Positions 1 to 64,000 of a stretch of 64,000 nucleotides of DNA are shown here, one piece after another (within the stretch, counting starts at the first letter, position 1; the number at the start of each line of letters is the position of its first letter). The stretch spans positions 1 to 64,000 of the forward strand of contig SCPB01000001.1 in NCBI GenBank assembly GCA_005502445.1. Reading direction: 5' to 3'. The DNA is from Microbacteriaceae bacterium X2B (GTDB lineage: Bacteria > Actinomycetota > Actinomycetes > Actinomycetales > Microbacteriaceae). The position numbers and the translations under genes are program-made. The notes beneath the pieces are model-generated. The model was not told the origin of the DNA and did not search any database. It saw only the letters and a list, made by a program, of their open reading frames with translations.

Positions 1-13
1 GGGTGGAGCAGTG

Positions 14-1132
14 ATGGAGATCGAGATCGGGCGGGCCAAGCGGGCGAGGAGGGCGTACTCCTTCGACGACATCGCGGTGGTCCCCAGCCGCCGCACGCGC
101 GACCCCGAGGTGGTGTCGCTGGCGTGGAGCATCGACGCCCTGAAGTTCGAGATCCCGGTGATCGCCGCCCCGATGGACTCCGTCGTGAGCCCCGCGACGG
201 CGATCGCGATCGGCCGGCTCGGCGGTCTCGGCGTGCTCGACCTCGAGGGCCTCTGGACCAGGTACGAGGATGCCGCGGCGCAGCTCGAGCGCATTCGCGA
301 CCTCGACCCCGCAGAGGCGACCGCGGCGATGCAGCGCATCTACGCCGAGCCGATCAAGCCCGAGCTGATCAGCGCCCGGCTGGCCGAGATCCGCGCGGCC
401 GGCGTGCCCGTCGCCGCCGCGCTCAGCCCCCAGCGCACGCAGGAGCACCACCAGGCCGTCATCGATGCCGGCGTCGACCTCTTCGTGATCCGCGGCACGA
501 CCGTGAGCGCCGAGCATGTGTCGAAGTCGGCCGAGCCCCTCAACCTCAAGAAGTTCATCTACGAGCTCGACGTGCCCGTCATCGTGGGCGGCGCCGCGAC
601 CTACACCGCCGCGCTGCACCTCATGCGCACAGGGGCGGCGGGCGTGCTCGTCGGCTTCGGCGGCGGTGCTGCGTCGACGACGCGCCTGAGCCTGGGCATC
701 CACGCGCCGATGGCGACCGCGGTCAGCGACGTCGCCGCCGCGCGACGCGACTACCTCGACGAGTCGGGCGGCCGCTACGTGCACGTCATCGCCGACGGCG
801 GCCTCGGCACGAGCGGCGACATCGTCAAGGCGGTCGCGATGGGCGCCGACGCGGTCATGCTGGGCAGCACCCTGGCGCGGGCGACGGATGCTCCCGGCGG
901 GGGCTGGCACTGGGGGGCCGAGGCGCACCACCCCGAACTGCCGCGCGGCAACCGCGTGCACGTCGGCCAGCTCGCCCCGCTCGAGCAGCTGCTGTTCGGC
1001 CCGAGCTCGCACGCCGACGGGCAGGTCAACCTCATGGGGGCCTTGCGCCGCTCGATGGCGACGACCGGCTACTCCGACCTCAAGGAGTTCCAGCGGGTCG
1101 ACGTCGTCGTCGCGCCCTACCAGGGCCACTGA
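14..1132 (+). CDS. guaB3: GuaB3-family IMP dehydrogenase-related protein
   Basis: A 372-residue protein with a single (beta/alpha)8 IMPDH/GMPR-type barrel and no CBS domains, the layout of the actinobacterial GuaB3 paralogue rather than catalytic GuaB. Visible motifs are YSFDDIAVVPSRRTR near the N-terminus, APMDSVVSP at about residues 50-58 and a glycine-rich phosphate-binding region (VIADGGLGTSGD). The loop that carries the catalytic Cys in true IMPDH reads GGGAASTTR, so the Cys is Ser; other actinobacterial GuaB3 proteins I recall also lack it, and the enzymatic role is therefore uncertain. I prefer the ATG at 14 over an adjacent GTG at 11 because GGAG at 5-8 is then better spaced. It lies upstream of SURF1, DUF3817 and guaA, which fits purine metabolism. 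Confidence 0.88.
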   Translation: MEIEIGRAKRARRAYSFDDIAVVPSRRTRDPEVVSLAWSIDALKFEIPVIAAPMDSVVSPATAIAIGRLGGLGVLDLEGLWTRYEDAAAQLERIRDLDPAEATAAMQRIYAEPIKPELISARLAEIRAAGVPVAAALSPQRTQEHHQAVIDAGVDLFVIRGTTVSAEHVSKSAEPLNLKKFIYELDVPVIVGGAATYTAALHLMRTGAAGVLVGFGGGAASTTRLSLGIHAPMATAVSDVAAARRDYLDESGGRYVHVIADGGLGTSGDIVKAVAMGADAVMLGSTLARATDAPGGGWHWGAEAHHPELPRGNRVHVGQLAPLEQLLFGPSSHADGQVNLMGALRRSMATTGYSDLKEFQRVDVVVAPYQGH

Positions 1133-1138
1133 CCGACC

Positions 1139-1879
1139 GTGTGGCGCATCGCCCGCCGACCGAAGTGGATCGCGGCCCTGCTGCTCGCGCTCGGCGTCGC
1201 GGCCGGGTTCGCGGCGCTCGGGCAGTGGCAGCTCGAACGCTCGATCGATGAGGCGACGGTCGTCGAGCGCGACACCGAGACGCCCGTGCCGCTGCAGAGC
1301 GTCGCCGAGCCGCAGACGGTCATGACCTCCGACGCGAGCGGGCGTCGGGTGGTGGTCGAGGGTTCGTGGGTCGAGGGCGACGAGGTGATCGTGACGGGCC
1401 GCGAGAGTGCGGGGGAGCCCGGCGACTGGGTCATCCGGCACTTCGAGACGAGCGACGGAGCCGGCCTCGCGGTCGCCGTCGGGTACGTCGCTCCGGGGGC
1501 GGGCATCCCGAGCCTGCCGGTCGGCGAGGCGCGCCTCCTCGGCCGCTATGTGCCGAGCGAGTCGCCGCAGCAGTCCGATTTCGAGGCGGGCGAGCGCACC
1601 GCGATCGCCGTCGCCGAGCTCATCAACCTGTGGGGGGACGTCGAGACCGTCTACTCCGGATACCTGGTTCTCGAGGATGCCCCCGCACCGCTCGCCGTCA
1701 TCGCGGCACCGCCGCCCGAGGCCGACGTCGAGCTCAACCTGCTCAACCTGTTCTACGCGATCGAGTGGGCCGTCTTCGGCGGATTCGCCGTGTACCTGTG
1801 GTGGCGCCTCGTGCGCGACGAGTGGGAGAAGGAGCAGGCGGAAGACCCCGCGCGGAGCGGGCTCAGCGCGCGCCCCTAA
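1139..1879 (+). CDS. SURF1-family cytochrome oxidase biogenesis protein
   Basis: A 246-residue membrane protein with the SURF1 layout: an N-terminal transmembrane helix (residues about 10-27) running into the family motif LGQWQLERS, a long extracytoplasmic domain, and a C-terminal helix ending in a charged tail ([14 protein letters not shown]). SURF1 proteins help insert haem a during assembly of the aa3-type cytochrome c oxidase. The GTG start lies 6 nt after the guaB3 stop, so the two are probably co-transcribed, although nothing links the functions. The hydrophobic helices, length and motif make the family call firm; a direct role in this organism's oxidase is by homology. Confidence 0.88.
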
Positions 1880-1888
1880 ACTTGCAGC

Positions 1889-2337
1889 ATGGCGCTCGGC
1901 CCTCAGGCTTCAGACATCCCGCTCATCCGCCGCACGCTCGCGGTGTTCAAGGTCTCGTCGATCGTCACGGGCACCTTTCTGCTCGGCCTCGTCGTGATGA
2001 TGGTCACGCGCTACGGCTTCGGGCGCGACATCGAGCTCGGCGGCGCCGAGGGGCTGCTCGCGCTCACCCCCCGCGACGAGCTCGTCGGGTTCAACCTCTC
2101 GATCATGCTGCTGACGGTGCACGGCTGGCTCTACGTCGTCTACCTCGCCTGCGACTTCGTCCTGTGGCGCGTTGCCTACCAGGGCGCCGTGCGCAACGCA
2201 TTCCTGCGCTTCCTGTGGATCGCGATGGGTGGCATCATCCCCTTCCTCTCCTTCTTCTTCGAGCGGCAGGTGCCGCGCGAGGTCGAGGCGATCATCGCCC
2301 CCCTCGACCAGCAGCCCACGACCCAGGAGGCCTCCGC

Positions 2338-2341
<4 letters not shown>
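1889..2341 (+). CDS. DUF3817 integral membrane protein
   Basis: A 150-residue protein with about three transmembrane helices and the DUF3817 signature: an N-terminal [18 protein letters not shown] helix, a [14 protein letters not shown] helix and an [15 protein letters not shown] helix followed by a charged tail. Function is unknown; in actinobacteria this gene is often found next to guaA, as here. A TAAACT -10 element ends 6 nt before the ATG, so the mRNA is probably leaderless with its own promoter inside the SURF1 3' end. The stop TGA overlaps the guaA GTG start (GTGA), which indicates translational coupling. Confidence 0.85.
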
Positions 2342-3905
<1,564 letters not shown>

Positions 3906-3912
<7 letters not shown>

Positions 3913-3955
3913 TTGTGCATCGAGGCCATTTCTGGCCTCGATGCACAACTACTCC
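3906..3955 (+). terminator. Long perfect hairpin overlapping the guaA stop
   Basis: Two perfectly complementary 23-nt arms (3906-3928 and 3933-3955) are separated by the 4-nt loop TTTC. The arm includes AGTTGTGCATCGAGGCCA, and the guaA stop codon lies inside the first arm. There is no T-tract on either side, so it is not a textbook Rho-independent terminator, although a hairpin this strong would protect or terminate the guaA transcript. The perfect arms could also mark a mobile palindromic repeat. Confidence 0.7.
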
Positions 3956-4202
3956 GGCGGCCGTCTCGGCTGCGGGCGTTCGGAGCGGAGGCGACGGCCA
4001 TTGCCGGCCCTCGCACCATGCCAGTGCCAGACGTCGCACCCCCGACAGGGCCCGCCCCTGATGCAGTGTGCCCTCCACGGCATGTGCCGCACGAGGCACA
4101 CAGCGCCTGCGGAAACGTGTGTGCAGTAGGGGCCGCGGGCGTCGCCTCCGCCGGCGACCGAGGAGCAGACACCGGGGCGCGGCCGGCGTCGAGACGCAGA
4201 AA
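3956..4202. other. Intergenic region without a recognised gene
   Basis: Convergent gap between guaA and the YccA-like gene. I see no credible coding sequence. It holds a weaker inverted repeat near 4064-4102 (outer arms GTGTGCC and GGCACAC), and the composition is less GC-skewed by codon position than in the neighbouring genes. Nothing else is recognised. Confidence 0.5.
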
Positions 4203-4222
4203 GGGCCGCCCGAAGGCGGCCC
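4203..4222 (-). terminator. Rho-independent terminator of the YccA-like gene
   Basis: On the minus strand an 8-bp GC stem (GGGCCGCC / GGCGGCCC) closed by a TTCG tetraloop is followed by TTTCTG. It lies 24 nt past the stop of the BI-1/YccA gene. Confidence 0.8.
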
Positions 4223-4246
4223 CATCCGTGCGCGAACGCGGTGTCG

Positions 4247-5053
4247 TCAGTTGTTGCCGCGCAGGATCGCGAGCAGGCGCAGGATCTCGACGTACAGCCA
4301 GACGACGGTGACCATGATGCCGAAGGCGGCGGTCCAGCCGAAGGCGGCGGGGGCGCCGCGCTCCACGCCGGTCTTGATCGAGTCGAAGTCGAGCACGAGC
4401 GAGTAGGCCGCGAGCAGGACGACGAGGATTCCGAGCCAGAAGCCGAGCGGCAGACCGAGGAACTCGATCGAGCGGAGGCCGAACGGCCCGTCGGTAACGC
4501 CGAACATCATGAGGCCGAGGTTCACGAGCGAGAACGCCGCATAGCCCACCATCGCGACCAGGAAGATCTTCGTCGCGCGCTTGGAAGCGCGCACCTTGCC
4601 GCTCATGAAGAGCGCGAGCGTGACGCCGACGACCGCGAGCGTGCCGAAGATCGCCTGCGGAACGATGCCCTCGTACAGCTGCGCGAAGATCGCCGAGATT
4701 CCGCCGACGAAGAGGCCCTCAAGCCCCGCGTAGGCGAGCGTGAGCGGAGCGCTCGGCTTCTTCTTGAAGATCAGCACGAGCGAGACGACGAAGCCGGCGA
4801 TCGCGGCCGGCAGCGCCAGCAGAGGGACGAACCAGCCGACGGCCGCGGCGACCAGGAGAACGGCGAACGAGCCCACGATCTTCTGGATCGTGTTCTCGTA
4901 CGTCATGCGGTCGGTCTGCTCGGCCGTCGCCGAGGGGCGGCCGTACAGCTCGTCGAGCTGCTCGGCGCTCGGCGTCTGCGCGTACTGGATGGCCTTCGAC
5001 GCGCTCTGCGTGAAGGCGGGTGAGTTCGAGAATGCCGGATTGGAATTAGCCAT
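4247..5053 (-). CDS. Bax inhibitor-1/YccA family membrane protein
   Basis: A 268-residue protein with a hydrophilic N-terminal tail of about 70 residues and then seven transmembrane segments. The tail contains the family-typical ASKAIQYAQTPSAEQLDELY and TYENTIQKI stretches, as seen in the actinobacterial YccA/BI-1 (DUF4870-free) subgroup. Family members are thought to act as membrane pH or calcium-leak modulators or protease regulators, but the role here is not known. I start at the ATG at 5053, preceded by GAGGA; an upstream in-frame extension lacks a good ribosome site. Monocistronic, with its own terminator. Confidence 0.88.
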   Translation of the reverse strand: MANSNPAFSNSPAFTQSASKAIQYAQTPSAEQLDELYGRPSATAEQTDRMTYENTIQKIVGSFAVLLVAAAVGWFVPLLALPAAIAGFVVSLVLIFKKKPSAPLTLAYAGLEGLFVGGISAIFAQLYEGIVPQAIFGTLAVVGVTLALFMSGKVRASKRATKIFLVAMVGYAAFSLVNLGLMMFGVTDGPFGLRSIEFLGLPLGFWLGILVVLLAAYSLVLDFDSIKTGVERGAPAAFGWTAAFGIMVTVVWLYVEILRLLAILRGNN

Positions 5054-5146
5054 GGTGTCCTCTTCAACGTGTCGGCCGCGGGGAATCTTCCCGGTCGGCA
5101 CTGACGACAGTCTAGGGAGCGATGCTCGACGATGGGGAGAGGAAGG

Positions 5147-5683
5147 CTATGCGCTCGCTGTGGGCGGGACCGGAGAGCTGGCGCGGCGCCGGATGCTCGC
5201 CGCGGGCCGTGCGAGGGCGCGGGCCCACCAGGCCGAGCCGACGAGAACGACGGTGGAGAGGGCGACGGCGACGGGCATCCACCGGTACTCGGTGAACAGG
5301 GTGGCGCAGAGCACCCCGTTGAGCAGCACGGGGCCGAGGGCGAGCGCGCTGCGCCATGGGCGGTGGCGCACGAGCAGCCAGCCGAGGAAGGGCATCGTGA
5401 GGGTCCACATCGAGGCGGGGCCCGTGAGCAGAAGCCACACGACGAGGGTCGAGGGGGCGATCGGCGCGAGGCGGCGCCAGCCCGAGGCGGGCATGACGAG
5501 CCAACCGGCGACGTGCGCCGCGGAGCCCGTGATGAGCGGCACGAGGTTGCCCGTGTCGGCGGACTGCAGGTGCAGCAGGCCGCCGGCGATGAGGACGAGG
5601 CCCGCGATCCAGCGGTCGCGGTATCGACCCCAGCGCAGCGGCAGGCGCGCGGACGGCTCGACCCAGGGCGCCGGCGCGTTCAC
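5147..5683 (-). CDS. Hypothetical multi-pass membrane protein
   Basis: A 178-residue protein with five or so hydrophobic segments (IAGLVLIAGGLLHL, VVWLLLTGPASMWTL, ALGPVLLNGVLCATLF, VAVALSTVVLVGSAWWA) and a short basic Pro/Ser-rich tail. I do not recognise the family. The GTG start overlaps the stop of the upstream DUF4190-like gene (GTGA), so the pair is translationally coupled. No catalytic motif is visible. Confidence 0.75.
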   Translation of the reverse strand: MNAPAPWVEPSARLPLRWGRYRDRWIAGLVLIAGGLLHLQSADTGNLVPLITGSAAHVAGWLVMPASGWRRLAPIAPSTLVVWLLLTGPASMWTLTMPFLGWLLVRHRPWRSALALGPVLLNGVLCATLFTEYRWMPVAVALSTVVLVGSAWWARALARPAASIRRRASSPVPPTASA

Positions 5684-6042
5684 GGGGTGAACGCCAGGTA
5701 CAGCGCTCCGGCGGCGATCACGAGCAGCAGGAGCCACAGCCAGCCGAGGCCGACGGCGACCCAGGCGAGGGCGAGGCCGCGCTCGCCGCCGCGCGCGCGC
5801 CGGATCTGCCCGACCGCGAGGTGCCCGAACAGTGCGGCGAGGGGGCTCAGCATGAGCCCGAGCACGAGCGACAGCACGGCGAGGGCGTTGCGGCGCGGGT
5901 GCTCGGCCGCGCCGGGGTCGGGGTCCGGCGGCAGAGCCGCCGCATCCGCCTCGATGCGCCGCGGGAGCACGGGGACCTCCGCCCACACGGGCGTCTCGGG
6001 CGATGGCGACGTCGTCGACTGCTCGCCCGGCCGGTCGGTCAT
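5680..6042 (-). CDS. DUF4190-type small membrane protein
   Basis: A 120-residue protein with an acidic, Pro-rich cytoplasmic N-terminus of about 50 residues followed by two transmembrane helices. The segment NALAVLSLVLGLMLSPLA, then a short FGHLAVGQIRRARGGERG linker, then a second helix, is the DUF4190 pattern. Function is unknown. It is the first gene of a two-gene unit with the coupled membrane protein downstream and is divergent from the GDPD gene; only 31 bp separate the two starts. Confidence 0.78.
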   Translation of the reverse strand: MTDRPGEQSTTSPSPETPVWAEVPVLPRRIEADAAALPPDPDPGAAEHPRRNALAVLSLVLGLMLSPLAALFGHLAVGQIRRARGGERGLALAWVAVGLGWLWLLLLVIAAGALYLAFTP

Positions 6043-6073
6043 GCTCGGCAGGCTACCCCGTAGGGTGGTCGGC

Positions 6074-7075
6074 GTGATCGAGCCCACGCGCGAGCGCCCG
6101 CTCATCGTGGCCCACCGGGGAGCGAGCGGGTACCGTCCCGAGCACACGCGGGCCGCATACGAGCTCGCGATCGCCCTCGGCGCCGAGGCGGTCGAGCCCG
6201 ACATCGTCGCCACGCGCGACGGGCAGCTCGTGCTGCGCCACGAGAACGAGATCAGCGGAACGACCGACGTCGCCGACCGCCCCGAGTTCGCGCATCGCCG
6301 CACGACGAAGACGATCGACGGCGAGCGGCTGACGGGCTGGTTCACCGAGGACTTCACCTGGGCGGAGTTGTCGACGCTGCGCGCGCGAGAACGGCTGCCG
6401 GCGGTGCGGCAGGCGTCGACGCGCTTCGACGGGCGGTACCCGATCCTGCGGCTGCGCGACCTCATGGCGATCCTGGATGCGGCGCCCCGCCCCGTGGGCA
6501 TGGTCGCCGAGATCAAGCACGCGACGCACTTCGCGGCCATCGGTCTTCCGCTCGACGAGCTCTTCGCCGCCGAGGTCGCGGGCTGGCAGCCGGCCGCCCC
6601 CCTCGTCGTCGAGGCCTTCGAGCAGTCGGTGCTCGCCGACGTCCGCGATCGCGGGGTCGAGGCGCGGTACATGTTCCTGCTCGAGAAGAGCGGGTCGCCT
6701 GCCGACCTCGTCGAGCGGTTCGGCGCCGCGGCGCTCTCGTACGCCGGGCATTTGACGGATGCGGGGCTCGCGCGCCTTGCCGGTTCGGTCGAGGGCATCA
6801 GCGTCGATACCGCGCTCGTCGCGAAGCCCGAATCGCGCGGAGGCCCGGTCGTGACGAGCGATCTCGTCGCGCGGGCCCACGTCGCCGGGCTCGACGTGTT
6901 CACCTGGACCCTGCGGCCCGAGAACCGCTTCCTGCCCGGCTCTCTGCGCGTGGGAGCGGGCGCCGCCTCGCACGGCGACTGGCTGACCTGGTTCCAGACG
7001 CTCATGCGCGCGGGGGTCGACGGCGTGTTCGCCGACCACCCCGACCTGGCGCTCGAGGCGCGCGCGGGCCTGTAG
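6074..7075 (+). CDS. Glycerophosphodiester phosphodiesterase family protein
   Basis: A 333-residue GDPD-domain TIM barrel. The catalytic N-terminal signature VAHRGASGYRPEHT and the metal-binding EPDIVATRDGQLVLRHE are present. The long insertion after the first strands and the C-terminal VFTWTLRPENRFLP and DGVFADHPD match the GlpQ-like branch, which cleaves glycerophosphodiesters to glycerol-3-phosphate and an alcohol. No signal peptide is visible, so it is probably cytoplasmic. A TAGGGT -10 sits 7 nt before the GTG, so translation is probably leaderless. Confidence 0.9.
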   Translation: MIEPTRERPLIVAHRGASGYRPEHTRAAYELAIALGAEAVEPDIVATRDGQLVLRHENEISGTTDVADRPEFAHRRTTKTIDGERLTGWFTEDFTWAELSTLRARERLPAVRQASTRFDGRYPILRLRDLMAILDAAPRPVGMVAEIKHATHFAAIGLPLDELFAAEVAGWQPAAPLVVEAFEQSVLADVRDRGVEARYMFLLEKSGSPADLVERFGAAALSYAGHLTDAGLARLAGSVEGISVDTALVAKPESRGGPVVTSDLVARAHVAGLDVFTWTLRPENRFLPGSLRVGAGAASHGDWLTWFQTLMRAGVDGVFADHPDLALEARAGL

Positions 7076-7133
7076 CGGAGGGTTCGACCACCCGGCCTCC
7101 GGGGTCGGGGGTGCGACCTAGACTTGGGCGGTC

Positions 7134-9551
7134 ATGACGTTCCTGCCCGACGAGTCCCTCGACATCCCCGGCCTGACCCCGCCGGCGGGCGCCGCGGGCG
7201 CTGCCGCGAGCGCGCCTCCGTCGGCGGCGCGCAACGACGATCCGCTGCTCGCAGGGCTCAACCCGCAGCAGCGCGCGGCCGTCGAGTCGCGGGCCGACGC
7301 GCTGCTCATCGTGGCGGGCGCCGGCTCGGGCAAGACGAGCGTGCTCACGCGGCGCATCGCGCGCCTGCTGCGCGATCGCGAGCTGTGGCCGAGTCAGATC
7401 CTCGCGATCACCTTCACCAACAAGGCCGCGGGCGAGATGCGCGAGCGCGTCGGTCAGCTCATCGGGCGCGACGCCGCCGAGGGGATGTGGATCTCGACGT
7501 TCCACTCGGCCTGCGTGCGCATCCTCCGCCGCGAGGCGCAGCAGTTCGGTTTCACCCAGGCCTTCACGATCTACGACTCGGCCGACTCGCGCGCGCTCAT
7601 CAAGCGCATCGTGAAGGACCTCCAGGCCGACACTCTCGGCCTCACGGTGAGCGCTGCGGCGGGCAAGATCTCGCGGTTGAAGAACGAGCTCATCGACGCC
7701 GAGGGCTACAGCAGGCAGATCAACCCCAACGACCCGACCGAGGTGATGTTCCTCGAGGTGTTCCGGCGCTACTCGGCCGAGCTGCTGCGCGCGAACGCCT
7801 TCGACTTCGACGACCTCATCGCGCAGACCGTGTACCTCTTCCGCGCGTTCCCCCAGGTCGCGGCCCTGTATCAGCGGCGGTTCCGGCACCTCCTCGTCGA
7901 CGAGTACCAGGACACGAACCACGCGCAGTACGCTCTCATCCGCGAGCTGACGCGGCCGGTCGAGCCGCAGCACGTGCCCGCCGACACGCGCATCGAGACG
8001 GATGCCTCGGGCGGCATCCCCGCGGCATCCCTCACGGTCGTCGGCGACTCCGACCAGTCGATCTACGCCTTCCGCGGCGCCGACATCCGCAACATCGTCG
8101 AGTTCGAGCGCGACTTCCCGGGCGCGCAGGTGATCCTGCTCGAGCAGAACTACCGTTCGACCCAGACGATCCTCGACGCCGCGAATGCCGTCATCGGCAA
8201 CAACTTCGACCGCACGCCCAAGAATCTCTTCACCGAGGTCGGCGCGGGCGAGAAGATCGTCGGCTTCACCGGCTACAGCCAGCACGACGAGGCGCAGTTC
8301 GTCGCCGACGAGATCCAGCAGCTGCACGAGGCCGGCGTGCCGTACAACCAGATCGCCGTGTTCTATCGCACCAATGCTCAGACCCGTGCGCTGGAGGAGA
8401 TCTTCATCCGCTCCGCCCTGCCGTACCGCGTGCTCGGCGGCACGAAGTTCTACGAGCGAGCCGAGATCAAAGACGTCATGGCGTACCTCATCGCGGTCGC
8501 GAATCCGGCCGACGGCCTCGCCCTGCGGCGCATCCTCAACACCCCGAAGCGCGGCATCGGGCCGGCCACCGAGACGGCGCTCGCGAACCATGGCGACCAA
8601 CTGGGGGGAACGATGCGCGATGCGCTGCGGGATGCCGCGGCTCTCGGCCTCGGACCGAAGGTCACCACGGCCATCCTCGACCTCGCGCGCATCCTCGACG
8701 AGACGACTGAGATCGTCGACTCGGCGCTGGTGCCGGATGTGCTCACGGGCATTCTCGAGAAGACGAAGTACGTCGAGCTCCTGCGCGCGAGCCGCGACCC
8801 GCAGGATGAGGCCCGCGCCGAGAACGTGGAGGAGCTCGTGGCGGTCACGCGCGAGTTCCAGCGCAACAACCCCGAGGGCCGGCTCGTCGACTTCCTCACC
8901 GAGGTGGCGCTCGTCGCCGCGGCCGACGACCTCGATGACTCGAGCGGCACCGTCTCGCTCATGACTTTGCACACCGCGAAAGGCCTCGAGTACGACGCCG
9001 TCTTCATCACGGGGGTGGAGGAGAACCTGCTGCCGCACCAGATGAGCGCGAGCGAACCCGGCGGCCCGGCTGAGGAGCGCCGGCTGTTCTACGTCGGCAT
9101 CACGCGAGCCCGCACGCGGCTGCACCTCTCGCTGGCGATGACCCGCTCGACCTTCGGCGACACGCAGGTCGCGGCGCCCAGCCGCTATCTGCAGGAGATC
9201 CCCGCCGGGCTCATCGACTGGCGCGACGCCCCCGGCATGGGAATGCGGTCGAGCACCTCCGCGCAGCGCGCGCTCGGCACGACCCGCGGCGGCCGGGAGC
9301 AGTTCAGCTACGGAGCCTCGCTGCCGCCCGGCAAGCCGAAGACCGAGTGGGCGAACCGCGTGACCGCAACGGTGCGCGACAACGGCGATCTGTCGCTCGA
9401 GGTCGGCGACCGCATCCGCCACGTCGACTTCGGCGAGGGGCGTGTCACGGGCGTCACGGGTGTCGGCGCGAAGAGCATCGCCGAGGTGCAGTTCGAGACC
9501 GCGGGGCGCAAGCGCTTGCTGATCAAGATCGCTCCGATCGAGAAGATCTGA
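7134..9551 (+). CDS. pcrA: ATP-dependent DNA helicase PcrA/UvrD
   Basis: Superfamily 1A 3'-5' helicase of 805 residues. Motif I is GAGSGKTSVLTRRIARL (about 61-77), followed by TFTNKAAGEM (Ia), DEYQDTNHAQY (II), GDSDQSIYAFRGADI (III), LLEQNYRST (IV), TLHTAKGLEYD (V) and YVGITRARTRL (VI). A C-terminal Tudor-like domain (VGDRIRHVDFGEGRVTGV) is typical of PcrA, which displaces RNA polymerase and RecA filaments and works in excision repair. The ATG at 7134 follows a TAGACT -10 by 9 nt. No LexA box is seen. Confidence 0.97.
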   Translation: MTFLPDESLDIPGLTPPAGAAGAAASAPPSAARNDDPLLAGLNPQQRAAVESRADALLIVAGAGSGKTSVLTRRIARLLRDRELWPSQILAITFTNKAAGEMRERVGQLIGRDAAEGMWISTFHSACVRILRREAQQFGFTQAFTIYDSADSRALIKRIVKDLQADTLGLTVSAAAGKISRLKNELIDAEGYSRQINPNDPTEVMFLEVFRRYSAELLRANAFDFDDLIAQTVYLFRAFPQVAALYQRRFRHLLVDEYQDTNHAQYALIRELTRPVEPQHVPADTRIETDASGGIPAASLTVVGDSDQSIYAFRGADIRNIVEFERDFPGAQVILLEQNYRSTQTILDAANAVIGNNFDRTPKNLFTEVGAGEKIVGFTGYSQHDEAQFVADEIQQLHEAGVPYNQIAVFYRTNAQTRALEEIFIRSALPYRVLGGTKFYERAEIKDVMAYLIAVANPADGLALRRILNTPKRGIGPATETALANHGDQLGGTMRDALRDAAALGLGPKVTTAILDLARILDETTEIVDSALVPDVLTGILEKTKYVELLRASRDPQDEARAENVEELVAVTREFQRNNPEGRLVDFLTEVALVAAADDLDDSSGTVSLMTLHTAKGLEYDAVFITGVEENLLPHQMSASEPGGPAEERRLFYVGITRARTRLHLSLAMTRSTFGDTQVAAPSRYLQEIPAGLIDWRDAPGMGMRSSTSAQRALGTTRGGREQFSYGASLPPGKPKTEWANRVTATVRDNGDLSLEVGDRIRHVDFGEGRVTGVTGVGAKSIAEVQFETAGRKRLLIKIAPIEKI

Positions 9552-9646
9552 GCGGCTCTGACACCCCGCTCGCCTCGATTGCAGGTTTCCGGCTCCCGCG
9601 CACCGCAGAATGGAGTCCGAACGAGCACCCCACGCTAGGAGACCCC

Positions 9647-9982
9647 ATGGAACTCGCCTCGATCCAGCATCCGCGAGGAGTCACCGAGCTGGCGCTCTCC
9701 GGCCGACTCAACATGGTGACAGCCGCACGCGTGCGCGAGGCGATCCACGAGGCGATCGTGGCGAACAGCTCGAACATCGCCGTCGATCTCTCGCACGTCT
9801 CCTTCCTCGACTCCTCCGGGCTCGGCGCCCTCGTGTGGGGCTTCAAGGCGGCGCGCGAATCCGGCGGAACCTTGCGCCTCATCAATCCCACCGAGCAGGT
9901 CGTCCTCGTTCTGGAGCTCACGAACATGGGGTCGACCCTGCGCGCGTTCTCGAGCGTCTCCGAAGCGTTCCCGCATGACTGA
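9647..9982 (+). CDS. STAS-domain anti-sigma factor antagonist (first copy)
   Basis: A 111-residue single-domain STAS protein of the RsbV/SpoIIAA type. The conserved helix start VSFLDSSGLGALVWG carries the serine that the partner kinase phosphorylates. AGGAG lies 6 nt before the ATG. Its stop overlaps the next gene, which contains both a kinase-like and a phosphatase domain, so phosphorylation and dephosphorylation of this protein could both be served by that one polypeptide (inference). A close paralogue lies at 11609-11944; both carry RLNMVTA near the N-terminus. Confidence 0.9.
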   Translation: MELASIQHPRGVTELALSGRLNMVTAARVREAIHEAIVANSSNIAVDLSHVSFLDSSGLGALVWGFKAARESGGTLRLINPTEQVVLVLELTNMGSTLRAFSSVSEAFPHD

Positions 9983-11591
9983 GATGGTGGCGCGCACGCT
10001 GCGCATCACCGCCCCGCCCGACACCGTCGACACCGTGCACGACGCGCTCGCCGCCGTGTGGTCGTCCGTGCCCGACCTGCATTCGAACGACCGGATGTCG
10101 GTGGAGACAGCGGTCATCGAACTCACCTCGAACGTCATCCAGTACGCCAATCGCGGCGGCGACGTCGCTTTCGCGCTGACCGTCATCGTGTACCCCGATC
10201 GCATCGAGGCGACCCTGAGCGACGGCGGCGCGGTCAGCGATGTCGGGTTGCACTCGCGCGGCATGCCCGAGCCGCTCGCGGAGTCGGGCCGGGGGATCCC
10301 GATGATCCAGGCCCTCGTCGACACGGTCGAGCATCGCCGCGTCGACGGCTTCAACCACTGGACGCTCGTGCGGGCGCGCGAGGTCGTCCGCGACGAGCTG
10401 CATCCGGCGCGCGACATGCCCTCGGTGTCGATCAGCGGCGTCATCGACGAGATGGCGCGCCAGCGCGCGCTCGAGGAGCTGTCGATCCTCGACACGCCGC
10501 CCGAGGAGCGCTTCGACCGCGTCACCCGCCTCGCACGGCAGCTGTTCGGCGTCTCCGGCGCCGCGATCAACTTCATCGATCGAGACCGGCACTGGTCGAA
10601 GTCCATCGTCGGCGAGATCCCGAGCGAGATCCCGCGCGAGTTCTCGCCGTGCGCGCGGACCATCCAGTCGGACCAGACGCTCATCGTCGCCAACCTCCTG
10701 GCGTCCCCCGACTTCCGGCAGATCGCCGTGCCAGGAATCGTGGAGTTCTACGCCGGGCACCCTCTCTACGCGGCGGGCGGTGAACGCATCGGCTCGTTCT
10801 GCGTCTTCGACTCCGCGCCCCGTCACTTCACCGAGAAGGAGGCCGCGATGCTGCGCGACCTCGCCTCGTGGGCGCAGCAGGAACTGAGCGTGAGCCAGGA
10901 GCTCAGCCGCGCCGCCGACGTTCAGCAGGGACTGCTCCCGCAGCAGCTGCTGAGCATGCCCGGGTGGGACATCGCGGGGATGTGCCTGCCCGCGCGCGCT
11001 GTCGGCGGCGACTTCTACGACTGGTACCCGGTCGGCGAGGGTGCGGCGATCACGCTCGCCGACACGATGGGCAAGGGCATCGGCGCCGCGATCATCGCCG
11101 CGACCGTGCGGGCGGTGCTGCGATCGGCGGCGCGATTCGGTGACGTGGCCGGCGCGGTCGACGCGGCCGCGGCATCCCTCACCGGCGACCTCGACAGCAC
11201 GGGCCTGTTCGTCACGCTCTTCCACGGGCGTCTGAACATGGACTCCGGCGAACTCATGTATGTCGATGCCGGGCACGGGCTCACGTTCATCGCCCGCGCG
11301 AACGGAGACATCGACCGCTTGAAGTCGACGGCGCCCCCTCTGGGCATCGACATCGAGACCGAGTGGATTCCGGTCGGCGTCGAGCTCGCCCCCGGCGACA
11401 GTCTCGTCAGCGTGAGCGACGGCGTGCTCGACCTGTACGAGGGCGTGAGCCAGGCATTCGAGAGCCTCGCCTCGCTGGTGCTGCTCGCCACGAGCGCGCA
11501 GGAGGTCGTCGACGCGATGAAGCTGCGCGCACGCGGGGTCGCCCCCGACGATGTGACCGTGCTCGTCGTGCGGCGCGCGACCGCGGATTGA
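9975..11591 (+). CDS. HATPase (RsbW-like) + GAF + SpoIIE-type PP2C phosphatase fusion
   Basis: A 538-residue fusion. Residues about 8-140 form a GHKL ATPase like RsbW/SpoIIAB (N-box ELTSNVIQYANRGG, LSDGGAVSD, SGRGIPMI). Residues about 160-320 form a GAF sensor domain (RFDRVTRLARQLFGVSGAAI). The remainder is a PPM/SpoIIE phosphatase with its metal-binding aspartates intact (AVGGDFYDW, LADTMGKG, SDGVLDLYEG, APDDVTVLVV). No transmembrane segment is visible. Such proteins set the phosphorylation state of STAS antagonists in response to a ligand on the GAF domain. It overlaps the upstream STAS gene by 8 nt and is followed by a second STAS-kinase pair. The ligand and the target sigma factor are unknown. 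Confidence 0.9.
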   Translation: MTEMVARTLRITAPPDTVDTVHDALAAVWSSVPDLHSNDRMSVETAVIELTSNVIQYANRGGDVAFALTVIVYPDRIEATLSDGGAVSDVGLHSRGMPEPLAESGRGIPMIQALVDTVEHRRVDGFNHWTLVRAREVVRDELHPARDMPSVSISGVIDEMARQRALEELSILDTPPEERFDRVTRLARQLFGVSGAAINFIDRDRHWSKSIVGEIPSEIPREFSPCARTIQSDQTLIVANLLASPDFRQIAVPGIVEFYAGHPLYAAGGERIGSFCVFDSAPRHFTEKEAAMLRDLASWAQQELSVSQELSRAADVQQGLLPQQLLSMPGWDIAGMCLPARAVGGDFYDWYPVGEGAAITLADTMGKGIGAAIIAATVRAVLRSAARFGDVAGAVDAAAASLTGDLDSTGLFVTLFHGRLNMDSGELMYVDAGHGLTFIARANGDIDRLKSTAPPLGIDIETEWIPVGVELAPGDSLVSVSDGVLDLYEGVSQAFESLASLVLLATSAQEVVDAMKLRARGVAPDDVTVLVVRRATAD

Positions 11592-11608
11592 GACTGAGGG
11601 AGAACACG

Positions 11609-11944
11609 ATGGAGTTCCACACCCGATCGCTCGACGGCGGCGTCATCGTCATCGCCCCGGCCGGCAGGCTCAACATGGTCACAGCCGGGACGCTGCGCGA
11701 TGAGATCGCCCGACACGTCGAGGGGGGATCGACGCGCATCGTCGTCGACCTGGCCGGCGTCGACTTCATGGACTCCTCGGGCCTCGGCAGTCTCATCAGC
11801 GGCCTGAAGTCGACGCGACAGGCGGGCGGCGATCTGCGCATCGCCGCCGCCACCGAGCAGGTCATGCTCGTGCTGACCCTGACCAACATGGATCGCGTCC
11901 TCGTGCCGCACCCGAGCGTCGAGACGGCGTTCGACGATGCCTGA
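11609..11944 (+). CDS. STAS-domain anti-sigma factor antagonist (second copy)
   Basis: A 111-residue RsbV-like STAS protein with the phosphorylatable serine in VDFMDSSGLGSLISG. It has the same length as the first copy and is clearly paralogous (shared RLNMVTA near the N-terminus, TNM near the C-terminus). GAGGGAGA precedes the ATG. The stop overlaps the start of the free-standing kinase gene that follows. Confidence 0.9.
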   Translation: MEFHTRSLDGGVIVIAPAGRLNMVTAGTLRDEIARHVEGGSTRIVVDLAGVDFMDSSGLGSLISGLKSTRQAGGDLRIAAATEQVMLVLTLTNMDRVLVPHPSVETAFDDA

Positions 11945-12350
11945 GGCCATCGAGCACCGCCTCGTGCTCTCGGCGCCCCCCGATGACGTGAACATCGTGC
12001 ACACCCTGCTCGAGCGCGTGTGGGCCGAGAGCCCCGATGTCGCGGAGGCGGACCGGCACGGCTTCGAGACCGCGCTCATCGAACTCGTCTCGAACGTCGT
12101 ACGGCATGCCCACGACGGCGAGGGCGTCGTCGCCGACCTGCGCATCATCGTGCGTGCCGACGCGATCGAGGCGTGCATGACCGATACCGGCTCCGCGGGC
12201 GACATCTCCGTCGGCGAGTCGACGATGCCGTCCTCCTCTGCGGAAGGCGGCCGGGGCATCCCCATCATCAACGCGCTCGTCGACGCGCTCACCTACGAGC
12301 GCGACGGCGAGATCAACCGGTGGACGATGCGGCGCAGCTTCGAGGGATGA
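11937..12350 (+). CDS. RsbW-like serine-protein kinase/anti-sigma factor
   Basis: A 137-residue GHKL ATPase domain with the RsbW-type N-box ALIELVSNVVRHAHDGEG, CMTDTGSAGD and GGRGIPIINALVDAL. It resembles the N-terminal domain of the fusion protein at 9975-11591, suggesting that a STAS-kinase pair was duplicated and one kinase was extended by GAF and phosphatase domains. It overlaps the upstream STAS gene by 8 nt. Proteins of this type bind a sigma factor or another partner and phosphorylate the STAS antagonist; no sigma factor gene is adjacent. Confidence 0.88.
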   Translation: MPEAIEHRLVLSAPPDDVNIVHTLLERVWAESPDVAEADRHGFETALIELVSNVVRHAHDGEGVVADLRIIVRADAIEACMTDTGSAGDISVGESTMPSSSAEGGRGIPIINALVDALTYERDGEINRWTMRRSFEG

Positions 12351-12423
12351 CCGCCGGGCGCGTCGAGGGCGCCGCCCCTCGATCGCGCCCCGGCCCCGTG
12401 TCACCGGCGCGCCCCCAGCGGAG

Positions 12424-12476
12424 TACCCTGGTCGAGGCCGTGTCTCTCGACATCGAGAGATCTCTCGACGTCGAAC
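12424..12476 (+). promoter_or_regulatory. sucC promoter with tandem palindromic operator
   Basis: A TACCCT -10 candidate lies at 12424-12429. Just downstream is the perfect palindrome TCTCTCGACATCGAGAGA (12443-12460), followed directly by a second, degenerate copy beginning TCTCTCGACGTCGA (12461-12474). The position, at or after the expected transcription start, suits a repressor. The core TCTCGACATCGAGA recurs upstream of icd, so the two TCA-cycle units may share a regulator, which I cannot name. Confidence 0.65.
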
Positions 12477-12544
12477 CACCTCGAGACCGAGAACCGCCGG
12501 CCGGTTCCTACGTACATCGCACGCGGAATGGGAAGAGCTAGAGC

Positions 12545-13708
12545 GTGGATCTTTTCGAGTACCAAGCACGGGACATGTTCGAGAAGCACGGCGTTCCCGT
12601 GCTGGCGGGCATCGTCGCCGACGCCCCTGAGGAGGCGCGCGTCGCGGCTGAGAAGCTCGGCGGCGTCACGGTCGTCAAGGCCCAGGTCAAGACCGGAGGC
12701 CGCGGCAAGGCCGGCGGCGTCAAGGTCGCGAAGACCCCCGACGAGGCGGAGGCCGCCGCGCAGGCGATCCTCGGCCTCGACATCAAGGGCCACGTCGTCA
12801 AGCGCGTCATGGTCGCGGCCGGAGCGGACATCAAGGAGGAGTTCTACTTCTCCGTCCTGCTCGACCGCGCCAACCGCAGCTACCTCGCCCTCTGCAGCTA
12901 CGAGGGCGGCATGGAGATCGAGCAGCTCGCCGAGGAGCGCCCCGAGGCGCTCGCCCGCGTCGAGGTCGACCCGGGCCGCGGAATCGACCTGGAGAAGGCG
13001 CGCGAGATCGCCGTCGAGGCGAAGTTCCCCGTCGAGCTCGTCGACAAGGTCGCGCCCGTCTTCGTGACGCTCTACGAGGTCTACGTGAAGGAGGACGCGA
13101 CGCTCGTCGAGGTCAACCCGCTCGTGCTCACCGGTGCCGGCGACATCGTCGCCCTCGACGGCAAGGTCTCGCTCGACGAGAACGCGTCGTTCCGCCAGGC
13201 CGAGCACGCGGCGCTCGAGGACAAGGACTCGACCGACCCGCTCGAGGCGAAGGCCAAGGAGCACGACCTCAACTACGTCAAGCTCGACGGCGAGGTCGGC
13301 ATCATCGGCAACGGCGCGGGCCTGGTCATGTCGACGCTCGACGTCGTGGCATACGCCGGCGAGAGGCACGGCGGCGTGAAGCCGGCCAACTTCCTCGACA
13401 TCGGCGGCGGCGCCTCGGCCGAGGTCATGGCAGCCGGTCTCGACGTCATCCTCGGCGACGCGCAGGTCAAGAGCGTGTTCGTCAACGTCTTCGGCGGCAT
13501 CACGGCGTGCGACGCCGTCGCCAACGGCATCGTGAAGGCCCTCGAGATCCTCGGCGACGCGGCGACCAAGCCGCTCGTCGTGCGACTCGACGGCAACAAC
13601 GTCGAGGAGGGCCGGCGCATCCTCGCCGAGGCGAACCACCCGCTCGTGACGATCGCGAGCTCCATGGACGAGGGCGCCGACAAGGCCGCCGAGTTGGCTG
13701 CGAAGTAA
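12545..13708 (+). CDS. sucC: Succinyl-CoA synthetase, beta subunit
   Basis: ADP-forming succinate-CoA ligase beta subunit of 387 residues. With SucD it interconverts succinyl-CoA and succinate with substrate-level phosphorylation in the TCA cycle. The ATP-grasp domain occupies the N-terminal 240 residues ([44 protein letters not shown]), and the CoA-ligase domain follows ([23 protein letters not shown]). The GTG start is preceded by GGGAAGAG. sucD begins 11 nt after the stop. Confidence 0.97.
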
Positions 13709-13719
13709 GGGACGCGAAC

Positions 13720-14622
13720 ATGTCGATCTTCCTCAACAAAGACTCCCGCGTCATCGTCCAGGGCATCACGGGTGGCGAGGGCACCAAGCACACCGCGCTC
13801 ATGCTCAAGGCCGGCACTCAGGTCGTCGGCGGCGTCAACGCCCGCAAGGCCGGCACGGCCGTCGCGCACACCGCTGCCGACGGCTCGGCCGTCGAGCTCC
13901 CCGTCTACGCGACGGTCGCCGATGCCATGGTGCAGACGGGCGCCGACGTCTCGATCGCCTTCGTGCCGCCGGCCTTCGCGAAGGATGCCGCGATCGAGGC
14001 CATCGACGCGGGCATCCCGCTGCTCGTGATCATCACCGAGGGCATCCCCGTGCTCGACTCGGCCGAGGTCTGGGCCCACGCCAAGGCCAAGGGCGGCGCG
14101 ACGCGCATCATCGGCCCCAACTGCCCCGGCATCATCACGCCGGGCGAGTCGCTCGTCGGCATCACGCCCGCGACGATCACGGGCAAGGGCCCGATCGGCC
14201 TCGTGTCGAAGTCGGGCACGCTGACGTACCAGATGATGTACGAGCTGCGCGACCTGGGGTTCTCGACCGCGATCGGCATCGGCGGCGACCCGATCATCGG
14301 CACGACTCACATCGACGCCCTCGCGGCGTTCGAGGCCGACCCCGAGACGAAGGCGATCGTCATGATCGGCGAGATCGGCGGCGACGCCGAGGAGCGCGCG
14401 GCCGACTTCATCAAAGCCAACGTCACGAAGCCCGTCGTCGGCTACGTCGCGGGTTTCACCGCCCCCGAGGGCAAGACGATGGGCCACGCGGGCGCGATCG
14501 TCTCCGGCTCGGCCGGCACGGCGCAGGCGAAGAAGGAGGCCCTCGAGGCCGCCGGCGTCAAGGTCGGCAAGACGCCGAGCGAGACCGCCGCCCTCATGCG
14601 CGAGGTCATCGCGGCGCTGTAG
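13720..14622 (+). CDS. sucD: Succinyl-CoA synthetase, alpha subunit
   Basis: A 300-residue CoA-binding subunit. The Rossmann domain begins with [15 protein letters not shown], and the phosphorylated histidine is in [15 protein letters not shown] near residue 250. [10 protein letters not shown] and [10 protein letters not shown] are typical of the family. It is co-transcribed with sucC and ends before a strong hairpin. All expected regions are present. Confidence 0.97.
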
Positions 14623-14634
14623 GTGCGATCGACA

Positions 14635-14670
14635 CGAGGGCCCCTCTCCGCGCGCGGCGAGGGGCCCTCG
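14635..14670. terminator. Bidirectional hairpin terminator between sucD and the VOC gene
   Basis: Perfect 12-bp arms CGAGGGCCCCTC and GAGGGGCCCTCG enclose a 12-nt GC-rich loop. It sits 12 nt after the sucD stop and 5 nt after the stop of the convergent VOC-family gene, so it can serve both. It has no clear T-tract. Confidence 0.75.
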
Positions 14671-14675
14671 CGCGA

Positions 14676-15047
14676 TCAGCGGGCCTGGCTGACGCAGAGG
14701 AAGTTACCCTCGCTGTCCCGGAACCACGCGCAGCGCAGATCGGTGCCCTCGACGACGCCGTTCACGGTCGTCATTCCGGGCATGTCGTACTCCTCGAATG
14801 CGACGCCATTGGCGCGCATGACGGCCATCTCGCCGTCGAGGTCGTCGGTCATCCACCCCATCTGCGTGTTCTGAGCGGTGCCGGCGTTCGGCGTCTCGTA
14901 GATCTCGAACTCGGCGCCCGGGGCGGGGTGGAACACGAGGGAGCCCTCGCGGGTCTCGTCGGGGTCGAGGCCGAGCTTGTCGTGGTAGAACGTGCGTGCT
15001 CGTTCGAGGTCCGCCGCGGGCAGGACAGTGTGCAGTGCTTTCATCAT
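14676..15047 (-). CDS. VOC (glyoxalase/bleomycin-resistance) family protein
   Basis: A 123-residue single vicinal-oxygen-chelate module: KALHTVLPAADLERARTFYHDKLGLDPDE at the start, EFEIYETP in the middle and CAWFRDSEGNFLCVSQ at the end. The pattern fits small dimeric VOC proteins of unknown substrate rather than glyoxalase I. The ATG at 15047 follows GAAGGAGA by 6 nt. It is a single gene convergent with sucD. Metal-binding residues cannot be assigned confidently. Confidence 0.82.
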   Translation of the reverse strand: MMKALHTVLPAADLERARTFYHDKLGLDPDETREGSLVFHPAPGAEFEIYETPNAGTAQNTQMGWMTDDLDGEMAVMRANGVAFEEYDMPGMTTVNGVVEGTDLRCAWFRDSEGNFLCVSQAR

Positions 15048-15269
15048 GAGCCGTCTCCTTCGATGGCTGGAGCGATCCGAAGTGACGATGCGGGGCCGGC
15101 AACGCTCGTTCCGGCGCCGACGCATCGTCGTGCGGGAGGAGGAGAGGGGAGCCGCGCTCGGGCGGGACGGTCTCGGGCTCCACGGTCGCCGGGCGCGCCC
15201 GGCGCTAGTGCTGACGCCGCGAGCATACCCCCGCGGTCGTCCGACGACCAGAGGTGCCCCGTGCGGCGT

Positions 15270-16040
15270 TCAGTCGTCGTCGCGCGGCGCGACCGTCGGC
15301 GGCCAGCTCGGGGCGCCGAGCTCGCGCGAGATGTTGCGCGCGGTCTCGCGCAGGTCGTTGAGCACGCCAGCCTCGGGCGGCCACTCGCTCGAGGGCATGA
15401 CGACGGAGACGGCGGCGATGACCGCACCGCTGCGGTCGACCACGGGGACGGCGACAGAGGATTCACCGAGCACGGCCTCGTCGACCTCGACCGCGAGCGC
15501 GCGCTCGACGACCTGGGCGAGCTGCAGGCGCAGCGCCGCCGCGTCGGTGATCGTGTCGCCCGTGAGGCTGCGCAGCTCCTTCGCGAGCAGCTCGTCGGCC
15601 GCGGAGAGGTGATAGGCGAGCAGCACCTTGCCGAGCGCCGAGGCGTGCACGGGGATCGTGATGCCCGTCTCGAGCATCTGCTGGCTGCCGTCGGGGCGCC
15701 GATTGTGGTGGATGATGATGACCTCGTCGAACAGCTCGGCGCCCAGCCGCGTCGACAGGCCCGTCCGGCGGGCGAGCTCGCGGGTCCAGCGCATCGCGCG
15801 CGCCCTGACGTCGAGGGTGTCGAGGTAGACGTTCGAGAGCTTGAGCAGGGCGGGGCCGAGCATGTAGCGCTGACCGCCCGGTTCCTTCGCGACGAGGCCG
15901 TGCTGCTGCAGCGACTTCACGATGCCGTGCACGGTCGACGGCGGCAGGTCGAGGATGCCCGCGAGCTCGGTGATGCCGAGGTGGCGAGCGCCCTGCAGGG
16001 AGGAGAGCACGCGCGCGGCGCGGTCGATCGCCTGGATCAT
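15270..16040 (-). CDS. IclR-family transcriptional regulator
   Basis: A 256-residue regulator with an N-terminal winged helix-turn-helix (MIQAIDRAARVLSSL, GITELAGILDLPPSTVHGIVKSL) and a C-terminal IclR effector domain (GSQQMLETGITIPVHASALGKVLLAY, VAVPVVDRSGAVIAAVSV). It is divergent from the dhaKLM operon and almost certainly controls it, perhaps with dihydroxyacetone or a glycerol metabolite as effector (inference). GAGGAGA precedes the ATG. Two matching inverted repeats in the intergenic region are candidate binding sites. Confidence 0.92.
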   Translation of the reverse strand: MIQAIDRAARVLSSLQGARHLGITELAGILDLPPSTVHGIVKSLQQHGLVAKEPGGQRYMLGPALLKLSNVYLDTLDVRARAMRWTRELARRTGLSTRLGAELFDEVIIIHHNRRPDGSQQMLETGITIPVHASALGKVLLAYHLSAADELLAKELRSLTGDTITDAAALRLQLAQVVERALAVEVDEAVLGESSVAVPVVDRSGAVIAAVSVVMPSSEWPPEAGVLNDLRETARNISRELGAPSWPPTVAPRDDD

Positions 16041-16094
16041 CGCACGTCTCCTCTCGTCGTCGAGCGGGTGGTTCTGGGAGTCGCCGGTCGGCTC

Positions 16095-16136
16095 TTGACT
16101 CTCCGAACCGATCGGAGCATATTCGACATTATCGAA
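16095..16136 (+). promoter_or_regulatory. dhaK promoter with two phased inverted-repeat operators
   Basis: A TTGACT -35 (16095-16100) and a CATATT -10 (16118-16123) are separated by 17 bp. Two inverted repeats of identical geometry (5-bp arms, 5-bp spacer) lie here: TCCGAACCGATCGGA (16102-16116) between the boxes and TTCGACATTATCGAA (16122-16136) over the -10. Their left ends are exactly 20 bp apart, about two helical turns, so two regulator dimers would bind the same DNA face. The divergent IclR protein is the obvious candidate. Confidence 0.65.
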
Positions 16137-16236
16137 AACCGTTCCGGATGGATACGGATCGTCGACGGTGACTGCGCACTCTGAGCGGCGACGCGAACCA
16201 CGGAAACCCTTGCGAAGAAGGAAGGACCCTGGCCTC

Positions 16237-17235
<999 letters not shown>

Positions 17236-17254
17236 ACGGAGCACGAGGACGAGC

Positions 17255-17899
17255 ATGACGACGACGAGCACCATCACGATCGAGGGCTTCACCGCCTGGC
17301 TGGCCGCGTTCCGCGACCGGGTCACCGAGCAGAGGTCGTACCTCACCGAGCTCGACTCGGCCATCGGCGACGCTGACCACGGGGCCAATATGGCGCGCGG
17401 GATGGCGGCCGTGATGGAGAAGGTGAGCGGCGCCTCTCCGACGACGGTCGACGAGCTGTTCAAGACGGTCGGGATGACCCTCGTCACGTCGGTGGGCGGA
17501 GCGAGCGGACCGCTCTACGGCACCTTCTTCCTCCGACTCGGCATGACGGCCGGGGCGGTCGCGGAGTGCGATGCGGCGGCGCTCGCCGCCGCGCTCCGCG
17601 CCGGGCTCGACGGCGTCGTGGCGCGGGGCAAGGCCGAGGCGGGCGACAAGACCATGTTCGACGCCATGGCGCCGGCCCTCGTGGCGATGGATGCGGCGAT
17701 CGCCTCGGGAGCATCCCTCGCGGAGGCGACGGCCGCGGCCCGCGACGCCGCCGCAGCCGGTCGCGACGCGACCGAGCCGCTCGTGGCCCGCAAGGGGCGC
17801 GCGAGCTACCTCGGCGAGCGCAGTGCCGGTCACCTCGATCCGGGCGCCACCTCGACCGCTCTGCTCTTCGACGCGCTCGCGGAGGTCACGGCCTCGTGA
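17255..17899 (+). CDS. dhaL: Dihydroxyacetone kinase subunit DhaL
   Basis: A 214-residue ADP-binding subunit that passes phosphate from DhaM to dihydroxyacetone on DhaK. The Mg-ADP-binding motif DSAIGDADHGANMARG is at about residues 35-50, and GGASGPLYGTFFLR and AGDKTMFDAMAPA follow. The length and single DAK2-like domain match PTS-type DhaL, not the ATP-dependent two-domain enzyme. Its TGA overlaps the dhaM GTG start. Confidence 0.96.
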   Translation: MTTTSTITIEGFTAWLAAFRDRVTEQRSYLTELDSAIGDADHGANMARGMAAVMEKVSGASPTTVDELFKTVGMTLVTSVGGASGPLYGTFFLRLGMTAGAVAECDAAALAAALRAGLDGVVARGKAEAGDKTMFDAMAPALVAMDAAIASGASLAEATAAARDAAAAGRDATEPLVARKGRASYLGERSAGHLDPGATSTALLFDALAEVTAS

Positions 17900-20421
17900 G
17901 CGCCGGAACCCCTGCCCGCGTCGGGATCGTCGCGGTGTCTCACAGTCGCGCCCTCGCCGACGCGGCGCTCGCGCTCGCGATGCAGATGGTCGCAGGCGAC
18001 CCGCCGCCGCTCGCGATCGCCGCGGGCACCGACGACGGCGGCATCGGAACGGACGCCGTGCGGGTGTCGGAGGCGATCGTCGAGGCGAGCGAGGGGGCGG
18101 GTGTCGTCGTGCTCATGGATCTCGGCTCGGCCGTGCTGAGCGCGGAGATGGCGCTCGAGTTCCTCGCCGATCCTCAGATCGAGGTGCGGCTCGTCTCAGC
18201 CCCCTTCATCGAGGGGCTGCTCGCCGCCATCGTGCGCGCCGCGGGCGGTGCCGACCTCGATGCCGTCGCCCGCGAGGCGGAGGCGGCCCTCGCCCCCAAG
18301 ATCGAGCAGCTCGGCGGGCTCGCCGACCTCGGCGTCGCGGCCGACGGGTCCGCGTCGCTCGTCCCGTCGGCCGCGGCGGTCGCCGTCGCCGACGCCGACC
18401 TCGAGGCCGCCGCCGAGGCCGTCGTGCGGAATGTGGCGGGGCTGCACGCCCGGCCGGCGGCCGAGATCGCCGGTCTCGCCGCGCGGCACGCAGCCGAGGT
18501 CACGCTCCGCACCGACTCGAAGGGTCCGGTCTCGGCCGCGAGCCCGATCGGCATCGCCATCCTCGGCGCGGGCCCCGGGGTGCGGGTGACCATCGCCGCG
18601 CACGGGCCCGACGCAGCGACGGCGGCCGAGGCGGTGCGGGCCCTCATCGAGTCGGGGTTCGGGGAGGAGCTCGCCCCGGACCCGGTCCCCGGGCCGGGGG
18701 CGGCAGGGGAGACCGCGGCGACCGGCGTCGATCCGGTCGCGGCCGCACGCTCGGCTTCGGACGGGGGGCCGGGCGTCGGTACGGGTCCGCTCGGCGTCAG
18801 CTCGGGTCGAGTGGTCGGTCCCGTCGCGGTCATGACCCATTCGGCCCTCGAGCCCGAGGCCGGTGCTCGACTCGGCCCCGAGCAGCGCGACGAGGCTCGA
18901 GCCCGCTTGCGCCAGGCGATGCTCGACCTCGCCGCCGAGATGCACTCGAAGGCCGAGCGGCTCTCGGGACAGCGCCGCGAGGTGCTCATCGCGACGGCGG
19001 CGATCGCGGCCGATCCGGCGCTGCACGCCGCGGCGGAGGCCCTCGTGCGCGACGACGGGCTGTCGCCCGAGCGCGCCGTCTGGGTCGAGCTCGGCCGGAC
19101 TGTCGCGCAGTACCGCGAGCTCGGCGGTCGCATGGCCGAGCGCGTCACCGACCTCATCGACGTGCGCGACCGGATCATCGCCCGGCTCACGGGCGTCGAG
19201 CCGCCCGGCGTCCCCGAGCGCGACCACCCCTTCGTCCTCGTGGCCGACGACCTCGCGCCCGCAGACACCGTGGGCCTCGACCCCGAGCGCTGCCTCGCGA
19301 TCGTCACCGAGCAGGGCGGGCCGACCTCGCACACCGCGATCCTGGCCCGCGAGCTCGGGCTGCCCGCGATCGTCGGCGCGGCCGGGGCGACGGCGCTCGC
19401 CGAGGGGACCGTCGTGCTCGTCGACGGCGACACGGGAGAGCTCATCGCACAGCCGGACGAGCAGACCCGGGCGACGGCGACGGGCGTCATCACCCTGCCT
19501 CCGTTCGTCGGCCCGGGCGAGACGGCCGACGGCATCCGGATCGTTCTCGGCGCGAACGTCGGCGCCCCGCGCGACATCCGCCGCGCCGTCGAGCGCGGCG
19601 CCGAGGGGGTCGGCCTCTTCCGCACCGAGTTCTGCTTCCTCGACCGGGCGACCGAGCCGAGCATCGACGACCAGGTGGCCGCCTACCGCGAGGTCTTCGC
19701 CGCCTTCCCCGGCCAGCGCGTCGTCGTGCGCACGCTCGACGCCGGCAGCGACAAGCCCCTGCCCTTCCTCACCGCCGACGATGAGCCCAACCCCGCCCTC
19801 GGCGTGCGCGGCTACCGCACGGCGCGGCGCGATGCGCGCGTGCTCGACGACCAGCTCGCCGCGATCGCGCGAGCGGCCGATGCCGAATCGGCGGATGCCT
19901 GGGTCATGGCGCCCATGATCGCGACGGTCGCCGAGGCGGCCGAGTTCGCCGCGCGCGCTCGCGCCGCCGGACTGCGAACGGTCGGGGTCATGATCGAGAC
20001 ACCGGCCGCGGCCATGGTCGCCGACGAGCTGTGCGCCGCCGTCGACTTCGTCAGCATCGGCACCAACGACCTCTCGCAGTACACGATGGCCGCCGACCGC
20101 ATGTCGGGCGAGCTCGCGCACCTCGCCGACCCGTGGCAGCCCTCGGTGCTGCGCATGATCCGACTCATCGGCGAGGCGGGCCGCCGCACCGGCACCCCCG
20201 TCGGCGTGTGCGGCGAGGCCGCCGCCGACCCCGCCCTCGCCCCGGTCCTCGTGGGGCTCGGCGCGTCGAGCCTCTCGATGGCGGCGCGTGCGATCACCGC
20301 GGTCGGCGGCGTCGTCGGCGCGGCGACCCACGCGCAGTGCCGCGCCGCTGCCGAGGCGGCGTGCGCGGCGACCGACCCCGCCTGCGCGCGCGCGGCGGCG
20401 CGGGAGGCGCTGCGGGCCTGA
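17896..20421 (+). CDS. dhaM: DhaM-HPr-enzyme I fusion phosphotransferase
   Basis: An 841-residue multiphosphoryl-transfer protein. Residues about 5-130 are the mannose-type EIIA-like DhaM domain (phospho-His in VAVSHSRALAD, about 16). Residues about 175-255 are an HPr domain with GLHARPA (His about 184). The rest is a complete enzyme I, with the phospho-His in GGPTSHTAIL (about 479) and an intact PEP-binding barrel (VGLFRTEF, GTNDLSQYTMAADRM, GVCGEAAADP). Escherichia coli DhaM has a truncated EI, whereas here the chain PEP-EI-HPr-DhaM could run within one polypeptide. Whether it also phosphorylates free HPr or sugar PTS proteins is unknown. It overlaps dhaL by 4 nt. Confidence 0.93.
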   Translation: MSAGTPARVGIVAVSHSRALADAALALAMQMVAGDPPPLAIAAGTDDGGIGTDAVRVSEAIVEASEGAGVVVLMDLGSAVLSAEMALEFLADPQIEVRLVSAPFIEGLLAAIVRAAGGADLDAVAREAEAALAPKIEQLGGLADLGVAADGSASLVPSAAAVAVADADLEAAAEAVVRNVAGLHARPAAEIAGLAARHAAEVTLRTDSKGPVSAASPIGIAILGAGPGVRVTIAAHGPDAATAAEAVRALIESGFGEELAPDPVPGPGAAGETAATGVDPVAAARSASDGGPGVGTGPLGVSSGRVVGPVAVMTHSALEPEAGARLGPEQRDEARARLRQAMLDLAAEMHSKAERLSGQRREVLIATAAIAADPALHAAAEALVRDDGLSPERAVWVELGRTVAQYRELGGRMAERVTDLIDVRDRIIARLTGVEPPGVPERDHPFVLVADDLAPADTVGLDPERCLAIVTEQGGPTSHTAILARELGLPAIVGAAGATALAEGTVVLVDGDTGELIAQPDEQTRATATGVITLPPFVGPGETADGIRIVLGANVGAPRDIRRAVERGAEGVGLFRTEFCFLDRATEPSIDDQVAAYREVFAAFPGQRVVVRTLDAGSDKPLPFLTADDEPNPALGVRGYRTARRDARVLDDQLAAIARAADAESADAWVMAPMIATVAEAAEFAARARAAGLRTVGVMIETPAAAMVADELCAAVDFVSIGTNDLSQYTMAADRMSGELAHLADPWQPSVLRMIRLIGEAGRRTGTPVGVCGEAAADPALAPVLVGLGASSLSMAARAITAVGGVVGAATHAQCRAAAEAACAATDPACARAAAREALRA

Positions 20422-20447
20422 GCGGCGCGGGTAGGCTCGCCCCCGTC

Positions 20448-21677
20448 ATGAACCGCCGATCGACGATCCTGTTCTCCGCGCTGGAGGCGATCCTCGTGGT
20501 CGGTATCGGCATCGGAATCCCGCTCAGCCTGCTGACGCTCATGTGGGCGCTGCAGTTCGGCTTCCAGCTCGACTGGCTCGTGTTCTGGCGGGCCGCCGTC
20601 GACATCTGGGCCATCGGACACGGGGCCGACGTCACCGTCACGATCGACCCGGCGACCGCCCTCGCGCTCGGCGTCGACGGCGTCGCCGAGCCCTTCCCCG
20701 TGACGCTCGCGCTGCTCGGCTTCGCGGCGCTCACCCTGCTGGCCGGGTGGCAGATGGGGCGTCGATCCCGCGACGAGCGTCACCACCTGCTCGGCGCCGT
20801 CGTCGCCGTGGGCGGAATCCTCGTCGTCTCGGCGCTCGCGGCGCTCAGCGCGAGCCACCCCTCGGCGCTCCTCGCACGGGGGCAGACGGCCGTGTTCCCC
20901 GCCCTCGTCTTCGCCCTCGGCCTCGCGCTCGGGTCCGCGGGCGGGTCGAACCCGGCGCGCGAGCGATGGCGCGCGCTCATCGACGAGCTGCCCGGCCTCG
21001 TGATCGGAGTCGGCGGTGCCGGCCTGCGGGCGGGCCTCGGCACCGTCGCGACCGTCGTCGGTGCCGCGGGCGTCGTCACCGCTGCAGCGCTCGTCCTCGG
21101 CTACGGGCAGGTGATCGCGCTCTACGAGAGCGTGCAGGCCGACGTGCTCGGCGGCATCGTGCTCACCACGGGGCAGCTCGCGCTCATCCCGACCGTCGTG
21201 CTCTGGTCGGCGGCCTGGCTCATCGGCCCGGGGTTCGCGCTCGGCGCCGGGTCGACGATCTCGCCGCTCGGCACGACGGTCGGTCCGCTGCCGGCGATCC
21301 CGCTGCTCGGGGCGCTGCCGGCGGGCGAGGCGAGCCCGGGGTTCCTCGTGCTCCTCGTCCCGGTGATCGCCGCCTTCGTCGCGGGCATCGCCGTGCGGCC
21401 GCGGCTGATCGGCGAACTGCGCGAGGGGCAGCGGCCGCACGGCTGGGCGCTCGCGACCGCGGTCGTCGCCGGGCTCGTGGCGGGCATCCTCGCCGCGTTC
21501 CTCGCCGGGATCGCCGCCGGATCGGCGGGGCCCGGCCGCCTCGCCGTCGTCGGCCCCGATCCGGTCGCCGTCGGCCTCTGGATGCTCGCCGAGACGGTCA
21601 TCGGCGCCGCGCTCGGGCTGCTCGCCGGGGGAGTGCGGGTCACTCGGCAGTCGGCCGCTCATCCGCGCAGCGAGTAG
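20448..21677 (+). CDS. DUF6350-like multi-pass membrane protein
   Basis: A 409-residue protein with about ten hydrophobic segments and few charged loops. It matches the actinobacterial membrane family found just upstream of purN (DUF6350), here identified from context, size and the repeated small-residue helices (LGTTVGPLPAIPLLGALPAGE). Function is unknown; neighbourhood with purine genes is conserved but not explained. A TAGGCT -10 precedes the ATG by 10 nt, so it has its own promoter. Confidence 0.75.
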   Translation: MNRRSTILFSALEAILVVGIGIGIPLSLLTLMWALQFGFQLDWLVFWRAAVDIWAIGHGADVTVTIDPATALALGVDGVAEPFPVTLALLGFAALTLLAGWQMGRRSRDERHHLLGAVVAVGGILVVSALAALSASHPSALLARGQTAVFPALVFALGLALGSAGGSNPARERWRALIDELPGLVIGVGGAGLRAGLGTVATVVGAAGVVTAAALVLGYGQVIALYESVQADVLGGIVLTTGQLALIPTVVLWSAAWLIGPGFALGAGSTISPLGTTVGPLPAIPLLGALPAGEASPGFLVLLVPVIAAFVAGIAVRPRLIGELREGQRPHGWALATAVVAGLVAGILAAFLAGIAAGSAGPGRLAVVGPDPVAVGLWMLAETVIGAALGLLAGGVRVTRQSAAHPRSE

Positions 21678-21686
21678 CCTGGGAGG

Positions 21687-22271
21687 GTGCTGCGGGTCGT
21701 CGTGCTGATCTCGGGCGGCGGGTCGAACCTGCGCGCTCTGCTCGAGGCGTCGGCGCACGCCGACTACCCCGCGCACGTCGTCGCGATCGGCGCCGATCGC
21801 GACGCCGAAGGCCTCGCGCACGCCGAGTTCTTCGGAATCCCCTCCTTCTCGGTGCCGTACAGCTCGTTCCCCTCACGCGAGGCGTGGGGCGACGAGCTGC
21901 TCGAGCAGATCCGCGAGTGGCAGCCCGACCTCGTCGTGCTGAGCGGGCTCATGCGCCTGCTGCCGGCGAACGTCGTCGAGGCGCTCGCGCCCATGATCAT
22001 CAACACGCACCCCGCCTACCTGCCCGAGTTCCCGGGCGCGCACGGCGTGCGCGACGCGCTCGCCGCGGGCGTCGAGCAGACCGGCGCGAGCGTCATCGTC
22101 GTCGACGCCGGGGTCGACTCGGGGCCGATCCTCGCCCAGGAGCGCGTGCCCGTGCTGCCCGGCGACACCGAGCGCAGCCTGCACGAGCGCATCAAGCCCG
22201 TCGAGCGGCGCCTGCTCATCGACGTCGTGCGCGACATCGCCACGGGCGCGATCGACCTGCATCGCCTCTAG
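21687..22271 (+). CDS. purN: Phosphoribosylglycinamide formyltransferase
   Basis: A 194-residue GAR transformylase using 10-formyl-THF for the third step of IMP synthesis. N-terminal [18 protein letters not shown] is the phosphate-binding loop. Catalytic residues are in [14 protein letters not shown] (Asn and His) and [10 protein letters not shown] (Asp). The GTG is preceded at 6 nt by a TAGCCT -10, suggesting a leaderless transcript from within the end of the upstream gene. purH follows 39 nt downstream. Confidence 0.96.
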
Positions 22272-22310
22272 AACCGCATCCTCCGCCCCCGACACCCCAG
22301 GAGCATCCCC

Positions 22311-23906
22311 ATGGCCGGCCCCGCGCACGACCCCGCCTCGTACCGCCACCGCGACGCCGTCCCCGTGCGCCGCGCGCTGCTGAGCGTGAGCGACAAGACC
22401 GGCCTCCTCGAGCTCGCCGCGGCGCTCGCCGGCGCGGGCGTCGAGATCGTGTCGACCGGCTCGACCGCCTCGACGATCGCCGCCGCGGGGCACCCCGTCA
22501 CCGAGGTCGCGAGCGTCACCGGATTCGCCGAGACCCTCGACGGGCGTGTCAAGACGCTGCACCCGAGCGTGCACGCGGGGATCCTCGCCGACCTGCGTCT
22601 CGAGAGCCACGAGCGGCAGCTCGCCGAGCTCGGCATCGCCGCCTTCGACCTCGTCGTCGTGAGCCTCTACCCCTTCGTCGAGACCGTCGCGAGCGGAGCC
22701 GAGGGCGACGCGGTCGTCGAGCAGATCGACATCGGCGGGCCGGCGATGGTGCGCGCCGCGGCGAAGAACCACGCCAACGTCGCGATCATCGTCGACCCGG
22801 CCGACTACGTCATGATCACCAAGGCGCTCACTCTCGGCGGCACGACGCTCGCGCAGCGCCAGCGCTTCGCCGCGAAGGCCTTCGCGCACACCGCCGCCTA
22901 CGACACCGCGGTCGCCGGCTGGTTCGCCGACACCCTCGGCGTGCGCGCCGAGCACCCGGCGCACGACGGCAGCCCCGCGACCGTCGACGTGCACGCGACC
23001 CTGCAGCAGGTGCTGCGCTACGGCGAGAACAGCCACCAGCCGGCCGCGCTCTACCGAGTGGACGGCGCCCAGGGCATCGCGCACGCGCGCCAGCTGCACG
23101 GCAAGGAGATGTCGTACAACAACTACGTGGATGCCGACGCCGCCGTGCGCGCCGCCTACGACCACGAGGCTGCCGCCGTCGCGATCATCAAGCACGCGAA
23201 CCCCTGCGGCATCGCCGTGGGGCTGACGATCGCCGAGGCCCACGGCGCCGCCCACGCCTGCGACCCCGTGTCGGCCTTCGGCGGGGTCATCGCCGCTAAC
23301 CGCGTCATCACGGCCGAGGCGGCCGAGTCGATCGCGCCCATCTTCACCGAGGTCGTCGTGGCGCCGGGCTTCGAGCCCGAGGCGCTCGAGGTGCTGAGCC
23401 GCAAGAAGAACATCCGCCTGCTGCAGCTGCCCGCCGGCTTCGCCCTGCCCGAGGTCGAGCTGCGCCAGGTGAGCGGTGGCCTCCTCCGGCAGCAGGCCGA
23501 CCACCGCTTCGCGCCCGCCTCCGAATGGACGCTCGCGAGCGGCGAGCCCGCCGACGAGGAGACCCTCGCCGATCTCGAGTTCGCATGGCGGGCGTGCCGC
23601 GCTGTGAAGTCGAACGCGATCCTGCTCGCCGCGGGAGGGGCATCCGTGGGCGTCGGCATGGGGCAGGTCAACCGCGTCGACTCGTGCCACCTCGCAGTGA
23701 CGCGTGCCGGCGAGCGGGCGCGCGGCTCGGTCGCGGCCTCGGATGCCTTCTTCCCCTTCGCCGATGGGTTGCAGGTGCTCATCGACGCGGGCGTGCGCGC
23801 GGTCGTGCAGCCCGGCGGCTCGGTGCGCGACGAGGAGGTCGTCGCGGCGGCTGCGGCGGCGGGCGTGACGATGTACCTCACGGGCGAGCGGCACTTCTTC
23901 CACTAG
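22311..23906 (+). CDS. purH: Bifunctional AICAR transformylase/IMP cyclohydrolase
   Basis: Performs the last two steps of IMP synthesis. The 531-residue protein starts with an MGS-like cyclohydrolase domain ([33 protein letters not shown]) and continues with the AICARFT domain, including the Lys-His catalytic motif in [12 protein letters not shown] and the C-terminal [16 protein letters not shown] lies 7 nt before the ATG. It is complete and near-canonical in length. A small hairpin (23923-23939) lies downstream. Confidence 0.97.
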
Positions 23907-23941
23907 GAAGAGGCACGGCGCGCCGGGCTCGCAGCCCGGTG

Positions 23942-24014
23942 TCGACAATCCCTCGGCGTCGGGTCTAGGCTGGAAGGCTCTGCTGCGGCCGCGCCCGATC
24001 AGGCGCGGCCGCAG
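23942..24014 (+). promoter_or_regulatory. Promoter and leader hairpin of the ABC exporter operon
   Basis: TCGACA (23942-23947) and TAGGCT (23966-23971) form a -35/-10 pair with 18-bp spacing. About 12 nt into the predicted transcript is a perfect 13-bp stem (CTGCGGCCGCGCC, 23983-23995, pairing with 24002-24014; loop 23996-24001). The predicted leader is about 140 nt long, unusual in a window where most mRNAs look leaderless, and also holds two copies of CATCCGCCACCAG (24028-24053). A regulatory role is inference. Confidence 0.5.
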
Positions 24015-24116
24015 CCCGGCACCGCACCATCCGCCACCAGCATCCGCCACCAGCACGCGGCATCCGCCGTATCGATGCGCGCCCCGACACGATCGGGGCC
24101 GCCGCTAGAGGACCCC

Positions 24117-26039
24117 ATGTCGACGACGCAGCACGACCGACCCCGCTTGAGCACGGCCCGGGCCATCGCCCGGCTGTACCCCTACGCGAAGCCGGCGATG
24201 CCGCGCATCTACCTCGGCATGGTCGCGGCGCTCCTTGCGGGGCTCGTCGCCCTCGGCATCCCGCTCGTGCTGCAGCAGCTCGTCGACGGACCGCTCTCCT
24301 CGGGCTCGGCCGAGGCTATCGTGCCCGCGGTGCTCCTCGTGCTCGTGCTCGGCGTGCTCGAGGCCGTCATGATCGCGCTGCGCCGCTGGTTCGTGCTGAC
24401 GCCCGGCACCCACATCGAGGCGCGCATGCGCAACGGTCTCTACGCGAAGCTGCAAGACCTGCCGGTCGCCTTCCACGACCGCTGGCAGTCGGGCCAGCTG
24501 CTCTCGCGCGCCGTGAGCGACCTCAACCTCATCCGGCGCTGGATCTCGTTCGGCCTCGTGCTGCTCGTCGTCAACATCGTCACGATCGTCATCGGCTTCG
24601 CCGTGCTCGTGTACTGGAACCTCTGGCTCGGCCTGCTCTTCTTCGCCTGCTCGGCCCCGCTGTGGGTCTACGGGTTCCTGTTCGAGAAGAAGTACTCCGT
24701 CGTCGCCCGCCGTGCCCAGGACCAGCAGGGCGACCTCGCGACCGCGGTCGAGGAGAGCGTGCACGGCATCCGCGTGCTCAAGGCCTTCGGTCGCGGCAAG
24801 CACTCGCTGCTGAAGTTCGCCGACCAGGCCGAGCTGCTGCGCTCGACCGAGATCGAGAAGGCGCGTGCGATCGCCGGCATCTGGTTCTGGCTCATCCTGA
24901 TCCCCGACGTCGCGTTCGCGCTCTGCCTCCTCGGCGGCGTGGGGCTCGCGGCGGCGGGCGAGATCAGCGTCGGCGAGCTGCTCGCGTTCTTCGCCACGGC
25001 CACGGTGCTGCGGTTCCCCGTCGAGTCGATCGGGTTCCTGCTCGCCATGACGTACGACACGCGCTCGGCGACCGACCGCTTCTTCGAGGTCATGGACGAG
25101 GTCAACGCGATCACCGACCCGGAGCATCCTCGTTCGATCGCCGCTCCCGAGGGGCGGCTGACGTTCGAGAACGTGGTGTTCCGATACCAGGATGCCCCCG
25201 CCGACCGTCCGGGAACCCTCGACGGCATCGATCTCACCCTCGAGCCCGGCGAGACCATGGCGCTCGTCGGCATCACGGGCAGCGGCAAGACGACGCTCAC
25301 CGCGCTCGCGACGCGCCTGTACGACGTCACGAGCGGGCGCGTGCTGCTCGACGGCGTCGACATCCGCGACCTGTCGCGCGAGGAGCTGCGCCGCCACATC
25401 GCGATGGCGTTCGAGGACGCGACGCTCTTCTCGGCGAGCGTGCGCGACAACGTGCTGCTCGGCCGACCCGACCTCACCGAGAGCGACGACCCGACCGTGC
25501 GCGCCGAGGCCGACCGCGTGCTCGCCGAGGCGCTCGACATCGCGCAGGCCGACTTCGTGCACCGCCTGCCCGACGGCGTCGACACGACCGTGGGGGAGGA
25601 GGGGCTGAGCCTCTCCGGCGGCCAGCGGCAGCGTCTCGCGCTCGCGCGCGCCGTCGCCGCGCGCCCCGCCGTGCTCGTGCTCGACGACCCGCTCTCGGCG
25701 CTCGACGTCGACACCGAGGCGCTCGTCGAGGCGGCGCTGCGCCGGGTGCTCGCGACGACGACCGGCCTCATCGTCGCGCACCGACCGTCGACCGTGCAGA
25801 TGGCCGACCGCGTCGCCCTCCTGCAGGAGGGGCGCATCACCGACGTCGGCACCCACAGCGAGCTGCTCAAGCGCAGCGAGCACTACCGCTACGTCATCTC
25901 GTCGCTCGAGGACGAGGAGCTCGCCCAGACCGAGCGCGAGGATCGCGAGCTCAAGCTCGCCGAGGAGGAGGGTCGGCGCCGCGAGGCCGTCGACCGCGAG
26001 TCGCGCGTCATCGAGCGCGACGGGGAGGTCAAGCGATGA
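24117..26039 (+). CDS. ABC exporter, half-transporter with degenerate catalytic site
   Basis: A 640-residue type IV exporter half: six transmembrane helices in the first 320 residues, then an ATPase domain with Walker [11 protein letters not shown], signature [13 protein letters not shown] and Walker [13 protein letters not shown]. The catalytic glutamate after Walker B is Asp (LDDP instead of LDEA), as in the degenerate subunit of heterodimeric exporters. A charged C-terminal tail follows. AGAGGA lies 5-6 nt before the ATG. The stop overlaps the start of the partner subunit (ATGA). Substrate unknown; lipid or drug export is possible. Confidence 0.93.
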
Positions 26040-27844
26040 GCGTCACCGGTGTCGAGGGCGAGGAGAGAGACGACTTCTCGAAGGCCGAGTCGCGGCAGAT
26101 GCGCCGCCGCTCGCTGCACCTGCTCGGCTCGCTCGTGCGCCCCGTGCGCGGCCGGGTCTTCGCGACGATGGGCGTCATCGTGCTGTCGACCGCGCTGCAG
26201 GTCGCGGGGCCCGCGCTCATCGCGGCGGGCATCAACCGCGGTCTGCCGGCGCTGCAGGGGCAGGGCGACTGGATGCCCGTGGCTCTCATCGTGGGCGCGT
26301 ACCTGCTGACCGGCGTGGCCGGGGCGAGCTTCATCGCGCTGTTCCAGGTGATGTCGGCGCGCTTGAGCCAGGCGATCCTCATCGACCTGCGGAAGCGCGT
26401 GTTCCTCCACACCCAGCGGCTGTCGCTCGAGTTCCACGAGTCGTACACCTCGGGGCGCATCATCGCGCGGCAGACGAGCGACCTCGACTCGATCCGCGAG
26501 CTGCTCGACTCGGGGCTCACGCAGCTCGTCTCGGGTGCGCTCTACATGGGCTTCACGGCGGCGGCGCTCGTGCTGCTCGACCCCACCTCGGGCCTCGTGC
26601 TCGCGGTCGCGCTCATCCCGCTCATCGCGCTCACGCGGTGGTTCCAGGTGCGATCGCAGAAGCTCTTCCGGCAGACGCGCGTGGCCTCCGCGCGCCTCAT
26701 CGTCCAGTTCGTCGAGACGATGACGGGCATCCGCGCCGTCAAGGCGTTCAGGAAGGAGAGCCGCAACGAGAAGCACTTCGGCGGCCTCGTCGAGGACTAC
26801 CGGCACGCCAACGCGCGCGTCATCCAGGTCTTCGGCATCTTCGACCCCGGGCTCGTGCTCATCGGCAACATCACGGTCGCCGCGGTGCTGCTCGTCGGGG
26901 CGTTCCGGATCATCGAGGGCGACCTGCTCATCGGCTCGCTGCTCGGCATCGTGCTCTACACCCGTCGGTTCTTCGACCCGGCGGAGGAGATGGCGATGTT
27001 CTACAACTCGTACCAGTCGGCCGCCGCCGCGCTCGAGAAGATCTCGGGCGTGCTGGAGGAGAAGCCCTCGGTGCCCGACCCCACGACGCCGATCGACCTG
27101 TGGAAGGCGCGCGGCGGCGTGCACTTCGACCAGGTGCGCTTCTCGTACAACGACGACTCGGTCGTGCTGCCGCGCCTCGAGCTGACCATCCCGGCCGGGC
27201 AGACGATCGCGCTCGTCGGCACGACGGGAGCCGGCAAGTCGACGCTCGCGAAGCTCATCGCGCGCTTCTACGATCCGACCGAGGGCGCGGTGACGCTCGA
27301 CGGCGTCGACCTGCGCAAGCTGCACCCGAAGGATCTGCGACGCGCGATCGTCATGGTCACGCAGGAGGCGTACCTGTTCTCGGGCACGGTCGCCGACAAC
27401 ATCGCGCTCGGGAAGCCCGGGGCGACGCGCGACGAGATCATCTCCGCCGCGCGCGCGGTGGGCGCGCACGAGTTCATCGAGTCGCTCCCCGACGGGTACG
27501 ACACCGACGTCAACAAGCGCGGCGGCCGCGTCTCGGCGGGGCAGCGGCAGCTGATCTCGTTCGCGCGGGCGTTCCTCGCCGACCCGGTCGTGCTGATCCT
27601 CGACGAGGCGACGGCGTCGCTCGACATCCCGAGCGAGCGGCTCGTGCAGCTCGGCCTGCAGACGCTGCTCGCCGACCGCACCGCCGTGATCATCGCCCAC
27701 CGGCTCTCGACCGTCGCGATCGCCGACCGCGTGCTCGTCATGGAGCACGGCGAGGTCATCGAGGACGGCACGCCGGCCGAGCTCATCGCGGGGTCGGGGA
27801 AGTTCGCGCAGCTGCACGCCGCCTGGCGCGAGTCGCTCGTCTGA
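26036..27844 (+). CDS. ABC exporter, partner half-transporter
   Basis: A 602-residue half-transporter with six transmembrane helices and an ATPase domain: Walker [14 protein letters not shown], signature [13 protein letters not shown] and Walker [14 protein letters not shown] with the catalytic Glu intact. The signature motif deviates (VSAGQ rather than LSGGQ), so the composite site built from this signature and the partner's P-loop is probably the weak one, while the other site uses the partner's canonical LSGGQ and this Glu. It is translationally coupled to the upstream half. Confidence 0.94.
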
Positions 27845-27927
27845 GGGCTGCTGCGCCGCGCGCGCCGCGCCCGCGCCGCCTGCGCCGCGCCCGCGCGGCC
27901 CGCGCTGTCCGCCCGCGGTTCGCCAAT

Positions 27928-27987
27928 TCACACGGAAAGCGGCACGTCGCACGGGAACAGGCGTGCGAGGTGAGGCTTTCCGTGTGA
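27928..27987. repeat. Two-tier inverted repeat downstream of the ABC operon
   Basis: Outer arms TCACACGGAAAGC (27928-27940) and GCTTTCCGTGTGA (27975-27987) are perfectly complementary. A second pair lies inside, TCGCACG (27947-27953) and CGTGCGA (27962-27968). It sits between convergent genes in a 243-bp gap that otherwise holds only a GC-rich repetitive stretch (27845-27905). It may terminate both transcripts but lacks a T-tract. Confidence 0.6.
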
Positions 27988-28087
27988 GTAAGGTGCAGTC
28001 CCTGCTCAGCGCTCGAGCATGCAACCACGCGAGCGCGCGGGCGTGCTGACACTCGGGCGTGCGACTGCGTGTGCGGGCGACCGCGCG

Positions 28088-29557
28088 TCAACGCTCGACA
28101 GCGCCGACGTGCAGCGCCACGACGCCGTAGCCGCGCAACTCGGCGGTGAAGCGGCCGTCGCCGTCGACCTCGACGATCTCGCCCGAGACCGCGTCGGTGT
28201 AGCGGCCCGCGACGAGCGAGGTGGTGAACGTCGCGGTCGCGCTCGAGGCTCCCGCGTTGAACGCCGCGAAGCCGTACGCGCCGCGACCGAAGCCCGAGAC
28301 GGCGCGCAGCTCGGGCTCGTCGAACTCGACCGGGTCGGTCAGCGGGGCATCGCCGACCGCGGAGCGGAAGGCGAGCATGCCCTGCACCATGCTCCACCGT
28401 TGCGGGCAGACCCAAGTGCCCGGGTCGTAGCGGGGCTGCGGCTCCGCGGCGGCATCGGAGCAGGAGGCGTCGATGACGCGACCGGTCTCGTCGGCGGGCG
28501 CGCCCGCATCCCGCGAATCGAAGGCGTAGCCCGAGGTCAGCTGAGGGGTTCCGTAGGGGTGGGCGAGCATGAACGCCGTGGCGAGTTGGTAGCGGGCGCC
28601 GTCGCGGTACGAGAGCGTCTCGCCGTTGCGCTCGGTGTCGTGGTTGTCGACGAAGACGATCGCCTGCTCGCTCGGCAGCGTGCGGCCCTCGGGGCCGAAG
28701 CGCACCTCGGGGTTGAGCGAGCCGCCGTCGATCATGCTCCGCAGCGTTCGGGCGTAGGTGAACTCCCACGACGAGCCGTTGCCGAGGTAGTCCTCCGGCT
28801 GGATCGGCTCGCCGTTGCCGCGGATGACCTCCTGGTAGACGCGCGTGCCCTCCGGCAGCCCCTCGACGATCGCCGCGATGTCGTCGGCGGGCATGTGCTT
28901 CGCGGCGTCGATGCGGAACCCCGCGACGCCGAGCGAGAGCAGGTCGTCGAGGTAGCCGCGGATGCGCTCGCGTACGGCGGGCGACTCGGTCGCGAGGTCG
29001 GCGAGGTTGACGAGCTCGCAGTTCTGCACCTGAGCGGCGTCGCGGTAGCTGATGATGTCGCCCGACGGCGACTCGGTGCAGCGGTGGAAGTCCTCCGGCT
29101 CGTAGAGGCCGGGGTAGCGGTAGTGCTCGTAGGCGCTGCCGGCCCAGCCGACGCCGGGGGAGTCCTGGCCGCTCATGTGGTTGATGACCGCGTCGACGAC
29201 GACATCGACTCCTGCCGCCGCGCAGGCGTCGACCATCGCGGCGAACTGCTCGCGCGAGCCGAGCCGCGACTCGAGCCGGTACGACACCGGCTGGTAGGCG
29301 ACCCACCACTGCGGGCCGACGACGTGCTCCTGCGGCGGGCTCGTCAGCACCCAGTCGATGCCGATCTCGCCGAGGGCGGGGCACTCCTCGGCGATCGCAT
29401 CCCACGTCCACTGAAACATGAGGATGCCCGCATCGCGCCGATCCGCCGGCTCGGGCGGCGAGGCGGCCGGCACGCATCCGGCGAGCACGAGCGCAACGAG
29501 GGCTGCGAGCGCGATCGGCGCGGCGACGGGCGGTCGAGCGGATCGGCTGCGGCGCAT
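28088..29557 (-). CDS. Secreted alpha-amylase (GH13) lipoprotein
   Basis: A 489-residue glycoside hydrolase. The N-terminus is a lipoprotein signal (basic MRRSRSARPP, hydrophobic core, lipobox VLAGC). The barrel shows DVVVDAVINH, the nucleophile Asp in GFRIDAAKH, the acid Glu in VYQEVI and the transition-state Asp in VDNHDTER. The WTWDAIAEEC start and GTPQLTSGYAF resemble animal/actinobacterial-type alpha-amylases that hydrolyse starch and maltodextrins outside the cell. AGGAG lies 7 nt before the ATG. A LacI-type operator lies 23 nt upstream. No starch-binding domain is seen at the C-terminus. Confidence 0.93.
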   Translation of the reverse strand: MRRSRSARPPVAAPIALAALVALVLAGCVPAASPPEPADRRDAGILMFQWTWDAIAEECPALGEIGIDWVLTSPPQEHVVGPQWWVAYQPVSYRLESRLGSREQFAAMVDACAAAGVDVVVDAVINHMSGQDSPGVGWAGSAYEHYRYPGLYEPEDFHRCTESPSGDIISYRDAAQVQNCELVNLADLATESPAVRERIRGYLDDLLSLGVAGFRIDAAKHMPADDIAAIVEGLPEGTRVYQEVIRGNGEPIQPEDYLGNGSSWEFTYARTLRSMIDGGSLNPEVRFGPEGRTLPSEQAIVFVDNHDTERNGETLSYRDGARYQLATAFMLAHPYGTPQLTSGYAFDSRDAGAPADETGRVIDASCSDAAAEPQPRYDPGTWVCPQRWSMVQGMLAFRSAVGDAPLTDPVEFDEPELRAVSGFGRGAYGFAAFNAGASSATATFTTSLVAGRYTDAVSGEIVEVDGDGRFTAELRGYGVVALHVGAVER

Positions 29558-29579
29558 CGTGACACTCCTTCGTGCGGGT

Positions 29580-29593
29580 TGAAAGCGCTTGCA
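29580..29593. promoter_or_regulatory. LacI-family (cre-like) operator upstream of the amylase
   Basis: TGAAAGCGCTTGCA has the central CG and near-palindromic shape of LacI/GalR-family sites and deviates from the cre consensus at one position. It is 22-36 nt upstream of the amylase start codon, where a repressor would block transcription. A maltose/starch repressor encoded elsewhere is the expected ligand-sensing partner (inference). Confidence 0.6.
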
Positions 29594-29766
29594 GAGCGAG
29601 TGTACGACGCGAGTCGGTTGTCGCGCAGACCCGGACGGGCGGATGACACCCCGGCGCAGGCGCACGAACGGCGGCGTGTCGCGGCATCCTCCGGGCGGAC
29701 GCGACACGACGTCGGGAGTTCGGCGGTTCCCGTGTTCGGAGCGGGAGCCGCGACCGGCCTCCACGG

Positions 29767-29855
29767 GCGAAGACCGCCTCCCTGCGCGCGATCAGCCGGC
29801 CTCGGGCGGACAGGCCCGGGGCTTCGCGAAGACCGCGTCCCTGCGCGCGATCAGC
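29767..29855. repeat. Two 30-bp direct repeats at the end of the alkyltransferase-like gene
   Basis: The 30-mer at 29767-29796 recurs at 29826-29855 with one mismatch (GCGAAGACCGC then CTCC or GTCC). The second copy covers the last codon and stop of the alkyltransferase-like gene, so its 3' end appears to have been duplicated into the intergenic region. The rest of the gap from 29594 to 29850 contains nothing I recognise. Confidence 0.6.
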
Positions 29856-30177
29856 TGAAACGGTGCCGGGCGGCGGCGAGGTCGACGCGGTACGAGTCGG
29901 GCTCTCCGCGTCGACCGATCCAGCGCAGCGGCGTGCCCTCGCTCTCGTAGTGCTCGAGCGCAGCATCCGCGTGCCCGGCGGGCGGGCGGCCGTCGGCGCC
30001 GATGACGCGCCACCACGGCCCCGAGCCGTCGGAGGTCGCCAAAATGCGCCCGACTGCGCGGGCGCCGAGCGAGCCCAGCTCGGCCGCGACGTCGCCGTAG
30101 GTCATGACCCGGCCGGCGGGGATGTCGCCCACCACGACGTGCACGAACGCGGCGAAGTCGAGCGGCGAGTCGCTCAT
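29851..30177 (-). CDS. Alkyltransferase-like protein (ATL), MGMT family
   Basis: A 108-residue protein matching the C-terminal DNA-binding domain of O6-alkylguanine-DNA alkyltransferase: DFAAFVHVVVGDIPAGRVMTYGDVA, then RAVGRILA. The active-site PCHRV is replaced by PWWRVIGADG, so the acceptor Cys is absent. That defines the ATL subgroup, which binds alkylated guanine without repairing it and passes the lesion to nucleotide excision repair. I use the ATG at 30177 (GAGGGG 8 nt upstream); a GTG at 30225 is an alternative. It lies beside an unrelated GNAT gene. Confidence 0.88.
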   Translation of the reverse strand: MSDSPLDFAAFVHVVVGDIPAGRVMTYGDVAAELGSLGARAVGRILATSDGSGPWWRVIGADGRPPAGHADAALEHYESEGTPLRWIGRRGEPDSYRVDLAAARHRFS

Positions 30178-30275
30178 GCGAAGCGCCCCTCGAGGCGCGA
30201 GCTGCTCATCGGCGGCATCCGTCACGGGGCGCGCCGGTCACCCGCGGCGACCGCGCAGGAGCGTGAGCGCGCGCA

Positions 30276-30728
30276 TCAGACGGGCAGCGAGCCGATCTTC
30301 TCGCCGTACTCGGTCTCGCCGATCTCTTCGAAGCCGAGTCGGCGGAAGAACTCGCCCGGCCCCTCCTCGCCCGTCTCCCAGATGACGGTCACCGTCTCGA
30401 AGCCGCGGGAGCGGGCCTCCTTCGCGAGCTCGCGCACGGCGAAGCGACCGACGCCCTGACCCTGCTTCGTGGCGTCGACGTTGATGCGCCAGATGCAGCT
30501 GCGGAACTCGGGCTTCTCGTGATCGGGATCGAAGTTGCCGCGGATGAACCCGACGACCTCGTCGCCGTCGAGCACGACACGCGCCCATGTCGTCGTCGGG
30601 TTGAGGTAGGCGTCGGCCGCCGAGTATGAGACGGGAGTGACGAACTGCTCCTGCCCGGGGCGCAGCGTGAGGCCGTTCGCCGCCACGATGGTCTTCGCCG
30701 ACAGTTCTTCCACTCGCAAGTCGCCCAT
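30276..30728 (-). CDS. GNAT-family N-acetyltransferase
   Basis: A 150-residue acetyltransferase fold. The acetyl-CoA-binding motif is WRINVDATKQGQGVGRFAVREL, with the usual Q/R-x-x-G-x-G/A-like turn (QGQGVG), and a FFRRLGFEEIGE motif near the C-terminus. Substrate cannot be inferred. A TACCCT -10 (30735-30740) ends 6 nt before the ATG, so the mRNA looks leaderless. It is divergent from icd; the start is about 32 nt from the icd operator region. Confidence 0.85.
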   Translation of the reverse strand: MGDLRVEELSAKTIVAANGLTLRPGQEQFVTPVSYSAADAYLNPTTTWARVVLDGDEVVGFIRGNFDPDHEKPEFRSCIWRINVDATKQGQGVGRFAVRELAKEARSRGFETVTVIWETGEEGPGEFFRRLGFEEIGETEYGEKIGSLPV

Positions 30729-30760
30729 GAGCACAGGGTAACCAGAACCCCCGACGAGCG

Positions 30761-30810
30761 GTCGAGAGATTTATCTCGACATCGAGAGATATCGCTCAGG
30801 GCGGTAGGAT
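30761..30810 (+). promoter_or_regulatory. icd promoter with the TCTCGACATCGAGA operator
   Basis: The palindromic core TCTCGACATCGAGA is at 30774-30787, with an additional half-site GTCGAGA at 30761-30767. A TAGGAT -10 is at 30805-30810; with normal spacing the -35 falls inside the operator, so a bound regulator would block RNA polymerase. The same core occurs in front of sucC. Confidence 0.65.
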
Positions 30811-30901
30811 CGCACGGGGCCTCATCGCCCCGACTCGGGCCGTCGACGCGGCCCCGCCGAGCCGCTCTCCGCGGCGCCCGCAGACTTGCGAAAGGACCCC
30901 C

Positions 30902-32119
30902 GTGCAGAAGATCAAGGTCGAAGGCACCGTCGTCGAGCTCGACGGCGACGAGATGACCCGCATCATCTGGCAGTTCATCAAGGACCGCCTGATCCACCCC
31001 TACCTCGACCTCACGCTCGAGTACTACGACTTGGGGCTCCAGCACCGCGACGCGACCGACGACCAGGTCACGATCGAGGCGGCCCACGCCATCCAGAAGC
31101 ACGGTGTCGGCGTCAAGTGCGCGACGATCACGCCCGACGAGGCGCGCGTCGAGGAGTTCGGCCTCAAGAAGATGTGGAAGAGCCCCAACGGCACGATCCG
31201 CAACATCCTCGGCGGCGTCATCTTCCGCGAGCCGATCATCATCTCGAACATCCCGCGCCTCGTGCCGGGCTGGAACAAGCCCATCATCATCGGCCGCCAT
31301 GCCTTCGGCGACCAGTACCGCGCGACCGACTTCCTGTTCAAGGGCGAGGGCACCCTCACGGTCGAGTTCACCCCGAAGGACGGCGGCGAGCCGCAGAAGT
31401 TCGAGGTCTATCAGTCGCCCGGCGACGGCATCGCGCAGGTGCAGTACAACCTCGACTCGTCGATCCGCGACTTCGCGCGCGCCTCGCTCAACTACGGCCT
31501 CGCGCGCAATTACCCCGTCTACCTCTCGACGAAGAACACGATCCTCAAGGCCTACGACGGCCGCTTCAAGGACATCTTCCAGGAGCTCTACGACGCCGAG
31601 TTCAAGGACCGGTTCGAGGCCGCCGGCATCACCTACGAGCACCGCCTCATCGACGACATGGTCGCCTCGGCCATGAAGTGGGAGGGCGGCTACGTCTGGG
31701 CCTGCAAGAACTACGACGGTGACGTGCAGTCCGACACGGTCGCGCAGGGCTTCGGCTCGCTCGGCCTGATGACGAGCGTGCTCACGACGCCCGACGGCAG
31801 GATCGTCGAGGCCGAGGCCGCCCACGGCACGGTCACGCGCCACTACCGCCAGCACCAGCAGGGCAAGCCGACCTCGACGAACCCGATCGCCTCGATCTTC
31901 GCCTGGACCCGGGGGCTCATGCACCGCGGCAAGCTCGACGGCAACGCCGAACTCATCGCCTTCGCCGAGACCCTCGAGGATGTCGTCATCACGACGGTCG
32001 AGAGCGGCAGGATGACGAAGGACCTCGCGCTACTCGTGAGCGAGGACCAGCCGTGGATGACGACGGAGGACTTCCTCGCCGCGCTCGACGAGAACCTGAA
32101 GGAGCGCCTCGGGGCGTGA
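30902..32119 (+). CDS. icd: NADP-dependent isocitrate dehydrogenase
   Basis: A 405-residue enzyme of the eukaryotic-like homodimeric IDH class: [20 protein letters not shown] at the start, [19 protein letters not shown] for isocitrate binding, and [31 protein letters not shown] near the C-terminus. It converts isocitrate to 2-oxoglutarate in the TCA cycle. The GTG start is preceded by GAAAGGA. It is monocistronic with a strong terminator and a promoter operator shared with sucC. Confidence 0.96.
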
Positions 32120-32132
32120 CCGCCCCGCCGAA

Positions 32133-32170
32133 CGAGGGATGCCCGCGGTGCGCTCCGCGGGCATCCCTCG
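32133..32170 (+). terminator. Hairpin terminator of icd
   Basis: Perfect 16-bp arms (CGAGGGATGCCCGCGG at 32133-32148 with its complement at 32155-32170) and a 6-nt loop, starting 14 nt past the icd stop. No T-tract follows. Confidence 0.8.
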
Positions 32171-32183
32171 ACGCGGTCAGCAC

Positions 32184-32212
32184 TTGCGTCCGTATACCCC
32201 CGGGGGTATCAT
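32184..32212 (+). promoter_or_regulatory. Promoter with CsoR/DUF156-type operator
   Basis: A TTGCGT -35 (32184-32189) and TATCAT -10 (32207-32212) are spaced by exactly 17 bp. The perfect palindrome ATACCCCCGGGGGTAT (32194-32209) fills the spacer and enters the -10. A/T-rich ends around a run of C then G is the established site type of CsoR-family repressors (copper CsoR, sulfur-responsive CstR and relatives). The regulator is not encoded in the window. Confidence 0.82.
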
Positions 32213-32260
32213 AGGAACGCGTCCGCCGGGCCGCCCCGATTCGACGAAAGGCTCTCGCTC

Positions 32261-32377
32261 ATGTGCTCTCCCGTCCGCTGCCCCGAGTGCGGCAAGGCCA
32301 CCTGGACCGGCTGCGGCCAGCACGTCGAGGAGGCCCTCGCGGGCTTCTCGGCCGACGAGCGCTGCCGCTGCGAATAA
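32261..32377 (+). CDS. 38-residue Cys-rich protein, probable metal binder
   Basis: A tiny protein with six cysteines and one histidine among 38 residues: an N-terminal C-x4-C-x2-C block (MCSPVRCPECGK), then C18 and H21 in WTGCGQHVEEAL, and a C-terminal CRC. GAAAGG lies 9-13 nt before the ATG, and the stop is TAA. It is the first gene after the CsoR-type operator, so a role in binding copper or another thiophilic metal, or in sulfur handling, is plausible (inference). I know similar short Cys-rich actinobacterial proteins, annotated only as hypothetical. It is easily missed because of its length. Confidence 0.75.
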   Translation: MCSPVRCPECGKATWTGCGQHVEEALAGFSADERCRCE

Positions 32378-32387
32378 CGCTGCGCTC

Positions 32388-32684
32388 GTGAGCGCCGCGC
32401 TCGAGGTCATCGAGGCCGCCCGAGCGGCGGCGCTCGATGACCTCGGAGCCGTCGCAGCAGGCGCGTCGCTGTGCACCCTGCGCGGCGAGCGGATTCCCGC
32501 CGCGAAGTACCACGAAGGCGCCGTCGCCGCGCTCGGTGAGGCCCTCCGCGCTGAGCGCGATCGCCGTGCCGCACCCGACCCCGGGACGTGGGGCGCGCAG
32601 TGGGCGCAACTGGCCGAGAGCGACGACGGCTGGCGTGCGTACATCGCCGGCGGCCGCGCGGCACTCGCGGCGATCGGCCGCTGA
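32388..32684 (+). CDS. Hypothetical Ala-rich protein
   Basis: A 98-residue, mostly helical, Ala-rich protein that I do not recognise, with one Cys and a Trp-containing C-terminal half (GTWGAQWAQLAESDDGWRAYI). The GTG start is 11 nt after the stop of the Cys-rich gene, so it probably shares the CsoR-type promoter. Codon position GC bias looks real. A shadow frame on the other strand is open over part of it, but it has no family resemblance or ribosome site. Confidence 0.55.
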   Translation: MSAALEVIEAARAAALDDLGAVAAGASLCTLRGERIPAAKYHEGAVAALGEALRAERDRRAAPDPGTWGAQWAQLAESDDGWRAYIAGGRAALAAIGR

Positions 32685-32727
32685 TCTCAGCCCGCTCGGG
32701 TCACGACCACGGTCGTTCGCGAACGGA

Positions 32728-32759
32728 AGGCCCGGGGCGCCGATGCGCACCCCGGGCCT
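32728..32759. terminator. Hairpin between the hypothetical gene and hsp20
   Basis: Arms AGGCCCGGGG (32728-32737) and CCCCGGGCCT (32750-32759) are perfectly complementary. It lies between convergent genes and can serve both; the loop is partly paired. Confidence 0.65.
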
Positions 32760-32772
32760 CTCTCCGCTGCTC

Positions 32773-33204
32773 CTACTTCTTGCCGGACTCGACCGCCGAG
32801 CGCTTGGCCGAGGTCGCGATCTCGATCTTGCGCGGCTTGGCCTTCTCGAGCACGGGGATCATGACGCTCAGCACGCCGTTCTCGTAGTGCGCCGAGATGC
32901 CCTCGGTGTCGACGTCCTTGCCGAGCGTGATCTGGCGCAGGTAGGCGCCCGATGGCCGCTCGCGCGTGAGCCACTGGACGCCCTCCTGCGAGCGCGCGGT
33001 GCGCTCGGCGCGGATCGTCAGCAGCTGGCCGTCGACGTCGACATCGACGCTGCCCGGGTCGACGCCCGGCAGGTCGGCGCTCAGGACGAAGCGATCGCCG
33101 TCCCGGTAGACGTCCATCGGCATGAGGCGCGGGTTCTCGCGACGGTCGAGCAGGGCGCCGGCCACGCGGTCGAGCTCGCGGAACGGGTCGAAGTACATGG
33201 TCAT
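32773..33204 (-). CDS. Hsp20/alpha-crystallin family small heat-shock protein
   Basis: A 143-residue small heat-shock chaperone that holds unfolding proteins. The N-terminus is short (MTMYFDPFRELDRVAGALL), the alpha-crystallin domain runs from DVYRDGDRFVLSADLPGV to about residue 130 (GVDPGSVDVDVDGQLLTI, RSQEGVQWLTRERPSG, AHYENGVLSVMIPVLEKAKPRKIEI), and the I-x-V motif is IPV. Three in-frame ATGs lie close together at 33210, 33204 and 33198; I use 33204 by AGGAG spacing. A HAIR operator in its promoter predicts HspR control. Confidence 0.93.
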   Translation of the reverse strand: MTMYFDPFRELDRVAGALLDRRENPRLMPMDVYRDGDRFVLSADLPGVDPGSVDVDVDGQLLTIRAERTARSQEGVQWLTRERPSGAYLRQITLGKDVDTEGISAHYENGVLSVMIPVLEKAKPRKIEIATSAKRSAVESGKK

Positions 33205-33256
33205 TCTCATCGTCTCCTTCTCGCGTGCCCACGGGTGTGGGGAGTGGTTCTGAGAA

Positions 33257-33314
33257 GTTGAGTCGAGGCGACTCAACAACGCTTAATCTAGCACTCGAGC
33301 AGTGCGAGTGCCAA
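33257..33314 (-). promoter_or_regulatory. hsp20 promoter with HAIR (HspR) operator and a second inverted repeat
   Basis: TTGAGT-N7-ACTCAA (33258-33276) matches the HspR-associated inverted repeat CTTGAGT-N7-ACTCAAG. On the minus strand TTGGCA (33309-33314) and TAGATT (33285-33290) form -35/-10 with 18-bp spacing, placing HAIR over the transcription start. A second inverted repeat with the same N7 spacer, GCACTCG-N7-CGAGTGC (33291-33311), fills the -35/-10 spacer and could be a site for another regulator. Confidence 0.75.
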
Positions 33315-33383
33315 GGGTTCGCGCACGGCGAATACGCCGGCGCCCCGCCCTCGTCGGCCCGGGATGGCCGGAGCGAGGAGGGG

Positions 33384-34868
33384 TCAGTAGCCGACGAAGT
33401 AGTCGGTGCGCACGCGCCTCGCGCCGGCCGCGCGCAGCGCGCTGCGCGCGGCGGCGACGATCGCGGGAGGGCCCGAGACGAAACCGCGTCGATCCGCGAT
33501 GTCGGGCACCGCCGCGCGCAGGCCGTCGCGCGTGAGCGACCCCCGATCGAGCTCGACGACGCGCGCGCCAGCGCTCTCGAGCACCTCCCGGTACAGCTGC
33601 TCCCCCTCGACCGAGGGCACGATGACGACCACCGCGTCGCGCGACTCGCCCGCGTGGAAGGCCTCGGCGAGCTGGCTCGCGAAGGGCGTCACCCCGATGC
33701 CGCCCGCGACGAGCACGAGGGGCATCGACGCGTCGCGCGGCAGGACGAAATCGCCGCTCACCTGCGTCACGCGCAGGCGCGCTCCCGGCTCGAGAGCGAG
33801 GAGGGCGCGCTTGAACGACGAGCCGCCGGCCGGCGTGCGCATGCCGAGCGCGACGACGGGCTGCTCCGCCGTCGCGGCCGCGGGCGGCGAGGCGATCGAG
33901 AACACCCTGCGCGTGCCGCGCACATCCGCCGGATGGGGCAGGTGCAGCTCGAGCCACTGACCGGCCTCGAAGCGCAGGGGTCGGGAGGGAGCGAAGCGGA
34001 ACTCCGTCGCCGTCGGCGACAGCCGTGCAGAATCGAGCAGCCGGAGCGAGAGCCCGGGTCGCCGGGACACCGCGAACGCCACGACATTGCCGACGAGCAG
34101 CGCGAGCTCGGGCGAGGTGTAGATCGCGACCGGCCCGAGGGCGAACGAGAACGGCAGCGAGAACACGAGCGCGACGACCGCGGCGGTGAGCCACTGCTGC
34201 CAGCGCCGCGGGGGCAGCGTGAGGGGCTCGGAGAGCATGAACCCGCCGAGGAACACGACCGGGTAGAGCAGCAGCACGGAGGGGAACGCGTCGAGCGCCG
34301 CCGACCCGGTCGCCGTGATGCGGGCGCCCACGATCGCGACGACGAGCGTCACGAGCACGAGCCCGACATCGAGCCGCCGGGTGCGATCGAGCAGCAGGAT
34401 CGCGCCGAGCGCGACGACGGGCAGCATCGCGGGCGTCGCGATCCACCACACGCCGACCGTGAGACCGAGCAACCCGGCGACCCAGACCCCGGTCGCCGCA
34501 GGGTTGAGCAGGTGCCGGCCTCGCCAGACGAGGAGGTACTTCGACAGCGCCGCGATGACGCCCGCGGCCGCGGCGCCGACGAGATCGGCGGTCGCGATCG
34601 AGGGGGGCACGATGCACGCGATGATGAGCGCCGTGATGACGCTCGACTCGCGATGCGGCACGACGCGTGCCAGGCGCGCGGCGACCTCGTTGGCGCCGAG
34701 GGTCGCGACGCCCACGACGCCGAGCGTGCCCGCGAGACCGACCGGGTCGACGCCGACGATGCCGAGCGAGCCCAGCAGCAGCCCCATCGCGAGCACGCCG
34801 GCGAGCGTGATCGTCGCCAGCCGGTACATGCTCGCCCGGCCGGTGAGGGCATCCACGGCAGTTCTCAT
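33384..34868 (-). CDS. RnfD/NqrB-like membrane protein fused to a ferredoxin-NADP reductase domain
   Basis: A 494-residue protein. Residues about 15-265 form eight to nine transmembrane helices of the NqrB/RnfD type, ending with GFMLSEPLTLPPRR. Residues about 270-494 form a cytosolic FNR-type flavin reductase (EFRFAPSRPLRFEAGQWLEL, GDFVLPRDASMPLVLVAGGIGVTPF, C-terminal RRVRTDYFVGY). The layout suggests electrons move from NAD(P)H through FAD across the membrane to flavinylated extracellular partners. The NqrB flavinylation motif is not clearly conserved. The ATG overlaps the apbE stop (ATGA). Confidence 0.85.
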   Translation of the reverse strand: MRTAVDALTGRASMYRLATITLAGVLAMGLLLGSLGIVGVDPVGLAGTLGVVGVATLGANEVAARLARVVPHRESSVITALIIACIVPPSIATADLVGAAAAGVIAALSKYLLVWRGRHLLNPAATGVWVAGLLGLTVGVWWIATPAMLPVVALGAILLLDRTRRLDVGLVLVTLVVAIVGARITATGSAALDAFPSVLLLYPVVFLGGFMLSEPLTLPPRRWQQWLTAAVVALVFSLPFSFALGPVAIYTSPELALLVGNVVAFAVSRRPGLSLRLLDSARLSPTATEFRFAPSRPLRFEAGQWLELHLPHPADVRGTRRVFSIASPPAAATAEQPVVALGMRTPAGGSSFKRALLALEPGARLRVTQVSGDFVLPRDASMPLVLVAGGIGVTPFASQLAEAFHAGESRDAVVVIVPSVEGEQLYREVLESAGARVVELDRGSLTRDGLRAAVPDIADRRGFVSGPPAIVAAARSALRAAGARRVRTDYFVGY

Positions 34869-35761
34869 CGGTACAGCTCCCCCTCCCAGCCGGGGCTCGC
34901 CTCGAGGCGGCCGTCGGCGAACAGTCTGACCCACTCGAAGGCGAAGCGCTCCTGCAGCACGGCCGGCTCGGTCACGAAGAGCGCCGTCGCGAGGCCGTCG
35001 GCCTCGAGTGCCGTGCCGGCGATCGCCCAGGCGCCGATGACGCCGCCGACAGGGCGCCCGGTCAGCGCATCGAGGATGTGGTGGACGCCCTCGCCCCAGG
35101 TCCGGCGGGTGACGGCCGAGGCGCACAGGGCGCGATCGCGCAGCTCGACCACGCCGACCGCCTTCGCGGGGTTCGCCGGGTTCTCGAGCGCGACGCGGAT
35201 GCCCGCCCCGCCCCGGTCGCGCAGGTCGCCGCTGCCGTCGACGAGGCTCGCGATCGCGCCGCGGGCCTGCAGCAGGTCGCCGACGATGTCGACGAGGCAG
35301 CCCTTGCCGGCCGCGCCGATGTCGAGCAGCACGGGAGCGCTCGTGGTGAGCACGAGGCCCGCCGTGGTGCTCTCGAGCTGCAGCACGTCGCTCCAGGCGG
35401 GGGCGGCGATCGGCGGGCCGGCGGGGCGGAGTCGGTAGGCCGCGTCGTAGCCGAGCCGTTCGAGCGAGGCACCGACGAGCGGGCTGAGGCGCCCCCCGCT
35501 GAGTGCGTGGAGCGACTCGTAGAGGTCGAACAGCGCGGGAGCGTCAGCGGGGAGCAGCCACGAGCCGCCCGCCGGGGAGCGCGCGATGCGCGTGACGAGC
35601 GAGTCGGGGCGGAACCGCGACCAGTCGCGCTCGAACTGCTCGATGCGCGCGGCAACGGCCGCGCGGGTGTCGGGGTCGACGCCCCCCGGGCTGTCGATGC
35701 GCCATGCGGTGCCGAGCGCCTCGAACAGCCAGGCGTCCTCGGCGTCAGCCGACGCGGGCAT
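34865..35761 (-). CDS. apbE: FAD:protein FMN transferase (ApbE)
   Basis: A 298-residue ApbE-family flavinyltransferase, which attaches FMN covalently to Ser/Thr of exported flavoproteins. Typical segments are FERDWSRFRPDSLVTRI, ALSGGRLSPLVGASLERLGYD, LDIGAAGKGCLVDIVGDLL, LVDGSGDLRDRG and VIGAWAIAGTALEADGLATALFV, the latter carrying the metal-binding Thr and Asp. No clear signal peptide is seen, which suggests cytoplasmic action or an unusual export route. It overlaps both neighbours, the FMN-binding lipoprotein and the membrane oxidoreductase, which are its likely substrates. Confidence 0.92.
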   Translation of the reverse strand: MPASADAEDAWLFEALGTAWRIDSPGGVDPDTRAAVAARIEQFERDWSRFRPDSLVTRIARSPAGGSWLLPADAPALFDLYESLHALSGGRLSPLVGASLERLGYDAAYRLRPAGPPIAAPAWSDVLQLESTTAGLVLTTSAPVLLDIGAAGKGCLVDIVGDLLQARGAIASLVDGSGDLRDRGGAGIRVALENPANPAKAVGVVELRDRALCASAVTRRTWGEGVHHILDALTGRPVGGVIGAWAIAGTALEADGLATALFVTEPAVLQERFAFEWVRLFADGRLEASPGWEGELYR

Positions 35762-36203
35762 CCGCCTTGATCGCCTCGAGGGCCTGACGGAATCCGCCGC
35801 TCGTGAGCGACGAGCCGGCGACCCGTGTGACGTCGAGCGTGTCGATGTCCTTGCCGACGACCTCGGCGGCGATGCCGCCCGCGAAGAGGCTCTGGAACCG
35901 CTCGGTCGTGGGGTTGTTGGCGTTGGTGGTGACGACGACGTCGGTGATGATGTCGCTCTCGAGCGTCAGCTCGACGATGATGCTCTCGCCGCCGTTGGGG
36001 CTCGTGTACTCGCCGCTCGCGGCGTAGCGGCCGTCGTCGTAGACCGCGGAGGTGTCGGCCTCGGCGCCCGAGCTCGGGGTGCCTGCGCCGGAGGGGGCGC
36101 CGGTGAACTCGCCGGCCGTGCAGCCTGCCAGGGTACCCAGCAGGGTCAGTGATGCGGCCGCCGCCGACAGCGGAGCGACGATCGGTCGGGGCGGGCGGGT
36201 CAT
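35745..36203 (-). CDS. FMN-binding domain lipoprotein
   Basis: A 152-residue protein with a lipoprotein signal (lipobox LAGC at about residue 28), a Gly/Ser/Pro linker and one FMN_bind domain. In the usual SGATxTS flavinylation motif this protein has AGSSLTSGGF, so Ser would be the acceptor, which ApbE can also use. Anchored outside the membrane, it would receive electrons from the adjacent NqrB/FNR-like protein. It is the first gene of the three-gene unit and its end overlaps the apbE start by 17 nt. Confidence 0.87.
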   Translation of the reverse strand: MTRPPRPIVAPLSAAAASLTLLGTLAGCTAGEFTGAPSGAGTPSSGAEADTSAVYDDGRYAASGEYTSPNGGESIIVELTLESDIITDVVVTTNANNPTTERFQSLFAGGIAAEVVGKDIDTLDVTRVAGSSLTSGGFRQALEAIKADARVG

Positions 36204-36494
36204 CGAGGGCCTCCGTGCGGCGTCGGTCGATCAGCGTTCGGGCACTTGCTCAGGGGGTCGGCCGGAAACAGGTCGCATGTAAGCATCTCGGCGGCCGATG
36301 AGTATTCGCTGTGCTCCGACGGGGCGATTGCTCGGCGCGGAGTGCGCGCCCCCTGTGACCAGTGGCGCCGGGATTCACCGGACCGAGACAGAAAAGGTTG
36401 TCTACCCGCGTTCACGGGTCATATGGTGAGCGCATCAACGGCTGCAGGACACGATCCCGCAGCGCCCACCTCCACACGAAGGACGCACAACGCT
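36204..36494. other. Divergent intergenic region
   Basis: About 290 bp between the FMN-binding lipoprotein and the subtilisin. It must hold both promoters. I see no inverted repeat or named regulator site. An in-frame ATG at 36423 could extend the subtilisin by 24 residues but would bury the signal peptide. Confidence 0.4.
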
Positions 36495-39400
36495 GTGACA
36501 CCACGGGCACGCCGCACTCCGGCACACCAGGCGATCCGATCCCTCATCTCTCTCGCCACCGGCACGGCGCTCGTCGCCGCCGGTGCGCTCGCGGCGCCGA
36601 TGACGGCGAGCGCGGCACCGGCAGCCGCTCCACCGAGCTCGACGGCGAGCTTCGAGGACGGCCGCTACGTCGTCCTGCTCGCCGCCGCCGCCGCCGCGAC
36701 CTACGAGGGCGGGGTCGAGGGCTTCGAGCGCACCGCTCCGAAGAAGGGCGAGCAGCTCGATCCGCGACGGTCCGCCGTCGCCGAGTACCGCGCGTACCTG
36801 CGGCAGCAGCAGAGCGATGCCGTCGCCGCCGTCGGCGCGCAGATCGACGTCTCGTACACGACGGCGCTCAACGCCTTCGCCGCCGACCTCACCGCCGCGC
36901 AGGCGGCGAAGCTCGCCGCCCAGCGCGGCGTGCTCGCGATCGCCCCCGACGAGCTTCTGAAGGTCACCTCCGTGCCCGGCACCGAGTTCCTCGGGCTCGA
37001 GGGCCCCGGCGGGGTCTGGGAGCAGGTGGGCGGCGCGGAACAGGCCGGCGCGGGCGTCGTGATCGGCGTGCTCGACACGGGCATCGCCCCCGAGCACCCC
37101 TCGTTCGCGGGCGACCCCCTCGGCACGGCCGCGGGGGACGCGCCCTATCGCGACGGCGATTCGATCGTGTACGCCAAGGCCGACGGCGGCACCTTCCGGG
37201 GCGTCTGCCAGACCGGCGACCAGTTCGCGGCGGACGACTGCTCCACCAAGATCATCGGCGCGCGCTACTTCGTCGACGGGTTCGGCGCCGGCAACATCGG
37301 CGGCGCATCCACCGGCCCCGGCGAGTTCCTCTCGCCGCGCGACGGCGACGGGCACGGCTCGCACACGGCCGGCACTGCGGCGGGCAACCACCTCGTCCCG
37401 GCCACCGTGACGGGCATCGACTTCGACACGATCTCGGGCGTCGCACCGGGCGCCAGGATCGCCGCGTACAAGGTCTGCTGGAACGGCAAGGACGCGAGTT
37501 CGAGCGCCGATGACGGATGCGCCACGAGCGATCTGCTCACGGGCATCGACGCGGCCACGGCAGACGGCGTCGATGTCATCAACTACTCGATCGGTGGCGG
37601 TGCGGCCGACTCGACCGTGTCGATCATCGACCAGGCGTTCCTGGGCGCCGCCGCCGCGGGCGTGTTCGTCTCGGCCTCGGCAGGCAACTCGGGGCCGGGG
37701 GCCTCGACGCTCGACAACGCGAGCCCCTGGATCACGACCGTCGCCGCGAGCACTATCCCCTCATACGAGGCGACCGCGACGCTCGGCGACGGGCAGGCCT
37801 TCGCCGGCGCCTCGATCACGGTCGACATGACCGAGGGCGCCGCGCCGCTGGCCGGCCCGCTCGTGCTCTCCGACGTCCTCGGCGCTCCCCGCGTCGCGCT
37901 CTCCGAGGTGCAGCTGTGCGCGCCGAACTCGCTCGACGCCACCACGGTGACCGCCGACATGATCGTCGTCTGCGATCGCGGCGTATACGACCGCGTGGCG
38001 AAGTCGGCCGAGGTCGCCCGGGTCGGCGGAGCGGGCATGATCCTGCTCAACGTCTCGCCCGGGTCGGTCGACGCCGACGCGCACTCGGTGCCGAGCATCC
38101 ACCTGAACAGCCAGTACCGCGCTCCGGTGCGCGCGTACGCGGCGACCGCGGGAGCGACCGTCAGCATGGCCTTCGGCAACTCGACCGACGTCGTCACCGC
38201 GGTGCCGCAAGTGGCGGGCTTCTCCTCGCGCGGTCCGGTGCTCGCCGACGGCAGCGACATCCTCAAGCCCGACATCTCGGCGCCCGGCGTGGGGATCCTC
38301 GCCGCGACCTCGAATCGCGCGGGGGAGACGCCGACGTTCAACTTCCTCAGCGGAACCTCGATGTCGGCCCCGCACATCGCCGGGCTCGCGCTGCTCTACC
38401 TGGGCGAGCGCCCGACGGCGACGCCCGCCGAGGTGAAGTCGGCGATCATGACCACGGCGTACGACACGAAGAAGGTCGACGGGTCGCCCCTCACCGACCC
38501 CTTCACGCAGGGCGCCGGTCACGCCGACCCGACGCGGTACTTCGAGCCGGGGCTGCTCTACCTCAACGACCTCGACGACTGGAACAGCTACATCGAGGGC
38601 ATCGGGTACGAGCTCGGCGACGCCGTCGACCCCGTCGACCCGAGCGACCTCAACCTCGCCTCGATCGCCGTGGGCGAGATGACGGCGCCGCAGACCGTGA
38701 CGCGCACCGTCACGTCCACGCAGGCCGGCACCTTCACCGCCTCGGTGCAGGGCATGGCGGGCATGGACGTCACGGTCGAGCCCTCGACCCTGACCTTCGG
38801 CGCCGCCGGCGAGACGGCGACCTTCACGGTCGCCTTCGCCCGCACGACGGCCCCTCTCGACGCCTACGCGAAGGGCTCTCTCACGTGGACCTCGGGCGAC
38901 ACGACCGTGCGCTCGCCGCTCGTCGCGCAGCCCGTGACGATCGTCGCGGAGGCGGAGGTATCGGGCGAAGGGGTCGCAGGGGCGATCGAGGTCGAGGTGA
39001 CGCCGGGCGGCACGGGCGACATCGCTCTCGCGACCACGGGCCTCTCGCTGGGCGAGCACCTGCGGAACCCGCGCGGGCCCCGCTCGCCGTACTCGGGAAC
39101 CGGCACGACGGGCGACTCGGTCGAGTACACCGTGGAGGTGCCGGAGGGCGCCGAGCTCGCGCGCTTCGACCTCGACTCGATCGACGACAGCGCCGACCTC
39201 GACCTGTTCGTGTACCTGCTCGACAGCAGAGGGGCGCCCGTCGAGGGCTGGTTCTCCGCGACGGGGTCGGCTGACGAGCGCGTCGACCTCGTGGCGCCGA
39301 CGGCCGGCACCTACGAGGTCGTCGCCGACGTGTACGCGGCGGCCGCCGAGGTGAGCTGGAACCTCACGGCGACCTCGGTCGTGCCCGGCGGCGCGCCGCT

Positions 39401-39845
39401 CGCGCTCGACCCCGCGGTCATCGCGGGCGAGCAGGGCGTGACGAGCACCTACACGGCGTCGTGGTCGGGCCTCGAGCCCTCGTCGACCTACCTCGGCATC
39501 GTGCGCTACGGCGAGACGGGCGCCTCGACGGTCGTCACCGTCGCGACCGGCGCTCCCGCCGCGCCGGTCTCGGTGAGCGTGCCGAGCATCACCGGCGACC
39601 CGATCGTCGGGTCGACCCTGCGGGCGACCACCGGCGAGTGGGAGGGCGAGGGTCTCACCTTCGGTTACCGGTGGCTGCGCAACGGCGAGCCGATCGCCGG
39701 GGCCACCGGCTCGAGCCTGCGACTGAAGCAGGCCGACGCCTTCGCGACGATCGCCGTGGTCGTGACGGCGACGAACGCCGACGGCGCCTCGACCGAGGCG
39801 ACGAGCGAGGGCGTCACCGTCACGCCGAAGTCGCGCGTGCGCTAG
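36495..39845 (+). CDS. Secreted subtilisin-like S8 serine protease
   Basis: An 1116-residue exported protease. A signal peptide (LISLATGTALVAAGALAAPMTASAA) is followed by an I9-type propeptide, then the S8 domain with Asp in GVLDTGIAPEHP (about 194), His in GDGHGSHTAGTAAG (about 287) and Ser in SGTSMSAPHIAGLAL (about 622). A PA domain is inserted between His and Ser (LCAPNSLDATT to NSQYRAPV). After the catalytic domain come a fibronectin-III-like region, a pre-peptidase-like domain (VEYTVEVPEGAELARFDL) and a C-terminal Ig-like repeat (GSTLRATTGEWEGEG). I chose GTG 36495 because GAAGGA precedes it and the signal peptide is then normal. Nutrient protein breakdown is likely. Confidence 0.93.
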   Translation: MTPRARRTPAHQAIRSLISLATGTALVAAGALAAPMTASAAPAAAPPSSTASFEDGRYVVLLAAAAAATYEGGVEGFERTAPKKGEQLDPRRSAVAEYRAYLRQQQSDAVAAVGAQIDVSYTTALNAFAADLTAAQAAKLAAQRGVLAIAPDELLKVTSVPGTEFLGLEGPGGVWEQVGGAEQAGAGVVIGVLDTGIAPEHPSFAGDPLGTAAGDAPYRDGDSIVYAKADGGTFRGVCQTGDQFAADDCSTKIIGARYFVDGFGAGNIGGASTGPGEFLSPRDGDGHGSHTAGTAAGNHLVPATVTGIDFDTISGVAPGARIAAYKVCWNGKDASSSADDGCATSDLLTGIDAATADGVDVINYSIGGGAADSTVSIIDQAFLGAAAAGVFVSASAGNSGPGASTLDNASPWITTVAASTIPSYEATATLGDGQAFAGASITVDMTEGAAPLAGPLVLSDVLGAPRVALSEVQLCAPNSLDATTVTADMIVVCDRGVYDRVAKSAEVARVGGAGMILLNVSPGSVDADAHSVPSIHLNSQYRAPVRAYAATAGATVSMAFGNSTDVVTAVPQVAGFSSRGPVLADGSDILKPDISAPGVGILAATSNRAGETPTFNFLSGTSMSAPHIAGLALLYLGERPTATPAEVKSAIMTTAYDTKKVDGSPLTDPFTQGAGHADPTRYFEPGLLYLNDLDDWNSYIEGIGYELGDAVDPVDPSDLNLASIAVGEMTAPQTVTRTVTSTQAGTFTASVQGMAGMDVTVEPSTLTFGAAGETATFTVAFARTTAPLDAYAKGSLTWTSGDTTVRSPLVAQPVTIVAEAEVSGEGVAGAIEVEVTPGGTGDIALATTGLSLGEHLRNPRGPRSPYSGTGTTGDSVEYTVEVPEGAELARFDLDSIDDSADLDLFVYLLDSRGAPVEGWFSATGSADERVDLVAPTAGTYEVVADVYAAAAEVSWNLTATSVVPGGAPLALDPAVIAGEQGVTSTYTASWSGLEPSSTYLGIVRYGETGASTVVTVATGAPAAPVSVSVPSITGDPIVGSTLRATTGEWEGEGLTFGYRWLRNGEPIAGATGSSLRLKQADAFATIAVVVTATNADGASTEATSEGVTVTPKSRVR

Positions 39846-39867
39846 CTAGCGCACGGCGCGTCCGCGA

Positions 39868-39906
39868 CGGCGGCCCGGGTCCTGTTCAGGAGGCCCGGGC
39901 CGTCGT
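39868..39906. terminator. Hairpin between the subtilisin and nagA
   Basis: Arms GGCCCGGG (39872-39879) and CCCGGGCC (39894-39901), with TCCT/AGGA pairing inside and a two-base bulge. The genes are convergent here, so it can stop transcription in both directions. The right half lies inside the last codons of nagA. Confidence 0.65.
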
Positions 39907-41046
39907 GTCGACCTCGCGGCCCGCGGCCCAGACCCGTTCCACCCGGCGACCCGCGTCGAGCGCGACGACATCGGCGGCGAAACCGGGCGCGAGCATCCCC
40001 CACTCCTCGGCGCGGCCGAGCACGCGCGCGGGCGTCGCGGTGAGCGCCGTGACCGCCGTGACCTCGTCGACTCCGGCGAGCTCGACCGCGGCCCGCAGCG
40101 CGACATCCTGGGTGAGCGTCGAGCCCGCGATCGTCCGCGTCCCGCTCAGCACGGCGATCCCGCCCGTCACCGTCACGTTGAGCGAGCCGAGCCGGTAGTA
40201 GCCGTCCGCCCCGCCCGCGGCGGCCATCGCGTCGGTCACGAGCGCGACGCGGCCGGGCGCGGCGCGGAAGACCATCTGCGCGACGGAGGGGTGCACGTGC
40301 ACGCCGTCGAGCACGAGCTCGAGAGTCACGCGCTCGTCGTCGAACGCGGTCGGGATCGGTCCGGGGTCGCGATGGTGGATGCCCGGCATCGCGTTGAAGA
40401 CGTGCGTCAGCATCGTCGCACCCGCGTCGAAGCCGGCGCGCGCGACCCTCTCGTCGGCCTCGGTGTGCCCGATCGCGACGACGACGCCGGCCTCGGCGAA
40501 GCGGCGGATCGCCTCGAGCGCACCGGGCAGTTCGGGCGCGATCGTGATCTGCACGAGAGTTCCTGCCGCCGCCGACAGCAGGATCTCGACGAGGTCCTCG
40601 TCGGGCGCGACGAGGTGCTCCTCGGCTTGGGCGCCACGCCGCGCGACGGCGAGGAACGGCCCCTCGAGGTGCGCGCCGACGACGGTCGGGTCGGCGGCGG
40701 CGAGCGCGGCGACGGTGCGCAGGCTCTCGACGATGGTCTCGACGGGATTGGCGACGAGCGAGATCACCGAACGCGTCGTGCCGTGCGCGCGGTGCACCGC
40801 GAGCGCCATCGCGATCTGCTCGGCGCCGTCATCGAAGCCCGCGCCACCGCCGCCGTGGCCGTGGAGGTCGATGAAGCCCGGGGTCAGGGTGCGACCGGGG
40901 AGGTCGAGCACGGTCGCGGCGGGAGGCGGGGCATCCTGACCGGAGACCCCGACGGCGGCGATGACGGGGCCGTCGAGCAGCAGCCAGCCGTCTCGGCGGC
41001 CGCTCGCATCGAGCAGGCTCGCCCCGTGCAGCAGCGTCGTCGCCAC
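39886..41046 (-). CDS. nagA: N-acetylglucosamine-6-phosphate deacetylase
   Basis: A 386-residue amidohydrolase that removes acetate from GlcNAc-6-P in amino-sugar and cell-wall recycling. Motifs are GFIDLHGHGGGGAGFDDG, VVGAHLEGPFLA (metal Glu), AIGHTEADERVARAGFDAGATMLTHVFNAM, DGVHVHPSVAQ, ALVTDAMAAAGGADG and GSTLTQDVALR. GGAGG lies 5 nt before the GTG. No nagB or GlcNAc transporter is adjacent. The 11-nt gap to purU upstream suggests co-transcription with it. Confidence 0.94.
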   Translation of the reverse strand: MATTLLHGASLLDASGRRDGWLLLDGPVIAAVGVSGQDAPPPAATVLDLPGRTLTPGFIDLHGHGGGGAGFDDGAEQIAMALAVHRAHGTTRSVISLVANPVETIVESLRTVAALAAADPTVVGAHLEGPFLAVARRGAQAEEHLVAPDEDLVEILLSAAAGTLVQITIAPELPGALEAIRRFAEAGVVVAIGHTEADERVARAGFDAGATMLTHVFNAMPGIHHRDPGPIPTAFDDERVTLELVLDGVHVHPSVAQMVFRAAPGRVALVTDAMAAAGGADGYYRLGSLNVTVTGGIAVLSGTRTIAGSTLTQDVALRAAVELAGVDEVTAVTALTATPARVLGRAEEWGMLAPGFAADVVALDAGRRVERVWAAGREVDTTARAS

Positions 41047-41057
41047 GCGGCCTCCCT

Positions 41058-41915
41058 CTACTTGAAGATGATCGTGCGCTGCCCGTCGAGCAGCACGCGA
41101 TCCTCGGCGAACCACGTGACGGCCTGGCTGAGCGTGCGGCTCTCCTCGTCCTGCCCGATCGCGACGAGCTCGGCGGGCGAGCGCGAGTGGTCGACGCGCA
41201 CGACGTTCTGCTCGATGATCGGGCCCTCGTCGAGATCGCTCGTGACGAAGTGCGCCGTCGCGCCGATGAGCTTGACGCCCCGCGCGTGCGCCTGCTTGTA
41301 GGGGTTGGCGCCCTTGAACCCCGGCAGGAAGGAGTGGTGGATGTTGATGGCCCGGCCGGCGAGGAGCGCGCACAGCTCGGGGGAGAGGATCTGCATGTAC
41401 CGCGCGAGCACCACGAGCTCGATGTCGTGCTGCTCGACGACCTCGAGGATGCGCGCTTCGAACGCCGCCTTCTCCGCCCGCGTCGAGACGGGCCGCGACT
41501 CGAAGGGCACTCCGTAGAAGCTCGCGAGCTCGCCGAGGTCGGGGTGGTTGCCCATGACGAGGGGGATCTCGACCGGCAGCTGCCCGGCCCGCTGCCGGAA
41601 CAGCAGGTCGTTGAGGCAGTGCGCTGCCCGCGAGACGAGCACGAGAGTGCGCACGGGGCGGCCGACGCGGTCGATGCGGCAGTCCATGTCGTAACGCTCG
41701 ACGACGGGGGCGAGGGCGGCGAGTACGCGATCGTGGCCGGCGAGCGTCTCGGTCTGCAGGCGCAGGAAGAAGCGACCGGATTCGAGGCTCGAGAACTGCT
41801 GCAGCTCGGTGATGTTGCCCTCGGCCTCGACGATCGCACCGCTGACCGCGTGCACGATGCCGGGCTGGTCGTCGCAGACGAGGGTGACGATCCAGTGGTG
41901 GGGGTTGTCGCTCAC
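41058..41915 (-). CDS. purU: Formyltetrahydrofolate deformylase
   Basis: A 285-residue enzyme that hydrolyses 10-formyl-THF to THF and formate. An N-terminal ACT domain (HWIVTLVCDDQPGIVHAVSGAI) is followed by a formyltransferase-like catalytic domain with INIHHSFLPGFKGANPYKQA (catalytic Asn/His) and TSDLDEGPIIEQ (Asp). It balances the folate pool used by PurN and PurH. A TAGGCT -10 lies 7 nt before the GTG, giving a probable leaderless mRNA. It is divergent from an MFS transporter. Confidence 0.95.
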   Translation of the reverse strand: MSDNPHHWIVTLVCDDQPGIVHAVSGAIVEAEGNITELQQFSSLESGRFFLRLQTETLAGHDRVLAALAPVVERYDMDCRIDRVGRPVRTLVLVSRAAHCLNDLLFRQRAGQLPVEIPLVMGNHPDLGELASFYGVPFESRPVSTRAEKAAFEARILEVVEQHDIELVVLARYMQILSPELCALLAGRAINIHHSFLPGFKGANPYKQAHARGVKLIGATAHFVTSDLDEGPIIEQNVVRVDHSRSPAELVAIGQDEESRTLSQAVTWFAEDRVLLDGQRTIIFK

Positions 41916-41957
41916 GGCAGCCAGCCTATTCGGGCATCGCGGTAGCGTAGACGGCGG

Positions 41958-43310
41958 ATGCTCCCTCGACCATCCCCGGACCCGTCGGCCCGCTACGCCG
42001 ACCGCGAAAGCACGTCGCGCATGACCCCCACCGCCTCGACCGCCGATCGTCCGTTCCCCTGGCTCGGCCTGCTCACGCTCGCCGCCGCGATCTTCGTGCT
42101 CGTCACGAGCGAGTTCCTCCCGACCGGCCTGCTGCCCGACATCGCGGGAGACCTCCGCGTGAGCCAGTCGCAGGTGGGGCTGCTCGTCACGATCTTCGCC
42201 GCGACGGTCGCCGTGTCGACGGCGCCGCTCGCCGCCCTCACGCGCCGGTACTCGCGCAAGTGGCTGCTCATCGGGGTGCTCGGCGTCTTCGCCCTCGCCA
42301 ACGTGCTCGCCGCGCTCGCCCCGAGCTACGAGCTGCTCATCGGCGCCCGGGTGCTCGGCGGTCTCGCCCACGGGCTCTTCTGGGCGATCGCCGGCGCCTA
42401 CGCCGCGCACCTCGTTCCGCGTCGGCAGCTGGCGCGCGCCGTCGCCGTCACGAGCATCGGGGGCACGACTGCCTTCGTGCTCGGCGTTCCCGTGGGCACC
42501 GCGATCGGTCAGGTGCTCGGCTGGCGCGCGGCCTTCGGCATCATTGCCGCGAGCGTCGTCGTGCTCGCGCTGCTCGTCGGGCGGTTCCTGCCGGCCGTCG
42601 ACCATCGCGTCTCGCTCGCGACGGGCGAGATCGCCCTGCCGGCCCGCCGCGACCCCACCTTCCGCGGCGTGCTCGCGATCTGCCTGCTCGTCGTGATCGT
42701 CATCGGCGGCCACAACGTCTTCTACACCTACATCGCGCCGTACATCATCGAGTCGGCGGGGTTCCCGCGCGACTCGGTGAGCCTGCTGCTGTTCCTCTAC
42801 GGCGGCGCCGGCGCGATCGGTCTCGTGCTGGCGGGCGCAGTCGGCGGGCGGTATCCGCGAGGCGGACTGTACGGGATGCTCGCCGGCGTCGCCGTGTCGG
42901 TGGCCGTCCTCGCCGCCTTCGCCGGCATCCCCGTCATCGTCGTCGTCGCACTCGTGGTGTGGGGCGCGGCCTTCGGCGGCATCCCGGCACTGCTGCAGAC
43001 GCGGCTGCTGCACACGGCCTCGCCGCGGGTCCGCGACCTCGGCGCGGCGCTGCTGACGACCTCGTTCAACATCGCGATCGGCGGCGGTGCGCTCGTGGGC
43101 GGCGCACTGCTCGACGGCGCGGGGCTGCTCGTGCTCCCGGTCGTCGAGGCGGTCGTCATCGCCGTCGCCCTCGGAGCGCTCATCGCCTCCGACGTTCGCG
43201 ACCGTCGCCGAGTCGGAGCTCCGCGCCCGGGGCCGACGACCGTGCGCGAATACGGATCGCCCCTCACCGGCCCGATCCCCACGGCGGCTCCGGAGGGGCT
43301 CGACATCTGA
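41958..43310 (+). CDS. MFS transporter of the DHA1 drug-efflux type
   Basis: A 450-residue major facilitator with 12 predicted helices. The first helix is [32 protein letters not shown]-like (EFLPTGLL is characteristic of the AraJ/YdhP/sugar-efflux branch), and the loop 2-3 motif is [10 protein letters not shown]. Substrates in this branch range from drugs to sugars and purine ribonucleosides, so none can be named. The start is uncertain: ATG 41958 is the longest; ATG 42021 would give a shorter cytoplasmic tail. The two share the same helices. Confidence 0.88.
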
Positions 43311-43339
43311 TCGCGGGCCGCTGCCCGGGTTCGGCGGGG

Positions 43340-44548
43340 TCAGCCGCGCGTGCGATCGCCGCGCCGCAGCCGCAGCGCGGTGTCGACGCCCGCCGCGGTC
43401 ACGAGCACTCCCGTCGTGAGCAGCGAGAGCAGCCACGGCTCCACGACGAGGCCGACCGGCACGAGGGCCGCGCAGGCGAGGCTGCCCACGACCGCGACGG
43501 CCAGGCCGGGGGCCCCGACGATGCGGCGGAAGATCGCGTTGCCGACGAGGAACAGCGCCGGACCGACGAGCACCGACACGATCGCGAGCGCGCTGCGCTC
43601 GTCCGGATGCGCGATGACGGTCTTGTCGGCGACCCCGACGAGCACGATGCCGCCGATGATGGGCACGTGCGCGTAGGCGTAGGCGGCGCGCGCGATCGCG
43701 CCCGCCGTGGTCTCGGCCTTCATGCGCTCCTCGCCCCACCACTCGCCGTGGTCGAAGTAGAGCCACCACATCGCGGCTGCCGCGACGAAGGCGCTCGCGA
43801 GCGCCGCATTGCGCTCGGGCCCGCTGTCCTCCGCGACGAAGGCGAAGCCCGTGACGAGGAACCCCTCGCCGAGAGCGATGATGACGAAGAGGGATGCCCG
43901 CTCGGCGAAGTGGTGCGCCGACACGTCCCAGCCCCCCAGGCTCCCCTTGCCGAGCCCGGGCAGCGCGAACGACACTGCCGGCCCGATCAGCTCGATGACG
44001 ACGGCGGCGCTCCAGGCGAGCACGAGGGGGAGCGGCCCGAGGGCCGTGCTGAGCAGCGCGCCGCCGATCCACAGCGCACCGCTCACGGCGAACCACAGCG
44101 CGATGCGCGCGAAGTCGGTCGCGACCTGCCCGTCGTGACGCACGGCCGCGGCGATCATGAACAGCGAGCGGGCGAGTTGCAGGGCGACATAGGCGATCGC
44201 GAAGGCGAGGGCGCGCTCGCCGAGCGACTCCTGGATCGAGCTCGAGACGACGAGGCCCGCGGCGGCGAGCGCGATGACGGCGGCGCGTACCGGGAGGCGC
44301 TGCGGGTCGAGCCAGTTCGTGACCCATGTCGTGTGGAGCCAGAGCCACCAGACGGCGACGAGCACGACGATCGCGTGCACGGCGTCGAGAGCGGTCGAGA
44401 CGGACGAGACGATCTCGCCGACCTGCGTCAGCGCGAAGACGAAGACGAGGTCGAAGAACAGCTCGACGAAGGCGACGCGCTCGCCGCGCTCGCGGTCGGC
44501 GGGTCGCAGCAGATCGGTGCGGAACCCCCAGCGGGGCGTGGACGGCAT
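43340..44548 (-). CDS. Low temperature requirement protein A (LtrA) family membrane protein
   Basis: A 402-residue membrane protein with about eleven helices and the LtrA signature: [20 protein letters not shown] at the N-terminus, the aromatic [16 protein letters not shown], and [19 protein letters not shown]. LtrA proteins were named from a Listeria cold-growth mutant, but the biochemical role is unknown. It is convergent with the MFS gene and divergent from glyA. I start at ATG 44548; an upstream extension lacks support. Confidence 0.9.
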
Positions 44549-44573
44549 GAGCGCATCATCCCAGACGACCACG

Positions 44574-44579
44574 TAGACT
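44574..44579 (+). promoter_or_regulatory. -10 element of the glyA-folD transcript
   Basis: TAGACT lies 5 bp before the riboswitch begins, giving a leader of about 130 nt that carries the ZTP aptamer. Confidence 0.6.
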
Positions 44580-44583
44580 GGGC

Positions 44584-44660
44584 GGCAGTCGCGACTGGCG
44601 TTGAGATGGGGAACCATCGGGGAGCGACCGACACGGTGAGCGGCCGTCCGCCTGGGCTGC
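44584..44660 (+). ncRNA. ZTP (pfl) riboswitch upstream of glyA-folD
   Basis: The leader shows the ZTP-riboswitch consensus in order: GTCGCGACTGGCG, then a small hairpin ATGGGGAACCAT, CGGGGAGCGAC, a variable linker and the hallmark CCGCCTGGGC (44648-44657), which forms the 3' half and pseudoknot with the first domain. The RNA binds ZTP/ZMP, the AICAR phosphates that accumulate when 10-formyl-THF is short, and turns on folate and glycine genes, which matches glyA and folD immediately downstream. A GC-rich stretch after it could form the expression platform. Confidence 0.92.
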
Positions 44661-44714
44661 TCGTCGGCCCGCCCGCGGGGGTCGCGCGCCCTCGCCTGTT
44701 CCAAGGAGTCGCCC

Positions 44715-45989
44715 GTGTCCCCTCTTCCCGGCACCTTCAACGAGCCCCTCGCCGTCGTCGATCCCGAGATCGCCGCCGTGCTCGAGCAGGAGCTCGACCG
44801 TCAGCGCCACACCCTCGAGATGATCGCGAGCGAGAACTTCGTCTCGCGCGCCGTGCTCGAGGCGCAGGGCTCGGTGCTGACCAACAAGTACGCCGAAGGC
44901 TACCCCGGAAAGCGCTACTACGGCGGCTGCGAGTTCGTCGACATCGCCGAGAGCCTCGCCATCGAGCGCGCGAAGACGCTGTTCGGCGCCGAATTCGCCA
45001 ACGTGCAGCCGCACTCGGGTGCGACGGCGAATGCCGCCGTGCTGCACGCCATCGCGACGGCGGGCGACACCATCCTGGGGCTCGAGCTCGCCCACGGCGG
45101 CCACCTCACGCACGGCATGAAGCTCAACTTCTCGGGTCGTCTGTACCACGCCGTGAGCTACGGCGTCGACCCCGAGACCATGCTCATCGACATGGAGGTC
45201 GTGCGCGCCAAGGCGCTCGAGCACCGGCCCACGGTCATCATCGCCGGCTGGTCGGCCTACCCCCGTCAGCTCGACTTCGCCGCCTTCCGGGCGATCGCCG
45301 ACGAGGTGGGGGCGAGGCTCTGGGTCGACATGGCGCACTTCGCCGGACTCGTCGCCGCCGGCCTGCACCCCAACCCCGTGCCCTTCGCCGACGTCGTGAG
45401 CTCCACCGTGCACAAGACGCTCGCGGGCCCGCGCTCGGGCGTGATCCTCAGCAACAACGAGGAGCTCTTCAGGAAGCTCAACTCGGCCGTCTTCCCCGGC
45501 CAGCAGGGCGGTCCGCTCATGCACGTCATCGCCGCGAAGGCAACGGCCTTCAAGGTCGCGGCCGAGCCGGAGTTCCGGGAGCGTCAGGAGCGCACCCTGC
45601 GCGGGGCGAGCATCCTCGCCGATCGCCTGACCGCCGACGATGCGCGCGCCGCCGGCGTCGACGTGCTCACGGGCGGCACCGAGGTGCACCTCGCGCTCGT
45701 CGACCTGCGCTCGAGCGAGATCGACGGCAAGCAGGCCGAGGACGTGCTGCACGAGGTCGGCATCACCGTCAACCGCAACGCGGTGCCCTTCGACCCGCGG
45801 CCGCCGATGGTCACCTCGGGCGTGCGCATCGGCACCCCGGCGCTCGCGACCCGCGGCTTCGGCGACGCCGAGTTCACCGAGGTCGCCGACGTGATCGCCC
45901 ACGCTCTCATGCCGAACCCCGACATCGCCGCGCTGCGCGGCCGCGTGTCGGCGCTCACCGAGGCGTTCCCCCTATACCCGGGGCTGTGA
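44715..45989 (+). CDS. glyA: Serine hydroxymethyltransferase
   Basis: A 424-residue PLP enzyme interconverting serine and glycine while charging THF with a one-carbon unit. Motifs are [37 protein letters not shown], the PLP lysine in [13 protein letters not shown], and [23 protein letters not shown] lies 7 nt before the GTG. It is under the ZTP riboswitch and followed by folD after 2 nt, so both enzymes of the 5,10-methylene-THF pool are induced together. Confidence 0.97.
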
Positions 45990-45991
45990 GC

Positions 45992-46900
45992 ATGACGGAT
46001 CACCGGTCCGCCGGCGCATCCGCACAGCTCCTCGACGGCACCGCGACGGCTCGCGCCATCAAGGCAGAGCTCGCCGAGCGCGTCGCCGTGCTGCGCGAGC
46101 GCGGCGTCGTGCCGGGGCTCGCGACGGTGCTCGTCGGCGGCGACCCCGGCTCGCGCTGGTACGTCGCGGGCAAGCACCGCGACTGCGCCGAGGTCGGTAT
46201 CGCGTCGATCCGCCGTGACCTGCCCGCCGATGCGACCCAGGGCGAGCTCGAGGCGGTCATCGACGAGCTCAACGACGACCCGGCCGTGACGGGATTCATC
46301 GTGCAGCTGCCCCTGCCGAAGCACCTCGACACCGACGCGATCCTCGAGCGCGTCGCCCCCGGGAAGGACGCCGACGGACTGCACCCGACGAACCTCGGCC
46401 GCCTCGTGCTGCGCGTCGACCGCGAGATCGACACGCCCCTGCCGTGCACGCCGCGCGGCGTCATCGAGCTCGTCGAGCGTCACGGCCTCTCCTGGGCGGG
46501 CAAGGATGTCGTGGTCATCGGGCGCGGCGTCACCGTCGGCCGGGCGATCGGCGCGCTCCTGACGCGGCGCGAGTACAACGCGACCGTCACCCTGACGCAC
46601 ACCGGTACGCGCGACCTCGGCGCGCATCTGCGGCGGGCCGACGTGATCGTCGCCGCGGCGGGCGTGCCGGGCATCGTCTCGGCGGCCGACGTCAAGCCGG
46701 GTGCGATCGTGCTCGACGTCGGCGTCTCGAGAGTCGTCGACCCCGCGACGGGCGAGTCGCGCATCGCCGGAGACGTCGCCGCCGATGTCGCGTCGGTCGC
46801 CTCGTGGGTGTCGCCGAACCCCGGCGGTGTCGGCCCGATGACACGAGCGCTCCTGCTCGCGAACGTCGTCGAGACCGCCGAGCGCGCCGCCACCGCCTGA
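45992..46900 (+). CDS. folD: Methylenetetrahydrofolate dehydrogenase/cyclohydrolase
   Basis: A 302-residue bifunctional enzyme making 10-formyl-THF from 5,10-methylene-THF. Catalytic Lys region [17 protein letters not shown] is a variant of the usual YxxxK motif, [13 protein letters not shown] and [14 protein letters not shown] bind folate, and [17 protein letters not shown] is the NADP site. The ATG is 2 nt after the glyA stop (an in-frame GTG at 45986 overlaps it). The stop lies in the first copy of a 15-bp tandem repeat, CGCCACCGCCTGACG (46888-46917). Confidence 0.95.
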
Positions 46901-46976
46901 CGCGCCACCGCCTGACGCGCCCGTCGCCCGTCGGTCGCTCGGCCCGCGGGAGCGATGCGCGGCGTCCGGACTGCGC

Positions 46977-48680
46977 CTACGGGCGGCCCGTGGCGAGGCG
47001 CAGTCGCACCGCCTGACCGGGCCGAAGCTGCGCCAGGAGGTCGAGCGAGGCATCCACCACGACGGCGATGACGGGGTAGCCGCCCGTCACCGGGGCATCG
47101 GGCCCGAGCACGGTGGGCGCACCGTCGGGCGAGACCTGGATGCCCCCGGGCAGCATCCCTTCGCTCGGCAGCTCGCGGCCCGTGGCCGCAGCGGCCCGCG
47201 CGAGCGGCGGGCCGTCGAGCCGCACGCCGGTGCGGTCGCTGCGCGCCGAGACGGTCCACTGCGCGTCGAGCAGTGCTCGCCACGACCCGTCGTCGAACCA
47301 GTCGCGGCGCGGGCCCGGCCGCACGTCGAGCGCGACGGGGCCGTCGAGCGGCGGGTCGACGGGCACGAGGTCGACGCTCGGAACGGGCCCGGCGACCGCC
47401 GAACCGAGGGGCAGGATGCTCCCGGCCGCGAGCGGCGCCGGTCCGATTCCCGAGAGGGTGTCGCGCGATCGCGATCCGAGCTCGATCGCGGCGTCGATGC
47501 CGCCGCGCAGTGCGAGGGTCGCCCGCACGCCGTGCTCGAAGGCCCCGAGGCGCAGCAGTGCGCCGTCGCGCTCGCTGCGTGCGGCCGTACGCGGCTCGAT
47601 GCGCGTGCCGTCGAGCGTCACGGGGCCCGTCGCTCCCGTGACGGCGAACCAGGTGCCGGCCGGCAGTGCGAGGGCGAGCCCGCCGAGCAGCACCTCGAGC
47701 GCGGCTGCCGGCTCGTCGTTGCCGACGAGCCGGTTCGCGAGCCGGTGGGCCGCGCGGTCGAAGGGGCCGGCGCCGCCGACGCCGAGCGCCGCCCGGCCGG
47801 GGCGCCCGAGGTCGTGCACGAGCGTGAGCGGCCCCGGCTCGACGACCCTCGCCGCGCGCCCCCGTTCGCGGTTCAGGAGTTCGTGGCCGCGCGACCCGCT
47901 CGCCGGCGTGTCGCGGCTGCTCTCGCCGGTGGGCGCCCCCGTCTCCTGAACCGCGAACGGGGCGCGAGGCGCCGGCGGGGCGGCGTCGGCGGGCCTCGCG
48001 CGCGCGGGCACGAACCGCACGCGCGCGCCCGGCACGATGAGCGCGGGCTGCTCGCGCGCGCCGTCCCAGAGCACGGCCTCGGTGCGGCCGATGAGCTGCC
48101 AGCCGCCGGGCGACGGCCGCGGGTAGATGCCGCAGTACTCGGCGGCGAGGGCGACTGCGCCCGCCGGCACCCGCGCTCGCGAGGTGGAGCGGCGCGGCAG
48201 CGGAGGCAACGGCGGAGGAGCATCCCCGTCGCGAAGCATCGCCGAGGGCACGAGGTAGGGGAATCCGGGGGAGAAGCCGATGAAGGCGCAGGTCCACTCG
48301 ATCTCGGCGTGCCGGTCGGCGACCTCGGACGCCGGGCAGCCCCACGCCGCGGCGACCGTCTCGAGGTCGTCGCCGTCGTAGACCACCGGCAGCTCGACGG
48401 CGGGCGCGTCGGCCACCCGACCGGGTAACGGCTCGAACGGCTCGCCGCCGCCCGGTGCGCCGCCCGTCACGCTGCTCCGCAGCCAGTGCTCGGCGTGCCC
48501 GAGCCCGATGACGGCGGGGTCGATTCGCACGAGCACGGTGCGCGCGGCGGGCACGAGCTCGAGAACGCCGGCGGGCGCGGTCGTCACCCATCGCCGGTGC
48601 GTCGCGACCGCGGCGGCGAGCGAGTCGAACTCGGCGAGCAGCGCGCGGTCGCCGCACGGCAGCAGTCGCGGAGCCGTCAC
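46977..48680 (-). CDS. 5-oxoprolinase subunits B and C fused (PxpB-PxpC)
   Basis: A 567-residue fusion of two 5-oxoprolinase subunits. Residues about 1-220 are the PxpB/KipI domain (LPCGDRALLAEF, CAFIGFSPGFPYL, RVPAGAVALAAEYCGIYPRPSPGGWQLIG). Residues about 265-567 are the PxpC/KipA domain (GPLTLVHDLGRPGRAALGVGGAGPFDRAAHRLANRLVGN, GMLPGGIQVSPDGAPTVLGPDAPVTGGYP). With PxpA it hydrolyses 5-oxoproline (pyroglutamate) to glutamate using ATP. A Pro/Ser-rich linker of about 45 residues joins the domains. The GTG overlaps the pxpA stop. Confidence 0.93.
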   Translation of the reverse strand: MTAPRLLPCGDRALLAEFDSLAAAVATHRRWVTTAPAGVLELVPAARTVLVRIDPAVIGLGHAEHWLRSSVTGGAPGGGEPFEPLPGRVADAPAVELPVVYDGDDLETVAAAWGCPASEVADRHAEIEWTCAFIGFSPGFPYLVPSAMLRDGDAPPPLPPLPRRSTSRARVPAGAVALAAEYCGIYPRPSPGGWQLIGRTEAVLWDGAREQPALIVPGARVRFVPARARPADAAPPAPRAPFAVQETGAPTGESSRDTPASGSRGHELLNRERGRAARVVEPGPLTLVHDLGRPGRAALGVGGAGPFDRAAHRLANRLVGNDEPAAALEVLLGGLALALPAGTWFAVTGATGPVTLDGTRIEPRTAARSERDGALLRLGAFEHGVRATLALRGGIDAAIELGSRSRDTLSGIGPAPLAAGSILPLGSAVAGPVPSVDLVPVDPPLDGPVALDVRPGPRRDWFDDGSWRALLDAQWTVSARSDRTGVRLDGPPLARAAAATGRELPSEGMLPGGIQVSPDGAPTVLGPDAPVTGGYPVIAVVVDASLDLLAQLRPGQAVRLRLATGRP

Positions 48681-49429
48681 CGGAACGCCCGCACGGTCAC
48701 GCCGGCCTCGGCGAGCGCGACGCGCACGGCGCGGGCCATCTCGACGGCGCCGGGGGTGTCGCCGTGCACGCACAGCGAGCGCGGGCGCACGGCGAGGGTC
48801 GAGCCGTCGTTCGCGGCGACGGTGCCGTCGACGGCGAGTCGCACCGCGCGCTCGGCGACGAGGGCGATGTCGTGCAGCACCGCACCCGCCTGCGCGCGCG
48901 GGACGAGCGAGCCGTCGGCGCGATAGGCGCGGTCGGCGAAGGCCTCGACGACGAACTCGACGCCCGCACGAGAGGCCGCGCGCTCGATCGCCGACGCGCC
49001 GAGGCCGAGCACGGGCAGGCCCCGCTCCGCCGCGACGCGGGCGACGACCCCGGCCTGCTCCTCGTCGTGCACGATGCGGTTGTAGAGCGCGCCGTGCGGC
49101 TTGAGGTAGAGCACCTCCGTGCCGGCCGCCGCGGCCGCGGCGTCGAGCCGCTCGATCTGCTCGTGCAGCTGGGCGCTCAGGGTCGCCGCGTCGACGTCGA
49201 CGTCGCGACGGCCGAAACCCTCGCGGTCGTCGTACGAGGGATGCGCGCCGATCACGACGCCGTGGGCGACCGCCGAGCGGCAGGCGGCCGCCATCGTGAC
49301 CGGATCGCCGCCGTGCGCGCCGCAGGCGAGGCTCGCGCTCGAGACGAGGGCGAGCATCTCCGCGTCGTCGCCGATGACGACGGGCAGATACGATTCGCCG
49401 AGGTCGCTGTTGAGGTCGATCTCGAGCAT
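48677..49429 (-). CDS. pxpA: 5-oxoprolinase subunit A (LamB/YcsF family)
   Basis: A 250-residue LamB/YcsF protein: LEIDLNSDLGESYLP at the N-terminus, SASLACGAHGGDPVTM, GVVIGAHPSYDDREGFGRR, YLKPHGALYNRIVHDE and SLCVHGDTPGAVEMARAVR. It is the remaining 5-oxoprolinase component and is translationally coupled to the PxpB-PxpC fusion downstream. It is divergent from the LexA-box gene; its promoter lies in the same 65-bp gap. Confidence 0.94.
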   Translation of the reverse strand: MLEIDLNSDLGESYLPVVIGDDAEMLALVSSASLACGAHGGDPVTMAAACRSAVAHGVVIGAHPSYDDREGFGRRDVDVDAATLSAQLHEQIERLDAAAAAAGTEVLYLKPHGALYNRIVHDEEQAGVVARVAAERGLPVLGLGASAIERAASRAGVEFVVEAFADRAYRADGSLVPRAQAGAVLHDIALVAERAVRLAVDGTVAANDGSTLAVRPRSLCVHGDTPGAVEMARAVRVALAEAGVTVRAFR

Positions 49430-49458
49430 GCGCCGAGCCTACGGCCGAGCGAGCCCCC

Positions 49459-49494
49459 TTGCGCGTGAATCGAACATGTGTTCGACTGTCACCC
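49459..49494 (+). promoter_or_regulatory. LexA (SOS) box promoter of the radical SAM gene
   Basis: TCGAACATGTGTTCGA (49470-49485) is a perfect 16-bp palindrome matching the actinobacterial LexA box CGAAC-N4-GTTCG. It overlaps a TTGCGC -35 (49459-49464), 17-bp spacer and TCGACT -10 (49482-49487); the ATG follows 7 nt later, so the transcript is probably leaderless. The arrangement predicts repression by LexA and induction by DNA damage. Confidence 0.85.
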
Positions 49495-50364
49495 ATGCGG
49501 TGGAGCGGGCAGTCGGCGGGCGCGGCGACCCACGGCACCTTGCCCGAGCTCGACGACACGGTCGCGATCGCGCGACTCTCGGGCCTGCAGCGCACCGTGC
49601 GGCCGCCCGAGTTCGCCGGGCTCGTCTTCCACGAGGTGCTCGCGAAGTCGGCCCTCAACCGCGTTCCCGGCGGCGGCGGAGCGCTGCCGTTCGGCTACAC
49701 GGTCAACCCCTACCGGGGCTGCGCGCACGCGTGCGTGTACTGCTTCGCGCGGCCGACGCACGCCTACCTCGACCTCGACACCGGTGAGGGCTTCGACCGC
49801 CAGATCGTCGTCAAGATCAACGTGGTCGAGGTGCTCGCGCGGGAGGTGCGTCGCGCCTCGTGGGGTCGGCACCCCGTGGCGCTCGGCACCAACACCGATC
49901 CCTATCAGCGCGCGGAGGGGCGGTACGCGCTCATGCCGGGCATCATCACGGCGCTCGCCGAGAGCGGCACGCCCCTCAGCATCCTCACGAAGGGCACCCT
50001 GCTGCGTCGCGACCTCCCGCTGCTCGCGCGCGCCCGCGAGCTCGTGCCGGTCGACGTCGCGATGTCGATCGCCGTCTACGACGACGCTCTTCAACGCTCG
50101 ATCGAGCCGGGCACGCCGTCGACGGATGCCCGGCTCGCGACCGTGACCGCCGCGGTCGAGGCCGGCTTCGAGCCCGCCGTGTTCCTCATGCCGGTGCTGC
50201 CGTACCTCACCGACACGCGCGCCCACCTCGACGAGGCGTTCGCGCGCATCCGCGAGACCGGAGCGCGCACCGTCATGCACTCCGCGCTGCATCTCAAGCC
50301 CGGCGTGCGCGAGTGGTGGTTCGCCTGGCTCGAGCGCGAGCATCCGGAGCTTCTCGACCGCTAA
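49495..50364 (+). CDS. Rv2578c-type radical SAM protein, interrupted by an in-frame stop
   Basis: A 289-residue radical SAM enzyme with the cluster motif CAHACVYCFARP (C-x3-C-x2-C) after GYTVNPYRG, related to SplB-like and Rv2578c proteins. The barrel follows (LGTNTDPYQRAEGRYALMPGII, FLMPVLPYLTD, LHLKPGVREWWFAWL). The frame stops at TAA (50362-50364) right after HPELLDR, but the same frame stays open for 70 more codons with family-like sequence (RALYANGAHAPAGYRKWLA), where relatives have a Tyr. A TAC-to-TAA nonsense change is the simplest reading. The catalytic domain is complete, so a truncated protein may still work. A LexA box predicts SOS induction. Confidence 0.85.
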   Translation: MRWSGQSAGAATHGTLPELDDTVAIARLSGLQRTVRPPEFAGLVFHEVLAKSALNRVPGGGGALPFGYTVNPYRGCAHACVYCFARPTHAYLDLDTGEGFDRQIVVKINVVEVLAREVRRASWGRHPVALGTNTDPYQRAEGRYALMPGIITALAESGTPLSILTKGTLLRRDLPLLARARELVPVDVAMSIAVYDDALQRSIEPGTPSTDARLATVTAAVEAGFEPAVFLMPVLPYLTDTRAHLDEAFARIRETGARTVMHSALHLKPGVREWWFAWLEREHPELLDR

Positions 50365-50577
50365 CGCGCGCTCTATGCGAACGGCGCCCACGCGCCCGCG
50401 GGGTATCGGAAGTGGCTTGCCGCGCGCGTCGCCGCGGTGCGCGCACGGCACGGCCTGGGCAGCCGCCCGCTCGACGCCGCGACCGGCACGATGCGCAGCC
50501 GGGCGCTGCGGGCGCCCGTGGGTGGCGAGCCCTGCGGGCCGAGCGTCGCCGACGCGACCCCGCTCACGCTCTTCTGA
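50365..50577 (+). pseudogene. C-terminal tail of the radical SAM gene after the stop codon
   Basis: In-frame continuation of the upstream gene, 70 codons to TGA at 50575-50577, with coding-like third-position GC. It begins RALYANGAHAPAGYRKWLAARV, the conserved C-terminal helix region of the family, and ends in a basic, Pro-containing tail. It has no start codon or ribosome site of its own near the stop, so it is probably untranslated unless read through. Confidence 0.7.
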
Positions 50578-50613
50578 GCGACTCCGGGCGGCGGTTGACC
50601 CTAGAGTCTCCCT

Positions 50614-51276
50614 ATGGAAACTCCGGCGCGGACGAGTTCGCTCGTGCGCCTCGCGATCCTCGACGACCACGAGCTGCTGCTCGACAGCCTCTCGTCCTGG
50701 ATCGCGGCGAACGCGCCCGACTTCGATCTCGTGCTGACGGCGCCGACCTGGTTCGAGCTCGTGCAGAGCGACCAGTTCCCCACCGATCTGGTGCTGCTCG
50801 ACTTCCAGTTGCAGGAGCCGATCTCGATCGAGGCCCGCGTGCGCACGTGCCGGGCGGCCGGTGCCAAGGTCATCGTGCTCACGAGCCTCGACACGCAGGA
50901 GGCGCGCGACCGTGCGTTCGACGCCGGCGCATCCGCCTTCTTGACGAAGTCGATGCCCCTCGGCGAGGTCATGGAGACCGCTCGTCGCGTGATGGGAATG
51001 GAATCGAACGGCGAGCCGGTGCGCGACTGGCGGCCGCTGCCCAGCGGCGCGCAGCATCCCGCCCGTCCGAAGCTCTCGACGAGCGAGCGCGAGGCGCTCG
51101 TGCTCTACGTCAGCGGGTATTCGACCGCCGCCGTGGCGAAGGAGATGAATGTGAAGTACGAGACCGCGAAGACCTACCTGCGCCGCGTTCGCGAGAAGTA
51201 CGCGCGCGCCGGCCGGCCGGCGAGCACGAAGACCGACCTCATCCGCCGGGCGGCGGAAGACGGGCATCTGCGCTGA
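50614..51276 (+). CDS. NarL/LuxR-family response regulator
   Basis: A 220-residue two-domain regulator. The receiver shows the acidic pair in LAILDDHELLLD, the phospho-acceptor Asp in LVLLDFQL (about residue 63), Thr/Ser in IVLTSLD and Lys in FLTKSMP. The C-terminal helix-turn-helix (LSTSEREALVLYVSGYSTAAVAKEMNVKYETAKTYLRRV in outline) is LuxR-like. No histidine kinase is adjacent, so it is an orphan. A TAGAGT -10 lies 6 nt before the ATG, giving a leaderless mRNA. Its stop overlaps the thymidine kinase start. Confidence 0.9.
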   Translation: METPARTSSLVRLAILDDHELLLDSLSSWIAANAPDFDLVLTAPTWFELVQSDQFPTDLVLLDFQLQEPISIEARVRTCRAAGAKVIVLTSLDTQEARDRAFDAGASAFLTKSMPLGEVMETARRVMGMESNGEPVRDWRPLPSGAQHPARPKLSTSEREALVLYVSGYSTAAVAKEMNVKYETAKTYLRRVREKYARAGRPASTKTDLIRRAAEDGHLR

Positions 51277-51944
51277 TGGCCAAGCTCTACTTCCGGTACG
51301 GCGCGATGAACAGCGGCAAGAGCACGGCGCTGCTGCAGGCCGCATTCAACTACGAGGAGCGCGGCCAGCACGTGCTGCTCGCCAAGCCTCGGATCGACAC
51401 CAAGGGCGAGCAGCTCATCGTCTCGCGACTCGGTGTCACCCGCCCGGTCGACTTCACGATCGGGCCGGATGACGATGTGTACGCGCTCTTCCAGCGCGAG
51501 CGCGAGGCCGTGATCAGGACGACGTCGCACGATGTCGCCTGCTTCCTCCTCGACGAGTCGCAGTTCCTCAGCCCGCAGCAGGTCGATGACCTCCTGCGCA
51601 TCGCCATCCGGGAGGACATCCCCGTCATCGCCTACGGCATCCGCACCGACTTCCAGACGGCGGCCTTCCCCGGCAGCCGGCGCCTGCTCGAGGTCGCGCA
51701 CTCGCTGGAAGAGCTCAAGACCATCTGCCGCTGCGGTCGCAAGGCCGTCTTCAACGCGCGCACCATCGGCGGCGTGTTCGTCTTCGACGGCGACCAGGTC
51801 GCCATCGACGGGGCGGATGTCACGTACGAGAGTCTCTGCGGAGCGTGCTACCTCGACGAGTCGGGCGACTCCCTCGCGTCGGGGTGGCGGGCGCCCGTGG
51901 CGCTGGGTGGTGCAGAGCTGGGGCCGGATCCGGACTTCGCGTGA
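51276..51944 (+). CDS. tdk: Thymidine kinase
   Basis: A 222-residue type II thymidine kinase for pyrimidine salvage. P-loop GAMNSGKSTALLQAAFNYEE, Walker B-like CFLLDESQFL, lasso region GIRTDFQTAAFPGSRRLLEVA, and a structural zinc site from two Cys pairs (CRCG and CGAC). It overlaps the response-regulator stop (TGATG), so the pair is co-transcribed, an unexplained pairing. It ends convergently with the tRNA. Confidence 0.94.
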   Translation: MAKLYFRYGAMNSGKSTALLQAAFNYEERGQHVLLAKPRIDTKGEQLIVSRLGVTRPVDFTIGPDDDVYALFQREREAVIRTTSHDVACFLLDESQFLSPQQVDDLLRIAIREDIPVIAYGIRTDFQTAAFPGSRRLLEVAHSLEELKTICRCGRKAVFNARTIGGVFVFDGDQVAIDGADVTYESLCGACYLDESGDSLASGWRAPVALGGAELGPDPDFA

Positions 51945-52159
51945 TGCTCTGCTGAGCGGCGGCACGGTTGCTCCGGCGCCGGCCGCGATGCGGCCGGCGA
52001 TCGTTGCGCGCAGGCTCAGAGCGCGCGACCCGCGACACTTCTGCTCTCGAACCCGGATTTGCCCCCGCCGCACCGACGACGCAGCGCTGCGCGCTGCGTC
52101 GTTACCGGCGGCGGGGGCCCACCTGCTGGTGCAGCTCCGCGTCCGGATACTCCGGACTC

Positions 52160-52202
52160 AAATGTGAAAGGGACCGCCCACTGGGCGGTCCCTTTCACAT
52201 TT
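52160..52202. terminator. Strong hairpin terminator between tdk and tRNA-Pro
   Basis: Perfect 21-nt arms (52160-52180 and 52182-52202, reading AAATGTGAAAGGGACCGCC at the left) with virtually no loop. It starts 4 nt beyond the 3' end of the tRNA on the minus strand. A smaller hairpin, GTCCGG/CCGGAC, lies at 52141-52157 on the tdk side. Confidence 0.85.
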
Positions 52203-52205
52203 CGG

Positions 52206-52279
52206 TCGGGGTAACAGGATTTGAACCTGCGGCCTCGTCGTCCCGAACGACGCGCGCTACCAAGCTGCGCCATACCCCG
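52206..52279 (-). tRNA. tRNA-Pro (anticodon CGG)
   Basis: A 74-nt tRNA reading CGGGGTATGGCGCAGC from its 5' end. The acceptor stem CGGGGTA pairs with TACCCCG and the discriminator base is A; the anticodon stem CGTCG encloses TTCGGGA, giving anticodon CGG for codon CCG. The T-arm GGTTCAAATCC is standard. CCA is not encoded. All four arms pair cleanly. Confidence 0.96.
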
Positions 52280-52302
52280 GTGGCCGCTGTCGCGGCAACC
52301 CG

Positions 52303-53256
52303 TCAAGAATAGCCGATGTCGTCGGCGACGAGTGTCACGAGCACCGCCTCCGGCGGGCAGGCGAAGCGGAAGGGCGCGTAGATGGAGTGCCCGAGCCCCG
52401 CTGAGACGTTGAGGAACGAGGCCCGATGCGCGTGGTGCCACATGCTGAGCCCCCTCGCGCGGTCGCGGGGCAGGTCGCAATTGGTGATGATCGCGCCGAA
52501 TCCGGGCAGGGCGACCTGCCCGCCGTGCGTGTGGCCGGCGAAGATCACGTCGGCGGCGTGCGTCGTGAAGGCGTCGAGCACCCGCCGATACGGTGCGTGC
52601 GTGACGCCGATCACGACGGCGGGGTCGTCGGTGTCGTCCTCGTCGAGCTCGCGCAGAGCATCCACGAGCCCCGGAAGCACGTCGAGACGGTCCCAGCCAC
52701 GGTGCGCGTCGTTCGTTCCCATGAAGTCCAGGATCGAACCGTTGATCGTCAGCTGTGCGACATCGTTGTTGAGCGAGTGCCAGCCGAGGCGCTGCGTGAA
52801 CAACGCCTCCATCGCCTCGATGTCGAGACGCTCGGGCCCGCTCGAGCCTCTCGCCCGCGAGGGCCCGGTGAGGTAGGCGAGCGGGTTCTTGACGGTCGGA
52901 CCGAAGTAGTCGTTGGAGCCGTTCACGAACACGCCCGGCACTCCGTCGAAGGCCGAGAGCGCATCGACGAGCGCGGGAAGAGCATCGCGATGCCCCATGT
53001 TGTCGCCCGTATCGACGATGAGATCGGGTTCGAGCCCGGCGAGCGAGCGCACCCATTCGACGCGATCGCGCTGCCAGGGCGCCAGGTGCAGGTCGCTGAT
53101 GTGGAGCACGCGGATGGCGTCGGCGCCGGGGGCGAGCACGGGTACGGTCTCGCGCCGCAACCCGTACGCGCGCCGCTCGATGAGCGTCGCATACGCGGCG
53201 GCCGCCGCGGCAGCGACGCCGGCGGCGGCCGCCGTGCCGCGGGCGCTAATCGCCAC
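52303..53256 (-). CDS. Membrane-anchored metallophosphoesterase
   Basis: A 317-residue calcineurin-like phosphoesterase. One N-terminal helix (TAAAAGVAAAAAAAYATLIE) is followed by the metal-binding motifs LHISDLHLAPWQ, DTGDNMGH, VNGSNDYF (the usual GNHD is GSND, so the His is replaced), GVTHAPYRR and FAGHTHGGQVALPGFG. It resembles YkuE/UDP-diacylglucosamine pyrophosphatase-like membrane phosphoesterases; the substrate is unknown. The GTG overlaps the end of the PBP gene by 11 nt, so the two are in one operon, as is common in actinobacteria. Confidence 0.9.
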   Translation of the reverse strand: MAISARGTAAAAGVAAAAAAAYATLIERRAYGLRRETVPVLAPGADAIRVLHISDLHLAPWQRDRVEWVRSLAGLEPDLIVDTGDNMGHRDALPALVDALSAFDGVPGVFVNGSNDYFGPTVKNPLAYLTGPSRARGSSGPERLDIEAMEALFTQRLGWHSLNNDVAQLTINGSILDFMGTNDAHRGWDRLDVLPGLVDALRELDEDDTDDPAVVIGVTHAPYRRVLDAFTTHAADVIFAGHTHGGQVALPGFGAIITNCDLPRDRARGLSMWHHAHRASFLNVSAGLGHSIYAPFRFACPPEAVLVTLVADDIGYS

Positions 53257-55858
53257 CGCCCGGTGCCGTCGGCGGTGTGGGAAGGCCGTCACCACCGCCC
53301 TTACCGCAACTCTTGCTCGCGACGCCGATGGTGATGGTCGTGTCCTTGCTCGCCGGTGTGCCTGCCGCGGGATCCTGCGTCTCCACGATGCCCTCGCGGG
53401 CCGGGTCGTCGCCATCGATGGGCACGCACTGCGTCGAGATATTCGTGAATCCCACGGACTGCAGTGCCGCTTTCGCCTGCGCCTCGTCGTAGCCGGGGCT
53501 GACCACGTCGGGCACGATCGCGAGCTTGCCGTTGCTCAACTGCACGCGGACCGTGAGTCCGCGCCCGACGACAGCACCCGCTCCGGGCGAGGTCGTGGCG
53601 ACCGTCCCTGCGGGCTGAGTCGAGTCGACTGTCTCGCCCTCGGCGTATCGGAGGCCCAGCCCCTCAAGAATCGACCGTGCCTGGGCGGAGGTCTGGCCGA
53701 CGAGGTCTGGCAATTCGATACCCGTGCCGCGCAGGAGCCGGCTGGGCGGTTCGGGGAACGACGCGCCGCCGTACTGCGCGTTCGCGGCCCCGAGGATCGC
53801 GCGCATGATGCGGTGGCGCAGCTCTCCGCCGTACACACCTTCCGGATTCACGTACTGGCGAATCCGCGCGTTGCCCACGATGTTGCCGACCCACACCGCG
53901 GTCGCGACTTCGGTCGACGAGGTGACGACCCAGGTGTCCTTCGATCGGTCGGTGGTTCCCGTCTTGCCGATCACAGGAATCCCATCCCCGGGATTGCTCG
54001 CGATCGCCGTCCCGTTGCCGACCATTGTTTGCGCCATCGCGTACTGGGCAGCAACGGCCACGTCGGGATCGATGCCCTGATCGCACACGGGGGTCTGGCC
54101 CGGCATCTCTGTTCCTTCGTCATCGACGAATCGGTCGACGACGATCGGCTGGCAGTACTTGCCGTTGTTCGCGATGCCCGCGTAGGCCGCGGCCATCGAA
54201 AGCGGCGCGATCTCGTTCACGCCCAGTACCGAGGACGGATAGGTCTGGAGCTCGCCCCCATCGGCGCGATGGACGCCGAGCGCCTCCGCCTGCTTCTTGA
54301 TCCCGCAGAGGTCGAGTTGCGTGGCCATCGAGACGAAGGCGGAGTTCACCGATCGCCGAGTCGCCTGGATCGCGTCCATGGACCGTCCGGAGGGCTCGTC
54401 ATTCCCGAACTCGTATGTGGAGCCGCTATACGGCCCGTTGCAGCTGTCCGTGAACGCGGAGAACGGATAGCGGAAGGCCGATGCGTCGACGATCTCCCGG
54501 AGCCCGTGTCCTTGGTTGAGCCACTCGAGGAGGGTGAAGATCTTGTACGTCGACCCCGGCTGGAACCCGCTCGAACCGCCGTACTCGCGATCGGTCGAGA
54601 AGTTGACCGCGGTGTAGGCCGGCCCCGGTGGCTCCAGGCTGTTGTCGAAGTACTTGTTCTGGGCCATCGTCAGCACGCGACCGGTTCCCGGCTCGACCGA
54701 CACCGCTACCGATCCGAGCTGGAGCGCGGACTCTTCTGCCGGCGTCCACCGCCACAGGTTGTCCTGCGCGACGGTCTGGAGCGACAGGTTGAGTGTCGTG
54801 TAGACATCGATGCCCCCGGTCTTCCATCTCTCGAGTCGCTCGCTCTCGTCGGCACCGAGAGATGTGAAGTTCTTGACGTTGCGGATCACGTAGTCGCAGA
54901 AGAACTTCGAGTACGTGTTCGCCGCGATGCACCCGTTGTTCGGAGGCGAGGGCTTGATGAAGTTCTCATCCACCGGGATGGCGACGGCTTCGTCGTGCTC
55001 GGCCTGCGTGATGTAGCCGTAGGCCAGCATGTTCCCGAGAATCACGTTGCGTCGTTCCTGGTTCGCGGCGAAGTTGTCTGCCGACTTCAACGACCGCGCT
55101 CCCGGCTCCTGGACGATCGCGATGAGGCTCGCCGCCTGGGCGAGCGTGAGTTCGGCTGCGCTCGTGCTGAAGTACTCCAAGGCCGCTGCCTGGACCCCGT
55201 AGGTGTTGCCGCCGAACCCGGCGATGTTCAGGTACGCAAGAAGGATCTCGTCCTTCGAGAACTCCTTCTCCAGGTTGATGGCGAGCTTGGCCTCGTTGAG
55301 TTTCCGCTGAAGGCTCGAGACCTGGCACTCCTCCACTCCGGATCGTGCTGCCTCGAAGTCGGTGTCCTCGCCCTTGAGAGCTTCCTGAATGCAGATGTTC
55401 TTGACGAGCTGCATCGTGAGCGTGGACGCGCCGGACTCGATGCCCCCCGAAGTGAGATTGCCGATCGCGGCGCGAACGACGGACTGCACGTCGACGCCGT
55501 TGTGCTCGTAGAAACGGCGATCCTCACCGGCAAGGGTTGCCTCCTTGACGAAGTCGTTGACCTCGTCCCAGCCGACCTCCTCGCGGTTCTGGGCGAACAC
55601 GACGGCGATGGGGTCGTAGCCCTCGGCAGGATCCGCGGTGCGCTGGGCCCAGAGGACGTTGCGCTGCTGGAGCTTGTTGAGCTCGATGTACTCGGGCAGC
55701 TGCTCGAAGATCCCGATCGTGTTGCTCGCCGCGATTCCCGTGACCGCGATCGCGGGGGTGACCATCACGGTCGCGAGCACTCCCGCGACGGCGGAGAGCC
55801 CGACCATCCCGAGGAGCGCGCCGAACGCGCCCGAAGCCTTCTGATTCTGCGCAGACAT
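53246..55858 (-). CDS. Class A penicillin-binding protein with PASTA domains
   Basis: An 870-residue bifunctional peptidoglycan synthase. A transmembrane helix near the N-terminus is followed by a GT51 glycosyltransferase domain (catalytic Glu in LAGEDRRFYEHNGVD; SGASTLTMQLVKN) and a transpeptidase domain (STYK active site in GSTYKIF, SVN in RRSVNSAF, KTG in IGKTGTTDRS). Two PASTA repeats (LVGQTSAQARSILEGLGL; VVSPGYDEAQAKAALQSVG) bind muropeptide or beta-lactam-like ligands, and a Gly/Pro tail ends it. It is probably leaderless: TACTCT lies 7 nt before the ATG. Confidence 0.96.
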   Translation of the reverse strand: MSAQNQKASGAFGALLGMVGLSAVAGVLATVMVTPAIAVTGIAASNTIGIFEQLPEYIELNKLQQRNVLWAQRTADPAEGYDPIAVVFAQNREEVGWDEVNDFVKEATLAGEDRRFYEHNGVDVQSVVRAAIGNLTSGGIESGASTLTMQLVKNICIQEALKGEDTDFEAARSGVEECQVSSLQRKLNEAKLAINLEKEFSKDEILLAYLNIAGFGGNTYGVQAAALEYFSTSAAELTLAQAASLIAIVQEPGARSLKSADNFAANQERRNVILGNMLAYGYITQAEHDEAVAIPVDENFIKPSPPNNGCIAANTYSKFFCDYVIRNVKNFTSLGADESERLERWKTGGIDVYTTLNLSLQTVAQDNLWRWTPAEESALQLGSVAVSVEPGTGRVLTMAQNKYFDNSLEPPGPAYTAVNFSTDREYGGSSGFQPGSTYKIFTLLEWLNQGHGLREIVDASAFRYPFSAFTDSCNGPYSGSTYEFGNDEPSGRSMDAIQATRRSVNSAFVSMATQLDLCGIKKQAEALGVHRADGGELQTYPSSVLGVNEIAPLSMAAAYAGIANNGKYCQPIVVDRFVDDEGTEMPGQTPVCDQGIDPDVAVAAQYAMAQTMVGNGTAIASNPGDGIPVIGKTGTTDRSKDTWVVTSSTEVATAVWVGNIVGNARIRQYVNPEGVYGGELRHRIMRAILGAANAQYGGASFPEPPSRLLRGTGIELPDLVGQTSAQARSILEGLGLRYAEGETVDSTQPAGTVATTSPGAGAVVGRGLTVRVQLSNGKLAIVPDVVSPGYDEAQAKAALQSVGFTNISTQCVPIDGDDPAREGIVETQDPAAGTPASKDTTITIGVASKSCGKGGGDGLPTPPTAPGGGD

Positions 55859-55908
55859 AGACTCAAGAGTACGCGATGCGCCTGTCGACGACCCTGAAGG
55901 AGCCGACG

Positions 55909-56064
55909 ATGACCCACTGGGAGTACACGACCACCCCGCTGCTCATCCACAACACGACCGCCATCCTCAACAACTGGGGCGAGCAGGGCTGGGAGCTCGT
56001 GCAGATCGTCACGGGCCCAGAAGGCGGCCTCGTGGCCTACCTCAAGCGGCCGAAGGCGGCGTGA
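55909..56064 (+). CDS. DUF4177 family protein
   Basis: A 51-residue protein, MTHWEYTTTPLLIHNTTAIL followed by NNWGEQGWELVQIVTGPEG, the compact DUF4177 fold. Function is unknown; it often lies beside a RidA gene in Micrococcales, as here. AAGGAG lies 6 nt before the ATG. Its stop overlaps the GTG start of the RidA gene. A TAGACT -10 (55855-55860) inside the divergent PBP start region is a possible promoter. Confidence 0.85.
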   Translation: MTHWEYTTTPLLIHNTTAILNNWGEQGWELVQIVTGPEGGLVAYLKRPKAA

Positions 56065-56531
56065 GCGTGAGCCGCATCGACGCGCGCCTCGCCGAGCTCG
56101 GGTTGAGCATCCCGGCCCTCGCCAAGCCGGTCGCCGCCTACGTGCCGGCGACCGTCTCGGGTCACCTGGTCTTCACCGCCGGGCAGCTCCCCTTCGTCGA
56201 CGGCGCGCTGCCGGCGACCGGCAAGGTCGGGGCCGACGTCTCGGCAGAGGATGCGGCCGGCTATGCCGGCCGGTGCGTGCTCAACGCCCTCGCCGCGGTG
56301 CAGAGCGTCATCGGCTCGCTCGATCGCGTGACCCGCATCGTCAAGGTCACCGGGTTCGTGGCGTCATCCCACGACTTCACGGGACAGCCCGCCGTGCTCA
56401 ACGGAGCGAGCATGCTGCTCGGCGAGATCTTCGGCGACGAGGTCGGGGCGCACGCCCGTAGCGCGGTCGGCGTCGCGGTGCTGCCGCTCGACGCGCCCGT
56501 CGAGGTCGAGCTCGTCGTCGAGTTCGCCTAG
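56061..56531 (+). CDS. RidA family (YjgF/YER057c) protein
   Basis: A 156-residue RidA-like protein that may hydrolyse reactive enamine/imine intermediates from PLP enzymes. FTAGQLPFVDGALPATGKVG, RCVLNALAAVQSVIGSLDRV, VKVTGFVASSHDF and the C-terminal RSAVGVAVLPLDAPVEVELVVEF match. The catalytic Arg is in the HARSAVGV segment. It is longer than canonical RidA at the N-terminus, as in the YjgH-like subgroup, so the activity is not certain. It is translationally coupled to DUF4177. Confidence 0.9.
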   Translation: MSVSRIDARLAELGLSIPALAKPVAAYVPATVSGHLVFTAGQLPFVDGALPATGKVGADVSAEDAAGYAGRCVLNALAAVQSVIGSLDRVTRIVKVTGFVASSHDFTGQPAVLNGASMLLGEIFGDEVGAHARSAVGVAVLPLDAPVEVELVVEFA

Positions 56532-57268
56532 GAGACCGCTGAGCAGTTCGGCGGATTGCGGCGCGCTTGAGCGTCGGTCGGGCGGTCGGGTTGACGTTCA
56601 CGCAGGGTCATGAGACGGTCAGCGCCAGTTGGTGGATGTTCACTCGCGGGCGGGGCACCTGTGCCGGCGGGCTCGGTGTTCGAGTTCTGCCCGGCCGACA
56701 TCGCCCGGGCGAAGGGCACCGGACTCCCCGGTCGTCTATCGGCAGAATCGGCCGATGATCGAAAGCTCGATCGCCTGGATGACCCGCGACGCCGGACGCG
56801 TCCCGTGCTGCGGCGTCGCGAAGAACCACGCCTGGTGGGCCAGCCGAGCCGCCGCGATCGATCTCAGACGCCTCCTGAACCTCGGTCTCTCCCGCCAGGA
56901 CGGGGGTTGGGCCCTCGGATGGCGGTCCAGCAGGGCAGCGCATCCCACAGACGAAGCCGCACCGCCACCGACAAAGACCCGGACGTCCGCGTCACCGATC
57001 ACAACCATCCGTTGAGCGCTCGACCCCGCGGCATCCAGCCAGTCTCAGAGGCTCGCCGCACTCACGACGAGCGCCTTGATCAGCGGTCTCCGAGGCGCGC
57101 GCCGCGCGCACCGTCGCGCTGCCGCGCCGCCCGGCCTCAGAGGCCCCCGGCGACGACTCACACTGTTCGCCGCACCACACACTGCTCGTTCGGTGTGAGG
57201 TGCGCCAAACAGTGCGACTCGCTCGGCGCGCCGGCATGAAGATCGGTCGCGAGCGGGCGCAGACGCGA
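56532..57268. other. Region of 737 bp without a recognised gene
   Basis: Open frames on both strands are short and lack family resemblance or ribosome sites; one stretch (VPCCGVAKNHAWWASRAAAI, about 56800-56859) looks locally protein-like but has no supporting start context. Towards the acs end it contains an inverted repeat (57161-57214). Possibly degraded sequence. Confidence 0.4.
57161..57214. repeat. Imperfect inverted repeat downstream of acs
   Basis: CACTGTTCGCCGCACCACAC (57161-57180) is complementary, with mismatches and a two-base bulge, to the segment at 57193-57214. It lies 55 nt past the acs stop and may act as its terminator; no T-tract is present on the minus strand. Confidence 0.5.
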
Positions 57269-59221
57269 TCAGCGCATCGTGTCGCTGATGACGGTGATGA
57301 CCGTCGAGTCGGTCAGCGTCGTCGTATCGCCGATCTCGCGGCCCTCCGCGACATCGCGCAGCAGTCGGCGCATGATCTTGCCCGAGCGGGTCTTCGGCAG
57401 CTCGGCGACGACGAATATCTCGCGCGGTCGCGCGATGGCGCCGATCTGCTCGGCGACGTGCGCGCGCAACTGCCGGCTCGCCTCGGTCGCCGTGATGTCC
57501 TTCGCCTTCTTCGAGCGCAGGATGACGAAGGCGACGACCGCCTGCCCCGTCGTCTCGTCGCTCGCCCCCACGACGGCCGCCTCGGCGACGATCGGGTGCG
57601 AGACGAGCGCCGACTCGATCTCCATGGTCGACAGGCGGTGGCCCGAGACGTTCATGACGTCGTCGACCCGCCCGAGCAGCCAGACGTCGCCATCGGCGTC
57701 GAGGTGCGCGCCGTCGCCGGCGAAGTACTTGTCGCCGAACTTCGACCAGTAGGTCTCGACGAAGCGTTCGGGGTCGCCCCAGATGCCGCGCAGCATGCTC
57801 GGCCAGGGCTCTGTGACGACGAGGAGGCCCCCCGCCTCCTTGCCGACGTGCGTGCCGTCCTCATCCAGCACGTCGATCGAGATGCCCGGGATCGGCACCT
57901 GCGCGGCGCCCGGCTTGGTCGTCGTGACGCCCGGCAGAGCGCTGATCATGATCGCGCCCGTCTCGGTCTGCCACCACGTGTCGACGATGGGCGTCGTGCC
58001 GCCCCCGATGATCTCGCGGTACCAGACCCACGCCTCGGGGTTGATGGGCTCGCCGACCGAGCCGAGGAGCCTCAGGCTCGACAGGTCGTACGCCAGGGGG
58101 ATCTCCCGCCCCGCCTTCATGAACGAGCGGATGGCCGTGGGCGCCGTGTAGAAGATGGTCACGCCGTACTTCTGGATCAGCTCCCACCACCGCCCGGGGT
58201 GAGGAGTGTCGGGCGTGCCCTCGTACATCACCTGGGTGGCCCCGTTGGCGAGCGGCCCGTAGACCATGTAACTGTGCCCGGTCACCCAGCCGACATCGGC
58301 CGTGCACCAGTACACGTCGCTCTCGGGCTTGAGGTCGAAGACGCTCCGGTGCGTGAAGGCGGCTTGCGTCAAGTACCCGCCGCTCGTGTGCAGGATGCCC
58401 TTGGGCTTCCCGGTCGTGCCGCTCGTGTAGAGGATGAACAGCGGGTTCTCGGCCTCGAAGCCCTCCGCCTCGTGCTCGTCGTCGGACTCGGCCATCGCCT
58501 CGTGCCACCAGACGTCACGGCCCTCCTCCCACTCCACCTCGTTCTCGCCGCGTCGCACGACGATGACGTGGGCGACGTCGGTCTCCGCGGCCGCGAGCGC
58601 CGCATCGACCGCGGGCTTGAGCGGGAAGACCCTGCCCTTGCGCCACCCGCCGTCGGCCGTGATGACGAGCGTGGCATCGGCATCCTCGACGCGCGCGCGG
58701 ATGCTCTCGGCGCTGAAGCCGCCGAAGATGACCGAGTGGATCGCCCCCAGGCGCGCCACGGCGAGCATCGAGATGACCGCTTCGGGGATCATCGGGAGGT
58801 AGATCGCGACGCGGTCGCCCTTGCCGACCCCGAGGCGTGCGAGCATGTTGGCGGCGCGCTTCACCTCGGCGGTGAGCTCGGCATAGGTGATCGTTCGCGT
58901 GTCGCCGGGCTCGCCCTCCCAGTGGATCGCGACGCGACCGCCGTTCCCGGCGTCGACGTGGCGGTCGAGGCAGTTGTAGGCGACGTTGAGCTCGCCGTCG
59001 TGGAACCAGCGCGCGAACGGCGGGTTCGACCAGTCGAGGGTCTGGGTGAACGGCGTGTGCCAGTGCAGCATGTCCCTCGCCTGCGTCGCCCAGAAGGCGA
59101 GCCGGTCGGCGCGGGCCTGCTCGTAGAGCTCGGGTCCGGCGACCGCCGCGGCGGCGAAGTCGGGATCGGGCGCGAAACGCCGATCTTCGTGCAGGAGGCT
59201 GTCGATCGAGGTCGTGGACAT
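57269..59221 (-). CDS. acs: Acetyl-CoA synthetase
   Basis: A 650-residue AMP-forming acetate-CoA ligase. The AMP-binding signature ILYTSGTTGKPKG, WVTGHSYMVYGPL, DTWWQTETGAIMIS and the C-terminal TRSGKIMRRLLRD are present; the last lysine is the conserved acetylation/regulation site. I prefer ATG 59221 over 59227 because AAGGA then has a 5-nt spacing. It is a single gene, divergent from the 6C RNA-Tad locus. It allows growth on acetate and overflow recovery. Confidence 0.97.
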   Translation of the reverse strand: MSTTSIDSLLHEDRRFAPDPDFAAAAVAGPELYEQARADRLAFWATQARDMLHWHTPFTQTLDWSNPPFARWFHDGELNVAYNCLDRHVDAGNGGRVAIHWEGEPGDTRTITYAELTAEVKRAANMLARLGVGKGDRVAIYLPMIPEAVISMLAVARLGAIHSVIFGGFSAESIRARVEDADATLVITADGGWRKGRVFPLKPAVDAALAAAETDVAHVIVVRRGENEVEWEEGRDVWWHEAMAESDDEHEAEGFEAENPLFILYTSGTTGKPKGILHTSGGYLTQAAFTHRSVFDLKPESDVYWCTADVGWVTGHSYMVYGPLANGATQVMYEGTPDTPHPGRWWELIQKYGVTIFYTAPTAIRSFMKAGREIPLAYDLSSLRLLGSVGEPINPEAWVWYREIIGGGTTPIVDTWWQTETGAIMISALPGVTTTKPGAAQVPIPGISIDVLDEDGTHVGKEAGGLLVVTEPWPSMLRGIWGDPERFVETYWSKFGDKYFAGDGAHLDADGDVWLLGRVDDVMNVSGHRLSTMEIESALVSHPIVAEAAVVGASDETTGQAVVAFVILRSKKAKDITATEASRQLRAHVAEQIGAIARPREIFVVAELPKTRSGKIMRRLLRDVAEGREIGDTTTLTDSTVITVISDTMR

Positions 59222-59447
59222 CGTCATCCTTGGTCGATGTGCGTAACAGGCCTGGACTGCCGCAACGCTGAGGTGTACGAGCGCCCATCCTATTCGCGAG
59301 GCGAGCGAGCGCGAGGGGAGGATCGGGCGGTGCGACGAACGAGCGCGATCGGGCGACGAGCGGCCTTCTCCGCGCCGTTGAGGGGCTGCAACGAGCCCCC
59401 CGAGAGAGGGTCGGCACTTTGGAGGACAAATTGGGGATCCGAACCCC

Positions 59448-59475
59448 TTGACTGGGGGGTGCGCTGACGTAGACT
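59448..59475 (+). promoter_or_regulatory. Promoter of the 6C RNA
   Basis: TTGACT (59448-59453) and TAGACT (59470-59475) with 16-bp spacing form a near-consensus vegetative promoter, the best -35 in the window, placing the transcript start at about 59482. Confidence 0.75.
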
Positions 59476-59481
59476 AGGTGG

Positions 59482-59626
59482 TGTCAGCAGCAAGACTGAC
59501 TTGCGCAGCACGAACTCGATTCCCCCCAATCGCGTGCTGCCGAGGCGGCGCCCATTCCCCCCAAGTTGGGCGCCGCCCCCCAGTTCAGCGAACGGCTCCT
59601 CCCCACGAGGAGCCGTTCGTCTTTTC
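59482..59626 (+). ncRNA. 6C RNA (actinobacterial sRNA)
   Basis: About 145 nt. Two stem-loops expose runs of six cytosines: stem CGATT/AATCG around CCCCCC (59522-59527), extended by GCAGCACG/CGTGCTGC, and stem GGCGGCGCCC/GGGCGCCGCC around TTCCCCCCAAGTT (C run 59557-59562). A Rho-independent terminator, CGAACGGCTCCT/AGGAGCCGTTCG (59589-59619) plus TCTTTTC, ends it. This is the defining structure of 6C RNA. In Mycobacterium tuberculosis the homologue (B11) lies at the ssd/Tad-like locus, and C-rich loops pair with G-rich ribosome sites of mRNAs; the location here, just before tadA and near acs, matches that synteny. Confidence 0.93.
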
Positions 59627-59665
59627 TCCGCACCGCGCGCGCTGTCCGGGGGAGGGCGCTCGGTC

Positions 59666-60781
59666 ATGCGGGATTCTCGCGGGATGCCCGCCGTCGCCGC
59701 CTTCGTTCCGATCGACCCGAGACGGCGAGGCGATGGCAGGGCGCCCGCCGTCGCCCGTGCGCTCCCGGCGGCATTCCGCGCGCTTCTCGGGCCGCTCGCG
59801 GCCGTCGTCGACGACCCCGCGGCGACGGACGTCTTCGTGACAGGCGACGGCTCGGTCTGGCGCGATGCCGGCGGCGGGGCCGAGCGCGTGCCGGATGCGC
59901 GACTCGACCCCGCCGCCGCCCGAGAACTCGCGGTGCGGGTCATCGAGCACGGCGGCCGGCACATCGACGAGGCCACGCCGTGCGCCGACGTGCGCATCGG
60001 CGACGGCGTCCGCGTGCATGCCGCGCTGCCGCCCATCGCGCGGGCGGGCGCGGAGCTGTCGATCCGGCTCCCGCGCACGATTCCGGTGACCCTGGAGTCC
60101 GCCGGGCTTCCCGATGCGATCGTCGTCGTGCTCCGCACGGCGCTCGAGGAACGGCGCACGCTCCTGGTGACGGGGGCGACGGGCAGCGGCAAGACGACCC
60201 TCCTCTCGGCCTGGCTCTCCGCCGCGCCCCCGACCGACCGCATCATCCTCATCGAGGATGTCGCCGAGGCGCGCATAGTCCACCCTCACGTCGTCGGGCT
60301 CGAGTGCCGCCAGGCCAATCTCGAGGGCGCCGGCGAGATCGACCTGGCCCGACTGGTGCGCGAAGCCCTGCGGATGCGCCCCGACCGGCTCGTGGTCGGA
60401 GAATGCCGCGGTGCGGAGGTCCGCGAGTTCCTCGCGGCGCTCAACACGGGCCACCGCGGAGGTGCCGGGACGCTGCACGCGAACTCCCTCGCGGACGTCC
60501 CGAGCCGGCTCGAGGCGGTCGGCATGATCGCCGGGCTCGACCCGCTCGCCCTCGCGCGACAGGCGCTGAGCGGCATCGACCTCATCGTGCACCTCCGCCG
60601 TGCGCCGGATGGCTCCCGCTCGGCTTCGCTCGGGCGATTCGCGCTCGACGCCCGCGAGCGGCTCACAGTGGTCGAGATCGACCCGCGCGTCGCGGTCGAC
60701 CCGACGCCGTGCCGCTCGGCACGATTCGACGGCACCCCATCGACCGACCGCGACGGAGGAGGGTCTGATGACCGCTCGTGA
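59666..60781 (+). CDS. Tad pilus/secretion ATPase (TadA/CpaF family)
   Basis: A 371-residue type II/IV secretion ATPase. N-terminal DPAATDVFVTGDGSVW region, Walker [17 protein letters not shown], Asp box IILIEDVAEARI, Walker B RPDRLVVGECRGAEVREFL and GHRGGAGTLHANS His box are in order. It should energise assembly of Flp-type pili with the T2SSF membrane protein downstream. GGGGGAGGG lies 9 nt before the ATG at 59666. The septum-site (ssd/TadZ-like) gene often preceding it is absent. It overlaps the next gene by 14 nt. Confidence 0.9.
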   Translation: MRDSRGMPAVAAFVPIDPRRRGDGRAPAVARALPAAFRALLGPLAAVVDDPAATDVFVTGDGSVWRDAGGGAERVPDARLDPAAARELAVRVIEHGGRHIDEATPCADVRIGDGVRVHAALPPIARAGAELSIRLPRTIPVTLESAGLPDAIVVVLRTALEERRTLLVTGATGSGKTTLLSAWLSAAPPTDRIILIEDVAEARIVHPHVVGLECRQANLEGAGEIDLARLVREALRMRPDRLVVGECRGAEVREFLAALNTGHRGGAGTLHANSLADVPSRLEAVGMIAGLDPLALARQALSGIDLIVHLRRAPDGSRSASLGRFALDARERLTVVEIDPRVAVDPTPCRSARFDGTPSTDRDGGGSDDRS

Positions 60782-61733
60782 CGACGACGAACTCTCGAGC
60801 CACGTGCACCGCGTCGCGGTGCTCATCGCTGCGGGCATCGCGCCGGTCTCGGCGTGGCGGCACGTCGCTGAGGCGGCCAGGCCGGCCGACCCGGTTCTCG
60901 ATGCGGTCGTCGAGCGCCTCGACGCCGGCGACCCCGTCGCGAGAGCGCTCACCGCCGTCGCGACGGAACGCGGTTCAGCCTGGCGCGCACTGTCCGCCGC
61001 ATGGGTCGTGGCGGCGGCGAGCGGCGCCCCGCTCGCTCCCGCCCTCGACGCGTTCGCCGTGGCTGTCCGCGACCGCGCTGCCGCGCAGCGCGACGTCGCC
61101 GTCGCGCTCGCGAGCCCGCGCGCGACGGCGCGGGTGGTGCTCGTCCTGCCGCTCGTCGCGGTGCTGCTCGCCCTGCTCATGGGCGTCGACCTCGCTGCCG
61201 CCGCAGCGCATCCTCTCGGCGCCGCGAGCATCATCATCGGCCTCGCGCTCGCCGTGCTCGCGCGGGTCTGGATGCGTCGACTGCTGCGGGCGGCCCAGCC
61301 GCCTCCGCCGACCGCGGGGCTCGACCTCGAGCTGCTCGCGGTCGCCGCCGCGGGCGGCGGCTCGCCCGAGTCGGCGCGCCGGCTCGTCGCGGAGACGATG
61401 AGGGCGGCCGGACTCGATGGCGGTCCATCGCGCGGCGGAGTCGAGCCGCGCAGATCGCGGGCGGACTCGCGCGCGGCGGGCGAGCCGCTCGACGCGCTCG
61501 AAGCCCTCGTCGTCCTATCGCGCCGGTCGGGTGCCCCGCTCGGCGCCCTCGCGCGTGCGGAGGCCGCCGACGAGAGGCTGCGCGCGCGCTCCGCCGCGCG
61601 CGAGGCGGCGGAGCGGCTGGGCGTTCGACTCATGCTCCCGCTCGGCGCCTGCGTGCTGCCGTCATTCATGCTGCTGGGCGTCGTGCCGATGATCGTCGGA
61701 ATCGTCTCCTCCACAGCCGCAGTCGCATCGTGA
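60768..61733 (+). CDS. Type II secretion F-domain Tad membrane protein
   Basis: A 321-residue protein with three to four transmembrane helices (VVLVLPLVAVLLALLMGV; AASIIIGLALAVLARV; C-terminal CVLPSFMLLGVVPMIVGIVS) and T2SSF-like cytoplasmic segments, as in TadB/TadC. Actinobacterial Tad loci usually have separate TadB-like and TadC-like genes; here one gene carries both an early (ELSSHVHRVAVLIAAGIAPV) and a late T2SSF-like segment. GGAGGAGGG precedes the ATG. Its last 50 codons are repeated at 63572-63723. Confidence 0.83.
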   Translation: MTARDDDELSSHVHRVAVLIAAGIAPVSAWRHVAEAARPADPVLDAVVERLDAGDPVARALTAVATERGSAWRALSAAWVVAAASGAPLAPALDAFAVAVRDRAAAQRDVAVALASPRATARVVLVLPLVAVLLALLMGVDLAAAAAHPLGAASIIIGLALAVLARVWMRRLLRAAQPPPPTAGLDLELLAVAAAGGGSPESARRLVAETMRAAGLDGGPSRGGVEPRRSRADSRAAGEPLDALEALVVLSRRSGAPLGALARAEAADERLRARSAAREAAERLGVRLMLPLGACVLPSFMLLGVVPMIVGIVSSTAAVAS

Positions 61734-61852
61734 TCGACCCCGAGCCTCGTCACGTCGGACCACGTACCGCGCGGCCCCGTGCACAATCGACCTGTTCGTG
61801 CCGCACACCGCCGCTCCTCGCCGAATGCGACGAGCGCTCGATCGATCGGAAG
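61582..61852 (+). repeat. 271-bp direct repeat, left copy
   Basis: Covers the last 152 nt of the T2SSF gene plus 119 nt of intergenic sequence. It recurs at 63572-63842, offset by 1990 bp, with a single mismatch (C at 61804, T at 63794). The match breaks abruptly at both ends. Confidence 0.95.
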
Positions 61853-61869
61853 TGTAAGGTCTTGGCACC

Positions 61870-62289
61870 CTAAAGCGCTTGCGAGCACTCGACAGGCCTC
61901 GCGGCGTGCCACTCCTTGTTCACGAGAACGAAACTCGACCCGGATGCAAGGTCGCAGGTCCATTCGCCTTCGCCGTCCACCAGTTCTATACGACTCGGAA
62001 GATTGATCCCGTCGGACGCAAGGAGTCGGGCCCAGTCAGCAGTGAGCTTCAGGGAGGTGGGAACGTCGTCGTGCGGGCCGCAGACGAGCACGTCGCTTCC
62101 GACAAGCGTCTGCGCTTTCGACAAGGGGAAATCAGGCACGTCGGCGGACTCTGGGCAGGACGCTGGGGAGGGCGTCGGCTCTGGGCCGGGAGTGCATCCG
62201 GACGCGAGAACGATCACGACGAGGGGCAGCAGTGTCCACGGCCGCCTCCGGTAGGTCACCCGACTGTAGCGCCCGTGCCGCCCGGCCAT
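61870..62289 (-). CDS. Small lipoprotein, function unknown
   Basis: A 139-residue protein with a basic N-terminus, hydrophobic core LLPLVVIVL and lipobox LASGC (Cys 32), then a Pro/Thr linker (TPGPEPTPSPAS) and a small domain with four cysteines that could form two disulfides (CPESA, VCGPHDD, WTCDLA, VECSQ). I do not recognise the domain. It overlaps the 3' end of the protease gene by 34 nt in another frame, so the two are co-transcribed. It may be a partner, immunity or anchoring protein for the protease (inference). Confidence 0.8.
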   Translation of the reverse strand: MAGRHGRYSRVTYRRRPWTLLPLVVIVLASGCTPGPEPTPSPASCPESADVPDFPLSKAQTLVGSDVLVCGPHDDVPTSLKLTADWARLLASDGINLPSRIELVDGEGEWTCDLASGSSFVLVNKEWHAARPVECSQAL

Positions 62290-63512
62290 GCTCGCACCCC
62301 GCTCAACTGTGTGCAGTAGTACCTGAGGGAAGGAGTGGAGAATCTGGCAGTGACAATACCTGCGACTGTCACTCCGCCAGCGCCGTCCGAGTAATAGCAC
62401 GTGCCGCCAGAGTCGCCCGGTTGAGCTCCGTTCCAGTCCGCACCGCTTCCGCCGGTGCTATCGTGTCGCATCTCCAGCATCTGACCCGTAACAATCCCGT
62501 CGACAGTGCGAGTACTGTAGGAGTTAGTGACGTAGTAGCGGCAGATCTGCCCGGTCGTCCTTCCTGATGTGCACACCGCTGAACCGTTCGGCCGTCCGCC
62601 CCACACGGCTCCGGAAATCGCCAGGCTCGTTGTTCCGTAGACGTCGCCGTTGAAGACGCGCATTCCATACGTTGATCCGTAAAGCAGCTTCCAATCACCG
62701 TAGATGTCTGCGTTTCCAGGGTAGGCGGTTGTGTATTGGTTGCCGACGAGGTTACCGGCGTTGGTGAAGCTGGTCGCAGTGCAGTGCCCAGCGGTGAGCA
62801 GTCGATGCACTCCCGCGAATGTGATTCGAACACCAGACGAGCAATAGCCGCTGGCAGATACGAGTTCGCCACCCATCCAGTACGGTGCAGTGTCGGCCTT
62901 CCTTGTTACAAGGGTTTCACCCTCTCCACCGGGATCAGTGACAATCTGAACCGCGGAATACTCGGTGCGGTCGAGCTCTCGCTGCACGCGAGCGGCAACC
63001 TCACCCTGATCGCTCCCAGGTCGGACCTCAATGAGCAGCGCGCCGGAGTAGATGTCGGGGGCGAACCCCATCACGGCGTCTGAGAGGTCACGTTCCATGA
63101 CGCTCTGTCCCGCAGAGATTAGAGTATCGAGGCTCGCGGGGACTTCGTAGGCGATTACCGGGTACGGTTTCCCAGCGGCGATTCCGTCGATTCGTTCGGC
63201 CAATGCTCCGGCGGTCGGCGTCATGAAGACGGCGACGCCATCGAACCCAGAGCAGAACGCCACGCCCGTCGCAACGTCGGTGTGCTCGTCGACGAGAGCT
63301 TGGACTTCGTTGGCGAGAAGGTCAAGCTCCGCGCTCGCTTGCCCATCCCAGACCTGTTCACCGTTCTCGTCAAACCGAAGACAAGAATCAGGACTTGTTC
63401 CTTCCTCCGTGTGCACGTCGACCGTCGACGCGTGCTGCGCCATAGCGGGTGCGGAGACTATAGCCAACCCCGCTGCGATCATTGCCCCTAGAATCATTAC
63501 GATTCGCCGCAC
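62256..63512 (-). CDS. Secreted chymotrypsin-like (S1 family) serine protease
   Basis: A 418-residue exported protease. The signal peptide (residues 1-25, AAGLAIVSAPAMA) is followed by a propeptide of about 180 residues (ending near TLVTRKADTAPYWMGGE) and a mature S1 domain with the triad His 243 (LLTAGHC), Asp 269 or 273 (NADIYGDWKLL) and Ser 368 (PGDSGGTC). Six or so cysteines suggest three disulfides, as in streptogrisin/alpha-lytic enzymes. The GTG has an ideal AGGAGGT ribosome site 5 nt upstream; a longer frame into the repeat is spurious. It is the leading gene of the inserted cassette, with a promoter at the right junction. Confidence 0.92.
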   Translation of the reverse strand: MRRIVMILGAMIAAGLAIVSAPAMAQHASTVDVHTEEGTSPDSCLRFDENGEQVWDGQASAELDLLANEVQALVDEHTDVATGVAFCSGFDGVAVFMTPTAGALAERIDGIAAGKPYPVIAYEVPASLDTLISAGQSVMERDLSDAVMGFAPDIYSGALLIEVRPGSDQGEVAARVQRELDRTEYSAVQIVTDPGGEGETLVTRKADTAPYWMGGELVSASGYCSSGVRITFAGVHRLLTAGHCTATSFTNAGNLVGNQYTTAYPGNADIYGDWKLLYGSTYGMRVFNGDVYGTTSLAISGAVWGGRPNGSAVCTSGRTTGQICRYYVTNSYSTRTVDGIVTGQMLEMRHDSTGGSGADWNGAQPGDSGGTCYYSDGAGGVTVAGIVTARFSTPSLRYYCTQLSGVRAWPGGTGATVG

Positions 63513-63539
63513 GGTGACCTCCTCGCCGATCGGCTGCAT

Positions 63540-63545
63540 ATTATC
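63540..63545 (-). promoter_or_regulatory. -10 element of the inserted protease gene at the cassette junction
   Basis: On the minus strand GATAAT, within TGATAATAT, lies about 28 nt before the GTG and about 26 nt inside the cassette's right end. A matching -35 would fall at the edge of the repeat (TCTTTC, 17-bp spacing). The cassette therefore appears to carry its own AT-rich promoter. Confidence 0.5.
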
Positions 63546-63571
63546 AGCTGCCAAATCGCGGCGAAAGAGCT

Positions 63572-63723
63572 GCGCGCGCTCCGCCGCGCGCGAGGCGGCG
63601 GAGCGGCTGGGCGTTCGACTCATGCTCCCGCTCGGCGCCTGCGTGCTGCCGTCATTCATGCTGCTGGGCGTCGTGCCGATGATCGTCGGAATCGTCTCCT
63701 CCACAGCCGCAGTCGCATCGTGA
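63572..63723 (+). pseudogene. 3' fragment of the T2SSF Tad gene (duplicate)
   Basis: The last 50 codons of the T2SSF gene, identical to 61582-61733 in the coding part and ending at the same TGA (63721-63723). It lacks the first 270 residues and a start, so it is a remnant produced by the duplication. Confidence 0.92.
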
Positions 63724-63842
63724 TCGACCCCGAGCCTCGTCACGTCGGACCACGTACCGCGCGGCCCCGTGCACAATCGACCTGTTCGTGCCGTACACCG
63801 CCGCTCCTCGCCGAATGCGACGAGCGCTCGATCGATCGGAAG
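63572..63842 (+). repeat. 271-bp direct repeat, right copy
   Basis: One-mismatch copy of 61582-61852. Its last 119 nt supply the natural upstream region of the pilin-like gene, including the GGAAGA before the ATG at 63847, so the pilin's local context is intact while its distance from the tad promoter is increased by 1990 bp. Confidence 0.95.
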
Positions 63843-63846
63843 ACCC

Positions 63847-64000
63847 ATGGCTCGAACTCTCTCCTCCCTCATGCGCTCGTGGCGCTCGCGGTCGGTGCTC
63901 GCCGACGACACCGGTGCGGCGACCGCCGAATACGCGATCGCGACGATGGCCGCGGTCGGGTTCGCGAGCCTGCTCGTCGTCATCATGCGCAGTGACGAGG
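63847..64000 (+). CDS. DUF4244/Flp pilin-like protein (cut by the window end)
   Basis: The first 51 codons of a small pilin-like protein: a basic leader (MARTLSSLMRSWRSRSVLAD) followed by DTGAATAEYAIATMAAVGF and the hydrophobic helix FASLLVVIM. GAATAEYA resembles the type IV/Flp pilin processing region with conserved Glu-Tyr, as in DUF4244 proteins encoded next to tad genes. It is the probable substrate of the TadA/T2SSF machinery. The gene continues past base 64000. Confidence 0.85.
   Translation, partial: MARTLSSLMRSWRSRSVLADDTGAATAEYAIATMAAVGFASLLVVIMRSDE

Follow-up and report, generated by a model that had tools for sequence, protein, structure and literature searches.

The Repeat-Bounded Cassette in the Tad Locus

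The window considered here is the whole analysed stretch of 64,000 nucleotides from Microbacteriaceae bacterium X2B. Close to its right end, the genes for a Tad-type pilus are interrupted by a short cassette lying between two copies of a direct repeat. The features, in window positions, are as follows.

59501..60781, plus strand: TadA-like T2SSE ATPase gene (host), TTG start as listed; Pfam T2SSE, 1.3e-40
60768..61733, plus strand: T2SSF (TadB/C-like) gene, intact (host), ATG at 60768, stop at 61733; Pfam T2SSF, 3.4e-16
61582..61852, unstranded: first copy of the direct repeat, made up of the 152-nt T2SSF end and 119 nt of the spacer behind it
61853..63571, unstranded: inserted cassette, 1719 bp, 61.4% GC
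61870..62289, minus strand: lipoprotein P0002, 139 aa, lipobox LASGC recognised by eye
62256..63512, minus strand: predicted secreted S1E-like protease P0001, with signal peptide (by eye), pro-domain and catalytic domain
63513..63571, minus strand: 59-nt leader of the protease, part of the insert and containing a GATAAT -10-like box recognised by eye
63572..63842, unstranded: second copy of the direct repeat, with T at 63794, which gives the pilin gene back its native upstream spacer
63847..64000, continuing past the window end to contig position 64053, plus strand: Flp/pilin-like gene (DUF4244); Pfam DUF4244, 4.2e-20

The repeat finder gave two copies of 271 nt at a spacing of 1990, and their sole difference is a C at 61804 against a T at 63794 (99.6% identity), as an earlier note on this DNA had described. 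The open reading frame coordinates likewise agree with its account of the duplicated stretch, since 61582-61733 is the end of the T2SSF frame and 61734-61852 the spacer behind it. Both copies begin in a (GC)n run, with a 2-nt difference between the two runs, so the likeness reaches a few bases further left. The T2SSF gene is whole, and the full upstream spacer of the pilin gene is preserved (123 nt ahead of the ATG, with the frame set by the DUF4244 match); both were rightly called intact. Altered expression of the pilin, which the earlier note had raised, is possible. In the source genome, the pilin motif lies 196 nt after the stop codon in copy 2 and 2186 nt after that of T2SSF. Nearly the entire insert is a single minus-strand operon, with just 17 nt and 59 nt outside its two frames. 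The overlap of the two genes (34 nt) had been recognised, but the wording on their strands needs correcting: both cassette genes share one strand, which opposes the Tad genes. No sigma-70-like promoter passed the consensus scan of this region, terminator-like sites numbered one against 1.1 expected, and DNA hairpins at the repeat ends were nothing special (z -1.4, 0.4 and 1.0).

The composition of the insert sets it apart. Its GC content compares with a mean of 71.5% (sd 2.9) for the 64-kb window and falls below that of 623 of 623 segments of 1719 bp. GC3 is 0.66 in the protease gene and 0.76 in the lipoprotein gene, against 0.86-0.95 in five native genes, so the comparison proposed for a lower-GC cassette came out in its favour. 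The contig (C19) also has an island of still lower GC (53%), at about 113.8-120 kb. When the genome was searched with the repeat, the two copies were the strong matches, accompanied by five weak ones, of which the three listed show 69-76% identity over 73-95 bp at E 2e-5 or worse; the insert gave one match. A survey of direct repeats (60 bp or longer, at least 85% identity, spacing below 20 kb) took in 46 pieces, each searched internally and together covering 1,025,952 of the 2,568,651 genome bases (23,556 N), or about 40% of the genome. Four were found in the sampled part: the 271-bp pair and three others of 61, 117 and 361 bp, with identities of 95.1%, 91.5% and 85.6%, respectively.

The Uninterrupted Site in Relatives

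Comparison with sister genomes, which the earlier note had expected to reveal an empty site, was carried out on 25 congeners. A T2SSF match was present in 24, and in all 24 the T2SSF-end and pilin matches are 108-299 nt apart. There is no room for the insert at any of these sites, and the cassette is therefore a lineage-specific gain. The protease is absent from the 25 congeners, bar one weak partial match (E 6.6e-4, G013). Over the T2SSF part of the repeat, the congeners are 69-78% identical to the source species, and in 23 of the 24 the match stops before the stop codon; only in G009 does it continue, over 84 nt of spacer at 73%. Another genus of the family (G026) carries a unit of two other genes in this gap, with no flanking direct repeat of at least 20 bp, and hence the site seems permissive.

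The Protease

P0001 carries the motifs TAGHC and GDSGG, as do its homologues in Knoellia sinensis and in one actinobacterial MAG locus (L025), while in Acidipropionibacterium thoenii the two motifs lie on separate pieces. Its likely start, chosen by eye, is a GTG after GAGGAGGT, with an alternative ATG at 63539. A profile of P0001 matched chains of solved S1E enzymes, namely a Glu-specific protease (1hpg, E 2.2e-5), alpha-lytic protease (1.5e-4) and SGPA (0.015). These similarities, together with the signal peptide and N-terminal pro-region that such enzymes share, suggest an S1E-like secreted protease of the alpha-lytic/streptogrisin type. P0001 differs from known members in matching no family in Pfam or NCBIfam, and the K. 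sinensis homologue scores 19.5 bits against Rv1815_serprot, where the cut-off is 175. No named family matched the long pro-domain either, and related pro-domains stand alone, with a lipobox, in two genomes of the same family. Relatives of the protease are sparse across the family and phylum searches, and none was found in a pattern scan of viral contigs or, at a threshold of E 1e-5, among plasmids and phages.

The Lipoprotein and the Gene Pair Elsewhere

P0002 has no match in Pfam, NCBIfam, PHROGs or PADLOC, and its profile found nothing of note in the PDB (best E 0.41). A search for the pair in other genomes, which the earlier note had advised, showed that it does recur: genes in the same order are present in K. 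sinensis (L024), in A. thoenii (L023) and at three loci of two actinobacterial MAGs (L025, L051, L052). With predicted starts, the adjacent, same-strand genes overlap by 20 nt in K. sinensis and by 8 nt in L025. The K. sinensis and A. thoenii lipoproteins resemble P0002 weakly in pairwise comparison (E 0.08 and 0.29), and their kinship to it is drawn from gene position and from links through the MAG proteins. Weak matches to P0002 also occur in three further genomes, G113, G138 and G165 (E 3e-5 to 2e-4). Around the more distant proteases of the family and phylum, no lipoprotein partner could be recognised within about 1.5 kb, so the pairing appears limited to close relatives. Among 27 loci matching the protease or pro-domain, a lipoprotein partner is found at two, L016 and L021, both in G057; at L099, one 46-residue lipoprotein match lies nearby (E 0.004).

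Repeats beside the pair in other genomes, which the earlier note had also advised looking for, were sought as direct repeats of at least 24 bp. In K. sinensis, the pair was likewise gained precisely, here between glnD and ffh. In eight other Knoellia genomes, the matches to these flanks are 1-906 bp apart (at most 182 bp in six), and the two larger gaps hold unrelated DNA (best E 0.16). The edges examined in K. sinensis share no 7-mer, and neither the K. sinensis stretch analysed nor that of L025 contains a direct repeat of at least 24 bp. In A. thoenii, a 300-nt repeat is formed by the two lipoprotein genes themselves. In L051, a 64-nt repeat of 86% identity (390-453 and 6296-6359) brackets the pair plus about 4.5 kb of other genes, and L052 has three direct repeats of at least 24 bp, none of them around the pair.

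Origin of the Insert

The likeliest account, to which we give about an even chance, combines two elements: this lineage took up a foreign operon of two genes, complete in itself, in a single event that doubled 271 bp of the recipient's own DNA, and the lipoprotein protects its producer. Such an event would yield the order host, repeat, insert, repeat, host. Because the duplicated stretch is complete on either side of the insert, both Tad genes are whole, an outcome that selection to keep the pilus intact may have promoted. That a foreign secreted-protease module was gained, as the earlier note proposed, is supported by the empty congener sites, the low GC and GC3, the sparse relatives and the lack of Pfam matches. 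The capture would have been recombinase-free. The two frames filling the insert gave no Pfam match, no inverted-repeat pair of at least 20 nt occurs at its ends, and the contig has no tyrosine integrase (PF00589), in agreement with the claim that no transposase or integrase is present. We infer that the join was independent of homology, either by a template switch or because a recipient end was copied again and joined illegitimately to incoming DNA. Capture by end joining was given lower weight, as Ku was not found in the 113-contig draft; the same search matched Bacillus subtilis only among 14 controls. Duplication of recipient DNA is also reported among the products of natural transformation (PMC3784515), and homology-facilitated illegitimate recombination of foreign DNA is a related process named in article titles. 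One such title names insertion-deletions, whereas the cassette comes with 271 duplicated bp and leaves the genes on either side whole; a donor and competence are putative here.

A Campbell-type gain, one of two mechanisms proposed by the earlier note, is less well supported than the gain of the module itself, and we consider it rather unlikely. It would involve RecA-mediated integration of a 1990-bp circle made up of the insert and one repeat, or transfer from an insert-bearing conspecific. A single crossover would leave just this structure, ComEC is present in the genome, and the site lies within tad genes, which are described as required for transformation in Micrococcus luteus (PMC4322843). 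However, the incoming molecule must hold 271 bp that are 99.6% identical to this species, and an earlier join of insert and repeat is presupposed. The insert is too small to include a replication gene, and the protease had no match among plasmid or phage records at the threshold given above. Given the identity of the congeners and the early end of their matches, the homology could hardly come from another species, and a same-species donor would be needed.

Short tandem duplications are common and the copies are nearly identical, so the insert may have entered between the members of a pre-existing 271-bp tandem duplication, as the earlier note also allowed. This two-step route is less well supported and improbable, because the insert lies exactly at the copy junction and random insertion would split one copy. 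Still less probable is site-specific integration into the 3' end of T2SSF by a recombinase acting in trans, with the repeats as long attachment sites. Many integrase elements do include the 3' end of a gene and keep it whole, as this repeat does; the genome has five tyrosine-integrase matches, and the different unit in the G026 gap may mark a preferred site. Yet none of the five is on this contig, the G026 unit lacks flanking direct repeats of at least 20 bp, and in K. sinensis the target is another one and no direct repeat of at least 24 bp was found. An assembly artefact is very improbable: the assembly is a draft of 113 contigs, but the flanks on both sides lie within a 198-kb contig, one mismatch distinguishes the copies and the two intact genes form a recurring pair.

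A Putative Protective Role of the Lipoprotein

Most likely, judging from sequence, the lipoprotein protects the producer as a membrane-anchored inhibitor of the protease. This role is suggested by the pairing, by the overlap, through which the two genes are probably translationally coupled, and by lipoprotein genes that stay open where the protease is damaged. The latter was found at three of six loci (L023, L051, L052) and the reverse at none. Catalytic motifs are plainly missing in L051 alone; L052 keeps both in different frames, and sequencing error may account for the damage there and in L023. Pairing and overlap would suit any partner function, and a helper of the protease (a foldase, export or maturation factor) is a less likely alternative, which concerns function and not origin. 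Against it, A. thoenii has two open lipoprotein genes, and its only protease matches come from a single gene broken into two pieces that differ in frame.

Comparable arrangements, with a secreted protease gene adjoining a small partner gene, are described for SpeB-Spi, staphopain-staphostatin and Bfp-Bfi. In Bacteroides fragilis, Bfi1B and Bfi4 are reported to carry predicted lipoprotein signals and two bfp genes to be tied to large genomic insertions (PMC2873492). Those enzymes are cysteine proteases, whereas P0001 is a predicted serine protease; in contrast to Bfp-Bfi type operons, the cassette has no mobile-element gene, its inhibitor is putative and the likeness is one of gene arrangement. 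A literature search, within its best-ranked matches, returned nothing on the protease-lipoprotein pair, which does not prove its absence from print.

Implications

A more speculative reading, to which we give little credence, is that the 1990-bp circle pops out by RecA and re-enters conspecifics via the Tad pilus and ComEC, with the lipoprotein and the stand-alone lipobox pro-domain proteins serving as immunity. If this were true, the 271-bp host repeats would be a scar that itself makes the operon mobile, and the secreted protease would be used between bacteria. The one-event capture would leave an unusually clean scar of transposase-free gene gain, with duplicated recipient DNA as a marker at each join and the uninterrupted site visible in 24 relatives. 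The operon itself represents a sparse actinobacterial protease-lipoprotein pair, named in none of the four family libraries searched, and offers an inhibitor hypothesis that is directly testable.

The direct repeat and its tad setting

The window covers the opening 64 kb of one 198-kb contig in a 2.57-Mb, 113-contig draft assembly (strain X2B). The two near-identical repeat copies with one mismatch described in the earlier note are confirmed, and the features concerned are as follows:

61582-61852, direct repeat, copy 1, 271 bp
61853-63571, insert of 1719 bp with two minus-strand genes
63572-63842, direct repeat, copy 2, 271 bp, differing from copy 1 by a single base

Each copy comprises the final 152 nt of the T2SSF gene and the following 119 nt. 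In copy 1 this supplies the end of the full-length T2SSF gene, and copy 2 runs on into a pilin-like gene (DUF4244). With a T2SSE ATPase gene upstream of T2SSF and a downstream ORF matching TadE below the Pfam cut-off (19.1 vs 22.9 bits), the setting is therefore a tad cluster. Both the T2SSF and the pilin-like genes are intact, the latter retaining its complete 123-nt spacer. The cassette is oriented against the Tad genes and interposes 1990 bp between T2SSF and the pilin-like gene, whose expression may be affected.

Two overlapping genes fill the insert except for 17 nt at its left end and 59 nt at its right. In the protease P0001, a signal peptide (assigned by eye) and a pro-domain accompany a catalytic domain that bears TAGHC and GDSGG motifs; a profile of P0001 and its relatives scored 2.2e-5 against Glu-specific protease, 1.5e-4 against alpha-lytic protease and 0.015 against SGPA. 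P0002 carries a lipobox (by eye). Neither protein has a family match in Pfam, NCBIfam, PHROGs or PADLOC.

Evidence for gain

The repeat was searched in 60 genomes, including X2B and 25 congeners. The T2SSF gene was matched in 24 congeners at 69–78% identity, while the remaining one (G025, 71% complete) gave just one short unrelated match. The distance from the T2SSF end to the pilin (tblastn) is 108–299 nt in all 24 matched congeners; in X2B, the pilin motif lies 196 nt from the copy 2 stop, as against 2186 nt from the T2SSF stop. Insert GC is 61.4% vs 71.5%, and GC3 of the cassette genes is 0.66 and 0.76, compared with 0.86–0.95 in five native genes. The uninterrupted site and the deviating composition thus bear out the proposal that the cassette is an insertion. 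Beyond the window, at about 113.8–120 kb of this contig, lies a low-GC island that drops to 53%.

Among five genomes read from other genera, the gap is 122–194 nt in four and 1026 nt in G026, a member of the same family. There it contains a different pair of small ORFs on the plus strand, 65 and 175 residues long (L047:748-1469), which we take to resemble a HicA/HicB-type toxin-antitoxin pair, with no direct repeat of at least 20 bp around them. Because G026 carries this other two-gene unit, the T2SSF-pilin gap looks permissive for insertion.

A search of the X2B genome found no further strong match to the repeat, and one match to the insert. Close direct repeats (at least 60 bp, at least 85% identity) were surveyed in 46 pieces totaling 1.03 Mb, about 40% of the genome, and four were obtained: the cassette pair at 99.6% identity, and one of 61 bp at 95.1%. 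The other two were of 117 bp at 91.5% (L140:4072-4188 with 5729-5843) and of 361 bp at 85.6% (L142:3610-3957 with 12392-12752).

Route of entry

The simplest account is a single event, in which foreign DNA would have been joined to recipient DNA and 271 bp of the recipient re-copied. X2B has ComEC and tad genes; in Micrococcus luteus, transformation requires tad genes, and comEA/comEC orthologs are present (PMC4322843). The Campbell-type, homologous route of the earlier note is less well supported. A donor of another species could hardly have supplied the repeat, since the congeners are only 69–78% identical and the T2SSF match ends before the stop codon in 23 of 24, G009 alone extending into the spacer, by 84 nt. 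Integration by homology would therefore require the insert to be present already in a donor of the same species. Capture by end-joining is made less likely by the finding of no Ku in the draft genome. The note's other route, duplication first and insertion later, is unlikely, as the insert lies precisely where the two copies meet. Five tyrosine-integrase matches were found in X2B, none on the cassette contig.

Distribution and a second precise gain

One scan of a bacterial and archaeal genome collection yielded three loci from 50 pattern matches, in Acidipropionibacterium thoenii, Knoellia sinensis and the Bifidobacteriaceae MAG G057 (L025), and in all three the protease gene is followed by a lipoprotein gene on the same strand. 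Further pairs occur at a second G057 locus (L051) and in the MAG G162 (L052). The pair is sparse: among 18 genomes from the family of G057, two have the lipoprotein. With at most four candidates scored per genome, so that misses are possible, the protease profile matched six genomes among 396 from the phylum and 12 among 398 from the family (X2B counted in both), fully in X2B only and partially elsewhere. More distant matches cover mostly the catalytic domain, in open frames of about 340–500 residues; distant protease relatives therefore exist in other genera. A clear lipoprotein partner was found at 2 of 27 hit loci tested (L016 and L021, both G057). The G057 assembly looks as if several protease copies had been collapsed. 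Similar pro-domain genes are truncated there at contig starts (L020 and L022, contigs C37 and C36), as is the catalytic domain of L025 at a contig end.

In K. sinensis, the pair sits between genes that we take from their sequences to be glnD and ffh. In eight other Knoellia genomes, where the pair was also sought elsewhere at the DNA level, the flank matches are spaced 1, 6, 8, 36, 127, 182, 574 and 906 bp apart. The pair thus entered between conserved genes twice, with no visible mobile-element gene, once with a duplication and once without. The two larger gaps (L071, 906 bp; L072, 574 bp) contain unrelated DNA, and the glnD-ffh gap may thus be permissive itself.

Proposed function of the pair

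Both genes are open in X2B and K. sinensis. At L025 the contig ends within the protease gene, whose catalytic part is open, as is the lipoprotein. In A. thoenii (L023:9231-10244) the protease is split over two frames ahead of two open tandem lipoprotein genes, 78% identical, and a profile search there found the two pieces of this one protease and nothing else. L051 has an open pro-domain and lipoprotein, with neither TAGH nor GDSG in three forward frames; at L052 the lipoprotein is open and the protease interrupted, both motifs being kept in different frames. Since the protease is damaged in three of six pairs and the lipoprotein in none, a protective partner fits better than a helper, although the sample is small and sequencing error could account for two of these three cases.

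Pro-domains also stand alone, without a catalytic domain, in lipobox-bearing (by eye) proteins of 222 or 232 residues in two genomes of the X2B family (G776 and G676):

L098:1378-2043, stand-alone pro-domain gene
L099:1345-2040, stand-alone pro-domain gene

We infer that P0001 would be exported, lose its pro-domain on maturation and work extracellularly, while P0002 would remain on the membrane and may shield the producer, by analogy with the SpeB-Spi, staphopain-staphostatin and Bacteroides fragilis Bfp-Bfi pairs. Certain putative Bfp-Bfi inhibitors bear lipoprotein signals, and Spi has been characterized as a propeptide analogue (PMC2873492); hence the lipoproteins with a lone pro-domain would be in line with this protective idea.

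Follow-up and report, generated by a model that had tools for sequence, protein, structure and literature searches.

The window analyzed here is a 64,000-nt stretch of Microbacteriaceae bacterium X2B DNA. Near its right end, a protease gene and a lipoprotein gene lie within a Tad pilus locus, between the T2SSF gene and a DUF4244 pilin-like gene. The features of this region are as follows.

59501..60781, plus strand: T2SSE (TadA-like) ATPase gene, start uncertain
60768..61733, plus strand: T2SSF (Tad) gene, intact, start uncertain
61582..61852, plus strand: left repeat copy, comprising the last 152 nt of T2SSF and 119 nt 3' of the gene
61853..63571, strand not applicable: inserted unit of 1719 bp with a GC of 0.614, occupied by the protease and lipoprotein genes
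61870..62289, minus strand: lipoprotein partner gene, 139 aa
62256..63512, minus strand: pre-pro-serine protease gene, 418 aa, GTG start
63517..63523, minus strand: AGGAGGT ribosome-binding sequence preceding the protease GTG, assigned by eye
63572..63842, plus strand: right repeat copy, with the T2SSF 3' end only and not the whole gene
63847..64000, plus strand: DUF4244 pilin-like gene, running on to contig position 64053

A long direct repeat around a two-gene unit

The protease and lipoprotein ORFs, which have 34 bp in common, share the minus strand, whereas the Tad genes are on the plus strand; a previous sequence-only reading of this DNA had recognized the overlap, but its wording put the lipoprotein gene on the opposite strand. 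The unit reaches 17 bp past the lipoprotein stop at one end and, at the other, 59 bp into the region upstream of the protease start. ORF reading detected no further gene in it (antisense ORFs lay outside any family scan), in agreement with the earlier statement that transposase and integrase genes are lacking. Inverted repeats of at least 20 bp, terminal or otherwise, were absent from 60 to 64 kb, and the unit, with no recombinase gene read, does not have the makeup of a transposon or integrase element.

The unit is bounded by a direct repeat of 271 nt (61582-61852 and 63572-63842, spacing 1990) that consists of target DNA, namely the T2SSF 3' end and intergenic sequence, and whose copies, as the sequence-only reading had described, show a single mismatch, which is a C at 61804 and a T at 63794. 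In a gapped alignment the left edge of the repeat is blurred, with CT(GC)5 facing CT(GC)4 and then a weakly similar patch extending to 61568/63559. The right copy stops 4 bp short of the pilin ATG. Both neighboring genes are intact, as had been noted, and the suggestion that pilin expression may be altered finds no support, because the pilin gene keeps 271 bp of native upstream DNA (119 bp of intergenic sequence and the final 152 bp of T2SSF, duplicated intact).

A search of the genome of X2B with the 271-nt query matched these two places only, and the inserted unit likewise occurs once; no other copies of either were found in this draft assembly of 113 contigs. The repeat is the only direct repeat of at least 60 bp and at least 95% identity in the 198,440-bp contig. 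No direct repeats of at least 40 bp and at least 95% identity, 0.8 to 8 kb apart, were seen in 389,191 bp sampled from beyond the window, of which 134,440 bp belong to this contig and 254,751 bp to other contigs of the genome; the sample was compared within stretches of at most 20 kb, so that repeat pairs across stretch borders were invisible.

Empty sites and probable foreign origin of the unit

In all 24 other genomes of the genus in which the T2SSF locus was found (one genome per species, all of other species), the site is empty. The distance from the T2SSF stop to the pilin motif is 168 to 344 bp in these relatives versus 2189 bp here, and their single copy of the target is read from this distance rather than from identical DNA. 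Subtraction of one repeat and the unit from the distance in X2B leaves 199 bp, about the size of the relatives' empty sites. Because those sites are empty at matching size, we interpret the two genes as an insertion with a long target duplication, which bears out the earlier proposal of an acquired protease-lipoprotein unit.

The protease itself is absent from 25 other genomes of the genus but for one marginal match (E 8.1e-4), and its distribution in the order is patchy (39 of 396 sampled genomes, with E below 1e-40 in 8 of the 39, X2B included). The lower GC of the unit, also noted previously, was reproduced (0.614; contig mean, 0.698), but as evidence it is moderate because 6.9% of contig windows are equally low. 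For both GC and GC3, the unit falls toward the low end of the genome's range without leaving it, which counts against the insertion reading.

Carriage of the protease by phages, plasmids or viral contigs was rejected, since no close relative was present in those record collections: phage records and viral contigs gave no match, and plasmid records gave three (41% coverage, 33.7% identity), none of them close. The left junction likewise had no exact match in viral contigs.

The protease-lipoprotein pair and its recurrence

The protease comprises a signal peptide (by eye), a pro-region at approximately residues 45 to 200 and an alpha-lytic/streptogrisin-type domain at approximately residues 210 to 418, with a catalytic triad of H243, D273 and S368 that was assigned by motif and not by superposition. 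Among 22 aligned proteases, H243 and D273 are invariant and S368 is kept in at least 90%. A profile search matched alpha-lytic protease (E 1.7e-6) and Foldseek matched the predicted structure to 2sfa (E 2.9e-10); the prediction also places a folded region ahead of a low-confidence linker (residues 202 to 209). Pfam gave nothing for this protease at E up to 1, weak Trypsin matches in 5 of the 22 aligned members and a single Pro_Al_protease match (1/22, E 0.014 only). The fold, the His-Asp-Ser motifs and the pre-pro organization are those of alpha-lytic protease and streptogrisin-type enzymes, with the export signal assigned by eye. However, its identity to the bacterial proteases of this type listed by Foldseek is 18 to 25%, and it differs from such enzymes in its linked partner gene. 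Rice Nal1 was a further structural match, with low identity but spanning most of the protease model.

The partner contains a lipobox cysteine, Cys32 (by eye), and four further cysteines. Aligned members of the family would be anchored to the membrane through the lipobox, and the L060 member through an apparent transmembrane segment (by eye). No convincing structural match was found for the lipoprotein fold. Matches of the lipoprotein profile to "Pizza" sequences were rejected as kinship because in none of the 15 Pizza rows does a stretch pass alone, and a role in anti-phage defense was set aside when PADLOC gave no match. The libraries scanned yielded no clear name for the pair, and a literature search in the streptogrisin-type context found nothing on it, which is weak evidence of absence.

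The partner family was sought at loci L043 to L087 and at the X2B locus (L002 to L008 were not included). After exclusion of the X2B locus itself (L058) and of duplicates L061 (of L048) and L064 (of L051), 42 loci remained, "close" ones being those whose best single protease segment reached at least 100 bits. The partner lies downstream of the protease in 11 of 18 close relatives versus 0 of 24 distant ones, so that the coupling of protease and small partner is kept across genomes; it also follows second protease copies in L049 and L052. Nine of the 11 positive loci sat in the alignment behind the partner model, and therefore only L060 and L065 are independent positives. The seven close loci with no partner match are L045, L050, L051, L059, L062, L063 and L066; in L059, L062 and L066 only 538, 167 and 60 bp of downstream DNA, respectively, were available, and in L050 and L051 the protease is followed by other lipoprotein-like ORFs that the partner model does not match. 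In Knoellia sinensis the pair lies between glnD and ffh, where it is absent from all eight other Knoellia genomes. On either side of the Knoellia pair there is an 8-bp repeat, TAACCTTG, which also precedes ffh in three of four relatives inspected; the repeat at this site may be a promoter element only.

The pair was also sought beside repeats elsewhere, as the sequence-only reading had suggested; that reading was made without knowledge of the recurrence in other actinobacteria or of the published precedent for the pattern. Long flanking repeats are lacking at other pair loci, which counts against the insertion reading. Among 15 loci examined, a flanking repeat of at least 40 bp and at least 95% identity surrounds the protease only in L055, where the right copy of a perfect 46-bp direct repeat ends 2 bp ahead of the ATG of the next gene. 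This parallel is post hoc, and L055 does not hold the same pair: its protease is distant (28% identical) and its small lipoprotein is of another kind. No comparable neighbor was found that could supply an empty site for the 46-bp repeat. Among 29 further loci (L059 to L087, two duplicates, up to 1.5 kb per side), only L083 also reaches at least 40 bp and at least 95%, with repeats of 257 bp at 93% and 106 bp at 97%. A 385-bp piece of L083 matches its own genome 11 times, and four of these matches, all on one contig, are strong; because of this recurrence we regard it as repeated sequence and not as a plain target duplication. Repeats at L045 (64 bp, 92%) and L060 (43 bp, 91%) were set aside because we read them as parts of duplicated protease regions.

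Origin of the insertion and possible role of the pair

We consider it probable that a two-gene unit originating in another actinobacterium entered the space between T2SSF and the DUF4244 pilin gene, with a 271-bp target duplication. A secreted alpha-lytic-type protease and its membrane-anchored partner would have entered as a self-contained unit, and 271 bp of target DNA would have been duplicated during insertion; because the target was copied in this manner, both the T2SSF and pilin genes would have remained whole. The arrangement would have arisen in one step, by repair-type or circle-type recombination that used no dedicated recombinase, and the repeats may still permit RecA-dependent loss, circle formation or amplification. 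The unit appears to be foreign, although neither a donor nor a same-species genome lacking the unit was seen, both of which count against insertion. Insertion with a long target duplication has a precedent in the restriction-modification genes of Helicobacter pylori (Nobusato et al. 2000, via PMC1643837, PMC3154945, PMC3031569 and PMC4978471). In the portions of these sources available, as here, foreign genes lie between direct copies of the target, alleles lacking the insert carry a single copy, and the process is described without a dedicated recombinase. In contrast to Helicobacter, the present case belongs to another phylum and its cargo is a secreted protease with an anchored partner rather than restriction-modification genes; we liken the pattern and not the repeat lengths.

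The gain of a protease module, as proposed by the sequence-only reading, is upheld, but its two suggested routes, Campbell-type integration and duplication followed by insertion, leave like sequences, as would template switching and break repair. Ku-dependent end joining was rejected, as no Ku match was obtained in this genome (control Bacillus subtilis was positive among 14 controls). A Campbell-type event, in which a circle bearing the unit and one 271-bp segment, derived from a strain that already had the duplication, entered by RecA crossover, seems somewhat unlikely. A single crossover within 271 bp would leave precisely the observed structure, the near identity of the copies (one substitution) suggests that the donor circle came from the same species, and a circle model has been drawn for repeat-flanked moved genes in Arabidopsis (in the available part of PMC2869330). 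However, this route accounts for spread and leaves the first copy unexplained, because the circle must already join host DNA to both ends of the unit; moreover, close relatives of the protease are absent from the phage, plasmid and viral-contig records. Tandem duplication of the 271-bp segment with later insertion of the unit would produce the same structure, but it is improbable, since it requires two events and insertion precisely at the junction, and the T2SSF-pilin spacing of the 24 relatives, judged by distance only, leaves little room for a tandem copy.

Integrating elements can bring with them a duplicate of the target gene's 3' end, and on this basis the repeat could represent an attachment site or target duplication of great length, left by a mobile element whose own recombinase was later lost. 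To our knowledge, however, 271 bp far exceeds known attachment cores and transposon duplications, and with neither inverted repeats nor a further gene read in the unit we regard this origin as improbable. Nor do we give much credence to an assembly artifact or mixed population. The repeat is longer than many short reads, and in a draft assembly the same graph could come from an empty chromosome plus a unit on a circle or at some other place, with the assembly path passing through one repeat; nevertheless, a single substitution and one GC unit distinguish the two copies, and the contig spans 198 kb.

As to the role of the partner, we tentatively suggest a cell-bound inhibitor or immunity protein that may shield the producer's envelope from its own protease. 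Like staphopain-staphostatin and the Bacteroides C10 pairs, the unit couples a secreted protease gene to a small gene, and some of the C10 inhibitors are predicted lipoproteins (both from the available part of PMC3462683); unlike them, it encodes a serine rather than a cysteine protease and shows no sequence or fold link to those systems, and the inhibitor role here is putative. The partner might instead act as a tether, assist secretion or folding, or bind the products of the protease as a receptor, a possibility we hold with some reserve. Its anchoring by lipobox or transmembrane segment would suit such functions, and no test made here supports inhibition. Against them, the protease brings its own pro-region, so that a separate folding helper is less needed, and in the staphopain, SpeB and Bacteroides C10 systems the small gene linked to the secreted protease has been described as encoding an inhibitor (same part of PMC3462683). 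More speculatively, and with low probability, the pair could be a toxin-immunity-like selfish block akin to restriction-modification pairs, in which loss of the partner would expose the cell to harm by lingering protease; long-target-duplication insertion would then be one entry route, and the repeats would permit excision, circle transfer and amplification.

In the literature found, this mode of gene gain is described mainly for Helicobacter restriction genes, and none of the reports, judged by title, concerned actinobacteria; the X2B locus provides an actinobacterial case with different cargo. The locus further draws attention to a protease-lipoprotein pair that recurs elsewhere and carries no clear name in the libraries scanned. 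Such insertions leave the neighboring genes whole and a searchable mark behind, and they could account for gene gains in which no transposase is involved.

The duplicated segment and the unit it encloses

Sequence comparison confirmed the 271-bp direct repeat that the sequence-only reading had described, with one mismatch and copy starts 1990 bp apart. The copies occupy 61582-61852 and 63572-63842, and their sole substitution is C at 61804 versus T at 63794; at the left edge CT(GC)5 faces CT(GC)4 and similarity is then lost within ∼10 bases. Searching the organism's own genome gave no further copy of the repeat and showed the stretch between the copies to be single-copy. No other direct repeat in the 198,440-bp contig reaches 60 bp and 95% identity, and in 389,191 bp drawn from this genome beyond the window, stretch-by-stretch comparison found none that reaches 40 bp and 95% identity at a spacing of 0.8 to 8 kb. 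The enclosed unit (61853-63571, 1719 bp) is occupied by two genes:

63512-62256, minus strand: protease, 418 aa
62289-61870, minus strand: lipoprotein, 139 aa, overlapping the protease gene by 34 bp

The left end of the unit lies 17 bp beyond the lipoprotein stop and the right end 59 bp upstream of the protease start, a GTG preceded by AGGAGGT. A simple promoter scan of 61500-64000 found no sigma-70-type site, and the single terminator-like site in that interval is a number similar to that in shuffled sequences. The low GC noted from sequence held up, at 61.4% versus 69.8% for the contig, but 6.9% of contig windows are as low; with GC3 at 0.67 (protease) and 0.76 (lipoprotein) versus 0.85 ± 0.11 for 96 long ORFs picked by a rough rule, base composition therefore favors a foreign origin only moderately. 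Low-GC stretches, possibly a genomic island, also occur on this contig beyond the window, from ∼99 to at least 112 kb.

Genes encoding T2SSE and T2SSF lie upstream of the unit; downstream is a DUF4244 match (E 4.2e-20), followed by two short proteins matching TadE- and Tad-like models with scores below the model cut-offs, and on this basis "Tad-like" is a fair name for the locus. T2SSF is present in 25 of 26 genus genomes, own included, the genus search giving no match in G025. The pilin's TAEYA motif lies 168 to 344 bp from the T2SSF stop in the 24 other genomes and 2189 bp from it here, or 199 bp after subtraction of 1990; by this distance, all 24 other genus genomes having T2SSF carry the empty site that the earlier reading anticipated. 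The protease was not found in the 25 other genus genomes, one marginal match excepted. Its distribution across the order is patchy: 39 of the 396 genomes sampled have it, with E below 1e-40 in 8 of the 39, own included.

The protease and its lipoprotein partner

Alone, the protease has no Pfam match at E ≤ 1. Trypsin is matched weakly by 5 of 22 aligned members (best E 0.0027), and the 22-member profile matches alpha-lytic protease (E 1.7e-6). The structure predicted for the protease (mean pLDDT 80.8), with a folded region at ∼45-200 and a catalytic domain at ∼210-418, resembles Streptomyces proteases (Foldseek E 2.9e-10). In the protein search the nearest relative, own protein aside, has 72% identity and lies on a 2.4-kb contig.

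Few relatives of the lipoprotein were found by protein search. Its mature form was predicted with good confidence using 15 sequences, and the model had no convincing match in the structural search. The lipoprotein cluster (61873-62289) was found on 12 contigs, hinting at more assemblies that could reveal other alleles. Given its small size, its anchoring, its richness in cysteine and its coupling to a secreted protease, the partner is, we tentatively suggest, most likely a cell-bound inhibitor or immunity protein. The nearest published arrangement found is that of Bacteroides C10 proteases coupled to staphostatin-like inhibitors, some of them predicted lipoproteins (PMC3462683), a likeness for which no homology is claimed.

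Recurrence of the pair and other repeat-flanked proteases

A partner profile was run on 42 distinct loci around protease relatives, 18 close (at least 100 bits in one segment) and 24 distant. The partner lies directly downstream in 11 of the 18 close loci (L043, L044, L046, L047, L048, L049, L052, L053, L054, L060, and L065); nine of these contributed to the profile alignment, L060 and L065 did not, and second partner copies in L049 and L052, beside second protease copies, were likewise outside it. The profile had no match in the other seven (L045, L050, L051, L059, L062, L063, and L066), where the downstream DNA scanned was 538 bp for L059, 167 bp for L062 and 60 bp for L066, nor in any of the 24 distant loci. 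The second protease-partner copies in Cutibacterium (L049:12378-13980 and L052:12483-13291) adjoin the first pair and are split across two or more frames. In Acidipropionibacterium thoenii (L046:9992-12244), a protease match over two frames precedes two tandem partner lipoprotein copies, and the L060 homolog (2669-3277) is apparently anchored by a transmembrane segment, not a lipobox.

In Knoellia sinensis the pair lies between glnD and ffh (names assigned from our reading of the sequences), whose ends are 1875 bp apart. All eight other Knoellia genomes have 19 to 926 bp from the glnD end to the ffh start, and neither pair gene was found in the stretches examined. The pair has therefore inserted more than once, and a long repeat is not obligatory.

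In L055, from an actinobacterial MAG, perfect 46-bp direct repeats (9118-11647) enclose a distant protease together with a small lipoprotein of a different kind. Their right copy stops 2 bp short of the ATG of the next gene; a search for a comparable empty site found none. Some 2.3 kb beyond, a gene for a 534-aa membrane protein stands between two copies (95%) of the final 121 bp of a ubiB-like gene (13961-16075). No such neighbor of the ubiB-like gene was seen in 15 relatives (1.5 kb downstream in 12; 282-504 bp in three); this is an apparent second insertion with target duplication in this MAG. These two are the sole direct repeats of at least 30 bp and 95% identity at 0.5 to 10 kb in 240,248 bp of 15 loci; found by looking, they are only a suggestive parallel to the main case. 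In L083 (214-3447), a distant protease is flanked by two direct repeats, one of 257 bp (93%) and one of 106 bp (97%); these have further matches on that contig and weak ones in other parts of the genome.

Mode of insertion and the pilin gene

The arrangement equals the insertion with long target duplication, a term that Nobusato and colleagues introduced for H. pylori, as described in other papers (PMC1643837, PMC3154945, PMC3031569, PMC4978471). One of these states that the target duplications accompanying insertion of restriction-modification systems are long and variable, and expects repeat-flanked forms to amplify by unequal crossing-over (PMC3031569). RecA could integrate a circle bearing one repeat copy, although how the inserted form first arose would still have to be explained. 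It may have arisen in a single step, by a polymerase that switched template and came back 271 bp upstream or by capture of DNA at a widely staggered break. Joining by the classical end-joining pathway is disfavored, since a Ku match was not found in this genome.

Since the duplicated segment keeps 271 bp of native DNA ahead of the pilin, similar in size to the T2SSF-pilin gap in relatives, any putative pilin promoter in that segment would be intact. Should expression of the pilin instead depend on read-through from T2SSF, the two would be parted by the insertion.
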